Below, piece by piece: positions 1 to 48,204 of a stretch of DNA of 48,204 nt. A model generated the notes under the pieces. It saw only the letters and a program-made list of their open reading frames with translations. It did no database searches and was not told the origin of the DNA. The translations under genes and the position numbers were made by a program. Every line of letters starts with the position of its first letter. The stretch's first letter is position 1. This DNA comes from Pyrinomonadaceae bacterium. GTDB lineage: Bacteria > Acidobacteriota > Blastocatellia > Pyrinomonadales > Pyrinomonadaceae. The stretch spans positions 1 to 48,204 of the forward strand of contig JABDKD010000091.1 of NCBI GenBank assembly GCA_013003215.1. Direction: 5' to 3'.

Positions 1-426
1 ATCCAGCCGTGTGATCCTTACTTCTATCGGATTGTTTTTGAATGCCGTTGCCAAAGTATCCTCAACACGTTCTCGAATCAGTTCTTTAGGAACCTGCTGC
101 CCTTCGCGTCTGACATAGGCGACCCTCGGGGAGGAAAGGCTATATTCGGAAGACTGAAGCCCGCGAGCTGCGATCACGAGCTTGATCTTTCTGAGCGGAA
201 TGGTTCGCACAGCGCCTATCCTGGGTGCGTATCCCAACGAAATGGAACTTAGCAGATCCTGGGTTTCGGTTGATGCACGGATTTCAGATATGTCGCCCAG
301 GGTCACGATGTCTCCGGCAACGACCGAGTTTTCCCTGATCATGATCTGTGCTTTGGAAGCACTACCGTAAACGGAAGCGGATCCAAGAAGTAACAGGATC
401 AGAATGTAAGTCACGCGTCTAATCAT
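1..426 (-). CDS. flgA: FlgA-like flagellar P-ring assembly protein (partial, C-terminus off the window)
   Basis: Reading the minus strand from the ATG at 424-426 gives 142 codons without a stop up to the window edge. The product starts with a basic N-region and a hydrophobic stretch (MIRRVTYILILLLLGSASVYG), a clear signal peptide, so it is exported to the periplasm. The mature part begins with a segment ending VVAGDIVTLGDIS, which matches the start of the FlgA/SAF-type fold, followed by a K/R-rich beta-strand pattern. FlgA is the periplasmic chaperone for assembly of the flagellar P-ring. The start lies 2 bp after the flgG stop, so it is translated as the next gene of the flagellar operon. 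Identification rests on operon position, signal peptide and the SAF-like opening. The C-terminal half cannot be seen, so completeness is unknown. Confidence 0.8.
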   Translation of the reverse strand, partial: MIRRVTYILILLLLGSASVYGSASKAQIMIRENSVVAGDIVTLGDISEIRASTETQDLLSSISLGYAPRIGAVRTIPLRKIKLVIAARGLQSSEYSLSSPRVAYVRREGQQVPKELIRERVEDTLATAFKNNPIEVRITRLD

Positions 427-428
427 AC

Positions 429-1220
429 TTAGCTGACGGCTTGATTGATCGTACCCAGCATTCTGTCGGCTGTGGTGATCACTTTGGAATTAGTTTCGTA
501 GATTCGCTGGGCCGAGATCATATTGACGAGTTCCTCGACTACATTTACGTTTGAGCCTTCCAGATATCCCTGCGAGATCTTTCCGTATCCTTCTGAATCC
601 GGAGTTCCGACACTTGCTGTTCCCGAGGCGCCCGTTTCCTTGAAGAGGTTTCCCCCCTGAGCAGCAAGGCCGTCAGGATTGGCAAATACTGCCAGCTGAA
701 TCTGGCCTACATTTGTCTCATTGGACTGGCCGGGAATTCCTACTGACACGGTGCCGTCATTACCGACAGTGATCTTTGTCGCGTTGTTTGGGATCTGAAT
801 CGCGGGTTCGACCTGGTAACCGCTGGAGGTTACCAGCTGGCCCTGGTTGTTGAGTCCAAATGAGCCATCGCGGGTATATGCGAGATCGCCATTTGCGAGA
901 CGGATCTGAAAGAAACCACTGCCCTCGATAAGCATATTTGTGGGTTGGCCCGTTTCTTTGTAGTCACCCTGAAGGAAGGAACGCGAGTTCGCAATCGAAC
1001 GGGTGCCAAGACCAATTTCCAAACCTACTGGCAGGTTTGCCGAGGCGTTCGAGGCTCCACCTGCGGACCGAAGATTCTGGTATACGAGATCCTGAAACTG
1101 TATTCGTCCCCGCTTGAAACCGGTGGTTCCGGAGTTGGCGATATTATTTGCGATGTTGTCGACATTTTGCTGCTGAGCCTGCATTCCGGTCGCAGCTGTC
1201 AGAAGAGCTCTGTTTGGCAT
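429..1220 (-). CDS. flgG: Flagellar distal rod protein FlgG
   Basis: A 263-residue protein of normal FlgG length. The N-terminus has the rod/hook family motif (AATGMQAQQQNVDNIANNIA, then NSGTTGFKRGR). The C-terminus has the paired helix (YLEGSNVNVVEELVNMISAQ followed by RIYETNSKVI). Both ends form the coiled-coil D0 domain typical of axial proteins. The middle carries the GSGFFQI and YTRDGSF motifs found in FlgF and FlgG. FlgG builds the distal rod that crosses the peptidoglycan and outer membrane. A GGAG ribosome-binding site sits at the right distance before the ATG. It lies 15 bp downstream of flgF and 2 bp upstream of flgA. It is called FlgG rather than FlgF because it is the longer paralogue, is nearer flgA, and has the better match to the NANNIANSGTTGFK signature. 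Confidence 0.95.
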   Translation of the reverse strand: MPNRALLTAATGMQAQQQNVDNIANNIANSGTTGFKRGRIQFQDLVYQNLRSAGGASNASANLPVGLEIGLGTRSIANSRSFLQGDYKETGQPTNMLIEGSGFFQIRLANGDLAYTRDGSFGLNNQGQLVTSSGYQVEPAIQIPNNATKITVGNDGTVSVGIPGQSNETNVGQIQLAVFANPDGLAAQGGNLFKETGASGTASVGTPDSEGYGKISQGYLEGSNVNVVEELVNMISAQRIYETNSKVITTADRMLGTINQAVS

Positions 1221-1235
1221 TATTTTCTCCTTTTT

Positions 1236-1967
1236 TTAAGTTCTGCCGATCTCAGTTGAGATCTTGCGACCCACATCGTTCATCATTAGCGAGATTGAAC
1301 GTTGTAGGGATTCGAATTCACGGGTGTTGTTAATCATTGAAACCATTTCGGTTACGGCACTCACATTTGAAGATTCCAGGGTTCCCTGGAGAACAGAGGA
1401 TTCCGGAGCGTCGGTAGGTTCTTCTATTCCCGTTGCCGCGAAAAGAGAGTCGCCGTCCTTCTTAAGGGCCTGCACCGGGTTTTCGAACCGTGATATTTTC
1501 AGTTTGTCTATACGCTGACCGTCCGACGAAAGTACTCCGTCGGATCCGATCACAACCTGCGAGTTTTTCGGCAGCGTGATTGCACCTTTTTCACCGACAA
1601 CCAAATCACCGTTTTTCGTAATTAGCTGTCCGGCAGCATCCTGAGTGAAGCTTCCCGCACGCGTGTATCTAACTCCTCGTGGAGTCTGGATCTGAAAAAA
1701 GGCGTCACCTCGAATTGAAACGTCGAGTGCTCCACCTGTTTCACGCAGTGTGCCGGACCGAAAGTCGGTCTCTGAAGTTGAAAGAACTCCCGCGACCATT
1801 TTCTGTGATTCGCTCTTTGATTTGTGGTCCGCTTCGACGGTTGAGTAGGCAAGCCGTTCGGCCTTGAAACCATCCGTGGATGCATTGGCGATATTGTTTG
1901 CCTGAACCTCGAGGGTCCTCTGGCGGGCGCGCATTCCGAGAAAAGCTGTATATAGTCCTGGATTCAT
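1236..1967 (-). CDS. flgF: Flagellar proximal rod protein FlgF
   Basis: A 243-residue rod-family protein. The N-terminal motif (LEVQANNIANASTDGFKAER), the central GDAFFQIQTPRGVRYTRAGSF segment and the C-terminal helix (LESSNVSAVTEMVSMINNTR) place it in the FlgF/FlgG family. It is shorter than its neighbour and diverges in the middle, as FlgF does. It would be exported by the flagellar type III system and form part of the proximal rod. A GAGGAAAA ribosome-binding site precedes the ATG. It lies 12 bp after the small coiled-coil gene and is followed by flgG. Assignment as FlgF rather than a second FlgG is by order and length and is slightly less secure than the family assignment. Confidence 0.9.
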   Translation of the reverse strand: MNPGLYTAFLGMRARQRTLEVQANNIANASTDGFKAERLAYSTVEADHKSKSESQKMVAGVLSTSETDFRSGTLRETGGALDVSIRGDAFFQIQTPRGVRYTRAGSFTQDAAGQLITKNGDLVVGEKGAITLPKNSQVVIGSDGVLSSDGQRIDKLKISRFENPVQALKKDGDSLFAATGIEEPTDAPESSVLQGTLESSNVSAVTEMVSMINNTREFESLQRSISLMMNDVGRKISTEIGRT

Positions 1968-1979
1968 AGTTTTTCCTCG

Positions 1980-2411
1980 TTAGTTGCGGCTGTTAAGGTT
2001 TAGAACCAGTTCCACCTCGCCGGGCATGAGGCCGAGTGTAGCGGCAATGGTTCTGGCATCCTGACCGGTTTCGGCGAGTTTTAGGACTCGGTCTTTGTTT
2101 CGGCTGATACTGGTACGACCGTTTGAGACAGGTTTCGAAACCGGTTTCTTCTGTGTTGAAACATGTCGGCTGCGGCGAAGTTTCGCATCAAGCCACGCGA
2201 TTCGCCTCGCGTGTTCTGATGCCGTTTCGCAGTTTGATTCAAGGAGTCCTCTTGATTCTGCGAGGGTTTCCTCCAGTAGTTCGATTCTTTCGGCTTCGAG
2301 TTCCAGCAAGTGCTGTTGTCGGCGGTTTCTAAGAAGCGTGACCAGCGAAAGGCCAATTGCCGTTGCGCTCAGAAGCGCCGCTGCGATCATGAAGTTGGTT
2401 TCCGTTAGCAT
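1980..2411 (-). CDS. Small membrane-anchored coiled-coil protein of the flagellar operon (SwrB/DUF2802-like layout)
   Basis: A 143-residue protein. Residues about 7-26 form one transmembrane helix. Residues about 30-80 are an E/L/R-rich predicted coiled coil (LLELEAERIELLEETLAESR). A basic linker follows, and the last 35 residues (DRVLKLAETGQDARTIAATL, then GLMPGEVELVL) look like a small helix-turn-helix. This layout matches short motility proteins found beside fliA in flagellar operons. One example is SwrB of Bacillus subtilis, a single-pass protein encoded after sigD that helps C-ring and rod assembly. I see resemblance in architecture only and cannot prove homology. The gene starts 2 bp after the fliN stop and precedes flgF, so it is translated with them. 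A role in coupling the C-ring to rod assembly is inference. Confidence 0.7.
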   Translation of the reverse strand: MLTETNFMIAAALLSATAIGLSLVTLLRNRRQQHLLELEAERIELLEETLAESRGLLESNCETASEHARRIAWLDAKLRRSRHVSTQKKPVSKPVSNGRTSISRNKDRVLKLAETGQDARTIAATLGLMPGEVELVLNLNSRN

Positions 2412-2413
2412 GT

Positions 2414-2875
2414 CTATTTATCTCCCGGATTTTCTTTCTTTGGAGGAGCAGGTTTATTTTGCTGCGGCGGCTTTTGTAGAGCCGGCTTAGCCTGAGGCGG
2501 CTTCGCATCTGTCTTTGGTTTTTGAGGCTTCGGAGGGGCGCTTGGCTTAGAAGGAGCCGTATCTTGAGGAGCGGGGGCCTCGTCATCAGTTTTGATCGCC
2601 CCTGCGAGGAAGGTGTTCGGGCTTTTTTCAGGAGGGGATACCTCTGTGACCCTAACGCTGTAGTAGCCGTCGACCACTACGACTTCACCCCTCGCGAAGG
2701 GGCAGTTGTTTACAAGCAATTCGACCGGTTCATCGACCGTACGGTTAAGTTCTATCATCGAACCGGCACCAAGTGCGGCGACGTCCCGCAGCGGGAGGTC
2801 AGTACTGCCAAACCGCACCGTGACGTCCATCTCAACATCTTTGAGCCGTTCCATGAATTCCTTTTGAATGTCCAT
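2414..2875 (-). CDS. fliN: Flagellar motor switch protein FliN with a Pro/Lys-rich C-terminal tail
   Basis: A 153-residue protein. Residues about 8-85 are a SpoA domain of the FliN/FliM C-terminal type. They show the family landmarks DVTVRFGSTDLPLRDVAALG, GSMIEL, ELLVNNCPFARGEVVVVDG and YSVRVTEV. FliN forms the lower part of the cytoplasmic C-ring and binds FliH of the export ATPase and, in many species, phospho-CheY or its phosphatases. The family is usually 80-140 residues. Here the SpoA domain is near the N-terminus and is followed by about 55 low-complexity residues rich in P, K, Q and A, which is unusual. An AGGG ribosome-binding site precedes the ATG. It lies 16 bp after fliM and 2 bp before the next gene. 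Confidence 0.92.
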   Translation of the reverse strand: MDIQKEFMERLKDVEMDVTVRFGSTDLPLRDVAALGAGSMIELNRTVDEPVELLVNNCPFARGEVVVVDGYYSVRVTEVSPPEKSPNTFLAGAIKTDDEAPAPQDTAPSKPSAPPKPQKPKTDAKPPQAKPALQKPPQQNKPAPPKKENPGDK

Positions 2876-2891
2876 TTGTTATCCCTTTTTC

Positions 2892-3845
2892 CTAGACTGT
2901 CTGTTCAACTCGTACGACTCTCTGCCCGTTGTTTGCGGCCAGAGAAGCTTTGAATTTTCGGTTGCCGCCGACACTGATCAGAAGAGGTGCGTCAGTGCGA
3001 TGGTTGGTGCGAAGAATATCTCCTTCGGTAAGTGCGATGAGGTCACCGTATCGTATTCGAATAGGTTTCGCGTCTGCCTCAATGGCGAATCGAACCCGTT
3101 CGAGCGCATCAAACAAAGGCCGTTTGATATCGGGATCCACATCGTACTCATCTCCTTGTGTATCCGGATGAAACTTTTCAATGACACTCTCGAGTGTGGT
3201 GATCGGCAGGCAAAAGCTCATAGATCCTTTTGATTCTCCGATAGTCAGCTGGTACGCGATCGTCACAACAACCTCATTTTGAGCAACCATTTGCGCGAGT
3301 TGGGGTCGGGTTTCTCTCCCTTCGATTTCAGTTGTGAGTTCTGTGATCGGATTCCAGGCTTCCCGATAAGAATCGATGACTATGCCGAGAAAGCCTTCAA
3401 GGATGTTCAATTCGAGATCTGTTGCGGCGCGTTTCTTCTCAAGGTCGTTTCCTATTCCGCCAAGCATACGGTCGATTACAGGAAATGCGATGGGCGAGTT
3501 GATCTCCACTGCGAAACTGCCTTTGAGCTCTTTGGCGTCAAGCGTAAAGATCGTTGTCGGGTCAGCGAGCCCTTTGAGGTACTCACCGAATGTCTGTTGC
3601 TCAACCGATATCAGGTCCACCTCGGCGACGGCTTTCAGGAACAGCGGAAGGCTTGAAGAAAGAGCATGGGCAAAGAGGTCATGCAGCAGGTAGATCGAGC
3701 GTATCTCGTCTTTCGAAAGCCGGTCCGGGCGCCGGAAGTTATACGGGATCACATTTGATCTGCCCAAAGCACCACCTGCTCCGCCGCCGTCTTCGGGAAC
3801 AAGCGCAGACATTTCTTCATTTGAGACTATTTCACTGGTGTTCAT
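2892..3845 (-). CDS. fliM: Flagellar motor switch protein FliM
   Basis: A 317-residue protein of usual FliM length. The N-terminal segment (LSKDEIRSIYLLHDLFAHAL) is the conserved entry to the middle domain. The middle CheC-like domain runs to about residue 220 and includes SPIAFPVIDRMLGG and LQLNILEG-type sequence. The C-terminal part (about 240-310) is a SpoA domain (IRIRYGDLIALTEGDILRTN). FliM sits in the middle of the C-ring, binds CheY-P near its N-terminus and contacts FliG. A possible CheY-binding segment lies in the first 15 residues (SEIVSNEEMSALV), although it lacks the classic LSQxEIDALL form. The start codon overlaps the fliA stop by 4 bp (ATGA), which implies translational coupling. 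Confidence 0.95.
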   Translation of the reverse strand: MNTSEIVSNEEMSALVPEDGGGAGGALGRSNVIPYNFRRPDRLSKDEIRSIYLLHDLFAHALSSSLPLFLKAVAEVDLISVEQQTFGEYLKGLADPTTIFTLDAKELKGSFAVEINSPIAFPVIDRMLGGIGNDLEKKRAATDLELNILEGFLGIVIDSYREAWNPITELTTEIEGRETRPQLAQMVAQNEVVVTIAYQLTIGESKGSMSFCLPITTLESVIEKFHPDTQGDEYDVDPDIKRPLFDALERVRFAIEADAKPIRIRYGDLIALTEGDILRTNHRTDAPLLISVGGNRKFKASLAANNGQRVVRVEQTV

Positions 3846-4600
3846 ATGAGTGACGATATGTTGGCGCGGAGCCTTAGGATGGCTTGCGTTCTAAGCTGGG
3901 AAACCCTTGATTCAGAGACGTTTAGAACAACTCCGATCTCTTTCATATTGAGTTCTTCGAGATAGTAAAGCGCGATTACTTTCCTTTCCTTTTCTGGTAG
4001 CTTGTCAATAAACCCGGCGAGGATACTGCGTCTCTCGGACATCTCGAACCGTTCAAGCGGAGAATGGCCTCCATCGCTGATCGTGTCCAAAAGGCTTAAC
4101 CCGGTTGATTCTTCCGGCTCGTCCAGGTTGCCGAGAGTCAATCCCCGAATTTCCTGAAGTGCGGAATGGAGTTTGGCGAGCGGGATATCAAGGTGCTCAG
4201 CAACCTCTTCTTCTGTTGCTGCTCGTCCCTTTTCCTGCTCGACGTCGGAGAACGCATCCTGGATCTCTTTTGCTCTTTTTCTTGCTGATCTGGAGGCCCA
4301 GTCTAAGGCCCTAAGGCTGTCAAGAATCGCACCCCGAACCCGCATTTCCGCAAATGTTGTAAATGCGACACCCCTTGAGGCGTCATATCTTTCGACGGCA
4401 TCAAGAAGCCCCAGAACCCCCGCTCCATAAAGGTCATCTCGTTCCACGGATGGCGGAAGCTTCGCGGCCATGCGGTCGGCGATGTACTTCACCTTCGACA
4501 GGTGCCCTGTGATCAGTGCATCGCGCTGTTCACCGGAAATCTTGGCGGATTTACCAGGTAACTTTGATTCGTAGCTTTTTGTGGGAGAGCTTCGCAGCAT
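3842..4600 (-). CDS. fliA: Flagellar RNA polymerase sigma-28 factor FliA
   Basis: A 252-residue sigma-70 family protein with the FliA/WhiG layout. Region 2 contains DDLYGAGVLGLLDAVERYD and FTTFAEMRVRGAILDSLRAL, then DWASRSARKRA. Region 3 is the segment around EEVAEHLDIPLAKLHSAL. Region 4 ends with KERKVIALYYLEELNMKEIG followed by VSESRVSQL, the helix-turn-helix that reads the -35 box. FliA directs late flagellar and chemotaxis genes and is normally held by the anti-sigma factor FlgM until the hook is complete; no flgM is visible here. It lies 1 bp after flhG and overlaps fliM by 4 bp. No good sigma-28 box was found inside this operon, so its targets are probably elsewhere. Confidence 0.96.
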   Translation of the reverse strand: MLRSSPTKSYESKLPGKSAKISGEQRDALITGHLSKVKYIADRMAAKLPPSVERDDLYGAGVLGLLDAVERYDASRGVAFTTFAEMRVRGAILDSLRALDWASRSARKRAKEIQDAFSDVEQEKGRAATEEEVAEHLDIPLAKLHSALQEIRGLTLGNLDEPEESTGLSLLDTISDGGHSPLERFEMSERRSILAGFIDKLPEKERKVIALYYLEELNMKEIGVVLNVSESRVSQLRTQAILRLRANISSLI

Positions 4601-4601
4601 T

Positions 4602-5510
4602 TTAGTTGTGGTTTTGGTTCAATCGATTCCAGAAGGATTTTGCTTTCTCGGAAGGGGTCAGAAGTTCGGTTGATTCTTGTGAATGAAGCTGTTTGGCAAT
4701 CAGCCGGATCGCCCGGCTTGCCGGCGATTGCGGAGCGTATCTAACGATCGGTGTCTGTTCGCGAACCGCTTCGGGCAGGTTGGGATCCGTGGGAATCATT
4801 CCAAGAAACTTCACCCGGTGATTAAGAAACTTACGGACAACCTGGTCAATCTGCTCAAAGACCTGCTCGGCATCCCCTACTCCGACGACATTGTTGACGA
4901 CGATGTGAATTGGTTTTGACTCGGCCTTTTGCAGAATCACCTTGATCGTTGCGTAAGCATCGACGATCGAGGTTGGTTCCGGTGTAGCGATAATTATCAC
5001 GTCACCGGCCGCTGAAAGCATTCCCATGACGTTGTCTGCTACACCTGCGGCAGTATCGATAAGAAGGTAGTCAATCGACTCTTCCAGATCCTTCAGTTTT
5101 TCAAGCAAATCAGAACCGTTATCGACCGATAAGTTGGCGAGTTTGCTGACACCGCTTCCGCCCGGCAAAAGCCGAACGTTTGACGAAAGGTAGATGGAAA
5201 TCTCGTCAAGCTCTTTCCAGCCCGCGACGACATGACCCAGATGATGCTTTGGGGTTACTCCGCAGAGAAGATCCGCGTTCGCAAGCCCGAGATCCGCATC
5301 GAGAAGCGCGACCTCTTTTCCGAGTGCGCCGAGTTCAATGGCGAGGTTTACAGAAAGGTTCGATTTGCCGATTCCACCTTTTCCGCCTGAGATTGCGATG
5401 CTTTGAGTATATGAGCGGGTTTTCATTTGGTTGGATGTTTGAGGAGAAGTGGCCCGGTCGGCCTGGTCGTTAGAGGTGACCAGCCTCAACGTTGATGCTT
5501 GATCATTCAT
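4602..5510 (-). CDS. flhG: Flagellar number regulator FlhG (MinD/ParA-family ATPase)
   Basis: A MinD-like ATPase of 302 residues from the chosen start. The deviant Walker A motif (SGGKGGIGKSNLSVNLA), the LLDADLGLANADLL signature and the DYLLIDTAAGV switch segment identify the FlhG/FleN/YlxH family. FlhG antagonises FlhF at the membrane and limits flagellar number. The C-terminal basic and amphipathic region is consistent with reversible membrane binding. I chose the ATG at 5508-5510, which has GGGGA about 10 bp upstream. A GTG nine codons further up (5537) overlaps flhF by 8 bp but has no ribosome-binding site. The N-terminus up to about residue 45 is polar and low in complexity, and may hold the FlhF-activating helix. 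It lies between flhF and fliA, the usual arrangement. Confidence 0.93.
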   Translation of the reverse strand: MNDQASTLRLVTSNDQADRATSPQTSNQMKTRSYTQSIAISGGKGGIGKSNLSVNLAIELGALGKEVALLDADLGLANADLLCGVTPKHHLGHVVAGWKELDEISIYLSSNVRLLPGGSGVSKLANLSVDNGSDLLEKLKDLEESIDYLLIDTAAGVADNVMGMLSAAGDVIIIATPEPTSIVDAYATIKVILQKAESKPIHIVVNNVVGVGDAEQVFEQIDQVVRKFLNHRVKFLGMIPTDPNLPEAVREQTPIVRYAPQSPASRAIRLIAKQLHSQESTELLTPSEKAKSFWNRLNQNHN

Positions 5511-5529
5511 TGTTTGGTTTTCCCCGGAA

Positions 5530-6969
5530 CTATGCACTCATCCGGTAGGAGGTATTTGCGTGCGGCATTACTTGGTCTGCGATTGTTTCAGCATTTGCGG
5601 TCCGAATATCTTCGGGTACCCGTTGACCCATACAGAAATACGAGACAGCCAGTTTAGAATCGGAAGCCGTATCGAGGACAAGGCCCGGGCGGGAAGTTTC
5701 GTCGAGTTTCGTTAAAACGAGGCTGTTCGCACCATACATATCGAACTTGCGGATCGACGCCAGCGCATCATGCGAATTGAGGGTGGCCGGAATTGCGAGG
5801 CATTTGTGTATCTCTTTGTTGTTCAATAGGTAATCTGAAACATCAAACTGATCCGAGAGGTCATATGGGCTTCGGCCCGTAGTATCGATCAACACGGTCG
5901 ACTCATCTCCGAGCTTGTCGAGTGTTTCGTCAAGTTCTTCGACAGTTCGCACAACGTGGCAGCCGGCCCCAATAATTTCTGAATAGGTTTTTAGTTGCTC
6001 CACTGCGGCGATTCTGTAAGTGTCGAGAGTTACCAACTCTACGTTCTTGCCGTCCTGGAGGGTTGCCCTAGCTGCGAGCTTCGCGATCGTTGTTGTTTTA
6101 CCGACACCGGTCGCGCCAATGAGTGCAAGGCGCTTTGTCTTTTCAAGAGGGTCACCAAAGAACTCGAGGGAAGAATCGAGAATTCGCTTGAGAACCAATC
6201 GCGTAAGGTTGTCGGAGGGAAGCGCTCCGTTTGAAAACTGCGGAACGAATTCTGCCAGGTGTTTTCGGATTCGCTCGGGGTCCAGTCCCGTTTTGGAAAG
6301 CTCCAGGTAGGACTCGTAAAAGGGGTAGTCATAGATTGCGGAATCCTTTTCAAAGTTCACTTCACCGTGATACCGCGTTGACTCGGGTCCAAACGCGTTT
6401 AGAGAAAATTTCATTTCCCGCAGTTCCGCCCGGATCTGGTCAATGTCAGATTTTGATATCGAACCGCCGGTGTTGACCGGTACGGCACCTTTTGGAGCCG
6501 TTGCGGCCTTCTTCTTCGCATGGACTATCTTTGGCGCTTCCGGATTCAGTTCGACCACTTCGATCTGCTTCGTTCCGGTTGCCGGAATCTCGTTTAGATT
6601 CTTTGAAGCTTTTGGGATGATGTTTTCTACGTTCTTCGCTGAGGACGCGCGAACTGCGAGAGCGTTTAAGATCTTTTCCCTGGAATTCGCATCCACAGCA
6701 GAAGGCTTGCGCGGTGCGGCGTATGAGTCATCAACAATCTTGATGCTTCCCGCGCCCGGCTTTGTTTTCTTTTCAAATAGCTCCTCCGGCTTTTCCGCAA
6801 GGGAAGACGATGCCGCGCTTATTTCGATTTGACGTTTCGCGCGGAGGCCGAGAAAGCCGCCGGATTTAACTTGCCGGGTTTCCAGTACAAATGCGTCGTC
6901 GCCCAGGTCCTGTTTGACCTGTTCGAGAGCTTCACGGGTTGTTGTAGCGCGGTATTTCTTAACGTTCAT
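5530..6969 (-). CDS. flhF: Flagellar placement GTPase FlhF
   Basis: An SRP-family GTPase of 479 residues. The N-terminus (VKKYRATTTREALEQVKQDL, then GDDAFVLETRQVKSGG) is the FlhF B-domain start. Residues about 60-190 are a poorly conserved linker. The NG domain follows with G1 GATGVGKTTT, then VTLDTYRIAAVEQLKTYSEI, G3 VLIDTTGRSPYD, and G4 VLTKLDETSRPG. FlhF recruits the first flagellar parts to the pole or to defined sites and works with FlhG. The start at 6969 has a clear GGAG site; an ATG eight codons upstream lacks one and would give a longer, unconserved N-terminus. It lies 62 bp downstream of flhA, the widest gap in this operon, which contains a weak AT-rich inverted repeat (6987-7007). 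Confidence 0.95.
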   Translation of the reverse strand: MNVKKYRATTTREALEQVKQDLGDDAFVLETRQVKSGGFLGLRAKRQIEISAASSSLAEKPEELFEKKTKPGAGSIKIVDDSYAAPRKPSAVDANSREKILNALAVRASSAKNVENIIPKASKNLNEIPATGTKQIEVVELNPEAPKIVHAKKKAATAPKGAVPVNTGGSISKSDIDQIRAELREMKFSLNAFGPESTRYHGEVNFEKDSAIYDYPFYESYLELSKTGLDPERIRKHLAEFVPQFSNGALPSDNLTRLVLKRILDSSLEFFGDPLEKTKRLALIGATGVGKTTTIAKLAARATLQDGKNVELVTLDTYRIAAVEQLKTYSEIIGAGCHVVRTVEELDETLDKLGDESTVLIDTTGRSPYDLSDQFDVSDYLLNNKEIHKCLAIPATLNSHDALASIRKFDMYGANSLVLTKLDETSRPGLVLDTASDSKLAVSYFCMGQRVPEDIRTANAETIADQVMPHANTSYRMSA

Positions 6970-7031
6970 TTGGTTTCTCCAAGTCGAATTCAAGGGTCAA
7001 TTGAATTTTCGTGGCTTTGGGAGTCGGGAGT

Positions 7032-9110
7032 TTAACCGACGGTTCCGAGTGGTATTAGTTGGACATTCGGAGCGATCTCGCCGTGGGCGATCACCTCAAG
7101 ATCAGGCAAGAAGCGTTCCGTTAGTTTTCTTAGGTGCGGTCGAATCATTGTCGAGCAGAGAACGATGGGCTGGGCCATAACTGCTGCCTGGCAGGCAGTC
7201 TCGATTTTCTCGAGGAGCATTCTGCCGAATTCGGGCTCAATAGCCTGTTCCGCATTGCCTCCGAGCAGTCCGAGGCGTTCAGCGATCTCATTTTCAAGCG
7301 ACGGATCGAGCGTTACGACGGAGAGTTCACCGGACTCATTTGCGAGGTTTGAACAAATGGTTCGGGAGAGGGCAGTGCGCGCAGCTTCCGTCAAGGCGTT
7401 GACATCGCGCGTCACGACGCCGACATCGGTCACGACTTCGAGGATCGTAGCAAGGTCCCTGATGGGAACTCTTTCAGCGAGCAGATTCTGCAAAACTCTT
7501 TGAGTTTCACCGAGGCTTAGTACTTTTGGTGTTGCCTCCTCGACGGTCTTCGGATGGGTCTCGGCAAGGTTGTCGAGTAGTTCACGCGTTTCCTGTCGTC
7601 CGAGGAGTTCGGGAGCGTAAGACTTGATGGTCTCGGAAAGATGCGTGCAGACAACAGTGGTTGGGTCGACGACCGTGTACCCCGCTGCTACGGCTCGATC
7701 GCGATCGTCGCTTCTGCGAATCCAGATTGCCGGCATGCCGAAAGATGGGTCCTGGGTTTCGATCCCGTCTACCTTTTCGCGAACGGCGCCCGGGTCGATC
7801 GCAAGATAGGCGTCAGGGAATACCTCGCCCCCAGCAATCTTTTCGCCTTTCAATAGTATGGAATACTCTCTTGGCGCGAGTTGCAGGTTGTCGGTGACGT
7901 GAACGGAGGGGACGATAATTCCGAATTCGAGGGCGGCTTGCCTCCTGATCTCACGTATGCGGTTAAGAAAGGAATCGTCTTCGCTTACAAGACCGACAAG
8001 ACCGTAACCAACTTCCAAAGCAAGAGTGTCGACACGAAGAAGTCTTTCGATATTCTCGGGCTCAACCTTTTCTTCTTCTTTTTCTTTCAACAGAAGAGCC
8101 TGCTTTTCCTGTTCCTCTGCATGGTTGTTCTTCTTCATAGCGAGGAAGCCTATTCCAGCCGCACCGGATGCCAGCATGATGAACGCCAGATGAGGCATTC
8201 CCGGAAGAACACCCAAGAAGGCTAAAACACCTGAGGCGATAAACAAGGGCCTCGGGTTGCTAAGTAGCTGCCCGCTCATTTCGGCACCGATACTGGTCGC
8301 AGACGCTGAACGTGTCGTGATGATCGCGGCGGCAACGGATATGAACAAGGAAGGAACGGCAGCCGATACACCGTCGCCGACCGTAAGTGTTGTGTAAGTC
8401 CGGATCGCTTGTTCGAGGCTCATTCCGTGCTGAAAGACGCCGATTGCAAAACCGGCGCCGATGTTTACGGCGACAATGATTATTGAAGCGATGGCATCAC
8501 GCTGAGTGAATCGAATCGCACCATCCATTGCGCCGTGAAATTCCGACGCCTGGCTGATGTCTTCACGCCTTTGCCGGGCTTCGTTTTCGTCAATAACTCC
8601 GGCTGCGAGATCGGCGTCGACCGCCATTTGTTTACCGGGCATTGCATCGAGCGTGAATCTGGCAGTTACTTCGCTCGATCGAACCGCACCGTGGTTTACA
8701 ACGATAAATTGAATAGCGAGAAGGATTAGAAAAATAACAACACCGACGACATAGTTGCCGCCGATGACGAACTCACCGAAAGCTTTTATGACCTGTCCGG
8801 CAGCGGCTTCGCCTGAGTTGCCGTCAGTGAGTATGAGCCGGGAGGTTGCGAGATTTAGTGCGAGGCGGAAGAGAGTGGTTAGGAGCAGAAGGTTCGGAAA
8901 TGACGAAAATTTGACGGGCTCTAGTATGTACATTGACACCAGGAGCACCACTACGGCAGCCATCAGGTTAAAACTGATGAGGATGTCGAGAAGGAATGCC
9001 GGAAGGGGTATGAGAAGGACCAGCAATATCACTACAGCCCCGATAGGCACTGTTAAATGTGAATAATTGTTGGCCTGCGTAAGGATGCGTCCTGTTGCGG
9101 TATTTTCCAT
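7032..9110 (-). CDS. flhA: Flagellar export gate protein FlhA
   Basis: A 692-residue protein, the standard FlhA length. The first 320 residues hold about eight transmembrane helices with the family motifs FPNLLLLTTLFRLALNLATS and SEVTARFTLDAMPGKQMAVD, then NEARQRREDISQASEFHGAM. The latter is the FHIPEP-type loop that mediates proton-driven export. The C-terminal cytosolic half (about 340-692) is the nonameric docking ring for export chaperones. It includes VVDPTTVVCTHLSETIKSYA and the closing VLCSTMIRPHLRKLTERFLP. It acts in the inner membrane. It is the first gene of the operon; a sigma-54 type promoter lies about 60 bp upstream. The ATG at 9108-9110 has no obvious Shine-Dalgarno sequence. 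flhB and fliPQR are not in this window. Confidence 0.97.
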   Translation of the reverse strand: MENTATGRILTQANNYSHLTVPIGAVVILLVLLIPLPAFLLDILISFNLMAAVVVLLVSMYILEPVKFSSFPNLLLLTTLFRLALNLATSRLILTDGNSGEAAAGQVIKAFGEFVIGGNYVVGVVIFLILLAIQFIVVNHGAVRSSEVTARFTLDAMPGKQMAVDADLAAGVIDENEARQRREDISQASEFHGAMDGAIRFTQRDAIASIIIVAVNIGAGFAIGVFQHGMSLEQAIRTYTTLTVGDGVSAAVPSLFISVAAAIITTRSASATSIGAEMSGQLLSNPRPLFIASGVLAFLGVLPGMPHLAFIMLASGAAGIGFLAMKKNNHAEEQEKQALLLKEKEEEKVEPENIERLLRVDTLALEVGYGLVGLVSEDDSFLNRIREIRRQAALEFGIIVPSVHVTDNLQLAPREYSILLKGEKIAGGEVFPDAYLAIDPGAVREKVDGIETQDPSFGMPAIWIRRSDDRDRAVAAGYTVVDPTTVVCTHLSETIKSYAPELLGRQETRELLDNLAETHPKTVEEATPKVLSLGETQRVLQNLLAERVPIRDLATILEVVTDVGVVTRDVNALTEAARTALSRTICSNLANESGELSVVTLDPSLENEIAERLGLLGGNAEQAIEPEFGRMLLEKIETACQAAVMAQPIVLCSTMIRPHLRKLTERFLPDLEVIAHGEIAPNVQLIPLGTVG

Positions 9111-9171
9111 GGATAACGTGTCGAAAATCGTGGGATTTCGGGAGGCGTGTTTTCACGCGCAATCTATGGAG

Positions 9172-9187
9172 TGCAAAGAATGTGCCA
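9172..9187 (-). promoter_or_regulatory. Sigma-54 (RpoN) type promoter for the flhA operon
   Basis: On the minus strand the sequence reads TGGCAC-ATTCT-TTGCA. This is the -24/-12 consensus with the exact spacing: the second G of GG is 12 bp from the C of GC. The expected start of transcription is near 9161, giving a leader of about 50 nt to the flhA ATG. No enhancer-binding-protein site was identified, but a short inverted repeat (GCGTG-TTTT-CACGC, 9145-9158) lies just downstream. Sigma-54 control of class II flagellar genes is well known in several phyla. Confidence 0.75.
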
Positions 9188-9192
9188 CGTTT

Positions 9193-9276
9193 GGGAAGGA
9201 GGGAAGGTAAGTAGGAGCGCAGGAGGGAAGGCGGAAAGGCGGGAAGGCGGAAAGGCGGGAAGGTTAGTAGGAGCGC
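9193..9276. repeat. Purine-rich GGAAGG/GGCGG simple-sequence island
   Basis: The plus strand is almost pure purine apart from the C of GGCGG units. A 16-bp unit occurs twice in tandem (9230-9245 and 9246-9261). A 13-bp segment ending GTAGGAGCGC occurs at 9208-9220 and again at 9264-9276, each time directly after GGAAGG. It lies just upstream of the flhA promoter. A similar island sits before the mutase gene at the right end of the window. The rest of 9277-9381 shows no gene or site that I can support. Confidence 0.8.
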
Positions 9277-9381
9277 GTCTCTTCGGGAGCGCGGATCTCC
9301 AGGTCCGCACGGTCGCTTGCGACCAGATCTTGATAATGTGAGCGGGAAAGAACGCGGGCAGGTGTGAGCGTGTGAAGGGTC

Positions 9382-9426
9382 ACTCAGCCAACTCACCGAA
9401 CTCAGCCAACTCAGCAAACTCACAGA
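9382..9426. repeat. Five imperfect 9-bp tandem repeats (ACTCAGCCA type)
   Basis: The sequence divides into ACTCAGCCA, ACTCACCGA, ACTCAGCCA, ACTCAGCAA and ACTCACAGA. It ends 14 bp before the -35 box of the acyl-CoA synthetase gene. The unit shares ACTCA and final A with the 14-copy array on the other side of that gene (ACTCAATCA when read in the same register). Confidence 0.8.
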
Positions 9427-9439
9427 ACTATTGTGTCCC

Positions 9440-9468
9440 GTGACAATAAATCCTTTGAAAGGCTATAA
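9440..9468 (+). promoter_or_regulatory. Sigma-70 promoter of the acyl-CoA synthetase gene
   Basis: The -35 box GTGACA (9440-9445, five of six matches to TTGACA) is separated by exactly 17 bp from a perfect TATAAT (9463-9468). Transcription would start near 9475, giving a leader of about 35 nt to the ATG at 9510. This is the best housekeeping-type promoter in the window. Confidence 0.8.
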
Positions 9469-9509
9469 TTGTCGGCTCCGACACATACTTTGGTTTCGAA
9501 GGGTAATTT

Positions 9510-11339
9510 ATGACTGCTGAGAATTTAATCGGCTTTGAGGCAATCCCCCAGAACCTGCCGTCCTACTGCATCGAATCGTTTCGAAGACATGCAAAACCGG
9601 ACGCGCTGAATTACAGGAAAAAGGGCGTTTGGCACAACCTCTCCGGCGAAGCCGTTATCGATAGGATCCGTAATATTGCGCTCGGCCTTTCGGAGATGGG
9701 AATCAAGCCGGGGGACAAGGTCGCGATTATTTCGGAGAACCGCCCTGAATGGTCCCTTACAGATCTCGCAATACTCTCTCTCCGCGCCGTCAACGTCCCG
9801 ATCTACACCACCCAGGCAGTCGAACAGATCCGATACATACTTGAAGACTCCGGAGCCAAAATGCTCTTTATCTCGGGCAAGAAGCTTTGGCGACATGCCG
9901 AGCAGGCGGTCCAAAGCGTCGAGCGACTCGAAAGGATCGTCTTCTTTGATGAAGATGCCGTACCGGAAGACGACGGGCGTGCGATCTCTCTTTCTTCAAT
10001 TGAAAAGCTTGGCGAAGAAGCGGAAAAAGTCGAACCCGATCAGTTCGAAAAGTGGATCGCTGAAATAGAAGAGGACGATCTAGCGACAATTATTTACACA
10101 TCCGGGACGACCGGCGAGCCAAAAGGCGTCATGCTTTCGCACGGTAACTTTGTTTCGAACGTGAAATCGATTTCAAAAAGTTTGCCAATAACACCAACTG
10201 ACCGGTCTCTGGCGGTTCTGCCCCTATCTCACATCTTTGAAAGGACAGTGTTTTACGTGCTGTGCGCGAATGGCGTTGCGATCAACTACTGTGCTGCGTT
10301 TGAGCATCTCGCCAGTCATCTTCAGGAAGTGAAACCCACGATCATGACGGCCGTGCCTCGTCTGTTTGAACAGGTCTATCACAAGATCGTCAAAAAAGGG
10401 AAACGGGCCGGAGGAGCCAAAACAAAGCTGTTCATGTGGGCGCTGGATATCGGGCAGCAGTACTGGGACTTCGTTGAAAAAAAGGAACGCGTTCCGGCAT
10501 TGCTCGCCGCAAAACACAAGATTGCGAGCAAACTCGTCTTTTCGAAATGGCGTGAAGGAGTCGGCGGATCTCTGCGGTTCTTCGTTTCCGGAGGTGCGCC
10601 TCTTTCGCGAAAGCTTGCGTACGCTTTCTGGGCAGCGGGAATACCGATCCTTCAAGGTTATGGGATGACTGAGGCGTGTATCGTCTGTGCCAATCGGCCC
10701 GAAGATAACAAAGTCGATTCCATCGGTAAGCCTTTTGATGGTATCGAGATGAAGATTGCCGAGAAGAATGGTGAGATCCTTATACGCGGTGACGATGTGA
10801 TGTCCGGTTACTATAACAAGCCGGAGGAGACTAAAAAGGCCCTCGACGACGAGGGCTGGTATCACACGGGAGATGTGGGGTACGTAGATCCTGATGGTCA
10901 TTTTCATATAACCGACAGGCTAAAAGATCTCTTCAAGTTATCGAACGGGAAGTATGTCGCGCCGCAGCAGGTCGAAAGCCTTTTGAAGCAATCGCCGCTT
11001 ATCAGTCAGCCCGTTGTCGTCGGTAATGGCAAGAAACAGGTTGGCGCACTGATCGTCCCCGATTGGGAGACGTTGAAGGAAACACTCAAAGAAGAGGGAA
11101 TAGAAGCGTCAGGTACGCGAGCCGAGCTTTGCGAAAACAAATTCGTAATTAAGCGGGTCCAGAATGACGCGATAAGGTTTACGAAGGAAATTAATGACTA
11201 CGAACGCGTTAAGCGTGTGTATCTTCTTCCGAATGAGTTCTCGATCGATAAAGGTGAAATGACACCCACGCTGAAGATTAAGCGAAGCGTTATCGATGAG
11301 AAGTACTCAGAAGCGATTGCTGAGATTTGTGGACGATGA
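9510..11339 (+). CDS. Long-chain fatty-acid--CoA ligase (AMP-forming, FadD15-like)
   Basis: A 609-residue ANL-superfamily enzyme that activates long-chain fatty acids to acyl-CoA through an acyl-AMP. The P-loop motif YTSGTTGEPKG is at residues 196-206, YGMTEA at 384-389, YHTGDVG at 451-457 and the hinge DRLKDLFK at 469-476. The C-terminal domain ends with a TPTLKIKR segment carrying the expected catalytic lysine. Length and the extra helical region around residues 290-345 match the eukaryote-like long-chain group (FadD15/ACSL) rather than E. coli FadD. The start has an AGGG site 8 bp upstream. It stands alone between two repeat arrays, with its own promoter and no neighbour on the same strand. 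It probably feeds beta-oxidation or lipid remodelling at the inner face of the membrane. Confidence 0.93.
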   Translation: MTAENLIGFEAIPQNLPSYCIESFRRHAKPDALNYRKKGVWHNLSGEAVIDRIRNIALGLSEMGIKPGDKVAIISENRPEWSLTDLAILSLRAVNVPIYTTQAVEQIRYILEDSGAKMLFISGKKLWRHAEQAVQSVERLERIVFFDEDAVPEDDGRAISLSSIEKLGEEAEKVEPDQFEKWIAEIEEDDLATIIYTSGTTGEPKGVMLSHGNFVSNVKSISKSLPITPTDRSLAVLPLSHIFERTVFYVLCANGVAINYCAAFEHLASHLQEVKPTIMTAVPRLFEQVYHKIVKKGKRAGGAKTKLFMWALDIGQQYWDFVEKKERVPALLAAKHKIASKLVFSKWREGVGGSLRFFVSGGAPLSRKLAYAFWAAGIPILQGYGMTEACIVCANRPEDNKVDSIGKPFDGIEMKIAEKNGEILIRGDDVMSGYYNKPEETKKALDDEGWYHTGDVGYVDPDGHFHITDRLKDLFKLSNGKYVAPQQVESLLKQSPLISQPVVVGNGKKQVGALIVPDWETLKETLKEEGIEASGTRAELCENKFVIKRVQNDAIRFTKEINDYERVKRVYLLPNEFSIDKGEMTPTLKIKRSVIDEKYSEAIAEICGR

Positions 11340-11470
11340 ACTGAAATGGACGATGTTTCTAAATGGAAAATGTATCAGAATGAAAATTGGAAAAAGGAAA
11401 AAGGAAAATATCAGAAACTTGGAATTCTGACTTGGAACTCGAAACTTGAAACTTGAACTCAGAACTTCGT

Positions 11471-11596
11471 CAACTTAATCAACTCAATCAACTCAATCAA
11501 CTCAATCAACTTAATCAACTCAATCAACTCAATCAACTCAGTCAACTCAATCAACTCAATCAACTCAGTCAACTCAATCAACTCAGTCAACTCAGT
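11471..11596. repeat. Fourteen-copy 9-bp tandem repeat (CAACTCAAT consensus)
   Basis: Fourteen perfect-length units of 9 bp run without a break. Variation is limited to two positions: CAACTTAAT at units 1 and 5, and CAACTCAGT at units 8, 11, 13 and 14. As the period is three codons, the plus strand encodes a QLN repeat in one frame, but there is no start or ribosome-binding site. The preceding 11340-11470 is A/G-rich degenerate sequence (several GGAAAAA and GAAACTT units) with no gene. The array ends 9 bp before the stop codon of the minus-strand zinc-finger gene. Confidence 0.95.
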
Positions 11597-11604
11597 CAAC
11601 TTCC

Positions 11605-11913
11605 TTAAGCTACCGAACTTTCTTTGATCAGTCTTTTTAAGAGTTTATTCCCGCTTCGTTTGTTGTTGAGAAGCGCTTCCGCGAGTTCGAACAAATGATC
11701 CGGAATATCAGATACAGCGATATTATCGTCTGCCGCGTGAGGGAAATGTGAATAAAATTCAGCTTCGGCGCCGCAGAAGTCACATCCGCAAATGTGTTCA
11801 TCGATCTTCTTTTCAGACCGCACCCGTACCGACCCGTTAAGGTGCGCCAGAAGCTCCTCCGAGGTCGGGCAGTCCCGATTCTTGTGAAAACTCAACATCG
11901 TTCGATTTTGCAT
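11605..11913 (-). CDS. Small anti-sigma-like zinc-finger protein (zf-HC2/ZAS type)
   Basis: About 102 residues from the chosen ATG. The sequence CPTSEELLAHLNG followed by DEHICGCDFC matches the ZAS/zf-HC2 anti-sigma domain. The pattern H-x3-C-x2-C is exact, and an upstream Cys precedes a helix ending in a basic turn. ZAS domains bind zinc and occlude group IV sigma factors. The protein has no transmembrane helix, so it would be cytosolic. The C-terminal 50 residues are helical and basic with no family I recognise. The start is uncertain: ATGs at 11913 and 11898 and a TTG at 11955 are all possible, and none has a good ribosome-binding site. It is divergent from the sigma-like gene at 12384, which supports a regulatory pair, but that link is inference. 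Confidence 0.6.
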   Translation of the reverse strand: MQNRTMLSFHKNRDCPTSEELLAHLNGSVRVRSEKKIDEHICGCDFCGAEAEFYSHFPHAADDNIAVSDIPDHLFELAEALLNNKRSGNKLLKRLIKESSVA

Positions 11914-11955
11914 ATTCAGAATTTGAACTTCAGGTTCTCCGGGCACGAGACACAA

Positions 11956-12383
11956 GAAGCCACTTTTTTTGTCACTAACAAAGTAAATCTACAATCGGGC
12001 CATTGTTCCAAAAATAAGGGTAACTTTTCTCAATCATCAAAAATCGGTTAAAACCCCTTAAAAGTAGGGGTTTAGCGCAAAACTGGTAACTAAGTACACA
12101 AATTTGTTAAACAATAAAAAAAAATGTTGAACTATTCTGTATGAACTGTTAATATCTAAAATGTAGTTGAACGGTTAACTCTACGCCGTTTAGCCACCCT
12201 CCACAAAACGCTTTAGCTCGGCGTTTCGTTACCACAAAGTTTTTCTATCAAAAATTGCTCGTTTCTACGGGATTTGTAGGCAAAATCCCAATGGCCCTTT
12301 GTCTCAATCGGGAGGAGATTCTGGGTTAAGAAGAACTTTGAACACCTGTAAGGCATGCAGGAAATATAGAGCGGAAGGTATAT
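11956..12383. other. Hairpin-rich AT-rich divergent intergenic region and long leader
   Basis: This 428-bp region holds no gene. Three inverted repeats are visible. The first is AAACCCCT/AGGGGTTT (12051-12058 with 12066-12073, 7-nt loop). The second is AAACGC/GCGTTT (12206-12211 with 12221-12226). The third is GGGATTT/AAATCCC (12269-12275 with 12283-12289, 7-nt loop). The last two lie in what would be the leader of the sigma-like gene. A GGAAGG ribosome-binding site stands just before the ATG at 12384. The region 12110-12180 is very AT-rich and is the likely promoter zone. Confidence 0.6.
12127..12155 (+). promoter_or_regulatory. Possible sigma-70 promoter of the sigma-like regulator gene
   Basis: TTGAAC (12127-12132) and TAATAT (12150-12155) are spaced by 17 bp, each with four of six consensus matches, inside an AT-rich tract. 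If used, the leader would be about 220 nt and would include two hairpins. Confidence 0.35.
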
Positions 12384-13565
12384 ATGAGTTCAAAAAAGAG
12401 TCAGGCACATCCGTCTGAAAAATCCAAAAAAAAGAAGAAAAAGAAGTTCGTCCGGAACAAGCGAATTAAGGTAGCCAAATGGAATAAGTGCCTTGTCAGT
12501 TCCGACGTGAACCAGATTTGGACTGAACTTCACAGAATCGTTTCTTCTCATCCCTTGGTTCGCGCCTCGAAACGGGCCGGATTCCTCGTCGAAGAAGGGA
12601 AATATAATGTTTATACGGACATGACGCAGGAGTTGTTTGTTGCGCTTTTGAGCAAGGAACGATTTCAGCACTACCTCGACACCGAGATGTCCGATCCAGA
12701 GATCGAAGCCGAGATCAGCCAGATCGAATTGACGAATTTGCTGACTGCTCAGTTGAGAAAGCGCCATCCCGAATCCTATAGGCTGGCCCGAAGGGTTTCG
12801 ACACTCATTCAGACAAGCGAAACCTTTAAGAGATTCGATAACATCGGCAACGAAGAAATTCACAGAAGACTTGCAGACCGCGTCTATGGTCTTGCGAGCT
12901 GGAAAGACGCGAAGTTGACCCGAAGTCAGCAGGAAATGGAACAACGCATCAAGAACGTTTCATTCCAGACCCGCGATACGCGCATGGTCGGCTGCACCGG
13001 GGACGCCCAGATCGTTATCAGCAACGTTGAACTTGAAAAGCTGATTGTGAGGGTATTTAAAGCCGTCGATTCACCTGTAAATGTTAGATCTCTGCGTGGC
13101 CTCGTGATGGGTAGGCTTCCGATAATGGATATCTACCTGGTGCCGATAACCGCGCCTTCGAACAGGAATGAGGATTACACTTACGACCTGGATCCGGCAG
13201 ACTTACGGGAAAACCCTGAAGAAGAGGCACTGCGAATCGAAGCCGAGACAGAGGCCGCAGGATTTGTAGACAGTTTCCTTGGCGCCCTGAACAAAGCCGT
13301 AAGAGGTAAGGCAAAGCAGTATAACCGTATGATTAAGATCCTCTGGCATTGCTATCTTTCCAACGATGGCGGTACACAGCTTGAGGTCGCGGACCGACTC
13401 GGTGTTTCCGATTCCTTGGTTTCAGATTATCGCAAACGCATTGAAGCAAACCTTCAGGAGCTCTCGTTTGGCGGTGTGAACGAGGCAAGACAATTTGAGA
13501 AGGTTCTCAAGTTACATGTAAAAGAGATGATAGAGGTTCAACAAGAGGAAGAAATCGTCGCATAG
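12384..13565 (+). CDS. Sigma-70-like regulatory protein with C-terminal helix-turn-helix
   Basis: A 393-residue protein that I do not recognise as a named family. Residues 1-35 are strongly basic with a run of seven lysines. Residues about 75-100 (YTDMTQELFVALLSKERFQH) resemble sigma region 2.1-2.2, where a D..QE.F..LL..RF pattern is usual. Residues about 310-360 form a region-4-like segment (IKILWHCYLSNDGGTQLEVA, then DRLGVSDSLVSDYRKRI), a convincing helix-turn-helix. The middle 110-300 has no match I can name. It could be a divergent extracytoplasmic-function-type sigma factor or a sigma-derived DNA-binding regulator. The neighbouring ZAS-type protein and the position at the head of the polysaccharide cluster favour a regulator of that cluster. 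The ATG has a GGAAGG site at good spacing. Confidence 0.6.
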   Translation: MSSKKSQAHPSEKSKKKKKKKFVRNKRIKVAKWNKCLVSSDVNQIWTELHRIVSSHPLVRASKRAGFLVEEGKYNVYTDMTQELFVALLSKERFQHYLDTEMSDPEIEAEISQIELTNLLTAQLRKRHPESYRLARRVSTLIQTSETFKRFDNIGNEEIHRRLADRVYGLASWKDAKLTRSQQEMEQRIKNVSFQTRDTRMVGCTGDAQIVISNVELEKLIVRVFKAVDSPVNVRSLRGLVMGRLPIMDIYLVPITAPSNRNEDYTYDLDPADLRENPEEEALRIEAETEAAGFVDSFLGALNKAVRGKAKQYNRMIKILWHCYLSNDGGTQLEVADRLGVSDSLVSDYRKRIEANLQELSFGGVNEARQFEKVLKLHVKEMIEVQQEEEIVA

Positions 13566-13580
13566 CAATGCGGGATTGAT

Positions 13581-13608
13581 TTGAAGAAGCCCTATTTACT
13601 GCTAAACT
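13581..13608 (+). promoter_or_regulatory. Possible promoter for the polysaccharide cluster
   Basis: TTGAAG (13581-13586) and TAAACT (13603-13608) are spaced by 16 bp, four of six matches each, in the 94-bp gap before the polymerase gene. Weak; read-through from the regulator gene is equally possible because no terminator is visible. Confidence 0.3.
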
Positions 13609-13659
13609 TTCTAGTGTCCATCTGCCCCGCCACCCGGAAAGTAATACGCAATAGATCCA

Positions 13660-15303
13660 ATGTCATCAAATCATTCCAGCGCAGGCGATTATGATTCCCT
13701 AAAAAACTCACGTAGGGGTCGTAAGTCTAAAGATTCCGGTGACATCGGTGCGCTTAGCGGCCCAAAGAAAAAATCCAGCACGGATTCTGAAGAGACTCGA
13801 CGTTCGCAAACTGACGAAGTTGATAAAGGTCTCTCAAGGCGTCCGCGAAACGAAGAGCTTCCTTCAGAGGAGGCTTTTGCTTTGGAACCGGATCGAAAGA
13901 ATGTGATTACACCGAAGCCCTCCGATATTGTTGAGGAGCCGGTGCCTAAAGACCGGGAGCACGTAAAAGAACGAAAAAGAAAGAAGGTTGAAGATCGTGC
14001 CCGGAAAGACTTTACGATGCTGGACCGCGATTCCTGGGTTAAGCGCAACGGACACTACCTAACCTATATTGGCCTTTACACCTTTTCGATTCTAGTATTA
14101 TATAGGCCATATGAGCTCATTCCCGGGCTCGGGTTCCTGGCCGCGACAGCGTTCTTTGTTGCAGCAGCTACGCTCTTTATCTACATTCCTGCTCAGCTAT
14201 CGACGGAAGGGACTCTTACCTATCTTTCTATCGAAGTTAAGATGGTCATCCTTTTGACCGTGATCGCCCTCATTTCTGTTGCGATTGCAAAAAGCTCAAG
14301 AACCGCCTGGGCTGAATTCAACGAAATATTTATAAAAGCCGTTTTGATGTTCATCGTGATGGTGAATGTACTGCGAACGCGTCGAAGGTTGATGGGCATG
14401 GTGTGGTTGTCCATGGGAATAGCGCTGGTTCTTTCGTACATGGCATTAGGCATGTACTGGCGCGGCGAATTGGGTGTTGAAGGGTACCGGGTCGGCGTGA
14501 ATATCGGCGGGATGTTTGGAAACCCGAATGATCTCGCGCTGCACCTCGTTACGATGGTCCCGCTCGCGGTTGCACTTGGAGTCGCGTCGAGAAGTGTGCT
14601 CGCGAAGTTGTGCTACTTCACGATGTCAGGCCTTTTTGTCGCCGGAATTATGGTGACGTATTCCCGAGGGGGCTTTATCGGTTTGATGTGTGTCGCCGGG
14701 TTCCTGATCTGGAAGCTCAGCAAGGAAAACAGGCTACAGGTAATCGCGGTGGCTATCGTGTTTTTTGCGTTGTTTATCGCTCTCGCCCCCGGCAACTATG
14801 GAATGAGGCTTCTTTCTATTTTTGATCCCTCGCTTGACGGCGTGGGTTCCAGAAACCAGCGTCGCGATCTCCTGTTTCGTTCGATACTTGTCAGTATTCG
14901 GAATCCGTGGGGAATTGGAATTGGAAATTTTCCGATCGTTGGAATTAGAAACCTGGTTTCTCACAACTCTTATACGCAGGTGTCCTCGGAACTCGGTTTG
15001 CTGGGGCTCGCAGCGTATCTGGTATTTCTAATCAGTCCGTTCCGGCGCCTTGCTGCTATCGAGCGCCGACTTCAGGATCGGGATGAAGGAAGGTGGTTCT
15101 ATTTCCTGGCGATCGGTTTTCAGGCGAGCCTAATCGGGTTTTGCGTGTCCAGTTTCTTCGTCTCAGTGGCGTATAACTGGTTTATTTACTATCTGATAGC
15201 CTATGCGGTCGCGTTCCGGCGTATCTATACTATCGAGTTTAATGTTGCTGAAGAGGCCGGGAAGTTTTCGTTGAAGAAATACATTCCCGGTTGGCAGAAC
15301 TGA
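13660..15303 (+). CDS. O-antigen ligase/polymerase-family membrane protein (Wzy/WaaL type)
   Basis: A 547-residue protein. Residues 1-130 are highly charged and low in complexity (many K, R, E, D and S), with no membrane segment, and should lie in the cytosol. From about residue 135 there are some ten to eleven transmembrane helices. The large periplasmic loop includes RVGVNIGGMFGNPNDLALHL, a common feature of the O-antigen ligase domain. The late segment HNSYTQVSSELGLLGLAAYL is the H-[ST]-x-Y motif typical of Wzy and WaaL proteins. It would join repeat units or transfer the finished chain at the periplasmic face. The gene ends in TGATG, shared with the next start. Polymerase versus ligase cannot be told from sequence; with a Wzx in the same cluster, polymerase is more likely. 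The long charged N-terminal extension is unusual. Confidence 0.85.
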   Translation: MSSNHSSAGDYDSLKNSRRGRKSKDSGDIGALSGPKKKSSTDSEETRRSQTDEVDKGLSRRPRNEELPSEEAFALEPDRKNVITPKPSDIVEEPVPKDREHVKERKRKKVEDRARKDFTMLDRDSWVKRNGHYLTYIGLYTFSILVLYRPYELIPGLGFLAATAFFVAAATLFIYIPAQLSTEGTLTYLSIEVKMVILLTVIALISVAIAKSSRTAWAEFNEIFIKAVLMFIVMVNVLRTRRRLMGMVWLSMGIALVLSYMALGMYWRGELGVEGYRVGVNIGGMFGNPNDLALHLVTMVPLAVALGVASRSVLAKLCYFTMSGLFVAGIMVTYSRGGFIGLMCVAGFLIWKLSKENRLQVIAVAIVFFALFIALAPGNYGMRLLSIFDPSLDGVGSRNQRRDLLFRSILVSIRNPWGIGIGNFPIVGIRNLVSHNSYTQVSSELGLLGLAAYLVFLISPFRRLAAIERRLQDRDEGRWFYFLAIGFQASLIGFCVSSFFVSVAYNWFIYYLIAYAVAFRRIYTIEFNVAEEAGKFSLKKYIPGWQN

Positions 15304-16478
15304 TGACCTACGAACCGGTTCTACAGATCATTTTCGCGTTATCCTTGGCAGCGCTGTTCTACACCTACATCGGCTACCCGGTACTTGTGTACCTGATTTC
15401 TCTAGTCTTCCCAAAACCGATCAATCGTTCTGAATCTGAGCCCTTGGTCACGGTGCTAATTACGGCGTTTAATGAAGAAGAATCGATCGCTGAGAAATTG
15501 GAAAACACTCTTGAAATCGATTACCCGTCAGAGAAAATGGATATTCTTGTTGCTTCCGATGGATCCAGCGATCAAACGGATAAGATCGTAAGAAGATTTG
15601 CAGACCGCGGGGTCCGGCTCTTTCACCAGGAAGGGAGAAAAGGAAAGACCTATACGCAGAACAAAGCGGTTGAGCAGGCAAAGGGTGAGATCATCTTGTT
15701 CTCCGACGCGACAACCGAATATCGGCAGGATGTACTTCGCGAGCTAATCCCGTATTTCGCCGATGAATCCGTCGGTTGTGCCGCAGGACGGTTGGTTTAT
15801 GTTGATGACTCGGGGTCCGATGTTGGAAAAGGCGCCCGAAGCTACTGGAGCTACGAAACATTTCTAAAGCGAAGTGAAAGCAAGGTATGTTCGCTGATAG
15901 GCGCATCGGGTTGCCTTTACGCAGTTAGAAAAGAAGCCTATAGGCCGATGTACCCCGAGGCGTGTTCAGACTTTCTGATTTGTACGATTCTTTATAAGCA
16001 GGGGCTCCGTTCGGTTTATGTGCCGGAAGCGGTCTGTTTTGAAGAAACGAATGTAGATTCCTCAAGAGAGTTCAAAATGCGTGTTCGCGTGATTTCGCAG
16101 ACTTTTACGGATCTTTGGCGGAATCGCTCGATGATGAATCCTTTTAAGAGCGGGTTTTACGCAGTTCAGCTCTTCTCGCACAAACTACTCCGCTATATGG
16201 TTCCGGTGTTTCTTTTTAGCCTTTTCGTTTCTTCGGTTTTTCTGAGCCTCTTAAACCCAGTCTTTGCCGCAGTTTTAGCCGGTCAGGTGCTGTTTTATGG
16301 ACTCGCCCTTATCGGTTGGATACTAGAGAAAAGCGGTTTCGGGGGATCTCCATTCTCAGTTTTTTTGTATTTCGTTATCGCCAACTTCGCTTCGGTGGTC
16401 GGATTCTATAAGTTTATGACTGGAGAGACGTACGCCAGTTGGGAGCCTATTAGGAAAGACGCGGAAAATCGAGCTTAG
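15303..16478 (+). CDS. Membrane-bound family 2 glycosyltransferase
   Basis: A 391-residue GT2 enzyme. An N-terminal transmembrane helix (about 8-32) is followed by the GT-A domain. That domain opens VTVLITAFNEEESIAEKLEN, then ASDGSSDQTDKI, and has a SDATT segment at the DXD position. Two to three hydrophobic helices occur at the C-terminus (about 285-375), the layout of processive or lipid-linked transferases. It would act at the cytosolic face of the inner membrane on a lipid-linked acceptor. I chose the ATG at 15303, which overlaps the previous stop in TGATG; the TTG at 15291 would add four residues and overlap by 13 bp. A catalytic acid is likely in the EACSDFLIC segment. The donor sugar cannot be predicted. 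Confidence 0.88.
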   Translation: MTYEPVLQIIFALSLAALFYTYIGYPVLVYLISLVFPKPINRSESEPLVTVLITAFNEEESIAEKLENTLEIDYPSEKMDILVASDGSSDQTDKIVRRFADRGVRLFHQEGRKGKTYTQNKAVEQAKGEIILFSDATTEYRQDVLRELIPYFADESVGCAAGRLVYVDDSGSDVGKGARSYWSYETFLKRSESKVCSLIGASGCLYAVRKEAYRPMYPEACSDFLICTILYKQGLRSVYVPEAVCFEETNVDSSREFKMRVRVISQTFTDLWRNRSMMNPFKSGFYAVQLFSHKLLRYMVPVFLFSLFVSSVFLSLLNPVFAAVLAGQVLFYGLALIGWILEKSGFGGSPFSVFLYFVIANFASVVGFYKFMTGETYASWEPIRKDAENRA

Positions 16479-16493
16479 AATCGAGCCGGAAAG

Positions 16494-17543
16494 ATGGAAA
16501 AGAATGACGACAGCATCTTCGAGATAAAAGTGGGGGAACAGGTTCGCCCTGACCCTTTAGTCAGCGTCGTTATTCCGGCCTATAATTGTTCACCCTACAT
16601 TTCTGAATCGGTCAGAGCGGTTCTATCTCAGACGTTTCATGATTGCGAAGTCATCGTTGTGAATGACGGCTCTAAAGATACAGAGGATTTGGAATCTGCA
16701 CTCGCAGATCACGAGGACAAAATAACCTATATTCGACGTAGAAACGGCGGCCCGGGGGCTGCGAGGAATTCCGGCATACGTGTTTCGAAAGGAGAATTCC
16801 TGGCCTTTGTAGACGGGGATGATGTTTGGAGGCCGCAATTTCTTGAAAGACAGTTAAATGCTCTTAAGGAGAAAGGCTGCGATCTGATCTATTGTGATGC
16901 CCGCTATTTTGGCGAGGGACTCAAAGAAGGAAGGACTTTCTCGGAAAGGTCACCTTCGGAAGGTCCTGTTACGGTTGAGTCGCTTATTCTGGGCAAATGC
17001 AACGTGATTCTTTCTGGCACCCTGTTAAAGAAGAAGGCTGTTGTTGAATTTGGCATGTTCAAGGAAGAAGGACTGCCAATGGCGATCGAGGACTACGAGT
17101 TGTGGGTCCGGCTTTGTTCAAAGGGAGTCAAGATCGATTACCAGCGAGAGATTTTGCTTGATTACCGGGTTCATCAGTCGAATATTTCGGGCAGTATGTT
17201 GAGGATTGTGGAGCGCAGTCTCGCAGGGATTCGCTATGTGAAAGAGACCATTGATCTCAACGACACCGAGAGATTAGCAGCCGACGAAAGCATTCGCGTC
17301 TTTGAAAGCCAGTTGAATATGGAACGGGCGAAAGTGTTGCTCGCTCATGGAAGATTTGAGGAAAGCCTGAAGTATATGCAGCTTGGAGCCTCAAAAAACG
17401 GAAACAAAAAACTGCGTGCGATCGCTGGGATCATGAGTCTGAGCCCGTCGATTCTGCTGTTCCTTTTCAAGAAGTTTCGGCGAGAAGAATTTGAACAGGC
17501 TCTCAATGAGAACCCCGCCTTGGTTGCGAAAAATGCCGTCTGA
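16494..17543 (+). CDS. Family 2 glycosyltransferase (soluble type)
   Basis: A 349-residue GT2 protein. The GT-A fold begins with LVSVVIPAYNCSPYISESVR and EVIVVNDGSKDT. RRNGGPGAARNSGI precedes the metal-binding FVDGDDVW (about residues 105-112). The acceptor-side EDYELWVRL follows near residue 203. This sequence set is very typical of single-addition transferases of surface polysaccharides. The C-terminal 90 residues are helical and may bind the membrane at the end (LSPSILLFLFKKFRREE). It lies 15 bp after the preceding transferase and 35 bp before the flippase. It would add one sugar to the lipid-linked repeat unit in the cytosol. Confidence 0.92.
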   Translation: MEKNDDSIFEIKVGEQVRPDPLVSVVIPAYNCSPYISESVRAVLSQTFHDCEVIVVNDGSKDTEDLESALADHEDKITYIRRRNGGPGAARNSGIRVSKGEFLAFVDGDDVWRPQFLERQLNALKEKGCDLIYCDARYFGEGLKEGRTFSERSPSEGPVTVESLILGKCNVILSGTLLKKKAVVEFGMFKEEGLPMAIEDYELWVRLCSKGVKIDYQREILLDYRVHQSNISGSMLRIVERSLAGIRYVKETIDLNDTERLAADESIRVFESQLNMERAKVLLAHGRFEESLKYMQLGASKNGNKKLRAIAGIMSLSPSILLFLFKKFRREEFEQALNENPALVAKNAV

Positions 17544-17578
17544 CACTTCAAACTGCTTCCGACCTTCACGAACACCAA

Positions 17579-19138
17579 ATGGCCGAAGACAACAATAAAA
17601 CAAAATCACTTAAGGTCCAGAGTGCCTGGCTTTTGTTTGCGAAAATTGCGGGATTTGGTTTCGCCTTCGTTCTTCCTCTGATCGTTGTTCGAGTCCTTAG
17701 CAAAGAAGAGTTCGGGCTTTACAGGCTTTCGTTTCTCATAGTCACAAACGCCGTTGCAATTCTTCCACTTGGGATTTCGATGAGTGCGTATTACTACCTC
17801 GCACGCGATCGTGACAAGAGGGCCGCGGCGGTTTTGAATATCGTTTTGGTGCATTTTGGGGTAGGTCTTCTCGGTTTTCTCTTTCTTTTTGTGTTTCCGA
17901 ATGTGCTCGGAGCCGTTTTCGGAAGCCCGGAGATGACAAGACTCGCTCCTTTGATAGGGTGTGCCATTTGGCTATGGCTTTTTTCGATGTTTCTCGAACA
18001 TGTCGCTGTAGCAAACCAGGAGTCAAAGCTAGCCACTGTATTCATAATTTTTGCGCAGTTTAGTAAGACCGCGCTGATGGTTGGATTTGTTCTTTGGTTC
18101 GGGACGGTAGAATCGATCATTTACGCCGCGATTATCCAGGCCGCGATTCAAACCGCAATCCTTCTCATCTACCTCACACGACGTTTTCCCGGATTCTGGA
18201 AGTCGTTCGATCCGGCTTTTCTTAGGGAACACATTGCCTACGCCCTGCCATTTGGCATAGCAGGCATACTTTGGACGCTTCAGGTTGATCTTCACTATTA
18301 TTTTGTCGGTTATCGATACGGTGAGGCGGCGCTGGCGGTTTATGCGGTTGGTTGTTTTCAGCTTCCACTGGTCGCGATGCTCGCAGAATCGGTTATGTCC
18401 GTGATGATTCCGCGTATGAGCGAATTGCAGCTCGTTGATGATACCAAGGAAATGATCCGGGTAACCGCGCGCGCGATGCAAAAACTCGCTTTCGCGTACT
18501 TCCCCCTTTACGTGTTTATGATGATCACTGCGGAGACCTTTATAACTACCTTGTTTACAAAGAAATACGGGGATTCCGTTCCAATTTTTCTCATCTTTTT
18601 GACGCTTCTTCCGTTCCACATAATGATCTCAGATCCGGTCGTTCGTGCATATGAACACCTCGGAAGGTTTCTTCTGAAAATACGCGTGTTTACCTTTCTC
18701 GTACTCGTCGCGGGTCTTTATTTGGGGATCTTATATTTGGACATGAGATGGATAATAGCGATCGTGGTCGGAATCAGAATCGCGGAAATGCTCGTGGTTG
18801 AATTTGTTGTTTTCAGAAGTATTGGGGCCGAACTTTCAGATCTGAAGCTTTTATCCAATGTTTTGAAAACAGGGGTTCTTAGTATTTTGTGCGGTATTGT
18901 GACTTTTATTCTCTACGGAGCGGTTCGCGGACCGCTTGGCGAACTTGTTGCCGGAGCGGCACGAAGCTTTTCGGGAGCAAGTGAAATAATTCCCGAGTTT
19001 CTCTCGGGGGCCACCGTTCTCGCAGTTTGCTTCTTTGTTTTTGCTGTGTTGTATCTGGCCGGTTCTTATGCCGCGGGGACTTTTGAAGAGAGTGAAAAAC
19101 AGTATGTACGACGTTTCCTACGAATCTCAAATGGCTAA
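17579..19138 (+). CDS. Polysaccharide flippase of the Wzx/MATE-like (MVF) group
   Basis: A 519-residue integral membrane protein with about 12-14 transmembrane helices. The N-terminal segment SAWLLFAKIAGFGFAFVLPL and SKEEFGLYRLSFLIV is the typical start of Wzx/RfbX proteins, with the EEFG.YR pattern. Another marker is the region HIAYALPFGIAGILWTLQVD. It would flip undecaprenyl-linked repeat units from the cytosolic to the periplasmic leaflet. The last 35 bp overlap the chosen start of the FemAB-like gene. A Wzy-like and a Wzx-like gene in one cluster points to a Wzy-dependent route rather than an ABC-transporter route. Confidence 0.88.
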   Translation: MAEDNNKTKSLKVQSAWLLFAKIAGFGFAFVLPLIVVRVLSKEEFGLYRLSFLIVTNAVAILPLGISMSAYYYLARDRDKRAAAVLNIVLVHFGVGLLGFLFLFVFPNVLGAVFGSPEMTRLAPLIGCAIWLWLFSMFLEHVAVANQESKLATVFIIFAQFSKTALMVGFVLWFGTVESIIYAAIIQAAIQTAILLIYLTRRFPGFWKSFDPAFLREHIAYALPFGIAGILWTLQVDLHYYFVGYRYGEAALAVYAVGCFQLPLVAMLAESVMSVMIPRMSELQLVDDTKEMIRVTARAMQKLAFAYFPLYVFMMITAETFITTLFTKKYGDSVPIFLIFLTLLPFHIMISDPVVRAYEHLGRFLLKIRVFTFLVLVAGLYLGILYLDMRWIIAIVVGIRIAEMLVVEFVVFRSIGAELSDLKLLSNVLKTGVLSILCGIVTFILYGAVRGPLGELVAGAARSFSGASEIIPEFLSGATVLAVCFFVFAVLYLAGSYAAGTFEESEKQYVRRFLRISNG

Positions 19139-20228
19139 AACCAAAGGACAAAAACGCTCCGTCTGGACGAAGTCTGACGGAGATAACAGGTTCGAGTTGG
19201 TCCCTTCGATAACGGACATTGACCGTGAGGATGTAGCACGGCTTTTTGGTGGACAGCAGGAGGTATCTTTCCGGCAGTTTCCCGAATGGGATGACCTCGT
19301 GAAGATAAGCGGACGGGTACTCTATTTCACATATCGAAAGGATGATGAACTTGTTGCCTTTGCGCTTCTTCGGTTTCCGACACCTCGGATCGCTAACCTT
19401 GAATTTGGCCCTGTAGCTGTTTCTGCAGAGGACGGACTTACTGCTCTTGGAGAGATAATCGAGGCGGTGAAGTCTTCGACAAGTGCCTGGTACCTTAGGG
19501 TTCAGCTGCCTTGGCAAGAGGGTGAAGTTTCCGAGTTTGTGGTACGCAAGATTGCTAAAGAACACTCCTTTAGCACCTTCGAAGATAAACGAAACTGGGC
19601 TAGCAGTGTGATCGACACCACGCGTTCCGACGAGGAGTTGATGAAGTCACTCTCGAAGAACCACAAACGGTCGGTCAAAAAAGCGGTTAAACTCGGACTC
19701 GTTTCACGTGAGCTGATCACTGCTGAAGAAGTAACCGCTTTCAACGATATCTATTGCAGCATGTACAAGGTTCGCGGTGAGACGATTGACCGGGACGCCA
19801 ACCTGAGAGACTACCTAAATCTCTTTGAGTACTTCAGGGAATCGAGAAACGGTTTCTTCTATGGTGTGTTTGAAGGCGATGACCTGATCGGAGGAATGAT
19901 AATCGTAAAGCAGGGGAATTATGGCTTCTATCATCATTCTGCGAGCGATCCAACAAAGCGAAAGCTGCCCGTATTGCATTCAGCGGTGTTCTCAGTTATC
20001 GAAGAACTGAGGGTGAGAGGCATGCGGTATTTTGACTTTGGCGGGTACAACCATATGGTCGACGAATCCGATCAAGTGTATAATATTAATAGGTTTAAGG
20101 ACGGTTTCACAAAGGAATACACCTATTACCCGAAGCTGATGTACTTCGAGTTCAAACCCAACGCGGTTGCTCTTCTCGAATTTTCCCAGAAACTAAAAGA
20201 CGTCGTTAAGAAAGTCATAAGGCGTTAA
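19104..20228 (+). CDS. FemAB-family aminoacyltransferase (GNAT-like), polysaccharide-associated
   Basis: About 374 residues from the ATG at 19104; an ATG at 19131 would overlap the flippase by only 8 bp and is also possible. The fold is the double-GNAT of FemABX proteins. The first half includes EVSFRQFPEWDDLVKISGRV and the half-way motif MKSLSKNHKRSVKKAVKLGL. The second half includes FYGVFEGDDLIGGMIIVKQG, YFDFGGYN and INRFKDGFTKEYTYYPKLMY, the diagnostic FKxGF segment. Family members use aminoacyl-tRNA to attach amino acids to lipid II or other acceptors. Relatives lie in exopolysaccharide clusters, where the acceptor is not known. Placed between a flippase and an amidotransferase, it could attach an amino acid to a sugar of the repeat unit; that is inference. 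Confidence 0.85.
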   Translation: MYDVSYESQMAKTKGQKRSVWTKSDGDNRFELVPSITDIDREDVARLFGGQQEVSFRQFPEWDDLVKISGRVLYFTYRKDDELVAFALLRFPTPRIANLEFGPVAVSAEDGLTALGEIIEAVKSSTSAWYLRVQLPWQEGEVSEFVVRKIAKEHSFSTFEDKRNWASSVIDTTRSDEELMKSLSKNHKRSVKKAVKLGLVSRELITAEEVTAFNDIYCSMYKVRGETIDRDANLRDYLNLFEYFRESRNGFFYGVFEGDDLIGGMIIVKQGNYGFYHHSASDPTKRKLPVLHSAVFSVIEELRVRGMRYFDFGGYNHMVDESDQVYNINRFKDGFTKEYTYYPKLMYFEFKPNAVALLEFSQKLKDVVKKVIRR

Positions 20229-20272
20229 CCCTGCTTGCCTGAATCTAGGCGTCGGGCGTTTTCATTAATCCT

Positions 20273-22162
20273 ATGTGCGGTATTGCCGGTTTTATCGATT
20301 CAGAAATGACCCGGGACTATCGGGAGCGCGAGTCCCTGCTCGATCAGATGTGCAAGGTGATTACCCATCGTGGGCCGGATGAACAGGGTATGGCGGTTGT
20401 TGGTCGTGCGGCACTCGGGATGCGGCGACTTTCTATCATCGATTTAAAGACAGGTCAGCAGCCGATCTACTCAACCGACGGCTCTAAGCTGATCGTTTTT
20501 AACGGAGAGATCTATAACTACCTCGAGTTGAAGAAGGAACTTGAGGGTCTTGGGTACAGGTTCAAGACCAATTCCGATACAGAAACGATAATTCATGCAT
20601 TCGACGAGTTTGGTCCGGACTGTGTTCGGAAGCTGCGTGGGATGTTTGCGTTTGCGATCTGGGATGAAAAGGCTCAATCCCTTTTTGTCGCGCGTGACCG
20701 GGTCGGTAAAAAGCCGTTGTTCTATACTTTGCTCCCGAACGGCGATTTCGTATTCGGATCAGAGCTTAAATGCCTTCTTACTCATGGCGGCTTGGAGAAG
20801 AAAGTTGATCTTGGAGCAATTAACTCTTATCTGACGTTTGGTTATGTTCCCGAAGAATTCTGTGTCTTTGAAGGTGTGAAAAAGCTCGTTCCGGGCCACG
20901 TGCTCACTCTTGATCGAAAGGGGATCACCACCAACAAATACTGGGATTTTGAATACCGGGAGCGTTACGAAGAATGCGATGAAGGAGAGCTAATCGAAGA
21001 TCTTCGGTCTGAGATCGAAGATGCGGTGAAGGCACGGTTGATTTCAGAAGTTCCTTTGGGCGCATTTCTTTCCGGAGGAGTGGATTCCTCGGCCATCGTA
21101 GGGATGATGTCCCGAATCTCGGGTAAAGCTGTGAAGACGTTTTCCATCGGCTTCAACGAAGATTCTTTTAGCGAACTAAAGTACGCACGGATAGCTGCAA
21201 AGCATTTCAACACGGACCACCACGAATTCATCGTCACTCCCGATCTTGTCGAAACGGTTGACGAACTCGTCTGGCATTTAGACGAACCTTTCTCCGATCC
21301 TTCAACGATGCCGACGTTTATGGTTTCAAAGATGGCGCGGGACTTTGTGACCGTGGTGCTTTCAGGAGATGGCGGCGACGAGTTGTTTGCAGGTTACTCT
21401 CGCTATCAGGAAGACCGAAACCCTAATGTTGTAAGTGGTTTGCCGGCAGGCGTGCGCGAGAAGCTGATGCGGCCGTTGAGCGAGGCGATGCCTCATTCGG
21501 CACGCGGCAAGAACTTCCTCTACAACGCTTCGCTTGGAGGGATTGAGCGGTATATCGACAGTGTTTCTCAATTCGGGATGTTAAAGAAGAAATCGCTGTA
21601 TTCCGCGAATACACAATCTGCACTTGGTCCGGATATTTCAGAGCCCGAAGAACTGTTCGCAAGAATTGCGGCTTCGGGCGGCAAGCTCGACCCGCTCTCC
21701 CGATTGTTATATCTCGACAGCAAGACCTATTTGATCTCAGACATACTCACCAAAGTTGACCGCATGAGCATGGCCGCTTCATTGGAGGCCCGTGTCCCGC
21801 TATTGGACCAAAATCTCATAGACTTTGTGACCCGGCGAGTCCCGCCCGGTCTCAAAATGAAGGGCGACGAAACGAAATATATCTTCAAAAAGGCTCTGGA
21901 AGGAATCGTTCCAAATGAGATCCTATATCGCGAAAAACAAGGATTTGGTGTTCCGATCGCTGAGTGGATTAATACCAAATTGCGGAAAACCATCGTTAAT
22001 ACGCTTTTAGAACATAGAACGCTGGAACGTGGATATTTCGAACGGGAATACATTGAAACCCTTGTTTCGGAACACGCGAAAGGAAGACGCGATCACTCAC
22101 ATCCCCTTTGGGTTCTTTGGGTGTTGGAGCTTTGGCATCGACGCTATGTTGACGGCAGCTAG
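20273..22162 (+). CDS. Asparagine synthase-type glutamine amidotransferase (copy 1)
   Basis: A 629-residue enzyme. The N-terminal Ntn (class II glutaminase) domain starts with the catalytic MCGIAGF, has RGPDEQG and RRLSIID, and keeps the full glutamine-binding NGEIYN (77-82) and SDTET. The C-terminal synthetase domain has the PP-loop SGGVDSS (267-273) and the later VVLSGDGGDELFAGY. It can hydrolyse glutamine and adenylate a carboxylate, then form an amide. In polysaccharide clusters such enzymes are thought to amidate uronic acids or join amino acids to sugars rather than make free asparagine. A spacing of 44 bp separates it from the FemAB gene. It is one of three paralogues in this cluster. 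Confidence 0.92.
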   Translation: MCGIAGFIDSEMTRDYRERESLLDQMCKVITHRGPDEQGMAVVGRAALGMRRLSIIDLKTGQQPIYSTDGSKLIVFNGEIYNYLELKKELEGLGYRFKTNSDTETIIHAFDEFGPDCVRKLRGMFAFAIWDEKAQSLFVARDRVGKKPLFYTLLPNGDFVFGSELKCLLTHGGLEKKVDLGAINSYLTFGYVPEEFCVFEGVKKLVPGHVLTLDRKGITTNKYWDFEYRERYEECDEGELIEDLRSEIEDAVKARLISEVPLGAFLSGGVDSSAIVGMMSRISGKAVKTFSIGFNEDSFSELKYARIAAKHFNTDHHEFIVTPDLVETVDELVWHLDEPFSDPSTMPTFMVSKMARDFVTVVLSGDGGDELFAGYSRYQEDRNPNVVSGLPAGVREKLMRPLSEAMPHSARGKNFLYNASLGGIERYIDSVSQFGMLKKKSLYSANTQSALGPDISEPEELFARIAASGGKLDPLSRLLYLDSKTYLISDILTKVDRMSMAASLEARVPLLDQNLIDFVTRRVPPGLKMKGDETKYIFKKALEGIVPNEILYREKQGFGVPIAEWINTKLRKTIVNTLLEHRTLERGYFEREYIETLVSEHAKGRRDHSHPLWVLWVLELWHRRYVDGS

Positions 22163-22191
22163 CCGAATTTAGGCGATGGTGAATTGAACGC

Positions 22192-22214
22192 AAAACGACT
22201 AGTCTTCGTTTTTT
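22192..22214 (+). terminator. Weak terminator-like or attenuator hairpin after amidotransferase copy 1
   Basis: AAAACGA (22192-22198) and TCGTTTT (22206-22212) can pair around a 7-nt loop, followed by two more T. The stem is AT-rich and short, so it may only attenuate. Transcription of the downstream genes without another promoter suggests partial read-through. Confidence 0.3.
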
Positions 22215-22251
22215 GTGTCGAAAATCTCCGGTTCAGCGATATCCGTTTAAT

Positions 22252-23412
22252 ATGAGTTCACCTTCATTAACCAACAAACTGAAGTGGAACCTTCCTTGGA
22301 TGGTCAGATATCCCGCTGAGAGGACGCGTAGTTTTCTCGGTAAGACCGCGTTTGAAAAAAAGCACGTAATTTTTACTATCGCGGACCATTTTGAGCCTTC
22401 CTGGAGCAATGACGGCCTTCTCCCGCTTTCTCAGCAAAAGCGTGTCTTGGACAATTATTATGAGCTGGCCCAACGTACAGGTGATCGTCTCAAGGATTCA
22501 AACGGCGTAAAATTCGGACATACCTTTTTCTATCCGGCCGAGCAATATGATCGCGGCCTCATGGATACGATAGCGCAAATGCAGGCGGAAGGGTTGGGTG
22601 AGGTCGAGATTCACCTGCACCATGGTGTCGATGAGCCCGATTCACCGGAAAATCTGGAGCGGCAGCTCCTGGAATTCCGGGACGCATTGGCGGAAGATCA
22701 TAAGTGCCTTTCCCGCTTTGACGGTGAGGGTGATCCGAAATACGCGTTCGTTCACGGTAACCTGGCTCTGGCGAATTCAGCTGGCGGTAGGAACTGTGGT
22801 GTCGATGAGGAAATGAAGATACTGGCAGATACCGGATGTTATGTGGACATGACACTCGCTTCCGCGCCAGATCGTTCGCAGGTTCCGATGATCAATCAGA
22901 TATATGAGTGCGGGAACCCGCTCGATGAGCCGGTTCCACATCGTTCGGGGAGGCAATTGGAGGTCAATGGCCCGGCGCCGGAACTTCCGATCATCTTCAC
23001 CGGGCCTCTGGTCTTGAACTGGACGCGCCGGGTCAAAGGGGTTCCGATTCCACGACTGGATGACGGGGCGCTGGTGTATAATCAGCCGATGGATCTGGCC
23101 CGTCTTAGGCGCTGGCTCAACGCAAACATCACTGTCAAAGGCCGTTCGGACTGGATTTTTGTTAAACTCTATTGTCATTCGTTTTTCGAGAACGATTTTG
23201 ATGCGACCATTGGAAATGAGGCCGTTGAGTTTTTCAGCCGTGTGATGGATCACGGACAGGAATCGGGGAACTTCGATGTGCATTTCGCATCTGCGCGTGA
23301 GGCAACTAACATGGTGTTTGCGGCGATTGACGGGAAAGTAGGAAATCCTCACGATTTTCGGGACTACAAGCTGCTTTCAATTATGAACGAAGGTGCGATC
23401 GCCGGAACATAA
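22252..23412 (+). CDS. Deacetylase-like protein (putative NodB-fold, unnamed family)
   Basis: A 386-residue cytosolic-type protein without signal peptide. Features of a polysaccharide-deacetylase-like barrel can be seen: KHVIFTIADHFEPSW in the position of the usual TFDDG strand, HTFFYPAEQYD, and a His-rich metal-site candidate VEIHLHHG. The later FVHGNLALANS and KLYCHSFFENDF add further histidines. The family is not one I can name, and the order of motifs differs from classic NodB proteins, so activity is not assured. The ATG at 22252 gives a sensible N-terminus; an upstream TTG (22213) lies in the terminator-like hairpin. The heparinase-family gene follows after 1 bp, implying that the two act together on the same glycan. 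Confidence 0.6.
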   Translation: MSSPSLTNKLKWNLPWMVRYPAERTRSFLGKTAFEKKHVIFTIADHFEPSWSNDGLLPLSQQKRVLDNYYELAQRTGDRLKDSNGVKFGHTFFYPAEQYDRGLMDTIAQMQAEGLGEVEIHLHHGVDEPDSPENLERQLLEFRDALAEDHKCLSRFDGEGDPKYAFVHGNLALANSAGGRNCGVDEEMKILADTGCYVDMTLASAPDRSQVPMINQIYECGNPLDEPVPHRSGRQLEVNGPAPELPIIFTGPLVLNWTRRVKGVPIPRLDDGALVYNQPMDLARLRRWLNANITVKGRSDWIFVKLYCHSFFENDFDATIGNEAVEFFSRVMDHGQESGNFDVHFASAREATNMVFAAIDGKVGNPHDFRDYKLLSIMNEGAIAGT

Positions 23413-23413
23413 A

Positions 23414-25873
23414 ATGTCCAACCCAATAGACAAGCTCAAGAAACTGAAGGGCCGCAGTCTTAAGGAAATTCAGACGCGGGGAGGCCAGGCTGTTGCAGCC
23501 TACACCGAAAAATTCGGGATCAAGGGAAAACTGCTTTCTGACCATGAGTTGGTCAAAGCGATCAAGTCCAATGCCTTTGCCCCTTCCGTAACTGTAACTC
23601 CTGAAGTTATTTACGAGAAATTCTTTGCTAATTCCACCAAGACCTTTTTCCCCTCGATTTTGAATCTTGATGAATGCACGAGGCTCCTTGGGGATCAGTT
23701 CAGAGGAGATCCGGCAGGGCATTTTGTTCGAAAGGCTGACAAGATCCTGGAAGGTAGATTCGACCTGCTCGGTTTTGAAGACCTCGATTACGGCAGTCCG
23801 GTCGATTGGCATTTTGAACCCGTTGCCGAGATTCGTGCGCCGATAAAGCACTGGAAAGAGTTTGATGAGGCCAACTCGCGTGAAACCGGAGACAAAAAGA
23901 TTATCTGGGAGATAAATAGACACTCCCATTTCTTCACTCTTGGCGTCGCTTACAGGTTAACGGGCGATGAGCGTTATGCGAGGTGTTTTACTGACCAGCT
24001 TTCGGGCTGGCTGGAGCAAAATCCGCCCGGAACGGGCATCAACTGGGTGAGCAGTCTGGAAATCGCGCTTCGTTCCATTTCATGGATTTGGGCCTTTCAC
24101 CTTTTCCGGGATTCAGCTCATTTTTCCCCGCAGCTGTTCCACCGGGCCCTGAAGTTTCTTTATTCACAAGGTGCTCACATCGAGCAGTATCTTTCGACTT
24201 ACTACAGCCCTAACACACATTTAACCGGTGAGGCACTAGGGCTCTTCTATCTGGGTACCCAATTGAGTTTTCTCGACCGTTCGGACGAGTGGAGAGCCAA
24301 GAGTGAAAAAATCCTGCTTGAGGAACTCGATCGGCAGGTGAGAGAAGACGGAGTCTATTTCGAACAATCAACCTGGTATCACCGATACACGACTGATTTT
24401 TATATTCATTTTTTGATTCTGCAAAAACTGAATGGGAGTCGGCTCCGAAGTAATGATCACAAGTATCTGGTTAGGAAGATAAGGTCGCTTCTCGATTGCC
24501 AGATGCACTTCACCCGCCCGGACGGTACAACGCCACTCATTGGTGATGACGACGGTGGTTCTATGCTTCCCTTAAGTTCCGATAGTTCGAACGACTTTCG
24601 CGGGACGTTGGCAACGGGCGCCGTGATTTTCGAAAGGGGAGACTACAAATGGGTTGCGGGGGAACCTAAGCAACAGGTGCTCTGGCTGCTTGGGCCCAAA
24701 GGGCTTGCGGTCTACGATTCGCTGAAGTCATGCGAGCCGGACTCTGAGTCAAAGGCTTTTGAAGATAGCGGTTTTTATGTCATGCGCGACGGCTGGTCCG
24801 AAGACGATAACTTCCTACTGGTCGATGCCGGTGAGGTAGGTTCGCTGAATGGCGGACACGGGCACGCGGACACCCTTTCCTTCGAGCTCGCTGTCGGCGG
24901 AAGGACGATGTTGGTTGACTCAGGTACCTACACGTACCATAAATCCAGGGAAATTCGGGATTTGTTCAGGTCCAGCGCGGCACATAACACTCTGACCATC
25001 GATGAAAAATCATCTTCGGATTTCGGTTCTACGTTTTCGTGGCTAACGATGGCAGATGCGGAGGTCAGCAGGTGGATTTCCGCAGACCGGTTTGATTTCC
25101 TGGAAGCATCACACAACGGTTACCGTCACCTTGAGCACACGTCTGCGGACTACTCGAGAAGTTTCTTATTCCTAAAGAATGACTATTGGATCATGCGGGA
25201 TTTTGTGAAGACCGCCGGAGAACACGACTACCAGCAGAATTTTCATTTTGACGGCTTTACCAACCCATTGGTAATTGACGATGGAAACGGAAACGCTTGC
25301 GTAACAGAGAGTTCGGGTGAAAATATTGGACTTCGTCTTTACACTTTTGGCGACAACGGGTCCTGGCAGCGAAAAGAGAACTGGATTTCGACATGTTACG
25401 GGCAAAGAACCACAGCGCCTTTTGTCCGATTTGTTTCAACCGGTATCGGTCCGCAGGAGTTTCTGACTTTCATGATCCCGGCAGAAGCTGGTTTTGAAGC
25501 CCCGCAAGTTATAGAAACGGAAGTAGCCGGGGGACGCGCCTTTGTGATCAACTACAGAAACTACCAGGATCTTTTTGTCTTTGCGGATACGGGGCAAATC
25601 GTTCGAACTGAGTTGTTCAATACTGATTTTGAGTTTATGTGGGCACGCATGAGTCAGGGCGAAAGTTTGCCTGACGAGTTCGTAATGATCAACGGCAAGC
25701 ATTTTACTCTAAACGGTAGGGAGATTGTGAAATCGCCAAAAGCGCTTGAACATGCAAGTGCGAGAAGGTTCGGAGCCCGTTTGAGTGTAAGGTCTTCGAG
25801 AAATGTTTTTAGTGTCTCGCTACCCCAAACGAATTCGCGGACATTTATTCTGAAGAGCACACCGGAAATTTAA
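23414..25873 (+). CDS. Heparinase II/III-family polysaccharide lyase-like protein
   Basis: An 819-residue protein. The N-terminal 380 residues form the helical alpha/alpha toroid, with EINRHSHFFTLGVAYRLTGD and the long helix pair INWVSSLEIALRSISWIWAF. The C-terminal beta-sandwich begins near residue 440 and carries the family hallmark GHGHADTLSFEL, then RSSAAHNTLTID (about residues 480-530). The His/Tyr pattern is that of lyases cleaving uronate-containing glycans. No signal peptide is visible, so it may be exported in another way or act in the cytosol. Relatives in exopolysaccharide clusters are often annotated as alginate lyase or heparinase. It may trim the polymer or set chain length. A lyase target containing uronic acid would agree with the amidotransferases nearby. 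Confidence 0.88.
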   Translation: MSNPIDKLKKLKGRSLKEIQTRGGQAVAAYTEKFGIKGKLLSDHELVKAIKSNAFAPSVTVTPEVIYEKFFANSTKTFFPSILNLDECTRLLGDQFRGDPAGHFVRKADKILEGRFDLLGFEDLDYGSPVDWHFEPVAEIRAPIKHWKEFDEANSRETGDKKIIWEINRHSHFFTLGVAYRLTGDERYARCFTDQLSGWLEQNPPGTGINWVSSLEIALRSISWIWAFHLFRDSAHFSPQLFHRALKFLYSQGAHIEQYLSTYYSPNTHLTGEALGLFYLGTQLSFLDRSDEWRAKSEKILLEELDRQVREDGVYFEQSTWYHRYTTDFYIHFLILQKLNGSRLRSNDHKYLVRKIRSLLDCQMHFTRPDGTTPLIGDDDGGSMLPLSSDSSNDFRGTLATGAVIFERGDYKWVAGEPKQQVLWLLGPKGLAVYDSLKSCEPDSESKAFEDSGFYVMRDGWSEDDNFLLVDAGEVGSLNGGHGHADTLSFELAVGGRTMLVDSGTYTYHKSREIRDLFRSSAAHNTLTIDEKSSSDFGSTFSWLTMADAEVSRWISADRFDFLEASHNGYRHLEHTSADYSRSFLFLKNDYWIMRDFVKTAGEHDYQQNFHFDGFTNPLVIDDGNGNACVTESSGENIGLRLYTFGDNGSWQRKENWISTCYGQRTTAPFVRFVSTGIGPQEFLTFMIPAEAGFEAPQVIETEVAGGRAFVINYRNYQDLFVFADTGQIVRTELFNTDFEFMWARMSQGESLPDEFVMINGKHFTLNGREIVKSPKALEHASARRFGARLSVRSSRNVFSVSLPQTNSRTFILKSTPEI

Positions 25874-25906
25874 CCGCTTCGGCATCTAGCCGGCAGCAAC
25901 GCCTAC

Positions 25907-27037
25907 GTGGGCAAAAAAGTACTTCATTTTATAGGCAGTTTTCATCAAGGCGGTTCTGAGCGTCAGGCGGTGCAGCTTGTCTCGCTTTTAAAAGAAAATG
26001 GTCAATTCGAAGTTCATGTCGCGACGCTCAATAAAAGCGGAGTGTTGCTTGAGGAGATGGCGAAAGCCGGTTTCGATCAGATTGAAGAGTATAAACTTGA
26101 TAGCTTCTTTAGTTTAGGGTTTGCCCGGCAGCTTTGGAAAGCCGCCGGTTACATGCGAAAGCACGAAATCGATATCGTACACACCCACGATTTCTACACC
26201 AACGTATTCGGAATATTCGCAGCGAAGCTGGCCGGTGTCGGGATCAGGATCGCTTCTAAGAGGGAAACAGGCGGGGTTCGAACGAAAGCTCAGGAGAAGC
26301 TGGAGCGGTATGCCTACCGGACTTCGACAGCAATTACCGTAAACGCAAAAGCTGTGAAGAGATATCTCGAAGCCAGCGGTGTTGACACTTCCAATACATA
26401 TGTAATTTACAATGGCCTCGACCTCGCCCGCCTCAAGCCCGGACTTAAAGATAGAGAAGAGATTTGTAAGAAGCTAGGCCTGCCAGTTTCGAAACGGTTT
26501 GTAACACTTGTGGCGAACTTGCGTCATGGGGTCAAGAACCAGCCTATGTTGCTGAGAAGTGCAAGGTTTCTAAAGGAGGAGTTCACTGACGTTCATTTCG
26601 TTTTTGCCGGTGAAGGGGAGCGAAAGGATTTTCTGGTTGAGACCGCGCAGAAACTGGGCGTCGGTGAGATTTCTCATTTTCTCGATCGCTGCCAAATCAT
26701 ACCCGAGCTCCTTCATGTCTCTGAGATATGCGTTCTGACCTCCTACGCGGAAGGATTCTCAAACTCCATTCTTGAATATATGGCTGCGGGAAAACCTGTT
26801 GTTGCGACCGATGTCGGCGGCGCGGCCGAATCGATTGAGGAGGGAGAAAGCGGCTTCTTGGTTCAGTCGGATGACTCCAAGGAAATGGCTGATAAGCTCG
26901 CGATAATTCTCGCAGACAGGGAACTTGGAGAAAAATTCGGAAGAAGGGGACGGCAAATTGTTGAGGGGACATTTTCAACAGCGAAGCAATTGAAATCAGT
27001 CGTGGACCTCTACGAAAGTCTCTTGGAAGATCAATAA
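25907..27037 (+). CDS. Family 4 glycosyltransferase (GT-B)
   Basis: A 376-residue GT-B enzyme starting with GTG. The N-terminal Rossmann domain opens KKVLHFIGSFHQGGSERQAV, a very common start of polysaccharide GT4 proteins. HTHDFYTNVFG follows near residue 87. The C-terminal domain has VANLRHGVKNQPMLLRSA and the donor-site EGFSNSILEYMAAGKPVVAT with the E-x7-E motif, then DVGG. It would transfer a sugar from a nucleotide donor with retention of configuration. It is followed after 1 bp by amidotransferase copy 2 and preceded by a 33-bp gap after the heparinase-family gene. The upstream gap has no good ribosome-binding site. Confidence 0.92.
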   Translation: MGKKVLHFIGSFHQGGSERQAVQLVSLLKENGQFEVHVATLNKSGVLLEEMAKAGFDQIEEYKLDSFFSLGFARQLWKAAGYMRKHEIDIVHTHDFYTNVFGIFAAKLAGVGIRIASKRETGGVRTKAQEKLERYAYRTSTAITVNAKAVKRYLEASGVDTSNTYVIYNGLDLARLKPGLKDREEICKKLGLPVSKRFVTLVANLRHGVKNQPMLLRSARFLKEEFTDVHFVFAGEGERKDFLVETAQKLGVGEISHFLDRCQIIPELLHVSEICVLTSYAEGFSNSILEYMAAGKPVVATDVGGAAESIEEGESGFLVQSDDSKEMADKLAIILADRELGEKFGRRGRQIVEGTFSTAKQLKSVVDLYESLLEDQ

Positions 27038-27038
27038 A

Positions 27039-28883
27039 ATGTGTGGCATTGCGGGAATAATTGATGATAGTAAAGTTGGGCATTTGGATCCCGAAACTGT
27101 ACCAGCAATGCTTCGTGAGCTTGAACGCCGCGGCCCGGATGATGAGGGGACCCATTCATGGGGGAACGTTGAACTCGGCCATCGCCGACTTTCGATTTTT
27201 GACCTGACCGAGGCTGGCCATCAGCCGATGATCTCAAAGAGCGGAAGAACAGGGATTGTTTTTAATGGGGCCATCTACAACTTTCGTGAATTGAAAGAAA
27301 TGCTCTCTTCGGAGGGCGTTGGCTTTTCGAGCCGTACGGATACCGAGGTCCTTCTCAAGGGATTTGAGAAATGGGGTATCGACAAGCTGGTGTCCCGGAT
27401 CGAAGGGATGTTTGCATTTGCGATCTGGGACGATAGGGCACAGAGATTATTCCTTGTGCGCGACAGGCTTGGGGTGAAGCCACTTGTATTTGCGTCTACT
27501 AATGGACGGTTTGCGTTTGCTTCGACGGTACGGGCGCTTCGTCAAAGCGGCTGTTGCGGTGAGATCTCAACGGATGGACTTGTTGAATACCTCGAATTCG
27601 GGTTTATTACCGATTCGAATTCGATATTCAAGGGAGTCAAGAAGCTTGAGCCAGCGACAATTCTGGAATTCTCGGGTGGCAAGGTGACCACCAGAAAGTA
27701 CTGGAAACTGGATCACAACCATGACAGCTCGATCGGCTTTGAAGAGGCAGTTGAAGAAACCGAGAGACTCTTTCTCAAAGCGGTCGAGAAGCGACTTTTC
27801 GCAGATGTCCCCGTGGGCGCTCTTTTGAGCGGAGGTATCGATTCCAGTCTTGTATGTTGGGCTGTGTCGGAACTCGGAGGCGACGTCACTGCATTCACTG
27901 TAGGGGTTCCCGGAGATGAATGGGATGAGACCGAAGCTGCCGCGACAACAGCAAAATCGCTGGGCATTGATCACAGGATACTCGAGATCTCAGGTGCGAC
28001 GCCTTTTGATATAGGGGTTCTTGCAAACGCTTACGCCGAGCCTTTTGCGTGCGCTTCTGCGCTTGGATTGATCGACATCTCGAAAGAGGTACGAAAGCAC
28101 GCCACTGTTCTGCTGACAGGTGACGGTGGGGATGACGTCTTTCTCGGGTATCCTGAACATCTGCATTTTCTCATGGCCCAGACGTTTGCCCGTGCGACTC
28201 CTGAGTTGATTGGAGAAGGAATCAGGCTACTCTCTAAACAGTTGCCGTCGTCAGGCAGGATAAAGCGCGCAAAGTCGTGGCTTTCTTACGCTTACGGCGG
28301 CCTTGGTGGGGTCACCAGGGCACGGGACGGTATGCCGGTTTATGAACGTGAAGGATTACTTGGGGAGACGCTTCAAGGAGCGAAATTCCCTGACAGGGAC
28401 ATTCCGCTGAAACAAGGTGATGATCTATTGGCGGAGTTTCTCGAATACGATTTGGAGACACGGTTTACCGGTGAATATCTTCCAAAGGTGGACGGCGGTA
28501 CGATGCATCATGCGCTTGAGGCCCGATCGCCGTTTCTGGACACAGATCTATGGGAGTTCGCAGATTCGCTTCCATTTAAGACAAGGCTCCACGAAAGAAA
28601 ACTAAAAGCGGTATTGCGCGAGCTGGTAAGAAAGAACATTGGGCCGGAGTTGGCGGCCGGCGCAAAAAAGGGGTTTGGGGTCCCAGTACAGAGATGGCTG
28701 ACGAATGAGTGGAATGGGAAGTTCAGGGAGGCAATGAGGGATTCCCGTGTCGAAGCGCTCGGTTTTGTTAACACCGTTGCGGTCCTGAACCTGCTAAGCA
28801 AGAGTGAGGTCAATGGTTGGGCGCCAAGACAGCTTTGGTTTGTACTGGTTCTTGAAGAATGGCTGCGTAAGGAACAACTGTGA
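27039..28883 (+). CDS. Asparagine synthase-type amidotransferase (copy 2, glutamine-site Glu replaced by Ala)
   Basis: A 614-residue paralogue with catalytic MCGIAG, RRGPDDEG, HRRLSIFD and PP-loop SGGIDSS (264-270), then LLTGDGGDDVFLGY. In the glutaminase pocket the usual NGEIYN reads NGAIYN (residues 76-81, codon GCC at 78). In E. coli AsnB the corresponding Glu76 helps bind the alpha-amino group of glutamine, so glutamine use may be weakened, and free ammonia or another partner may be used. The Asp of RTDTE is kept. The sequence is more divergent than copies 1 and 3, including a shorter C-terminal domain with KKGFGVPVQRWL. Its stop overlaps the GTG start of the next glycosyltransferase by 4 bp. 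Confidence 0.9.
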   Translation: MCGIAGIIDDSKVGHLDPETVPAMLRELERRGPDDEGTHSWGNVELGHRRLSIFDLTEAGHQPMISKSGRTGIVFNGAIYNFRELKEMLSSEGVGFSSRTDTEVLLKGFEKWGIDKLVSRIEGMFAFAIWDDRAQRLFLVRDRLGVKPLVFASTNGRFAFASTVRALRQSGCCGEISTDGLVEYLEFGFITDSNSIFKGVKKLEPATILEFSGGKVTTRKYWKLDHNHDSSIGFEEAVEETERLFLKAVEKRLFADVPVGALLSGGIDSSLVCWAVSELGGDVTAFTVGVPGDEWDETEAAATTAKSLGIDHRILEISGATPFDIGVLANAYAEPFACASALGLIDISKEVRKHATVLLTGDGGDDVFLGYPEHLHFLMAQTFARATPELIGEGIRLLSKQLPSSGRIKRAKSWLSYAYGGLGGVTRARDGMPVYEREGLLGETLQGAKFPDRDIPLKQGDDLLAEFLEYDLETRFTGEYLPKVDGGTMHHALEARSPFLDTDLWEFADSLPFKTRLHERKLKAVLRELVRKNIGPELAAGAKKGFGVPVQRWLTNEWNGKFREAMRDSRVEALGFVNTVAVLNLLSKSEVNGWAPRQLWFVLVLEEWLRKEQL

Positions 28884-29947
28884 GCAAACCAGAACCAATT
28901 AGTGTGCTCATCGTAGCTCCTGCAGAACCGTTGGTAGGAGGACAGGCCGTTCAGGCAAGCCGTCTTGTGGAGAAGTTTCGCGACGATGATGAAGTCGAGG
29001 TTGGGTTCTTGGCTGCAAATCCGGCGTTCATTCCTCCGCTCCAGAAAATCAAGTATGTCAGAACAGTACTGACAACGTTTCGCTACATACTGAGCCTACT
29101 TGTGAATATCCCGAAGTACGAAATCATACACGTGTTTTCTGCCTCTTTTTCTTCTTTCCTTCTCGCACCGGCCCCTGCAATTCTCCTCGGCAAGCTTTTT
29201 GGGAAGAAGGTGTTGCTTAACTACCGTTCCGGGTTCCTGGAAAAGCACCTTACGACCTGGCCGAAGTCCACGATACCATTGATTCGTAAATGCGATGTGG
29301 TCGTTACACCTTCACGTTATCTCGTCGACGTATTTGAAAAATTTGGTATCAAAGCCCGCTCAGTACACAACTTCGTAACGATCGATAAGTACAAGTTTGA
29401 AACGCGAAACGAACTCAGGCCCCGTTTCCTTTCCAACAGGAACTTCGAAGATCTTTACAATGTCGGTTGTACGATTTCGGCATTCGCCCGAATAAGGGAA
29501 GAGTTTCCCGAAGCTACCCTGACGATTGCCGGCTCCGGTCCGCAGGAACAAGAGCTCCGCCGGCTTGTAGGAGAGCTTGGTTCTGCGGGGATCGAATTCG
29601 TGGGGACAGTGCCGCAGAAGGACATGCCGGGCTTGTATGCCAAAGCTGACATCTATTTGAATTCCCCGAATATCGACAATATGCCGAATTCGATACTTGA
29701 GGCCTTCGCCAGCGGCACGGCTGTTGTGACCACAAATGCGGGCGGAATACCATATATCGTCGAACACGAAAGAAATGGCCTCATGGTCGAAATCGGGGAT
29801 GACAAAGCATTGGCTGAGCAAGCGTTTCGACTTCTGCGAGATAAGCATCTGGCGGTCGAATTGGCTGAGGGTGGCAGAAGCGACTTGGAGAAGTTCAAAT
29901 GGGAATCCGTAAGGGACGACTGGATTGATGTGTATAGGAGCATTTAA
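28880..29947 (+). CDS. Family 4 glycosyltransferase (GT-B)
   Basis: A 355-residue GT-B enzyme with a GTG start overlapping the preceding stop (GTGA). The N-terminal domain opens PISVLIVAPAEPLVGGQAVQ. The C-terminal domain includes PEATLTIAGSGPQEQELRRL and the donor-site IDNMPNSILEAFASGTAVVT, then NAGGIPYIV. The N-terminal domain has a hydrophobic segment (LLAPAPAILLGKLFGKKVLL) that may associate with the membrane. It lacks the strong EGFSN form but keeps E..E in NSILEAF. It lies between amidotransferase copy 2 and a 120-bp gap that probably contains an internal promoter. Confidence 0.9.
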   Translation: MSKPEPISVLIVAPAEPLVGGQAVQASRLVEKFRDDDEVEVGFLAANPAFIPPLQKIKYVRTVLTTFRYILSLLVNIPKYEIIHVFSASFSSFLLAPAPAILLGKLFGKKVLLNYRSGFLEKHLTTWPKSTIPLIRKCDVVVTPSRYLVDVFEKFGIKARSVHNFVTIDKYKFETRNELRPRFLSNRNFEDLYNVGCTISAFARIREEFPEATLTIAGSGPQEQELRRLVGELGSAGIEFVGTVPQKDMPGLYAKADIYLNSPNIDNMPNSILEAFASGTAVVTTNAGGIPYIVEHERNGLMVEIGDDKALAEQAFRLLRDKHLAVELAEGGRSDLEKFKWESVRDDWIDVYRSI

Positions 29948-29960
29948 ACCACTAAAACGA

Positions 29961-29990
29961 TTGAGTTTGTGGGCATGCAAAAGGTAAAAT
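29961..29990 (+). promoter_or_regulatory. Possible internal promoter of the polysaccharide cluster
   Basis: TTGAGT (29961-29966) and TAAAAT (29985-29990) are spaced by 18 bp (four and five of six matches) in the widest gap inside the cluster. AAAGAG and CTCTTT (about 29992-30020) form a short inverted repeat just downstream. Confidence 0.4.
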
Positions 29991-30067
29991 AGAAAGAGCC
30001 GTTCGGACAGACCTCTCTTTGCGGTTTCCTCTCCTTCATTTTTGTCGTCAATCTCCGGATCAAATTC

Positions 30068-31051
30068 TTGAAAAAGCAGATCTTACAATCTATTTACAGC
30101 CTTGGAGGCTTCCGCCCGTTTCATTTTCTCAAGCGAAACGAGCTGTTGATCCTTACATACCACAGGTTCTCTGAGGAGCCTTCTCCGACAACTGTTTCCC
30201 GCGAAGAGCTGCAGGAACATCTGTCATATCTGAAGAAGAACACGAATGTGGTTTCGCTGGATGACGCTGTTCAGATGATTTCGGAAGAGAGTGACCTGCC
30301 TGAGAATCCGGTTGCGATTACAATAGATGATGGCTATCGCGACGCGTACGATATCGCTTTTCCACTCCTTGGGAAGTACAAACTGCCTGCCACGCTTTAT
30401 GTCATTACCAATTTCCTGAACCGGGAGATCTGGCTGTGGACCGACCTGATGCGTTTTATCTTCTCGACAACTTCGAAAACGGAGTTTGAGTCAGATATCG
30501 GAAACGGCAAGTTTCATGTTGAACTCCTGGACGATGATTCGAGAATTGATGCCGCGGCCTTAGTAAATTCACATCTCAAGAAAGTGTCTGACGAAACGAA
30601 AAATGAAGCTATTCGTCAATTCGCGGATGATCTCGGTGTCGAAGTTCCTTCGGTTCCACCTAGCGGGTACGAAGCAATAGACTGGGAACAAGCCCGCGAA
30701 ATGGACCGGGCCGGACTTACGATCGAATGCCATACCGTTAACCATCCGATCCTGACAAAGATACCGGGTGAAGAACTCGAACGTGAGTTGTCTGAATCCA
30801 AAAAAATGATAAGCAGGGAACTGGGCCGGGAGTGCCGGCATTTTTGTTATCCAAACGGGGTGTTTGATTCAAAAATACGGGACGCAGTTGAACGCGCAGG
30901 ATTTGAGTCCGCAGTCTCGACGCGCTACGGGTTCTGCAAGCCAGGAGACGACAGGTACCAACTAAAAAGGATCGACAGCCAGCCGAAGATCGCGAACTTT
31001 GCGCAAAGTGTCAGCGGTTTTGAACAGATAAGGGAGAATATCGGAATCTAA
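30068..31051 (+). CDS. Polysaccharide deacetylase (NodB homology domain)
   Basis: A 327-residue protein with a TTG start. The NodB motifs are clear: LLILTYHRFSEEPSP, VAITIDDGYRDAYD (the catalytic and metal-binding D-D), then CHTVNHPILTKIPGEEL with the H-x4-H metal ligands. Later motifs are FCYPNGVFDSKI and FESAVSTRYG. These are carbohydrate-esterase-4 features. It has no signal peptide, so it would act on a cytosolic lipid-linked sugar or be exported otherwise. An insert of about 60 residues (about 140-200) separates the DD and HxxxxH motifs, more than usual. The TTG is used because no ATG or GTG nearby keeps the N-terminus. Its stop overlaps amidotransferase copy 3 in TAATG. Confidence 0.9.
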   Translation: MKKQILQSIYSLGGFRPFHFLKRNELLILTYHRFSEEPSPTTVSREELQEHLSYLKKNTNVVSLDDAVQMISEESDLPENPVAITIDDGYRDAYDIAFPLLGKYKLPATLYVITNFLNREIWLWTDLMRFIFSTTSKTEFESDIGNGKFHVELLDDDSRIDAAALVNSHLKKVSDETKNEAIRQFADDLGVEVPSVPPSGYEAIDWEQAREMDRAGLTIECHTVNHPILTKIPGEELERELSESKKMISRELGRECRHFCYPNGVFDSKIRDAVERAGFESAVSTRYGFCKPGDDRYQLKRIDSQPKIANFAQSVSGFEQIRENIGI

Positions 31052-32955
31052 TGTGTGGAATTAACGGAATAGCGTTTACGGCCGCAAGCGGACGTCAGGT
31101 CGACGATGCCTTGCTGTCAGAAATGCGCGATGTGATCACACACAGGGGACCCGACGCCAAGGGCTCCTTCGTCGACAAAAACATTGGATTGGGCCATCGA
31201 CGCCTTTCGATAGTCGATGTCGAACATGGTGCTCAACCAATGTCAGACGGTTCTGCGACACTCGTTTACAATGGCGAGGTTTACAACCATGCAGATTACC
31301 GCCAAGGGTTGGAGGAAGCGGGCTATCGTTACAAAACAACTTCTGACACGGAAACGATCTTGTTCCTATACCGGAAATACGGTCTTGAATGTGTCGAGAA
31401 ACTGAGAGGGATGTTCGCATTCGCAATTTGGGATACGGAGTTGAAAAGACTCTTTATTGCGCGAGACAGACTCGGAATCAAACCTCTTTACTACGTTCAT
31501 GACGAATCAGGAAACCTGTTTTTTGCTTCCGAGATAAAGTCGCTTATCAAGGCCGGCGCAATAGAGTCCAAGCTGAACTATGATGTCTTGCCCGATCAGC
31601 TTGCAAATCACGGAACTTCCCATGATGAAACGCTTTATGAAGGTGTCAGGCGTCTTTTACCGGGCCACATCTTAACCTGGGAAGACGGTGAGGTGAATGT
31701 AAAAAAATACTGGGACCTCTCTTTTGAGCCGAAGTTGGATTTTGATTCTGAAGATGCTTATGTCGAGAGTTGGCTCAGGGAATTCAAGAAATCCGTTGAA
31801 CTGAGGCTGATGTCAGACGTGCCGCTGGGTATGTTTCTTTCGGGCGGAATTGACTCGTCCGCAATTTGTGCGGTGATGTCGGAAATGGTCGAAGAGCCTA
31901 TAAAAACCTTCTCGGTAGGGTTTAAGGAAAGAGAGGCGAACGAGTTTGAATATGCAAGACTCGTGTCCGACGCCTACGGAACCGACCATCACGAGATAAC
32001 CATTTCGCCGAGGCAGTTCTTTCAAGCTCTTCCAAAGCTGATTCACCATGAAGATGAGCCGCTTGGTTTTGTTGCCAGCGTACCACTTTATTTCGTCTCC
32101 AAGCTTGCCCAGGAACACGTGAAGGTCGTTCTTACAGGTGAAGGGAGTGACGAAATTATGGCCGGCTATGGTCGGTATTCCAAAGCGCTTACGCTTCTTG
32201 AATACGGGCAAAAATACGATTCACTCGCCCCGGATACGGTCAAGAAAGCTCTTAAAAGTGGGGTTGAAGCAATCCCGGGGCGAATCGGCAGGAAGCTCAG
32301 TCGGACCTTTCTGACCCGCGAGGCGGATGTTGAAGGTCTGTTCTTTGATAATTTCGCGATCTTCACAAAAGAAATGCAGAATGACCTGCTCAGCGAAGAC
32401 ACAAAGCAAAAGATCAAAGATATGGATCCCTATCGGGAGCAGAAGAAGTGGTTTGCCGCTAACGATGCGGTCGAGACATTGGATAAGATCCTTTATGTGG
32501 ATGCGAAAACCTACCTTCAGGAACTCCTTATGAAGCAGGACCAGATGTCGATGGCCGCATCGATCGAATCAAGGGTACCGTTTCTGGATCACGAACTCGT
32601 CGAACTCACGTCAAGGATGCCGCTGGAAATGAAACTTCGCGGCAAATCGACGAAGTGGATTCTCCGGAAAGCGATGCGGGGAATGCTGCCCGATGCGGTG
32701 CTGGATCGTGCAAAAATGGGATTTCCGGTTCCGATCGGTAGTTGGCTGCGAGACGAATACAGGAGGCTTACTGAAGAATTCGTTACGGGTGAACGTTCGC
32801 TCGACCGGGGCATTTTTAACGCTGACGCTGTCAGAAGACTCGTGAAGGAACACTTGTCAGGCTCGAATCATGGTGACCGGGTCTTTTTCCTCCTGAATTT
32901 TGAGATTTGGATGAGACAAGTAATCGAAGGCGAAGAAGTGAGCCTGGACGTGTGA
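31051..32955 (+). CDS. Asparagine synthase-type glutamine amidotransferase (copy 3)
   Basis: A 634-residue paralogue. The glutaminase domain has MCGINGI, HRGPDAKG, HRRLSIVD and YNGEVYN (73-79), so the glutamine pocket looks intact. The PP-loop SGGIDSS is at 264-270, with VLTGEGSDEIMAGY later. Note GEGSDE instead of the GDGGDE of copies 1 and 2, the form found in many AsnB proteins of the exopolysaccharide type. It would form an amide bond with glutamine nitrogen on a carboxylate of the repeat unit or of an amino acid attached to it. It overlaps the deacetylase gene by one base and is followed after 4 bp by a glycosyltransferase. Confidence 0.92.
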   Translation: MCGINGIAFTAASGRQVDDALLSEMRDVITHRGPDAKGSFVDKNIGLGHRRLSIVDVEHGAQPMSDGSATLVYNGEVYNHADYRQGLEEAGYRYKTTSDTETILFLYRKYGLECVEKLRGMFAFAIWDTELKRLFIARDRLGIKPLYYVHDESGNLFFASEIKSLIKAGAIESKLNYDVLPDQLANHGTSHDETLYEGVRRLLPGHILTWEDGEVNVKKYWDLSFEPKLDFDSEDAYVESWLREFKKSVELRLMSDVPLGMFLSGGIDSSAICAVMSEMVEEPIKTFSVGFKEREANEFEYARLVSDAYGTDHHEITISPRQFFQALPKLIHHEDEPLGFVASVPLYFVSKLAQEHVKVVLTGEGSDEIMAGYGRYSKALTLLEYGQKYDSLAPDTVKKALKSGVEAIPGRIGRKLSRTFLTREADVEGLFFDNFAIFTKEMQNDLLSEDTKQKIKDMDPYREQKKWFAANDAVETLDKILYVDAKTYLQELLMKQDQMSMAASIESRVPFLDHELVELTSRMPLEMKLRGKSTKWILRKAMRGMLPDAVLDRAKMGFPVPIGSWLRDEYRRLTEEFVTGERSLDRGIFNADAVRRLVKEHLSGSNHGDRVFFLLNFEIWMRQVIEGEEVSLDV

Positions 32956-32959
32956 GTAG

Positions 32960-34141
32960 ATGATGGACAATGACCTCAAAAAGATTGGTTCTTCGGCTGC
33001 TTTGCGCGGTGAGGACATTCTCTGTTTTTCACACGACTGGACCGGCGACCCGCTTTCGAAGACCCATATTATGCGTGTCCTGTCGAAAGACAACCGGATT
33101 CTTTGGATAAATGCGATTGCCAACCGTATGCCTACGGCCTCCTCCAAAGATGTAAAAAGGATTTTTTCCAAGCTCAAACGCTTTACCGAACCGGTTAAAG
33201 AGGTCGAAAAAAACATTTTTGTACTTAATCCTCTGGCGATACCCACGTACGGCAGGGCCTCAGTCCGTTCGTTTAACGAGCGCTTTCTGTTGAGGCAGGT
33301 TCGGAATGCTATGAACGACCTGGGTTTCGCTTCACCTGTTAACATGGTCTTTAACCCGGCGGCGGGACTTCTTGCAGGAAAACTGGGTGAGAAGAAATTG
33401 ATCTATTACTGCGTGGACGAATACACAGCCTTCACCGGCGCCGCCGAAGGTTTACGCGAGATAGAAGAGGACTTGTTTCGCGATTCTGATCTGGTTGTCG
33501 TCTCGGCCGAAAAACTGCTGGAAGACAAGAAGCAGTTTAATGAGAACACTCATTTGATACGACATGGAACAGATTGGCGTCACTTTCGAACGGCATTGGA
33601 TCCCGAAGTCTTCGTGCCGACTGAAATCGCGGATCTGCCAAAGCCGATCATTGGATTTCACGGGCTGTTGGCCGACTGGGTAGATTTTGAGGGCATCCGA
33701 TTTGTCGCCGAGCATTTTGGCAGCGGCTCAGTTGTTCTCGTGGGAAAAACCGCAGTTGATGCCGAGCGTAAGATAAGGGTACTCGATGGCTTGCCAAACG
33801 TTGTAAAGACAGGGCGCCGTCCGTACGAAGATCTCCCTTCTTACTGCAAAGCCTTCGATGTCGGACTAAATCCTTTCATCATCAATGACTTAACTCTTGC
33901 AGCCAACCCGTTAAAGGTGAGGGAATATCTTGCTGCAGGCCTTCCGGTCGTATCGAGCGATCTCCCGGAGGTTCGCATTCTTGAGCATTGCTATACCTAT
34001 GAATCCCACGATGAATTAATCGAGCAAATCAAAAAGGCGCTTAAGCATCGGAGTTCGAGGGAAGAAATCAGCGACTCGATACGGAATGAGAGCTGGGAAT
34101 CAAAGGTCGACGAACTGCGCGAGTTGATCGAGAAGAATTGA
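32960..34141 (+). CDS. Glycosyltransferase (GT-B, TuaH-like family 1/4)
   Basis: A 393-residue protein. The start region GEDILCFSHDWTGDPLSKTH resembles transferases that build teichuronic acid or similar polymers. It is followed by LIYYCVDEYTAFTGAAEG, LIRHGTDWRHFRTALDPE, and a GT-B C-domain with IIGFHGLLADWVDFEGIR. The donor-side region is LNPFIINDLTLAANPLKVRE, then YLAAGLPVVSSDLPEVRIL. The pattern P.K..EY...G.PVV marks the donor site. It would add a further sugar in the cytosol. Two ATG codons in tandem (32960 and 32963) are possible. It is separated by 4 bp from amidotransferase copy 3 and by 13 bp from the YdcF gene. Confidence 0.88.
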   Translation: MMDNDLKKIGSSAALRGEDILCFSHDWTGDPLSKTHIMRVLSKDNRILWINAIANRMPTASSKDVKRIFSKLKRFTEPVKEVEKNIFVLNPLAIPTYGRASVRSFNERFLLRQVRNAMNDLGFASPVNMVFNPAAGLLAGKLGEKKLIYYCVDEYTAFTGAAEGLREIEEDLFRDSDLVVVSAEKLLEDKKQFNENTHLIRHGTDWRHFRTALDPEVFVPTEIADLPKPIIGFHGLLADWVDFEGIRFVAEHFGSGSVVLVGKTAVDAERKIRVLDGLPNVVKTGRRPYEDLPSYCKAFDVGLNPFIINDLTLAANPLKVREYLAAGLPVVSSDLPEVRILEHCYTYESHDELIEQIKKALKHRSSREEISDSIRNESWESKVDELRELIEKN

Positions 34142-34154
34142 AGGTTGTACAGAG

Positions 34155-34772
34155 ATGAAGCGGGGAATAAAACTAATGTTTGCGGCGGCAGTTCTTTTCG
34201 CGCTTTGGGTTCTGACCGCACCATTCCTCGCGAGGGGATTAATTGTAGAGAGGCAGATCGAGAAAGCTGATGTGATTTTTGTCTTGAGCGGTTCGGCGGC
34301 ATATCGGGAAAGAACAGAAATGGCAGCCGAACTTTATGAGCAGGGCATTGCGGATGAAGTTGTTCTATCGGACGATGGCGAGATGGCGGGATGGTCTCAG
34401 GAAGATCAGGGAAATCCGAGATTTGTGGAACTTGCGCGCAGATCGCTGATAAAGAATGGAGTCGATAAATCCTCTGTTGTAATTCTGGCGCCGGTCGTCT
34501 CAGGGACCATTGACGAAGCCCGGGCATTCGCGGAAAGGGCGAAACAGGAAGACTGGAAATCAGTAATGCTTGTAACTTCTAAGTATCATACTCGCCGGGC
34601 TGCAGCGGCTTTTGAGAAAGAAACTCACAGCGAAGCGGTAAACGTTGGGGTCAAACCGGCGTTGCCGGGCCGGCGTACGCCGGGTGAATACACATGGTGG
34701 TTCTCGCCCAGAGGCTGGAAGCACGTCGGTGGCGAATATTTGAAAAGCGCTTATTATTGGCTGTTTTACTAG
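34155..34772 (+). CDS. YdcF/ElyC-family (DUF218) membrane protein
   Basis: A 205-residue protein. Residues about 5-25 are a transmembrane helix, with the rest predicted to face the periplasm. The DUF218 fold shows KADVIFVLSGSAAYRERTEM at its start, the second-strand region EVVLSDDGEM, and SVMLVTSKYHTRRAAAAFEK, the hallmark TS.YH..RA motif. The E. coli relatives YdcF and ElyC affect envelope integrity and undecaprenyl phosphate handling, and the family is common in exopolysaccharide clusters. Its enzymatic role here is unknown. It overlaps no neighbour; the next gene begins 2 bp after its stop. Confidence 0.88.
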   Translation: MKRGIKLMFAAAVLFALWVLTAPFLARGLIVERQIEKADVIFVLSGSAAYRERTEMAAELYEQGIADEVVLSDDGEMAGWSQEDQGNPRFVELARRSLIKNGVDKSSVVILAPVVSGTIDEARAFAERAKQEDWKSVMLVTSKYHTRRAAAAFEKETHSEAVNVGVKPALPGRRTPGEYTWWFSPRGWKHVGGEYLKSAYYWLFY

Positions 34773-34774
34773 AT

Positions 34775-36313
34775 ATGATGAACAAGTTGAGTTTGCCGAA
34801 CTGGCAAAAAAAGGAGGACGCAAAACGCAGGATTTGGGCGATCGTGCTGTGTGCGGTTTTCGCGATTCCTCTTGTCGGTGTGGGGGCCTACTTTGTTCAC
34901 GGATTTGTATCGGAGGAACTCTCTATTGAGAGGATCGGAAAAGATATTTATGTGCGGGCGGGGGGGGATCTACAGGCCGCCTTGCACAGGGCACAGCCCG
35001 GAGACCGAATTCTTCTTCAGGCGGGAGCAGAGTTTCGCGGTCCATACACGCTTCCCGTAAAGAGCGGTGCGGAGTTCATCACTATTAGGAGTTCTGTATC
35101 AGACGCCAGCTTGCCCGCTCGCGACGAGAGGATTGATCCAAAGAAATACGCCTCAAAATTGCCAAGACTGATCTCCACGACAACTGATCCCGTGGTAAAT
35201 ATCGTAAACGGTGCGCACCACTATAGGTTTGTCGGTGTGGAGTTCGGAGGTACAAAAGATGGCTTCTTCAACATCGTCCAGATCGGGACGACGGAAGAGG
35301 AGAAGCTCTCGGATATTCCTCATCACATCGAGTTTGATCGAGTCTTTATTCACGCGACGTCACCAAATGGCCAGAGACGCGGAATCGCGGCTAATGGCCG
35401 AAACCTCGTCATCAAGAACAGCCACATTTCGGGAATCGTCAGAAAGGGCGAGGAAAGCCAGGCAATTGCGGTTTGGGGAAGTAATGGTCCGGTTGAGATC
35501 ATAAACAATTACCTTGAAGCCGGAGCCGAGAATATCCTGTTTGGAGGCGCTTCCTCAAAATTAAAGCTTGTTCCCACAGACTGTGTTGTCCGCGGGAACA
35601 CGCTCAACAAGCCCGTCGAGTGGCGGGGCAAGCGCTGGTTGGTCAAAAACCTGTTTGAGATCAAGAACGGTAAGAACATCACGGTGACAGATAACATAAT
35701 GACCAACAACTGGGCTATGGGTCAGGACGGTACCGCGGTTTTGTTTACAGTGCGAGAAGACAACGGGCCCGCGACCAGGATCGAAAACGTGTTGTTTCAG
35801 AATAATGTGATTCGAGGAAGCGGCGGCGCGTTGAGCGTATACGGGGATGAAGGCAGCGGTGGCCACCGGTTGACGATTCGAAACAACCTGTTTGCTGATA
35901 TCGACGGCCGGAAGTGGGGTGGTTCCGGACAGTTCCTGAAAGTGAGCGACTGGCAGGGGCTCGTTATCGAAAACAACACTGTAATTCATAACGGCAATAT
36001 CACGACTGCCTACGGCGAGCCCGTTAACGGTTTCATCTTTCGAAACAACATAGTCTTTAACAATGACTACGGCATGATCGGCGACGACGCTTCTCCCGGT
36101 AAAGAAACGTTGGATCGCTATTTTCCACGGGCAAGAGTCGAAAGAAACATATTTGTAGGTGGAAGTGAAAGGCTCTATGGCAGATCAAACTTCTATGTGA
36201 AGTCGATCGATCAAATCGGATTCACAGATCGCGAAGCTTATAGGTTAACGGCTGGGAATCGTTTTGAAAAAAAAGGACACGAAGGAAAGCCGATCGGCTA
36301 CGTGGCCAAGTGA
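34775..36313 (+). CDS. Right-handed parallel beta-helix protein (possible carbohydrate-active)
   Basis: A 512-residue protein from the ATG at 34775. Residues about 17-42 are a membrane anchor or signal helix (IWAIVLCAVFAIPLVGVGAY). The rest is a repetitive parallel beta-helix. It opens with YVRAGGDLQAALHRAQPGDR, the entry to pectate-lyase-like folds. N-rich coils then recur (NLVIKNSHISG, VEIINNYLEAG, ITVTDNIMTNN, LTIRNNLFADI, LVIENNTVIHN, FIFRNNIVFNN). Such proteins include alginate epimerases and lyases (AlgG-like) and polysaccharide lyases. I see no clear catalytic set, so the activity is open. As last gene of the cluster it would act in the periplasm or at the surface on the polymer, and it fits a uronate-containing glycan. 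Confidence 0.8.
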   Translation: MMNKLSLPNWQKKEDAKRRIWAIVLCAVFAIPLVGVGAYFVHGFVSEELSIERIGKDIYVRAGGDLQAALHRAQPGDRILLQAGAEFRGPYTLPVKSGAEFITIRSSVSDASLPARDERIDPKKYASKLPRLISTTTDPVVNIVNGAHHYRFVGVEFGGTKDGFFNIVQIGTTEEEKLSDIPHHIEFDRVFIHATSPNGQRRGIAANGRNLVIKNSHISGIVRKGEESQAIAVWGSNGPVEIINNYLEAGAENILFGGASSKLKLVPTDCVVRGNTLNKPVEWRGKRWLVKNLFEIKNGKNITVTDNIMTNNWAMGQDGTAVLFTVREDNGPATRIENVLFQNNVIRGSGGALSVYGDEGSGGHRLTIRNNLFADIDGRKWGGSGQFLKVSDWQGLVIENNTVIHNGNITTAYGEPVNGFIFRNNIVFNNDYGMIGDDASPGKETLDRYFPRARVERNIFVGGSERLYGRSNFYVKSIDQIGFTDREAYRLTAGNRFEKKGHEGKPIGYVAK

Positions 36314-38743
36314 TCACATTCTTGCGAGAAGTTGTTCAAATCGTTCATCGTCCCTGATAGAAGCCAGGTTCGGGTCGCTTTCGTAAAGCGGCTTGTTTTC
36401 GTTTCCGAGACTAACGGCGCGATTAAGCCATTTGAAAGAGCGGTCAGTCTCGCCCAGATTCGCATACGCGACACCAACCCAATAAGCCATATCATGATCT
36501 GCCTTGGAGATACTTAGAGCTTCTGCGGATAGTTGCCTGCGCGCCTCTTCTTTTTTTCCGGATCCGGCGAGAATGAGTGCATAGAGCGGCCGGATTCCTT
36601 CCATTTGATCGTTCTCACTTAGCACCTGCTTCATCAGGTCAATCGCCTCGTCATTTCGGCCCATGTAGTAAAAAGAGGCGGAGCGGAAGATGCGGATCAT
36701 CGGGTGTTTCTTTTCGACCTTTGCTCCTCGGTCCAGTTCCTGCAGCGCCTTTTCATACTCGCCTTTGTAATTAAAGATTCGTGCGCGGTTATAACTCGAA
36801 ACGACTACTGCGGCGGGGTCCAGACGCGTAAGCTTGGCGAAGCTCTTAAGCGCTTCGTCGTACTCGCCATCCAGCCTGTGCACCGTGCCCTTAACAAAAT
36901 AAAGGGGCGCCTCGTTCGGAAAGAGGGTTTCCAGCTTCTGGATTTCTTCGCGCGCCTTGGCTTTTTCACCTTTTGCCATGTAGACGAGTACCATCAATAC
37001 ACGGGCTTCGGAAACGCGTTCGTCATACTCGATAGCCTTATTGAATGCCTCTTCTGCGAGTTCGTAATCCGCGGCCTCGCCCATTCCTTTGAAAATGCGG
37101 TTCGCATAGCAGGCGCCTAGTCCGCTATAAGCGAGTGCAAACTCAGGATCGAGCTCAAGGGCAGTTTTGAAATCAGCAATTGCTTCCTCGCAGTCCTTGT
37201 TGGAAACGGTTCGAAAAATAAATCGACCAAAACTATCACGGCCACGAAGATACTGTTCGTAGGCTGCGGCGTTCTCCGTTGGACGACGATTAAGAGTCTC
37301 CTGCTCCTTATCCGTCAGTTCTAAACGAAGTCCCTCTAGGATCTGAAGTGCAATTACATCCTGCAGGGCGAGAATATCCTCGCCTTCAGCATCAATCCTG
37401 TCGCCCCAAAGTATTTCACCGGTAATTACATCAAGCAGCTGGGCAGTTACACGCATTCTGCCGCTCCCTTTAATAAACCCGGCTGTCAGCACGGCGTGGA
37501 CCTTTAGCTCACGTCCCACCTCGCGTTCATCGATTTCCCTGCCTTGATACTTGGCAATTACGGAGCTGGGCCGAACAATCAAAGATTTCAGTCTGGCCAG
37601 TTCTGTGATCACCGCGTCGGCCAACGCGAATTCATAAAAGTCTGACTCGGGATCCCGATTCATATTCTTGAAAGGGAGTATCGCGACGCTCTTCTTTTCC
37701 TTTCCACCGGCGGTGTAAGTCGTATCCGGGGAGTAGGTCGGAGTGGTTTGGGTCGCGGAAACGGAACCTGTCGGGGACACAGAAACATCGACGCTCGATT
37801 TTCCCGTCAACCAGTTCCATGCCTTCTTCACAGGGTTCGCGGACTCAAGGTGCACGGGCTTGTACGCGTCCGCCTGAACCATTGGAACTCCGGTAATCTC
37901 CTGCATAACCATCCGGAGTTCGTCACGCATCGTATCGATTTTCTGATACCGGTCATTGGGGTTTTTCTGTAGGGCCTTATCAACGATCTCCTGGAGTTTT
38001 GGCGGAAAAGCGTCGGCCCTCATTTCCGCAATCGGAGTTGGGATGCCGTGCAGAACCTGGTGCCTTACATCGACTACCGTTTTGCCCTGGAATGCCCAAA
38101 TACCACACAGGAGCTCGTATACCAGGACGCCCGTTGAAAATATGTCAGCTCGGTGGTCAGTTGCCTCGCCCTTCGCTTGTTCAGGTGCGGCGTAGGTAGC
38201 AGTTCCGTAGGGAATACCCAATTCTGTGAGGTCCGTGCGGTCTATTTCCTTCGCATCTGCGGGAATCTCGTCCTGCATGAGCTTTGCAAGACCAAAATCG
38301 AGGATCTTCACCTTTCCTTCAGAGTCGACCATGACGTTGCCGGCCTTTATGTCACGGTGAATGATATTTCTCGAATGGGCATAAGCAAGGGCGTCACAAA
38401 CCTGAATCGCTATGTTGACGGCGCTCTTGAGTTCCAGCGGTCTTCCGTCAACAAGCTGCCTAACGTTTTTGCCATGAACGTACTGCATCGCGATATAGAA
38501 CGTACCGTCATCTTCGTGATAGTCGTATATCGTGCAGATATTAGGGTGGTCCAGCTGTGAACAGAGCTTTGCTTCGCGTTCGAATCGCTTGAAGTTAGCG
38601 GTTCTCGAGGTGAGTTCAGGTGGGAGCACCTTGATTACAACATCCCTGTCGAGTTTGGTGTCACGGGCTTTATAAACTGTTCCCTGACCGCCCGCACCGA
38701 GTTTCTTGAGGATTTCGTAATGGTGGATCTTGGAACCAATCAT
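36314..38743 (-). CDS. Serine/threonine protein kinase with TolB-like and TPR domains
   Basis: About 809 residues from the ATG at 38743; a GTG ten codons upstream is possible. Residues 9-275 are an Hanks-type kinase: glycine loop LGAGGQGTVYKA, Lys38 in VVIKV, HRDIKAGNVMV (129 onward), DFGLAKLM (149 onward) and YAAPEQAKGEATDHRAD. The middle region (about 355-480) begins KKSVAILPFKNMNRDPESDF and ends with LLDVITGEILWGDRID. It is the TolB N-terminal-like domain often joined to kinases or adenylate cyclases. The last 320 residues hold TPR repeats such as CEEAIADFKTALELDPEFAL. Unlike many bacterial kinases of this group it has no transmembrane helix, so it would be cytosolic. Its stop codon abuts that of the beta-helix gene. 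The target is not known. Confidence 0.93.
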   Translation of the reverse strand: MIGSKIHHYEILKKLGAGGQGTVYKARDTKLDRDVVIKVLPPELTSRTANFKRFEREAKLCSQLDHPNICTIYDYHEDDGTFYIAMQYVHGKNVRQLVDGRPLELKSAVNIAIQVCDALAYAHSRNIIHRDIKAGNVMVDSEGKVKILDFGLAKLMQDEIPADAKEIDRTDLTELGIPYGTATYAAPEQAKGEATDHRADIFSTGVLVYELLCGIWAFQGKTVVDVRHQVLHGIPTPIAEMRADAFPPKLQEIVDKALQKNPNDRYQKIDTMRDELRMVMQEITGVPMVQADAYKPVHLESANPVKKAWNWLTGKSSVDVSVSPTGSVSATQTTPTYSPDTTYTAGGKEKKSVAILPFKNMNRDPESDFYEFALADAVITELARLKSLIVRPSSVIAKYQGREIDEREVGRELKVHAVLTAGFIKGSGRMRVTAQLLDVITGEILWGDRIDAEGEDILALQDVIALQILEGLRLELTDKEQETLNRRPTENAAAYEQYLRGRDSFGRFIFRTVSNKDCEEAIADFKTALELDPEFALAYSGLGACYANRIFKGMGEAADYELAEEAFNKAIEYDERVSEARVLMVLVYMAKGEKAKAREEIQKLETLFPNEAPLYFVKGTVHRLDGEYDEALKSFAKLTRLDPAAVVVSSYNRARIFNYKGEYEKALQELDRGAKVEKKHPMIRIFRSASFYYMGRNDEAIDLMKQVLSENDQMEGIRPLYALILAGSGKKEEARRQLSAEALSISKADHDMAYWVGVAYANLGETDRSFKWLNRAVSLGNENKPLYESDPNLASIRDDERFEQLLARM

Positions 38744-38789
38744 AGGAAGCGATCCGTCTGCAAACGCGTGCACCGGATCTTATGATTTT

Positions 38790-38831
38790 AATAATGCTTT
38801 TAAAAGAAAATGAGTCGGCCAACTGCCGACT
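38790..38831 (-). terminator. Terminator of the glutaredoxin gene
   Basis: AGTCGGC (38813-38819) and GCCGACT (38825-38831) form a 7-bp GC-rich stem with a 5-nt loop. On the minus strand it is followed by CATTTTCTTTT. It lies 17 bp past the glutaredoxin stop and before the kinase start, so the kinase probably has its own promoter in the AT-rich 38774-38812. Confidence 0.65.
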
Positions 38832-38848
38832 TAGCCAATTGTAATCGT

Positions 38849-39070
38849 TCAGCCGCGCGGGGGATCGCCCCACCCCGACTGCACGTACTCTCCGTTCTCA
38901 ACAATTACAGGCACGACGAGATCACCGCCGGTAAACTCCAGCATCTCTTTCTGTCGGTCACTGTCGTTTTGAGCATCATACTCGGTAAATTCCATTCCAT
39001 TTTCCGTGTAATGCGCTCTTGCTTTGTCACAGTAAGGACAGTTTGGCTTCGTATAAATAACCAGCGACAT
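38849..39070 (-). CDS. Glutaredoxin-like thiol-disulfide protein (CPYC)
   Basis: A 73-residue thioredoxin-fold protein. SLVIYTKPNCPYCDKARAHY contains the redox-active CPYC motif at about residues 11-14. The later VVPVIVENGEYVQ has the cis-proline. The ending SGWGDPPRG is a conserved tail of short glutaredoxin-like proteins related to the Uxx-star group, here with Cys rather than selenocysteine. It would reduce protein disulfides or carry an iron-sulfur cluster in the cytosol. GGAG stands at good distance before the chosen ATG; an upstream start at 39103 would add 11 residues of no known value. Confidence 0.88.
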   Translation of the reverse strand: MSLVIYTKPNCPYCDKARAHYTENGMEFTEYDAQNDSDRQKEMLEFTGGDLVVPVIVENGEYVQSGWGDPPRG

Positions 39071-39274
39071 AAAATAGTTCTCCGTATGGCAACAGTTTAG
39101 CAACTAAAGCCTGATAAGCAAATACTTTAACGAATTTTTTCAACAAGTTGCTGAAGACTGCGAAACCTTCTGTCGTATTTCGGCTGAATGCCCAACAGTA
39201 TTTCACCGATTGTGTAGATTTTCATTGTCACCAATAGTTGCCTTGATGCCTGTGACCTATCGGCAGACTTCCAA

Positions 39275-39370
39275 GAAAAACGGAAGCCCCCTGTAAGTAA
39301 CCGAGTAATCCTCGACACGTTCCGTTAAGTCGAGGAAGATCTATTCCTTACAGGAAGACTCCCGTTTTTC
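39275..39370. ncRNA. Nested three-helix element, candidate structured RNA
   Basis: Three inverted repeats are nested: GAAAAACGG with CCGTTTTTC (39275-39283 and 39362-39370, 9 bp); CCTGTAAG with CTTACAGG (39290-39297 and 39347-39354, 8 bp); and TCCTCGAC with GTCGAGGA (39309-39316 and 39329-39336, 8 bp). Internal loops are of similar size on both sides and the apical loop is 12 nt. All 25 pairs are Watson-Crick. Both strands end with a T-run after the outer helix. The element lies in a 1.4 kb region without a gene, 205 bp upstream of the glutaredoxin start. I do not recognise it as a known riboswitch. It could be a small RNA, a terminator-like element or a small mobile palindrome. Confidence 0.55.
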
Positions 39371-39713
39371 GCGCGCGATCAATACCTGATCGCCGGATTT
39401 CGCGTAAATCCTTCTTAGCAATCGAAGGTTTTGCACGAGGGGTGATTCGATTACTTCAAACAACGGCCAAGCGAATCTGTAATTCAGCGGTTCTGATTAT
39501 CTAAATATATCGATTCCGGGGAAAAACTCCATAAGGCATCAATTCGAATTATTCATCATCATAATCAAGAGTTGTTATTAAAGTGATCAATAATGACGGT
39601 CGGTGCAAGAGCTTTGCGACTTGATGAACCTAATTGTACGCAGGGGTCTCTAATCGTTTGGCATTACAAGGCCTTTCAGGACCTCGGAGCTGACTGAGGA
39701 TGGGCAATAAATT

Positions 39714-39750
39714 CCCCGGGGATTGAGAGCAGATGAGAAAATCCCCGGGG
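39714..39750. repeat. Strong hairpin with two CCCCGGGG arms
   Basis: CCCCGGGGATT (39714-39724) pairs perfectly with AATCCCCGGGG (39740-39750) across a 15-nt loop. Each arm also contains the self-complementary octamer CCCCGGGG. No T-run follows on either strand, so it is not a simple terminator; an operator or structured RNA is possible. Confidence 0.75.
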
Positions 39751-40222
39751 GCACGCCCTGTATCATTTACCAAAGAAAGACAAGACCTAGGAGAAACTGT
39801 CCGATTCGAAAATCTTCATCAGATCCTTCAGAAGTATACATTCATCTAATAATGCAGTCGAAATTGGAGTCATTCTAATCATTCATTGGATTCATAAGCG
39901 GTATTTATCGACGTTTTACCTCCCTAGAATCCTGGCGGGAGCTGAAAATCTTGGTGGAGCGGTAGGTAAATGATACTATTTGAAGCGCGCCGCAAAAAAT
40001 TTGCCCCTATATGGCTCTCACCGCCGCGATAAAAAAGGTTCGTGGTTTGATATGGAGTTGTGGCTTTTCGAAAAACGGAGTGCTTATTCCTTGGCCGTTG
40101 GTTTTAATAATGCCTGCGGTTTGGTTAGTAGTTGCAGTCCTTTCAGTTCAGGTCAAGAGTATTCTGCTCTGCGACGTTTAATATCCACATTCCGGGGTCG
40201 CACTGAGTTTAAGCGATTCGAG

Positions 40223-40246
40223 TTTACCGGGCCCACGTGGGGTAAA
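40223..40246. promoter_or_regulatory. Nested palindrome (candidate operator)
   Basis: TTTACC (40223-40228) and GGTAAA (40241-40246) flank the perfect 10-bp palindrome CCCACGTGGG (40232-40241), which overlaps the right arm by one base. It lies about 235 bp upstream of the first lysR start. A regulator-binding site is possible; there is no T-run for a terminator. Confidence 0.3.
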
Positions 40247-40480
40247 TGTTTTCGATTGCCAAATAGGTCCAGCAGGGTGCTGATAGACACTTCGGCCCTG
40301 TTCAGGTCGAAAAGGTACTCTGACAAAATCGCGGACTTTTATCTGCCTATCTCTTTTTACACAAGCACACAGTTAGATTATTGCCGTTTTGATTTCAAGT
40401 TTGATTAGTCAAACCAGGACTCTTAACCAAATTGAAGACAACGCGAAAGCGCGTGCTTTTGACGGTAAAGGAATAAGGAT

Positions 40481-41410
40481 ATGGAACTGTGGCAATTACG
40501 AACTTTTCGGGCGGTAGCAAGAACTCTTCATTTTACAAGGGCAGCTAAAGAATTGAATTTGAGCCAGCCAGCCGTCAGTCATCAGATTAAGTCGCTCGAA
40601 CAAGAGCTGTCGACACAGCTTTTCGTGCGCGAGCGAGGAAAAATTTCTTTAACGACCACAGGCGAGGTGATGCTTGAACATGCTGACCGCATTCTGGAGA
40701 TCGCTGACAAGATTAAGTACGACATTGAGGGTTCACGCAATTCTCCGAACGGCAGAATAACGGTCGCGGCGGTATCTCGCAGTCTCTATAACCCCTTTCC
40801 AAAACTATACTTAGAATTTAAGAAAGCTCACCCGGAATTAGTCCTCGGTTATCATAACGAGCCAAGCGTAGAATTGATTCTGGAGGGAATTAGAAGCAAA
40901 AGGATTGACATCGGGTTTGTGGTTGGAGAGCCAAGCGCAAGCTACTTCTCCAGTATCCCTTTCGGCGTTTCAAAACTGCTTTGCGTAGCTGCGCCAAACC
41001 ATAAGATCAATCAAGTCAAAGATCTCGAACCCGCGATGCTTGATCACGAGGATTGGGCTTTGTTCGAAAGGGGCGATGAGATGCGGGCAATGATTGATGA
41101 GCTCTTCGATTCCATCGGGTTGAATCCGACCTCGATCTATTCTACGAACGACGGGGCCGTGATACGGGATTTGGTAAGCGCCGGAGAATTTGTTTCGATT
41201 CTTCCGACGAGAGGCATTTCACATGACCTTGAGTCGGGTAGCCTGTTGCAGGTTCCCTTGCCAGAGTTGGAAATGGAATTTGAGCTCTATTGCGTTTGGC
41301 TCAAAGGTGGGGCCGGCAAGCTTATAAACGCATTCCTCAAGTTTATTCTGGAAAGAGATTTACCCGGTATACGTCTTGCCCGGCCGCGAGGGGAAAGTGC
41401 GAAAGCGTGA
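40481..41410 (+). CDS. LysR-family transcriptional regulator (1 of 3)
   Basis: A 309-residue LTTR. The N-terminal winged helix-turn-helix is textbook: LWQLRTFRAVARTLHFTRAA, KELNLSQPAVSHQIKSLEQE, LFVRERGKISLTTTGEVML. The effector domain (about 90-300) has two Rossmann-like lobes, with RIDIGFVVGEPS and ALFERGDEMRAM, then NDGAVIRDLVSAGEFVSILP. The opening is closest to CbbR/CysB-like regulators. The inducer cannot be told. An AAGGA ribosome-binding site stands before the ATG. It is the first of three tandem paralogues; sequence similarity is strong in the DNA-binding domain and lower in the effector domain, so they probably respond to different signals but related sites. Confidence 0.93.
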   Translation: MELWQLRTFRAVARTLHFTRAAKELNLSQPAVSHQIKSLEQELSTQLFVRERGKISLTTTGEVMLEHADRILEIADKIKYDIEGSRNSPNGRITVAAVSRSLYNPFPKLYLEFKKAHPELVLGYHNEPSVELILEGIRSKRIDIGFVVGEPSASYFSSIPFGVSKLLCVAAPNHKINQVKDLEPAMLDHEDWALFERGDEMRAMIDELFDSIGLNPTSIYSTNDGAVIRDLVSAGEFVSILPTRGISHDLESGSLLQVPLPELEMEFELYCVWLKGGAGKLINAFLKFILERDLPGIRLARPRGESAKA

Positions 41411-41432
41411 ATTTCCGGGACCAATTTCAGTA

Positions 41433-41458
41433 GATCGTGATATGTTTTAACAACGATC
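41433..41458. promoter_or_regulatory. Inverted repeat between the first two lysR genes (candidate operator)
   Basis: GATCGT (41433-41438) and ACGATC (41453-41458) flank TGTT-TT-AACA. It lies 23 bp after the first lysR stop and 170 bp before the second start. LTTR sites are often imperfect dyads of the form T-N11-A, so an autoregulatory site is possible. The remaining gap holds no gene. Confidence 0.3.
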
Positions 41459-41627
41459 CCCCAACATGAGTTACTTAATTCTTCGTTCCGACCGGAGGAG
41501 ACGTTTCCGGGCTAGTGCGGTCCGGCTTTGTCGTTGACGAGGCTCTATTTTAGAATCCGAAAAAAATCAATTTCTTCTGCAGCTTTACGGGCCTGCTGTA
41601 AGATCTTGCTACAAGTATCCGTAAATT

Positions 41628-42554
41628 ATGGACCTTTGGCATTTAAGAACATTTAGGACTGTTGCGAGAACATTGCATTTTACGCGAGCTTCGGAGGAGC
41701 TTAACTTGAGCCAACCAGCTGTAAGTCATCAGATTAAGACTCTTGAAAGGGAGTTGGGTGAGCAATTATTTGTCCGGGGTCGAAATGCGGTATCTCTGAC
41801 TCCTTCAGGGGAAGTGATGCTTGAGCACGCCGCAAAAATTCTCGACATCACCGATTCGCTAAGGGAAGAAATTGAGGAGACACGGCGGAAAGAGGATTCG
41901 ACGGTCATCCTGAGCATGGTCGCGCGCGGCACCGATTCAAATTTTGCAGATCTTTATCGGTGGTTCCGCAAGGCCCATCCTAGTATCAAGCTGGAACTCC
42001 GGCTGGAGCCCGATGTTGCCAGTATTCGAACGGGCATTCGTATGGATAGGCTCAATGTTGGCCTTGTCTCGGAACAAATAGATTCCGATGAATTCGTTTG
42101 TGTTTCATACGGCTGGAATAAATTGCAGTTAGTCGTTGGCGCGGATCATCGCCTCGCATCGATGGGAACCGTGACGGCTGAACAGCTTAGGAATGAGCGC
42201 TGGGGCTTATTCAGGCAGGGAGATCCGCTACGCGACAAAACTGACAAAATGCTTGCGGAAGCCGGCTTAACTCCTAGATCGATTTTTGAAAGTAATGATG
42301 GCATGACGATCAGGAATCTGATCGCCGTCGGGGAACTCATCGGGTTTATGCCGTCTACCGGCATCGTGAAAGACATTGCCGCTGGGTCTCTTAAAGAAAT
42401 CAAGGTCGAAGGAATAGATGCGGAAATTGAAGCATTTGTTTTCTGGAAATCTGGAAAGAAATCTGCGAGCATCGCTAAGCTGGTTCGGTTCATGATCGAA
42501 CAAGAACTACCCGGCTTTCGTCTTTCCAGACTGAAAAAGAAAGGTGGTAAGTAA
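41628..42554 (+). CDS. LysR-family transcriptional regulator (2 of 3)
   Basis: A 308-residue LTTR. The DNA-binding domain (LWHLRTFRTVARTLHFTRAS, EELNLSQPAVSHQIKTLERE) is nearly the same as that of copy 1, with the same recognition helix QPAVSHQIK. The effector domain is divergent (RLNVGLVSEQIDSDEF, GLFRQGDPLRDKTDK, NDGMTIRNLIAVGELIGFMP). The stretch NDG.TI.dL.a.GE is shared by all three copies and appears to be part of the ligand-binding lobe. It lies 217 bp after copy 1 and 66 bp before copy 3. No good Shine-Dalgarno sequence is visible. Confidence 0.93.
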   Translation: MDLWHLRTFRTVARTLHFTRASEELNLSQPAVSHQIKTLERELGEQLFVRGRNAVSLTPSGEVMLEHAAKILDITDSLREEIEETRRKEDSTVILSMVARGTDSNFADLYRWFRKAHPSIKLELRLEPDVASIRTGIRMDRLNVGLVSEQIDSDEFVCVSYGWNKLQLVVGADHRLASMGTVTAEQLRNERWGLFRQGDPLRDKTDKMLAEAGLTPRSIFESNDGMTIRNLIAVGELIGFMPSTGIVKDIAAGSLKEIKVEGIDAEIEAFVFWKSGKKSASIAKLVRFMIEQELPGFRLSRLKKKGGK

Positions 42555-42620
42555 TAATCTTCAGATAAAGTTGTCCTCATACGGGTAACAATCTACTTTT
42601 TTAAGAACCCCCATTTTCCC

Positions 42621-43547
42621 ATGGATCTCTGGCAGCTGCGGACATTTCTCACTGTATCTCGAGTCCTTAATTTTACAAGGGCCGCCGAAGAACTGAACCT
42701 AAGTCAGCCTGCTGTTAGTCATCATATTAAGTCCATCGAACGGCAGATTGGCGAACCTGTTTTTGAGCGGAGCAGACAAGGAGTAGAACTCACTCCGGCC
42801 GGGCAGATCCTTGTTGAATATGCAAAAGAGATTGTTGGTGTTGTCGATGACTTAAAGCAAAGGATCGATAATAACCGGGACGAAATTGAGGGGATCGTAT
42901 TGATAGGCGGCGTGACCAGGTCATTCGATGTTCCGTTTGTTCAAGTTCAGCAGGCGTTTAGTGCGGTACATCCGGATCTGAAAATGAGGTTTCGAAACTT
43001 CATGTCAAGTGAGGAGTTGTTTCAGGCACTCGAAAGATCTTACGTCGACGTTGCGCTTTTCGAAGACAAACCGGATGAGAAGAAATTCGATTTTGTACCA
43101 TACGGCAATATCAAGATGTCGCTCGTGGCAGGATCAAACCATAGATTTGCAGGAAAATCAGAAATTGACCCGGTATTGTTAAACTATGAAAAATGGGCGC
43201 TGTTCGAAAAAGGTGATATTTACCGGACCCTGGTAGAGAAGGTATTTCGGCATGTTGGTATCGAACCTAAATCCATAAATGAGACAAACGACGGATCGGT
43301 AATACTTGACCTTCTTGCTACGGGTAATTATGTTTCAGTTCTTGGCGGATTCGATTATCCGCGTGATCTTAAGGAGGGTTTACTGGTAGAGTTGTCTGCA
43401 CCGGATTTTGATATCCATTTGCCTACGTTCGTGGCATGGCGAAAAGAGAACAAGATGCCGGCAGTCGATGCGTTTGTACAATTTTTTATCAAACATGCGC
43501 TTCCCGGAGTTACACCTTCAGAACTCGTTTCAGATAATGAATCCTGA
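42621..43547 (+). CDS. LysR-family transcriptional regulator (3 of 3)
   Basis: A 308-residue LTTR of the same subfamily. DNA-binding domain: LWQLRTFLTVSRVLNFTRAA, EELNLSQPAVSHHIKSIERQ. Effector domain: YVDVALFEDKPDEKKFDF, ALFEKGDIYRTLVEK, NDGSVILDLLATGNYVSVLG. The recognition helix differs by one residue (SHHIK instead of SHQIK). The last 11 bp overlap the start of the iron-sulfur protein gene, so the two are co-transcribed and probably act in one response. The effector lobe is the most divergent of the three. Confidence 0.93.
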   Translation: MDLWQLRTFLTVSRVLNFTRAAEELNLSQPAVSHHIKSIERQIGEPVFERSRQGVELTPAGQILVEYAKEIVGVVDDLKQRIDNNRDEIEGIVLIGGVTRSFDVPFVQVQQAFSAVHPDLKMRFRNFMSSEELFQALERSYVDVALFEDKPDEKKFDFVPYGNIKMSLVAGSNHRFAGKSEIDPVLLNYEKWALFEKGDIYRTLVEKVFRHVGIEPKSINETNDGSVILDLLATGNYVSVLGGFDYPRDLKEGLLVELSAPDFDIHLPTFVAWRKENKMPAVDAFVQFFIKHALPGVTPSELVSDNES

Positions 43548-43848
43548 CGATTATAAAGACATATTTGAGCCTTTTGACAGGCTTGTTGAAATTGAGATCC
43601 TCGGCAAGACGTTCGAGGTTCCTGAAAACAATTCATTACTGCGGTGTTTTCAATACCTCAGTCTCGATTCGGTCTCAAAAGGGGATTTTTGCTGGAACCG
43701 GGACTGCATGAACTGCCAGGTGTGGATCGACAATAACGGCAAAGAGAAAGCCCTGATTTCCTGCCGCGCGAAGGTCAAGGAGGGTATGAAAATTGTTAGG
43801 CTGCACGAAGAGGTTGTGCTCGAAGACCTCGACCTCGATGATTCGTGA
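43537..43848 (+). CDS. [2Fe-2S] ferredoxin-like small protein
   Basis: A 103-residue protein. Residues about 15-95 resemble the beta-grasp 2Fe-2S fold. The cysteine set is GDFCWNRDCMNCQVWI and then ALISCRAKV, giving C-x4-C-x2-C-x(n)-C, the spacing of plant-type and NuoG/SdhB-like [2Fe-2S] domains. The start (ATG 43537) overlaps the end of the third lysR gene by 11 bp. No fused oxidoreductase is present, so it would serve as an electron carrier or redox sensor. The overlap with a regulator suggests that it takes part in a redox response together with the LysR proteins; that is inference. Confidence 0.8.
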   Translation: MNPDDYKDIFEPFDRLVEIEILGKTFEVPENNSLLRCFQYLSLDSVSKGDFCWNRDCMNCQVWIDNNGKEKALISCRAKVKEGMKIVRLHEEVVLEDLDLDDS

Positions 43849-43865
43849 GAAGTTCGCCGGAGCGT

Positions 43866-44192
43866 CTAATGGTATACGGGCACGGTGGGGTCAATTTCGT
43901 GAGACCAAGCCGTGATTCCACCAACAAGATTCGCCATATCACCTTCGAAACCCGCCTGAGTTAGCGCCATGATTGCGCGAGCGCTGCGTCCACCCACCTT
44001 ACAAAGAACGACAATCTCCTTGTTGGAGTCGATTTCTTCCATCCGTTTAAGAATTTCGGGGAGAGGAATCAACTTTGCTCCTTCAATCCTGGCGAATTCG
44101 TATTCATTGGGCATGCGCACATCGATTAGTTCGATTTCCTCGCCGGAATCCAATTTATCCTTTAGTTCTGCTACTGAGATTTCCTTCATCAC
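43866..44192 (-). CDS. Single-domain rhodanese-like sulfurtransferase
   Basis: A 108-residue rhodanese. The N-terminal EIELIDVRMPNEYEFARIEG is the conserved DVR..EY..gHI.GA type region, and the active loop VVLCKVGGRSARAIMAL carries the catalytic Cys in CKVGGRS. Single-domain rhodaneses carry a persulfide and supply sulfur to other proteins. GAGGAG is 7 bp before the GTG start (44192); the ATG next to it is also possible. It faces the iron-sulfur protein gene (17 bp apart, convergent). A terminator-free gap and shared sulfur chemistry hint at a functional link, but there is no proof. Confidence 0.92.
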   Translation of the reverse strand: MMKEISVAELKDKLDSGEEIELIDVRMPNEYEFARIEGAKLIPLPEILKRMEEIDSNKEIVVLCKVGGRSARAIMALTQAGFEGDMANLVGGITAWSHEIDPTVPVYH

Positions 44193-44258
44193 GACATTAC
44201 TCCTCTAATTGAAAGAATTCAGCTTAATTTATCAGCCTTCGATTCTCAATCCCAAATG

Positions 44259-44285
44259 AAAAAAAGGCGGACCTAAGCCCGCCTT
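44259..44285 (-). terminator. Rho-independent terminator of the pilT gene
   Basis: On the minus strand AAGGCGG and CCGCCTT (44279-44285 and 44264-44270) form a 7-bp GC-rich stem with an 8-nt loop, followed by TTTTT. It lies 22 bp past the pilT stop. It is a textbook terminator. Confidence 0.92.
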
Positions 44286-44307
44286 GGAACCTGAGAATAG
44301 TGTTGGT

Positions 44308-46251
44308 TCAAATCTTTTTGCCGCTTCGCTGAAGCAGCGCTTCAAAGCTTTCTTTGTCAACTGCCTTGATGTAGGCGTCTTTGGGCTCGACGAGCCCCTT
44401 GTTTACTAACTCTATCAGCGAGTCGTTCAGGAGGCGCATGCCGAGATTTTTTCCGGTTTGCATTTGAGAAGGGATTTGGAACGTTTTCCCTTCGCGGATC
44501 AAGTTAGCGATCGCGGGTGTAACTATCAGGACCTCAAGAGCCGCTACTCTGCCACCTCCAATTTTGGGAAGAAGTGTTTGAGCGATGACACCCTTCAATG
44601 ATTCGGAAAGCATCACGCGGATCTGCTGTTGCCGGTCCGCGGGGAACTGATCAATTATTCTGTCAACTGTCGACGCTGCCGTGGTTGTATGCAGCGTTCC
44701 AAACACAAGGTGCCCCGTCTCCGCAGTTTCTATTGCAATAGAAATAGTCTCAAGATCGCGCATTTCGCCGACGAGCAAAATATCCGGATCCTCGCGGAGC
44801 GCGGCACGCAGCGCGTCCTTAAATGAGTCTGTGTGGTTGTGGACTTCTCGCTGGTTCACGAGGCACTTTATGTTCTCGTGGGTAAATTCAATGGGATCCT
44901 CAATCGTGATGATGTGATCTTCACGATTTTTGTTGATCGAATCGACCATCGCGCAAAGCGTTGTAGATTTACCGGAGCCTGTAGGACCGGTCACAACTAC
45001 AAGTCCTTTAGAAAGTTCCGTCAGATCCATGATGGCCTTCGATAAGTTGAGATCTTCGGCTGTCATTATGTCTGATGGAATGATCCTGAATACGCCTCCC
45101 ATACCCTTACGGTCACGGAATACGTTCGCACGGAATCTGGCGAGACCCGGAATTTCATAGGCAAAATCGGTGTCGTTGCGTTCAGCAAACTCTTCCCGAT
45201 TCTTGTCAGGCATGATTGAAACCAGGAGTTTCTCGATCGATTCAGGCGTTAATTTGGCAGCGCCGGGCGCGAGTTCCTGCATTTTCCCGTCTTTTCTTAC
45301 GACGGGCGGCATCGAAACGCTCAAATGCAGATCTGAAGCACCTGCGGCGGCCATTTGTTGGAAAAGACTGTCCATTTCTGAACGGTCGTTGGGGTTTGCT
45401 GGGGTGAAAGAACTTTGTACGTGTGCCTGGGTCTCGACTTCCGGTGCGGAAGGAGCAACAACATCAGGCGTGACTGAGGGCGTTACTGGTTGGACAGGTT
45501 CCTGCGGCTCGGCAATGACTTCCTCGGCGGCAGTCTGCTCGACGACCGGGTTTGCGGTAAAGTTCACTGCCTCGGGTGTCGGTTCTACGACAGGCTCGGG
45601 CTGAGAGGACTCAGTCTGAAATCCTGTATCGCTACCTTCAACCTCCACTTCGATCGCACCGCTATCATAGGATTCGAACATGTTTTCGACACCGGCAACG
45701 TCCGGAGATGGACTCTCCTGTTCCTCAGACGTATTCTCGAGCGTGTATTCCTGGGCGACATCGTCAAATGCCGGTTGCGAAGTTTCAACGTGCTCGGTGG
45801 GCGGCACCTCCGGTTGAGCAGCTTCAGCGGGCTCAGGGGATGGTGATGGCTCGCTGACAGTTTCTGCTTCAGGTACTTCCGGGGCAGCGTTGACCGTGAC
45901 AGCCGGTTGTTCCTCTACAACTTCTTCCTGGTTTTGTTCAGCAGGAATTCCTTGAGCCGGCGCGATCGTAACGTTGAATCCGGAAGGAGACTTTTTCACG
46001 TTGAAGCCAAAACTACCAAGGCTGTGTGGGTGCACAAAGTCTATCTCCGGTTGGTTGGGGAGCTGCTGCTTAACGTCGTCGGGTATTAACGCAAAGATCA
46101 TCGAGTTGATCTGAGTTCCGGGCAGAGGTGCGGTGGCCGCATCAACCTGCCCATCGGCAGTCGTTATATACGGATTCTTATTCGGTTCAAGATGAAGCTC
46201 CAAACCGTTTGTATTCAACAGTTGCTGTAGATAGCCGTTTAACTTTTCCAT
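44308..46251 (-). CDS. pilT: PilT-type twitching motility ATPase with duplicated N-terminal domain
   Basis: A 647-residue protein, far longer than usual PilT (about 345-380). The core (about 290-647) has a PilT N-domain, Walker A GPTGSGKST (422-430), EDPIEFTHEN, Walker B ILLVGEMRD (491-499), HTTTAAST at the His box and AIANLIRE, which is close to the AIRNLIRE motif diagnostic of PilT. It powers retraction of type IV pili at the inner membrane. Residues 1-105 resemble a second PilT N-domain (YLQQLLNTNGLELHLEPNKN matches SLFQQMAAAGASDLHLSVSM). It is joined by about 190 acidic, Pro/Glu/Val-rich residues. The ATG at 46251 has an AAGGA site; an upstream start at 46332 has none. A sigma-70-like promoter lies upstream. 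Confidence 0.93.
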   Translation of the reverse strand: MEKLNGYLQQLLNTNGLELHLEPNKNPYITTADGQVDAATAPLPGTQINSMIFALIPDDVKQQLPNQPEIDFVHPHSLGSFGFNVKKSPSGFNVTIAPAQGIPAEQNQEEVVEEQPAVTVNAAPEVPEAETVSEPSPSPEPAEAAQPEVPPTEHVETSQPAFDDVAQEYTLENTSEEQESPSPDVAGVENMFESYDSGAIEVEVEGSDTGFQTESSQPEPVVEPTPEAVNFTANPVVEQTAAEEVIAEPQEPVQPVTPSVTPDVVAPSAPEVETQAHVQSSFTPANPNDRSEMDSLFQQMAAAGASDLHLSVSMPPVVRKDGKMQELAPGAAKLTPESIEKLLVSIMPDKNREEFAERNDTDFAYEIPGLARFRANVFRDRKGMGGVFRIIPSDIMTAEDLNLSKAIMDLTELSKGLVVVTGPTGSGKSTTLCAMVDSINKNREDHIITIEDPIEFTHENIKCLVNQREVHNHTDSFKDALRAALREDPDILLVGEMRDLETISIAIETAETGHLVFGTLHTTTAASTVDRIIDQFPADRQQQIRVMLSESLKGVIAQTLLPKIGGGRVAALEVLIVTPAIANLIREGKTFQIPSQMQTGKNLGMRLLNDSLIELVNKGLVEPKDAYIKAVDKESFEALLQRSGKKI

Positions 46252-46332
46252 TTTTCCTTCGATTGTGAGAACGAGGGGATTGTGGGAATCGTGCAGGTGC
46301 AGCAGGACGTAGGAATTCCTAACTACAAACAA

Positions 46333-46361
46333 AGTTTAACACACGCAAACATTCTTGCCAA
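46333..46361 (-). promoter_or_regulatory. Sigma-70 promoter of the pilT gene
   Basis: On the minus strand TTGGCA (46356-46361, five of six) is separated by 17 bp from TAAACT (46333-46338, four of six), which has an extended -10 TGT just before it. The transcript would start near 46326 and have a leader of about 75 nt. Confidence 0.55.
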
Positions 46362-46387
46362 GAACTAATTAATTGAAATGGAACAAC

Positions 46388-47980
46388 TTAAACGGTAAGT
46401 GCTTCTGAGTATTCTCCCCATGTACGGCGGAGCGCGTGACTGATCTCGCCAACGGTCACACCGGATTCGACGGCCCCAAGAATCAACGGCAGCATGTTTC
46501 GGTCTTCAGAGGCGCCCGATTCGATTGCCTCCAGTTTGCTCTTAGCTTTTCCAGCGTCCCTCTTTGCCCTGTATGAGCAGACGCGCTCGATCTGATCGCG
46601 TTCGATTGAAGGATCTACTTTCAGAGTTGGGATCTTTTGTTCTTCGTTCATTCTGAACTTATTTACACCTACGACGATTTCATCTTGTTTTTCGAGGGCT
46701 TTTTGGAACTCGTATGCGGCTTCCTGGATCTCTTTTTGAACGTAGCCGGTTTCAATCGCCTTAAGCATTCCGCCCATCGCATCGATTCGATCCAAATAGT
46801 CCAAAGCCTTTTCTTCAAGAGTGTCTGTGAACGACTCGACGGCATAACTGCCACCAAGAGCATCAACAATGTCGGCAACACCTGATTCGTGAGCAATAAC
46901 CTGCTGGGTTCTAAGAGCGATCCGCGCAGCTTCCTCGGTCGGAAGCGAAAGCGCTTCGTCCATAGAATTTGTATGAAGGCTTTGCGTTCCGCCCAGCACT
47001 GCCGCCAACGCCTGGATGGTTGTTCTCACAACATTCACCATCGGTTGTTGTGCGGTCAATGTTGAGCCGGCGGTTTGAGTGTGGAAGCGCAGCATCATCG
47101 ACTTCTTGGCCTTTGCATTGAATCTCTCCTTCATTACCCTGGCCCAGATTCTTCTGGCCGCCCTAAATTTGGCGATTTCTTCGATCAGGTTGTTGTGGGA
47201 GTTGAAAAAGAATGAAAGCCTCGGTGCAAATGAATCGATATCGAGTCCGGCCGATAGTGCTGCCTCCACGTATGCGATTCCGTCGCCGAGAGTAAAGGCG
47301 ATTTCCTGTGCAGCTGTCGATCCTGCCTCCCGAATGTGGTAACCGGAGATCGAGATCGTATTCCAGTTCGGCACTTCCGCCGCACAAAACGCAAATGTGT
47401 CGGTAATTAGCCGCATTGAAGGCTCGGGAGGGTAAATATAGGTCCCTCGAGCAATGTACTCCTTCAAAATATCGTTCTGAATCGTTCCACGGACTTTCTC
47501 AAAGGATACGCCCTGTTTCTTTGCGACAGCCAGGTAAAGGCAAAGTAGGGTAGAAGCAGTCGCGTTTATCGTCATCGACGTCGAAACCTGGTCGAGTGGA
47601 ATACCATCGAGCAGAGTCAACATGTCATCCAGGGAATCGATTGCGACGCCAACCTTACCTACTTCGCCGGCCGCCAGAGGGTCATCCGAATCAAGGCCGA
47701 TCTGCGTCGGCAGGTCAAACGCAACGCTCAAGCCGGTTGTTCCTTGGGACAGCAAGTATTTGTAGCGTTCGTTCGACTCAGCCGCGGTTGCAAACCCCGC
47801 ATATTGGCGCATGGTCCAAAAACGGCCGCGGTACATAGATTCGCGCGCTCCCCGTGTAAACGGAAACTCTCCGGGGCGTCCCAGGTCTTCGTCATACTCG
47901 ACAGGTTTGGTGTTGTCCGGTCCAAACTCATTCGGAATTTCGATTCCGGAAGATGTCTCGAATTTCTCCTTCCTTTGCAT
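46388..47980 (-). CDS. Methylmalonyl-CoA mutase-type large subunit (catalytic domain only)
   Basis: A 530-residue protein from the ATG at 47980. The fold is the substrate-binding TIM barrel of B12 acyl-CoA mutases: [33 protein letters not shown], then [29 protein letters not shown] and [19 protein letters not shown]. Tyr60 and Arg190 occupy the positions that in methylmalonyl-CoA mutase are Tyr89 and Arg207 and in isobutyryl-CoA mutase are Phe and Gln; so methylmalonyl-CoA is the likely substrate. No B12-binding domain is attached, so a small subunit must be encoded elsewhere. The reaction links propionate or branched-chain catabolism to succinyl-CoA. No Shine-Dalgarno is visible. The ORF continues upstream through repeats that are not part of the protein. 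Confidence 0.92.
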
Positions 47981-48047
47981 GCCATGTAGGTTAGCAAAGG
48001 GCGTCGAGGAGTGCGAGTTTGCGGGATAGCGAGATGGCGGGGAGGTG

Positions 48048-48120
48048 CGAAGGACGGAAGGAGGGAAGGGCGGAAGGCTGGAAGGACGGAAGGACGGAAG
48101 GACGGAAGGAGGGAAGGCGA
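48048..48120. repeat. Purine-rich GGAAGGAC-type tandem island
   Basis: The plus strand has units such as GGAAGGAC (several near-perfect 8-bp copies), GGAGGGAA and GCGGAAGGCT. It stands 70 bp upstream of the mutase start and is similar in composition to the island in front of flhA, so both minus-strand genes have pyrimidine-rich upstream tracts. Confidence 0.8.
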
Positions 48121-48142
48121 AAAAGCGAGCTTGACCATTCCA

Positions 48143-48204
48143 CAATCCCGCAATCCTGCAATCCTGCAATCCCGCAATCCCGCAATCCCGCAATCCCACA
48201 ATCC
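48143..48204. repeat. 8-bp tandem repeat (CAATCCCG consensus), continuing off the window
   Basis: Seven full units run to the window edge: CAATCCCG, CAATCCTG, CAATCCTG, CAATCCCG (three times), CAATCCCA, then CAATCC. No gene lies here; long overlapping frames (GLRDCGIAG) are artefacts of the period. Confidence 0.9.

Follow-up and report, generated by a model that had tools for sequence, protein, structure and literature searches.

Bidirectional transcription terminators with flanking runs of A and T are known (PMC1852404), and REPs are palindromes of 20-40 bp that occur in high copy number (PMC3733652). Our literature search returned nothing specific on terminators or palindromes in the bacterial group considered here. 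The element described below occupies positions 39275-39370 of the window, by which we mean the whole stretch of 48,204 nt analysed from a Pyrinomonadaceae bacterium (contig JABDKD010000091.1). With intrinsic terminators it shares a base in which an A-run pairs with a T-run, GC-rich pairs above that base, a minus-strand U-tract, and a location ahead of what is probably the promoter of the following unit. It differs from them in its 23-pair outer stem and second nested hairpin, which are far above the usual length, in having no annotated upstream gene, and in its poor plus-strand U-tract. Like REP and MITE elements it is an intergenic palindrome, here of an acidobacterium with a palindrome-rich genome, but it is present in a single copy, measures 96 nt, and lacks a target-site duplication. 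A strong nested RNA fold is also typical of the structured RNAs and riboswitches in Rfam; unlike those, the element matches no family, has no homologous sequence in relatives, and lies outside the probable mRNA leader. We infer that it is a long intrinsic (Rho-independent) terminator that would act mainly on the minus strand and insulate a glutaredoxin-kinase unit, a reading to which we assign a probability of about 0.65.

Architecture and stability of the hairpin

The positions of the three nested helices given in the preliminary description proved exact. The helices comprise 9, 8, and 8 Watson-Crick pairs with zero mismatches, span 96 nt, and are separated by internal loops of 6/7 and 11/10 nt, with a terminal loop of 12 nt. 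The parts of the element are as follows.

39275-39370, minus strand: whole terminator-like long hairpin (from folds and helix mapping; with a U-tract required, none of 500 shuffles does as well)
39275-39283, no strand assigned: outer helix, left arm GAAAAACGG, which holds the minus-strand U-tract (helix mapping)
39362-39370, no strand assigned: outer helix, right arm CCGTTTTTC (helix mapping)
39290-39297, no strand assigned: middle helix, left arm CCTGTAAG (helix mapping)
39347-39354, no strand assigned: middle helix, right arm CTTACAGG (helix mapping)
39309-39316, no strand assigned: inner helix, left arm TCCTCGAC (helix mapping)
39329-39336, no strand assigned: inner helix, right arm GTCGAGGA (helix mapping)

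Read on the minus strand, the outer helix merges with the middle one to give a single 23-pair stem that includes three G-U pairs and a bulged T and terminates in CGTTTTTCTT; an internal loop and then the 8-pair inner stem follow above it. Each of the three non-Watson-Crick pairs in the outer stem is a G-U wobble in the minus-strand RNA and an A-C mismatch on the plus strand, and the energy of the hairpin alone is -48.7 kcal/mol on the minus versus -37.2 kcal/mol on the plus strand. It had been claimed that the fold is far more than chance would provide, which was borne out. The minus-strand fold (136 nt) has an energy of -57.5 kcal/mol (z -5.81), equalled by 0 of 200 shuffles, and the plus-strand fold reaches -41.3 kcal/mol (z -3.91), equalled by 1 of 200. 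Among 12,028 segments of 96 nt drawn from the whole 48 kb, the element ranks third.

T-runs on both strands after the outer helix had also been described as a terminator-like trait. The trait itself stands, whereas its placement and its presence on both strands had to be corrected. The A5 and T5 runs are basal pairs inside the outer helix and not tails beyond it. Furthermore, a good U-tract (TTTTTCTT) is confined to the minus strand, because past the outer helix this strand runs on as TTGG and the plus strand as GCGCGC; the plus strand fails a test for six T in eight positions. When a U-tract was required in the score, the minus strand was matched by 0 of 500 shuffles and the plus strand gave nothing significant. 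On the minus strand, the element thus combines a stable GC-containing hairpin beyond chance with a U-tract at the 3' edge of that hairpin, as intrinsic terminators do.

Neighbouring genes and the probable glutaredoxin promoter region

The hairpin is flanked by divergent genes, and no annotated gene ends at it in this genome. It sits 205 nt upstream of the minus-strand glutaredoxin-kinase unit and 1.1 kb from the first LysR gene. Judging from named relatives of the kinase, the genome belongs to an acidobacterium of the Pyrinomonadaceae type. The surrounding features are listed here.

36314-38773, minus strand: TPR-repeat Ser/Thr kinase, encoded downstream of glutaredoxin (Pfam PF00069; 39 related loci)
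38849-39070, minus strand: glutaredoxin, probably the insulated unit (Pfam PF00462; homologues in 57 of 60 family genomes)
39071-39128, minus strand: conserved probable promoter or 5' region of glutaredoxin, containing TTTAGTTGCTAAACT (80% identity to L129 up to the start codon; motif common to many relatives)
40481-41410, plus strand: first LysR regulator in a tandem array of three, divergent from glutaredoxin (Pfam PF00126/PF03466, synteny)

No credible gene was found in the 1.4-kb gap between glutaredoxin and LysR (39071-40480), including the part from 39370 to 40480. An ORF at 39980-40408 was dropped as a gene, having no family match and no counterpart among related loci, and a tblastn search of the gap for a decayed DUF4032-like gene gave no signal. 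The same empty region holds another palindrome at 39714-39750 (CCCCGGGGATT...AATCCCCGGGG) with 11-bp arms, a 15-nt loop, and no good T-run. On the far side of the gap, positions 40481-43794 carry the three tandem, diverged LysR genes and then a ferredoxin-like gene on the same strand (about 43537-43794). At the corresponding place, the congener G001 has two LysR copies and L129 has none.

On the minus strand, the hairpin comes first, then the region with TTTAGTTGCTAAACT, and then glutaredoxin. The last 58 nt before the glutaredoxin start codon are 80% identical to those of the closest relative, L129, with the motif in both genomes, and its core persists even where relatives have no more than about 75 nt between glutaredoxin and a divergent ferredoxin. 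We therefore take this stretch to be the probable glutaredoxin promoter region. A riboswitch or attenuator within the glutaredoxin leader would account for a terminator-like element on the same strand as, and upstream of, the gene. This is nevertheless very improbable. The hairpin probably lies outside the leader and the mRNA because the promoter-like motif stands between it and the gene and persists even in the divergent gaps of about 75 nt, and neither a conserved aptamer sequence nor a family match was found. Rfam returned no match at the gathering score across the whole window and, near the element, no credible match even at E<=10, in agreement with the initial failure to recognise a riboswitch in it. 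A conserved sequence with covariation could also identify a structured RNA, but the 118 other family genomes searched offer no homologous sequences to align.

The same locus in relatives

In the family, the gene order is rhodanese, ferredoxin, (LysR, DUF4032-like gene), glutaredoxin, and kinase, where the bracketed module is present or absent. The small DUF4032-like gene stands repeatedly divergent from LysR (L121-L124, L127, and L168-L180), and the two are probably a regulator-target pair. At six of nine loci with LysR, the DUF4032-like gene, and glutaredoxin in this order, where the DUF4032-like gene shares the strand of glutaredoxin, the gap before glutaredoxin holds a terminator-like hairpin on that strand (p<0.05 versus shuffles, taking the better of two span settings); the hairpins in the remaining three DUF4032-like-glutaredoxin gaps are weaker and not significant. 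One of the six (L013/L121) has a long nested palindrome much like that at 39275-39370. In these relatives, the DUF4032-like gene ends at the slot that corresponds to the hairpin, a slot where no gene ends in the genome studied here.

This genome and its congener G001 (L130) have LysR at the site, no detected DUF4032-like gene, and a hairpin in both cases. The hairpin of G001 is a perfect 14-bp A4/T4 hairpin (p<=0.006) located 177-217 nt upstream of glutaredoxin, compared with 205-300 nt in the window, and both hairpins are significant in the glutaredoxin orientation only. The closest relative, L129, lacks LysR, the DUF4032-like gene, and a significant hairpin on the glutaredoxin strand; on its antisense strand a hairpin was matched with p=0.006 at one span setting. 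Homology between the window and L129 stops short of the hairpin, at a point beyond the probable glutaredoxin promoter.

The hairpins of the relatives cannot be aligned and are alike in position and orientation alone, so they need not share a common descent. A search of 118 other genomes of the family revealed no sequence homologue of the element, just chance stretches of 22-32 nt. A match in G013 was rejected as a homologue; it covers a different stretch (about 39126-39159) within a probable coding region. The novel structured RNA implied by the preliminary description is therefore unsupported, because the hairpins share position and orientation, as terminators do, and not sequence; moreover, the probable glutaredoxin mRNA does not include the element.

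Copies and palindromes elsewhere in the genome

Large intergenic palindromes are a habit of this genome, and the element at 39275-39370 is not exceptional there. Counts over roughly 0.76 Mb of the genome, based on simple long-ORF gene calls, gave 24 palindromes of comparable score in 361 intergenic regions (72 kb) versus 0.7 in shuffles, and the folds of ten further intergenic regions are at least equally good. With the same gene calls, strong palindromes are found more often between convergent genes (10 of 57 regions) than between divergent ones (3 of 86), a bias that counts in favour of a terminator. Many of the intergenic palindromes consist of inverted degenerate heptad-like repeats (AGTTTCA, GATTGAT, and similar) that form long hairpins, among them L113:5555-5670, L057:3444-3569, L095:4782-4910, and L056:3084-3197. 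A near-identical pair of 119-nt palindromes with a MITE-like look is found at L094:5986-6104 and L093:4637-4755.

The main alternative to a terminator is that the hairpin is a stray intergenic palindrome, a mobile or repeat-derived relic without a function of its own. The roughly 30-fold excess of comparable palindromes over shuffles, many of them built from degenerate repeats, the presence of at least one near-identical pair of about 119 nt, and the point at which homology with L129 breaks off all speak for such an origin. A mobile palindrome in many copies had been named from the outset as what the element might turn out to be, but the sequence search counted one copy in its own genome, and no target-site duplication is visible at its ends, where the flanks (...CTTCCAA / GCGCGCG...) are not repeats. 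Neither of the marks of a REP or MITE, multiple copies and a target-site duplication, is thus present. Besides the family genomes, plasmids yielded one 32-nt chance match and phages none. In addition, 23 minus-strand pairs without a true mismatch, with all wobbles suited to one strand, point to upkeep as RNA, and the position of the hairpin recurs in relatives. Taken with these findings, a relic appears unlikely, although it deserves more weight than any of the other alternatives.

Proposed role as a terminator

The hairpin is real and far from random, yet ordinary in kind; most likely it is an unusually long transcription stop signal. RNA polymerase that approaches leftward from LysR would copy the palindrome into RNA, which would fold into the 23-pair stem capped by the second hairpin. 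At the U-tract, about 150 nt short of the probable glutaredoxin promoter, the transcript would then be freed, which would insulate the glutaredoxin-kinase unit from read-through. The place of the element argues against a terminator, since none would be expected in a gap between divergent genes, and so does its form, as the stem far exceeds the typical length and three parts are not needed for termination. We propose that the terminator now stands between divergent genes because the gene it once followed has been lost or because it ends an unannotated transcript. The hairpin is perhaps a leftover of a DUF4032-like gene that may have been lost, as suggested by the distribution of the module in the family, with no remnants found in the gap.

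If an unannotated transcript ends at the hairpin, the element could be the terminator and stable body at the 3' end of a leftward small RNA from the 1.1-kb empty region. Its strong fold and the lack of a credible gene in 39370-40480 would suit such an RNA, and a terminator amid divergent genes requires some transcript to end. On the other hand, the region has one weak promoter-like site, which is below chance expectation, and the element shows no Rfam match and no sequence conservation across the family genomes, which makes this origin improbable. Slightly less probable again is a species-restricted small RNA, transcribed from the gap between LysR and glutaredoxin, that has a long nested terminal hairpin and controls one of these two.

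As a terminator, the element would be of little consequence beyond annotation. What the locus illustrates is that synteny can explain a striking fold in an empty gap: relatives repeatedly have a terminator-like hairpin at this place and in this orientation even as its sequence turns over, and the gene that it would have served is gone.
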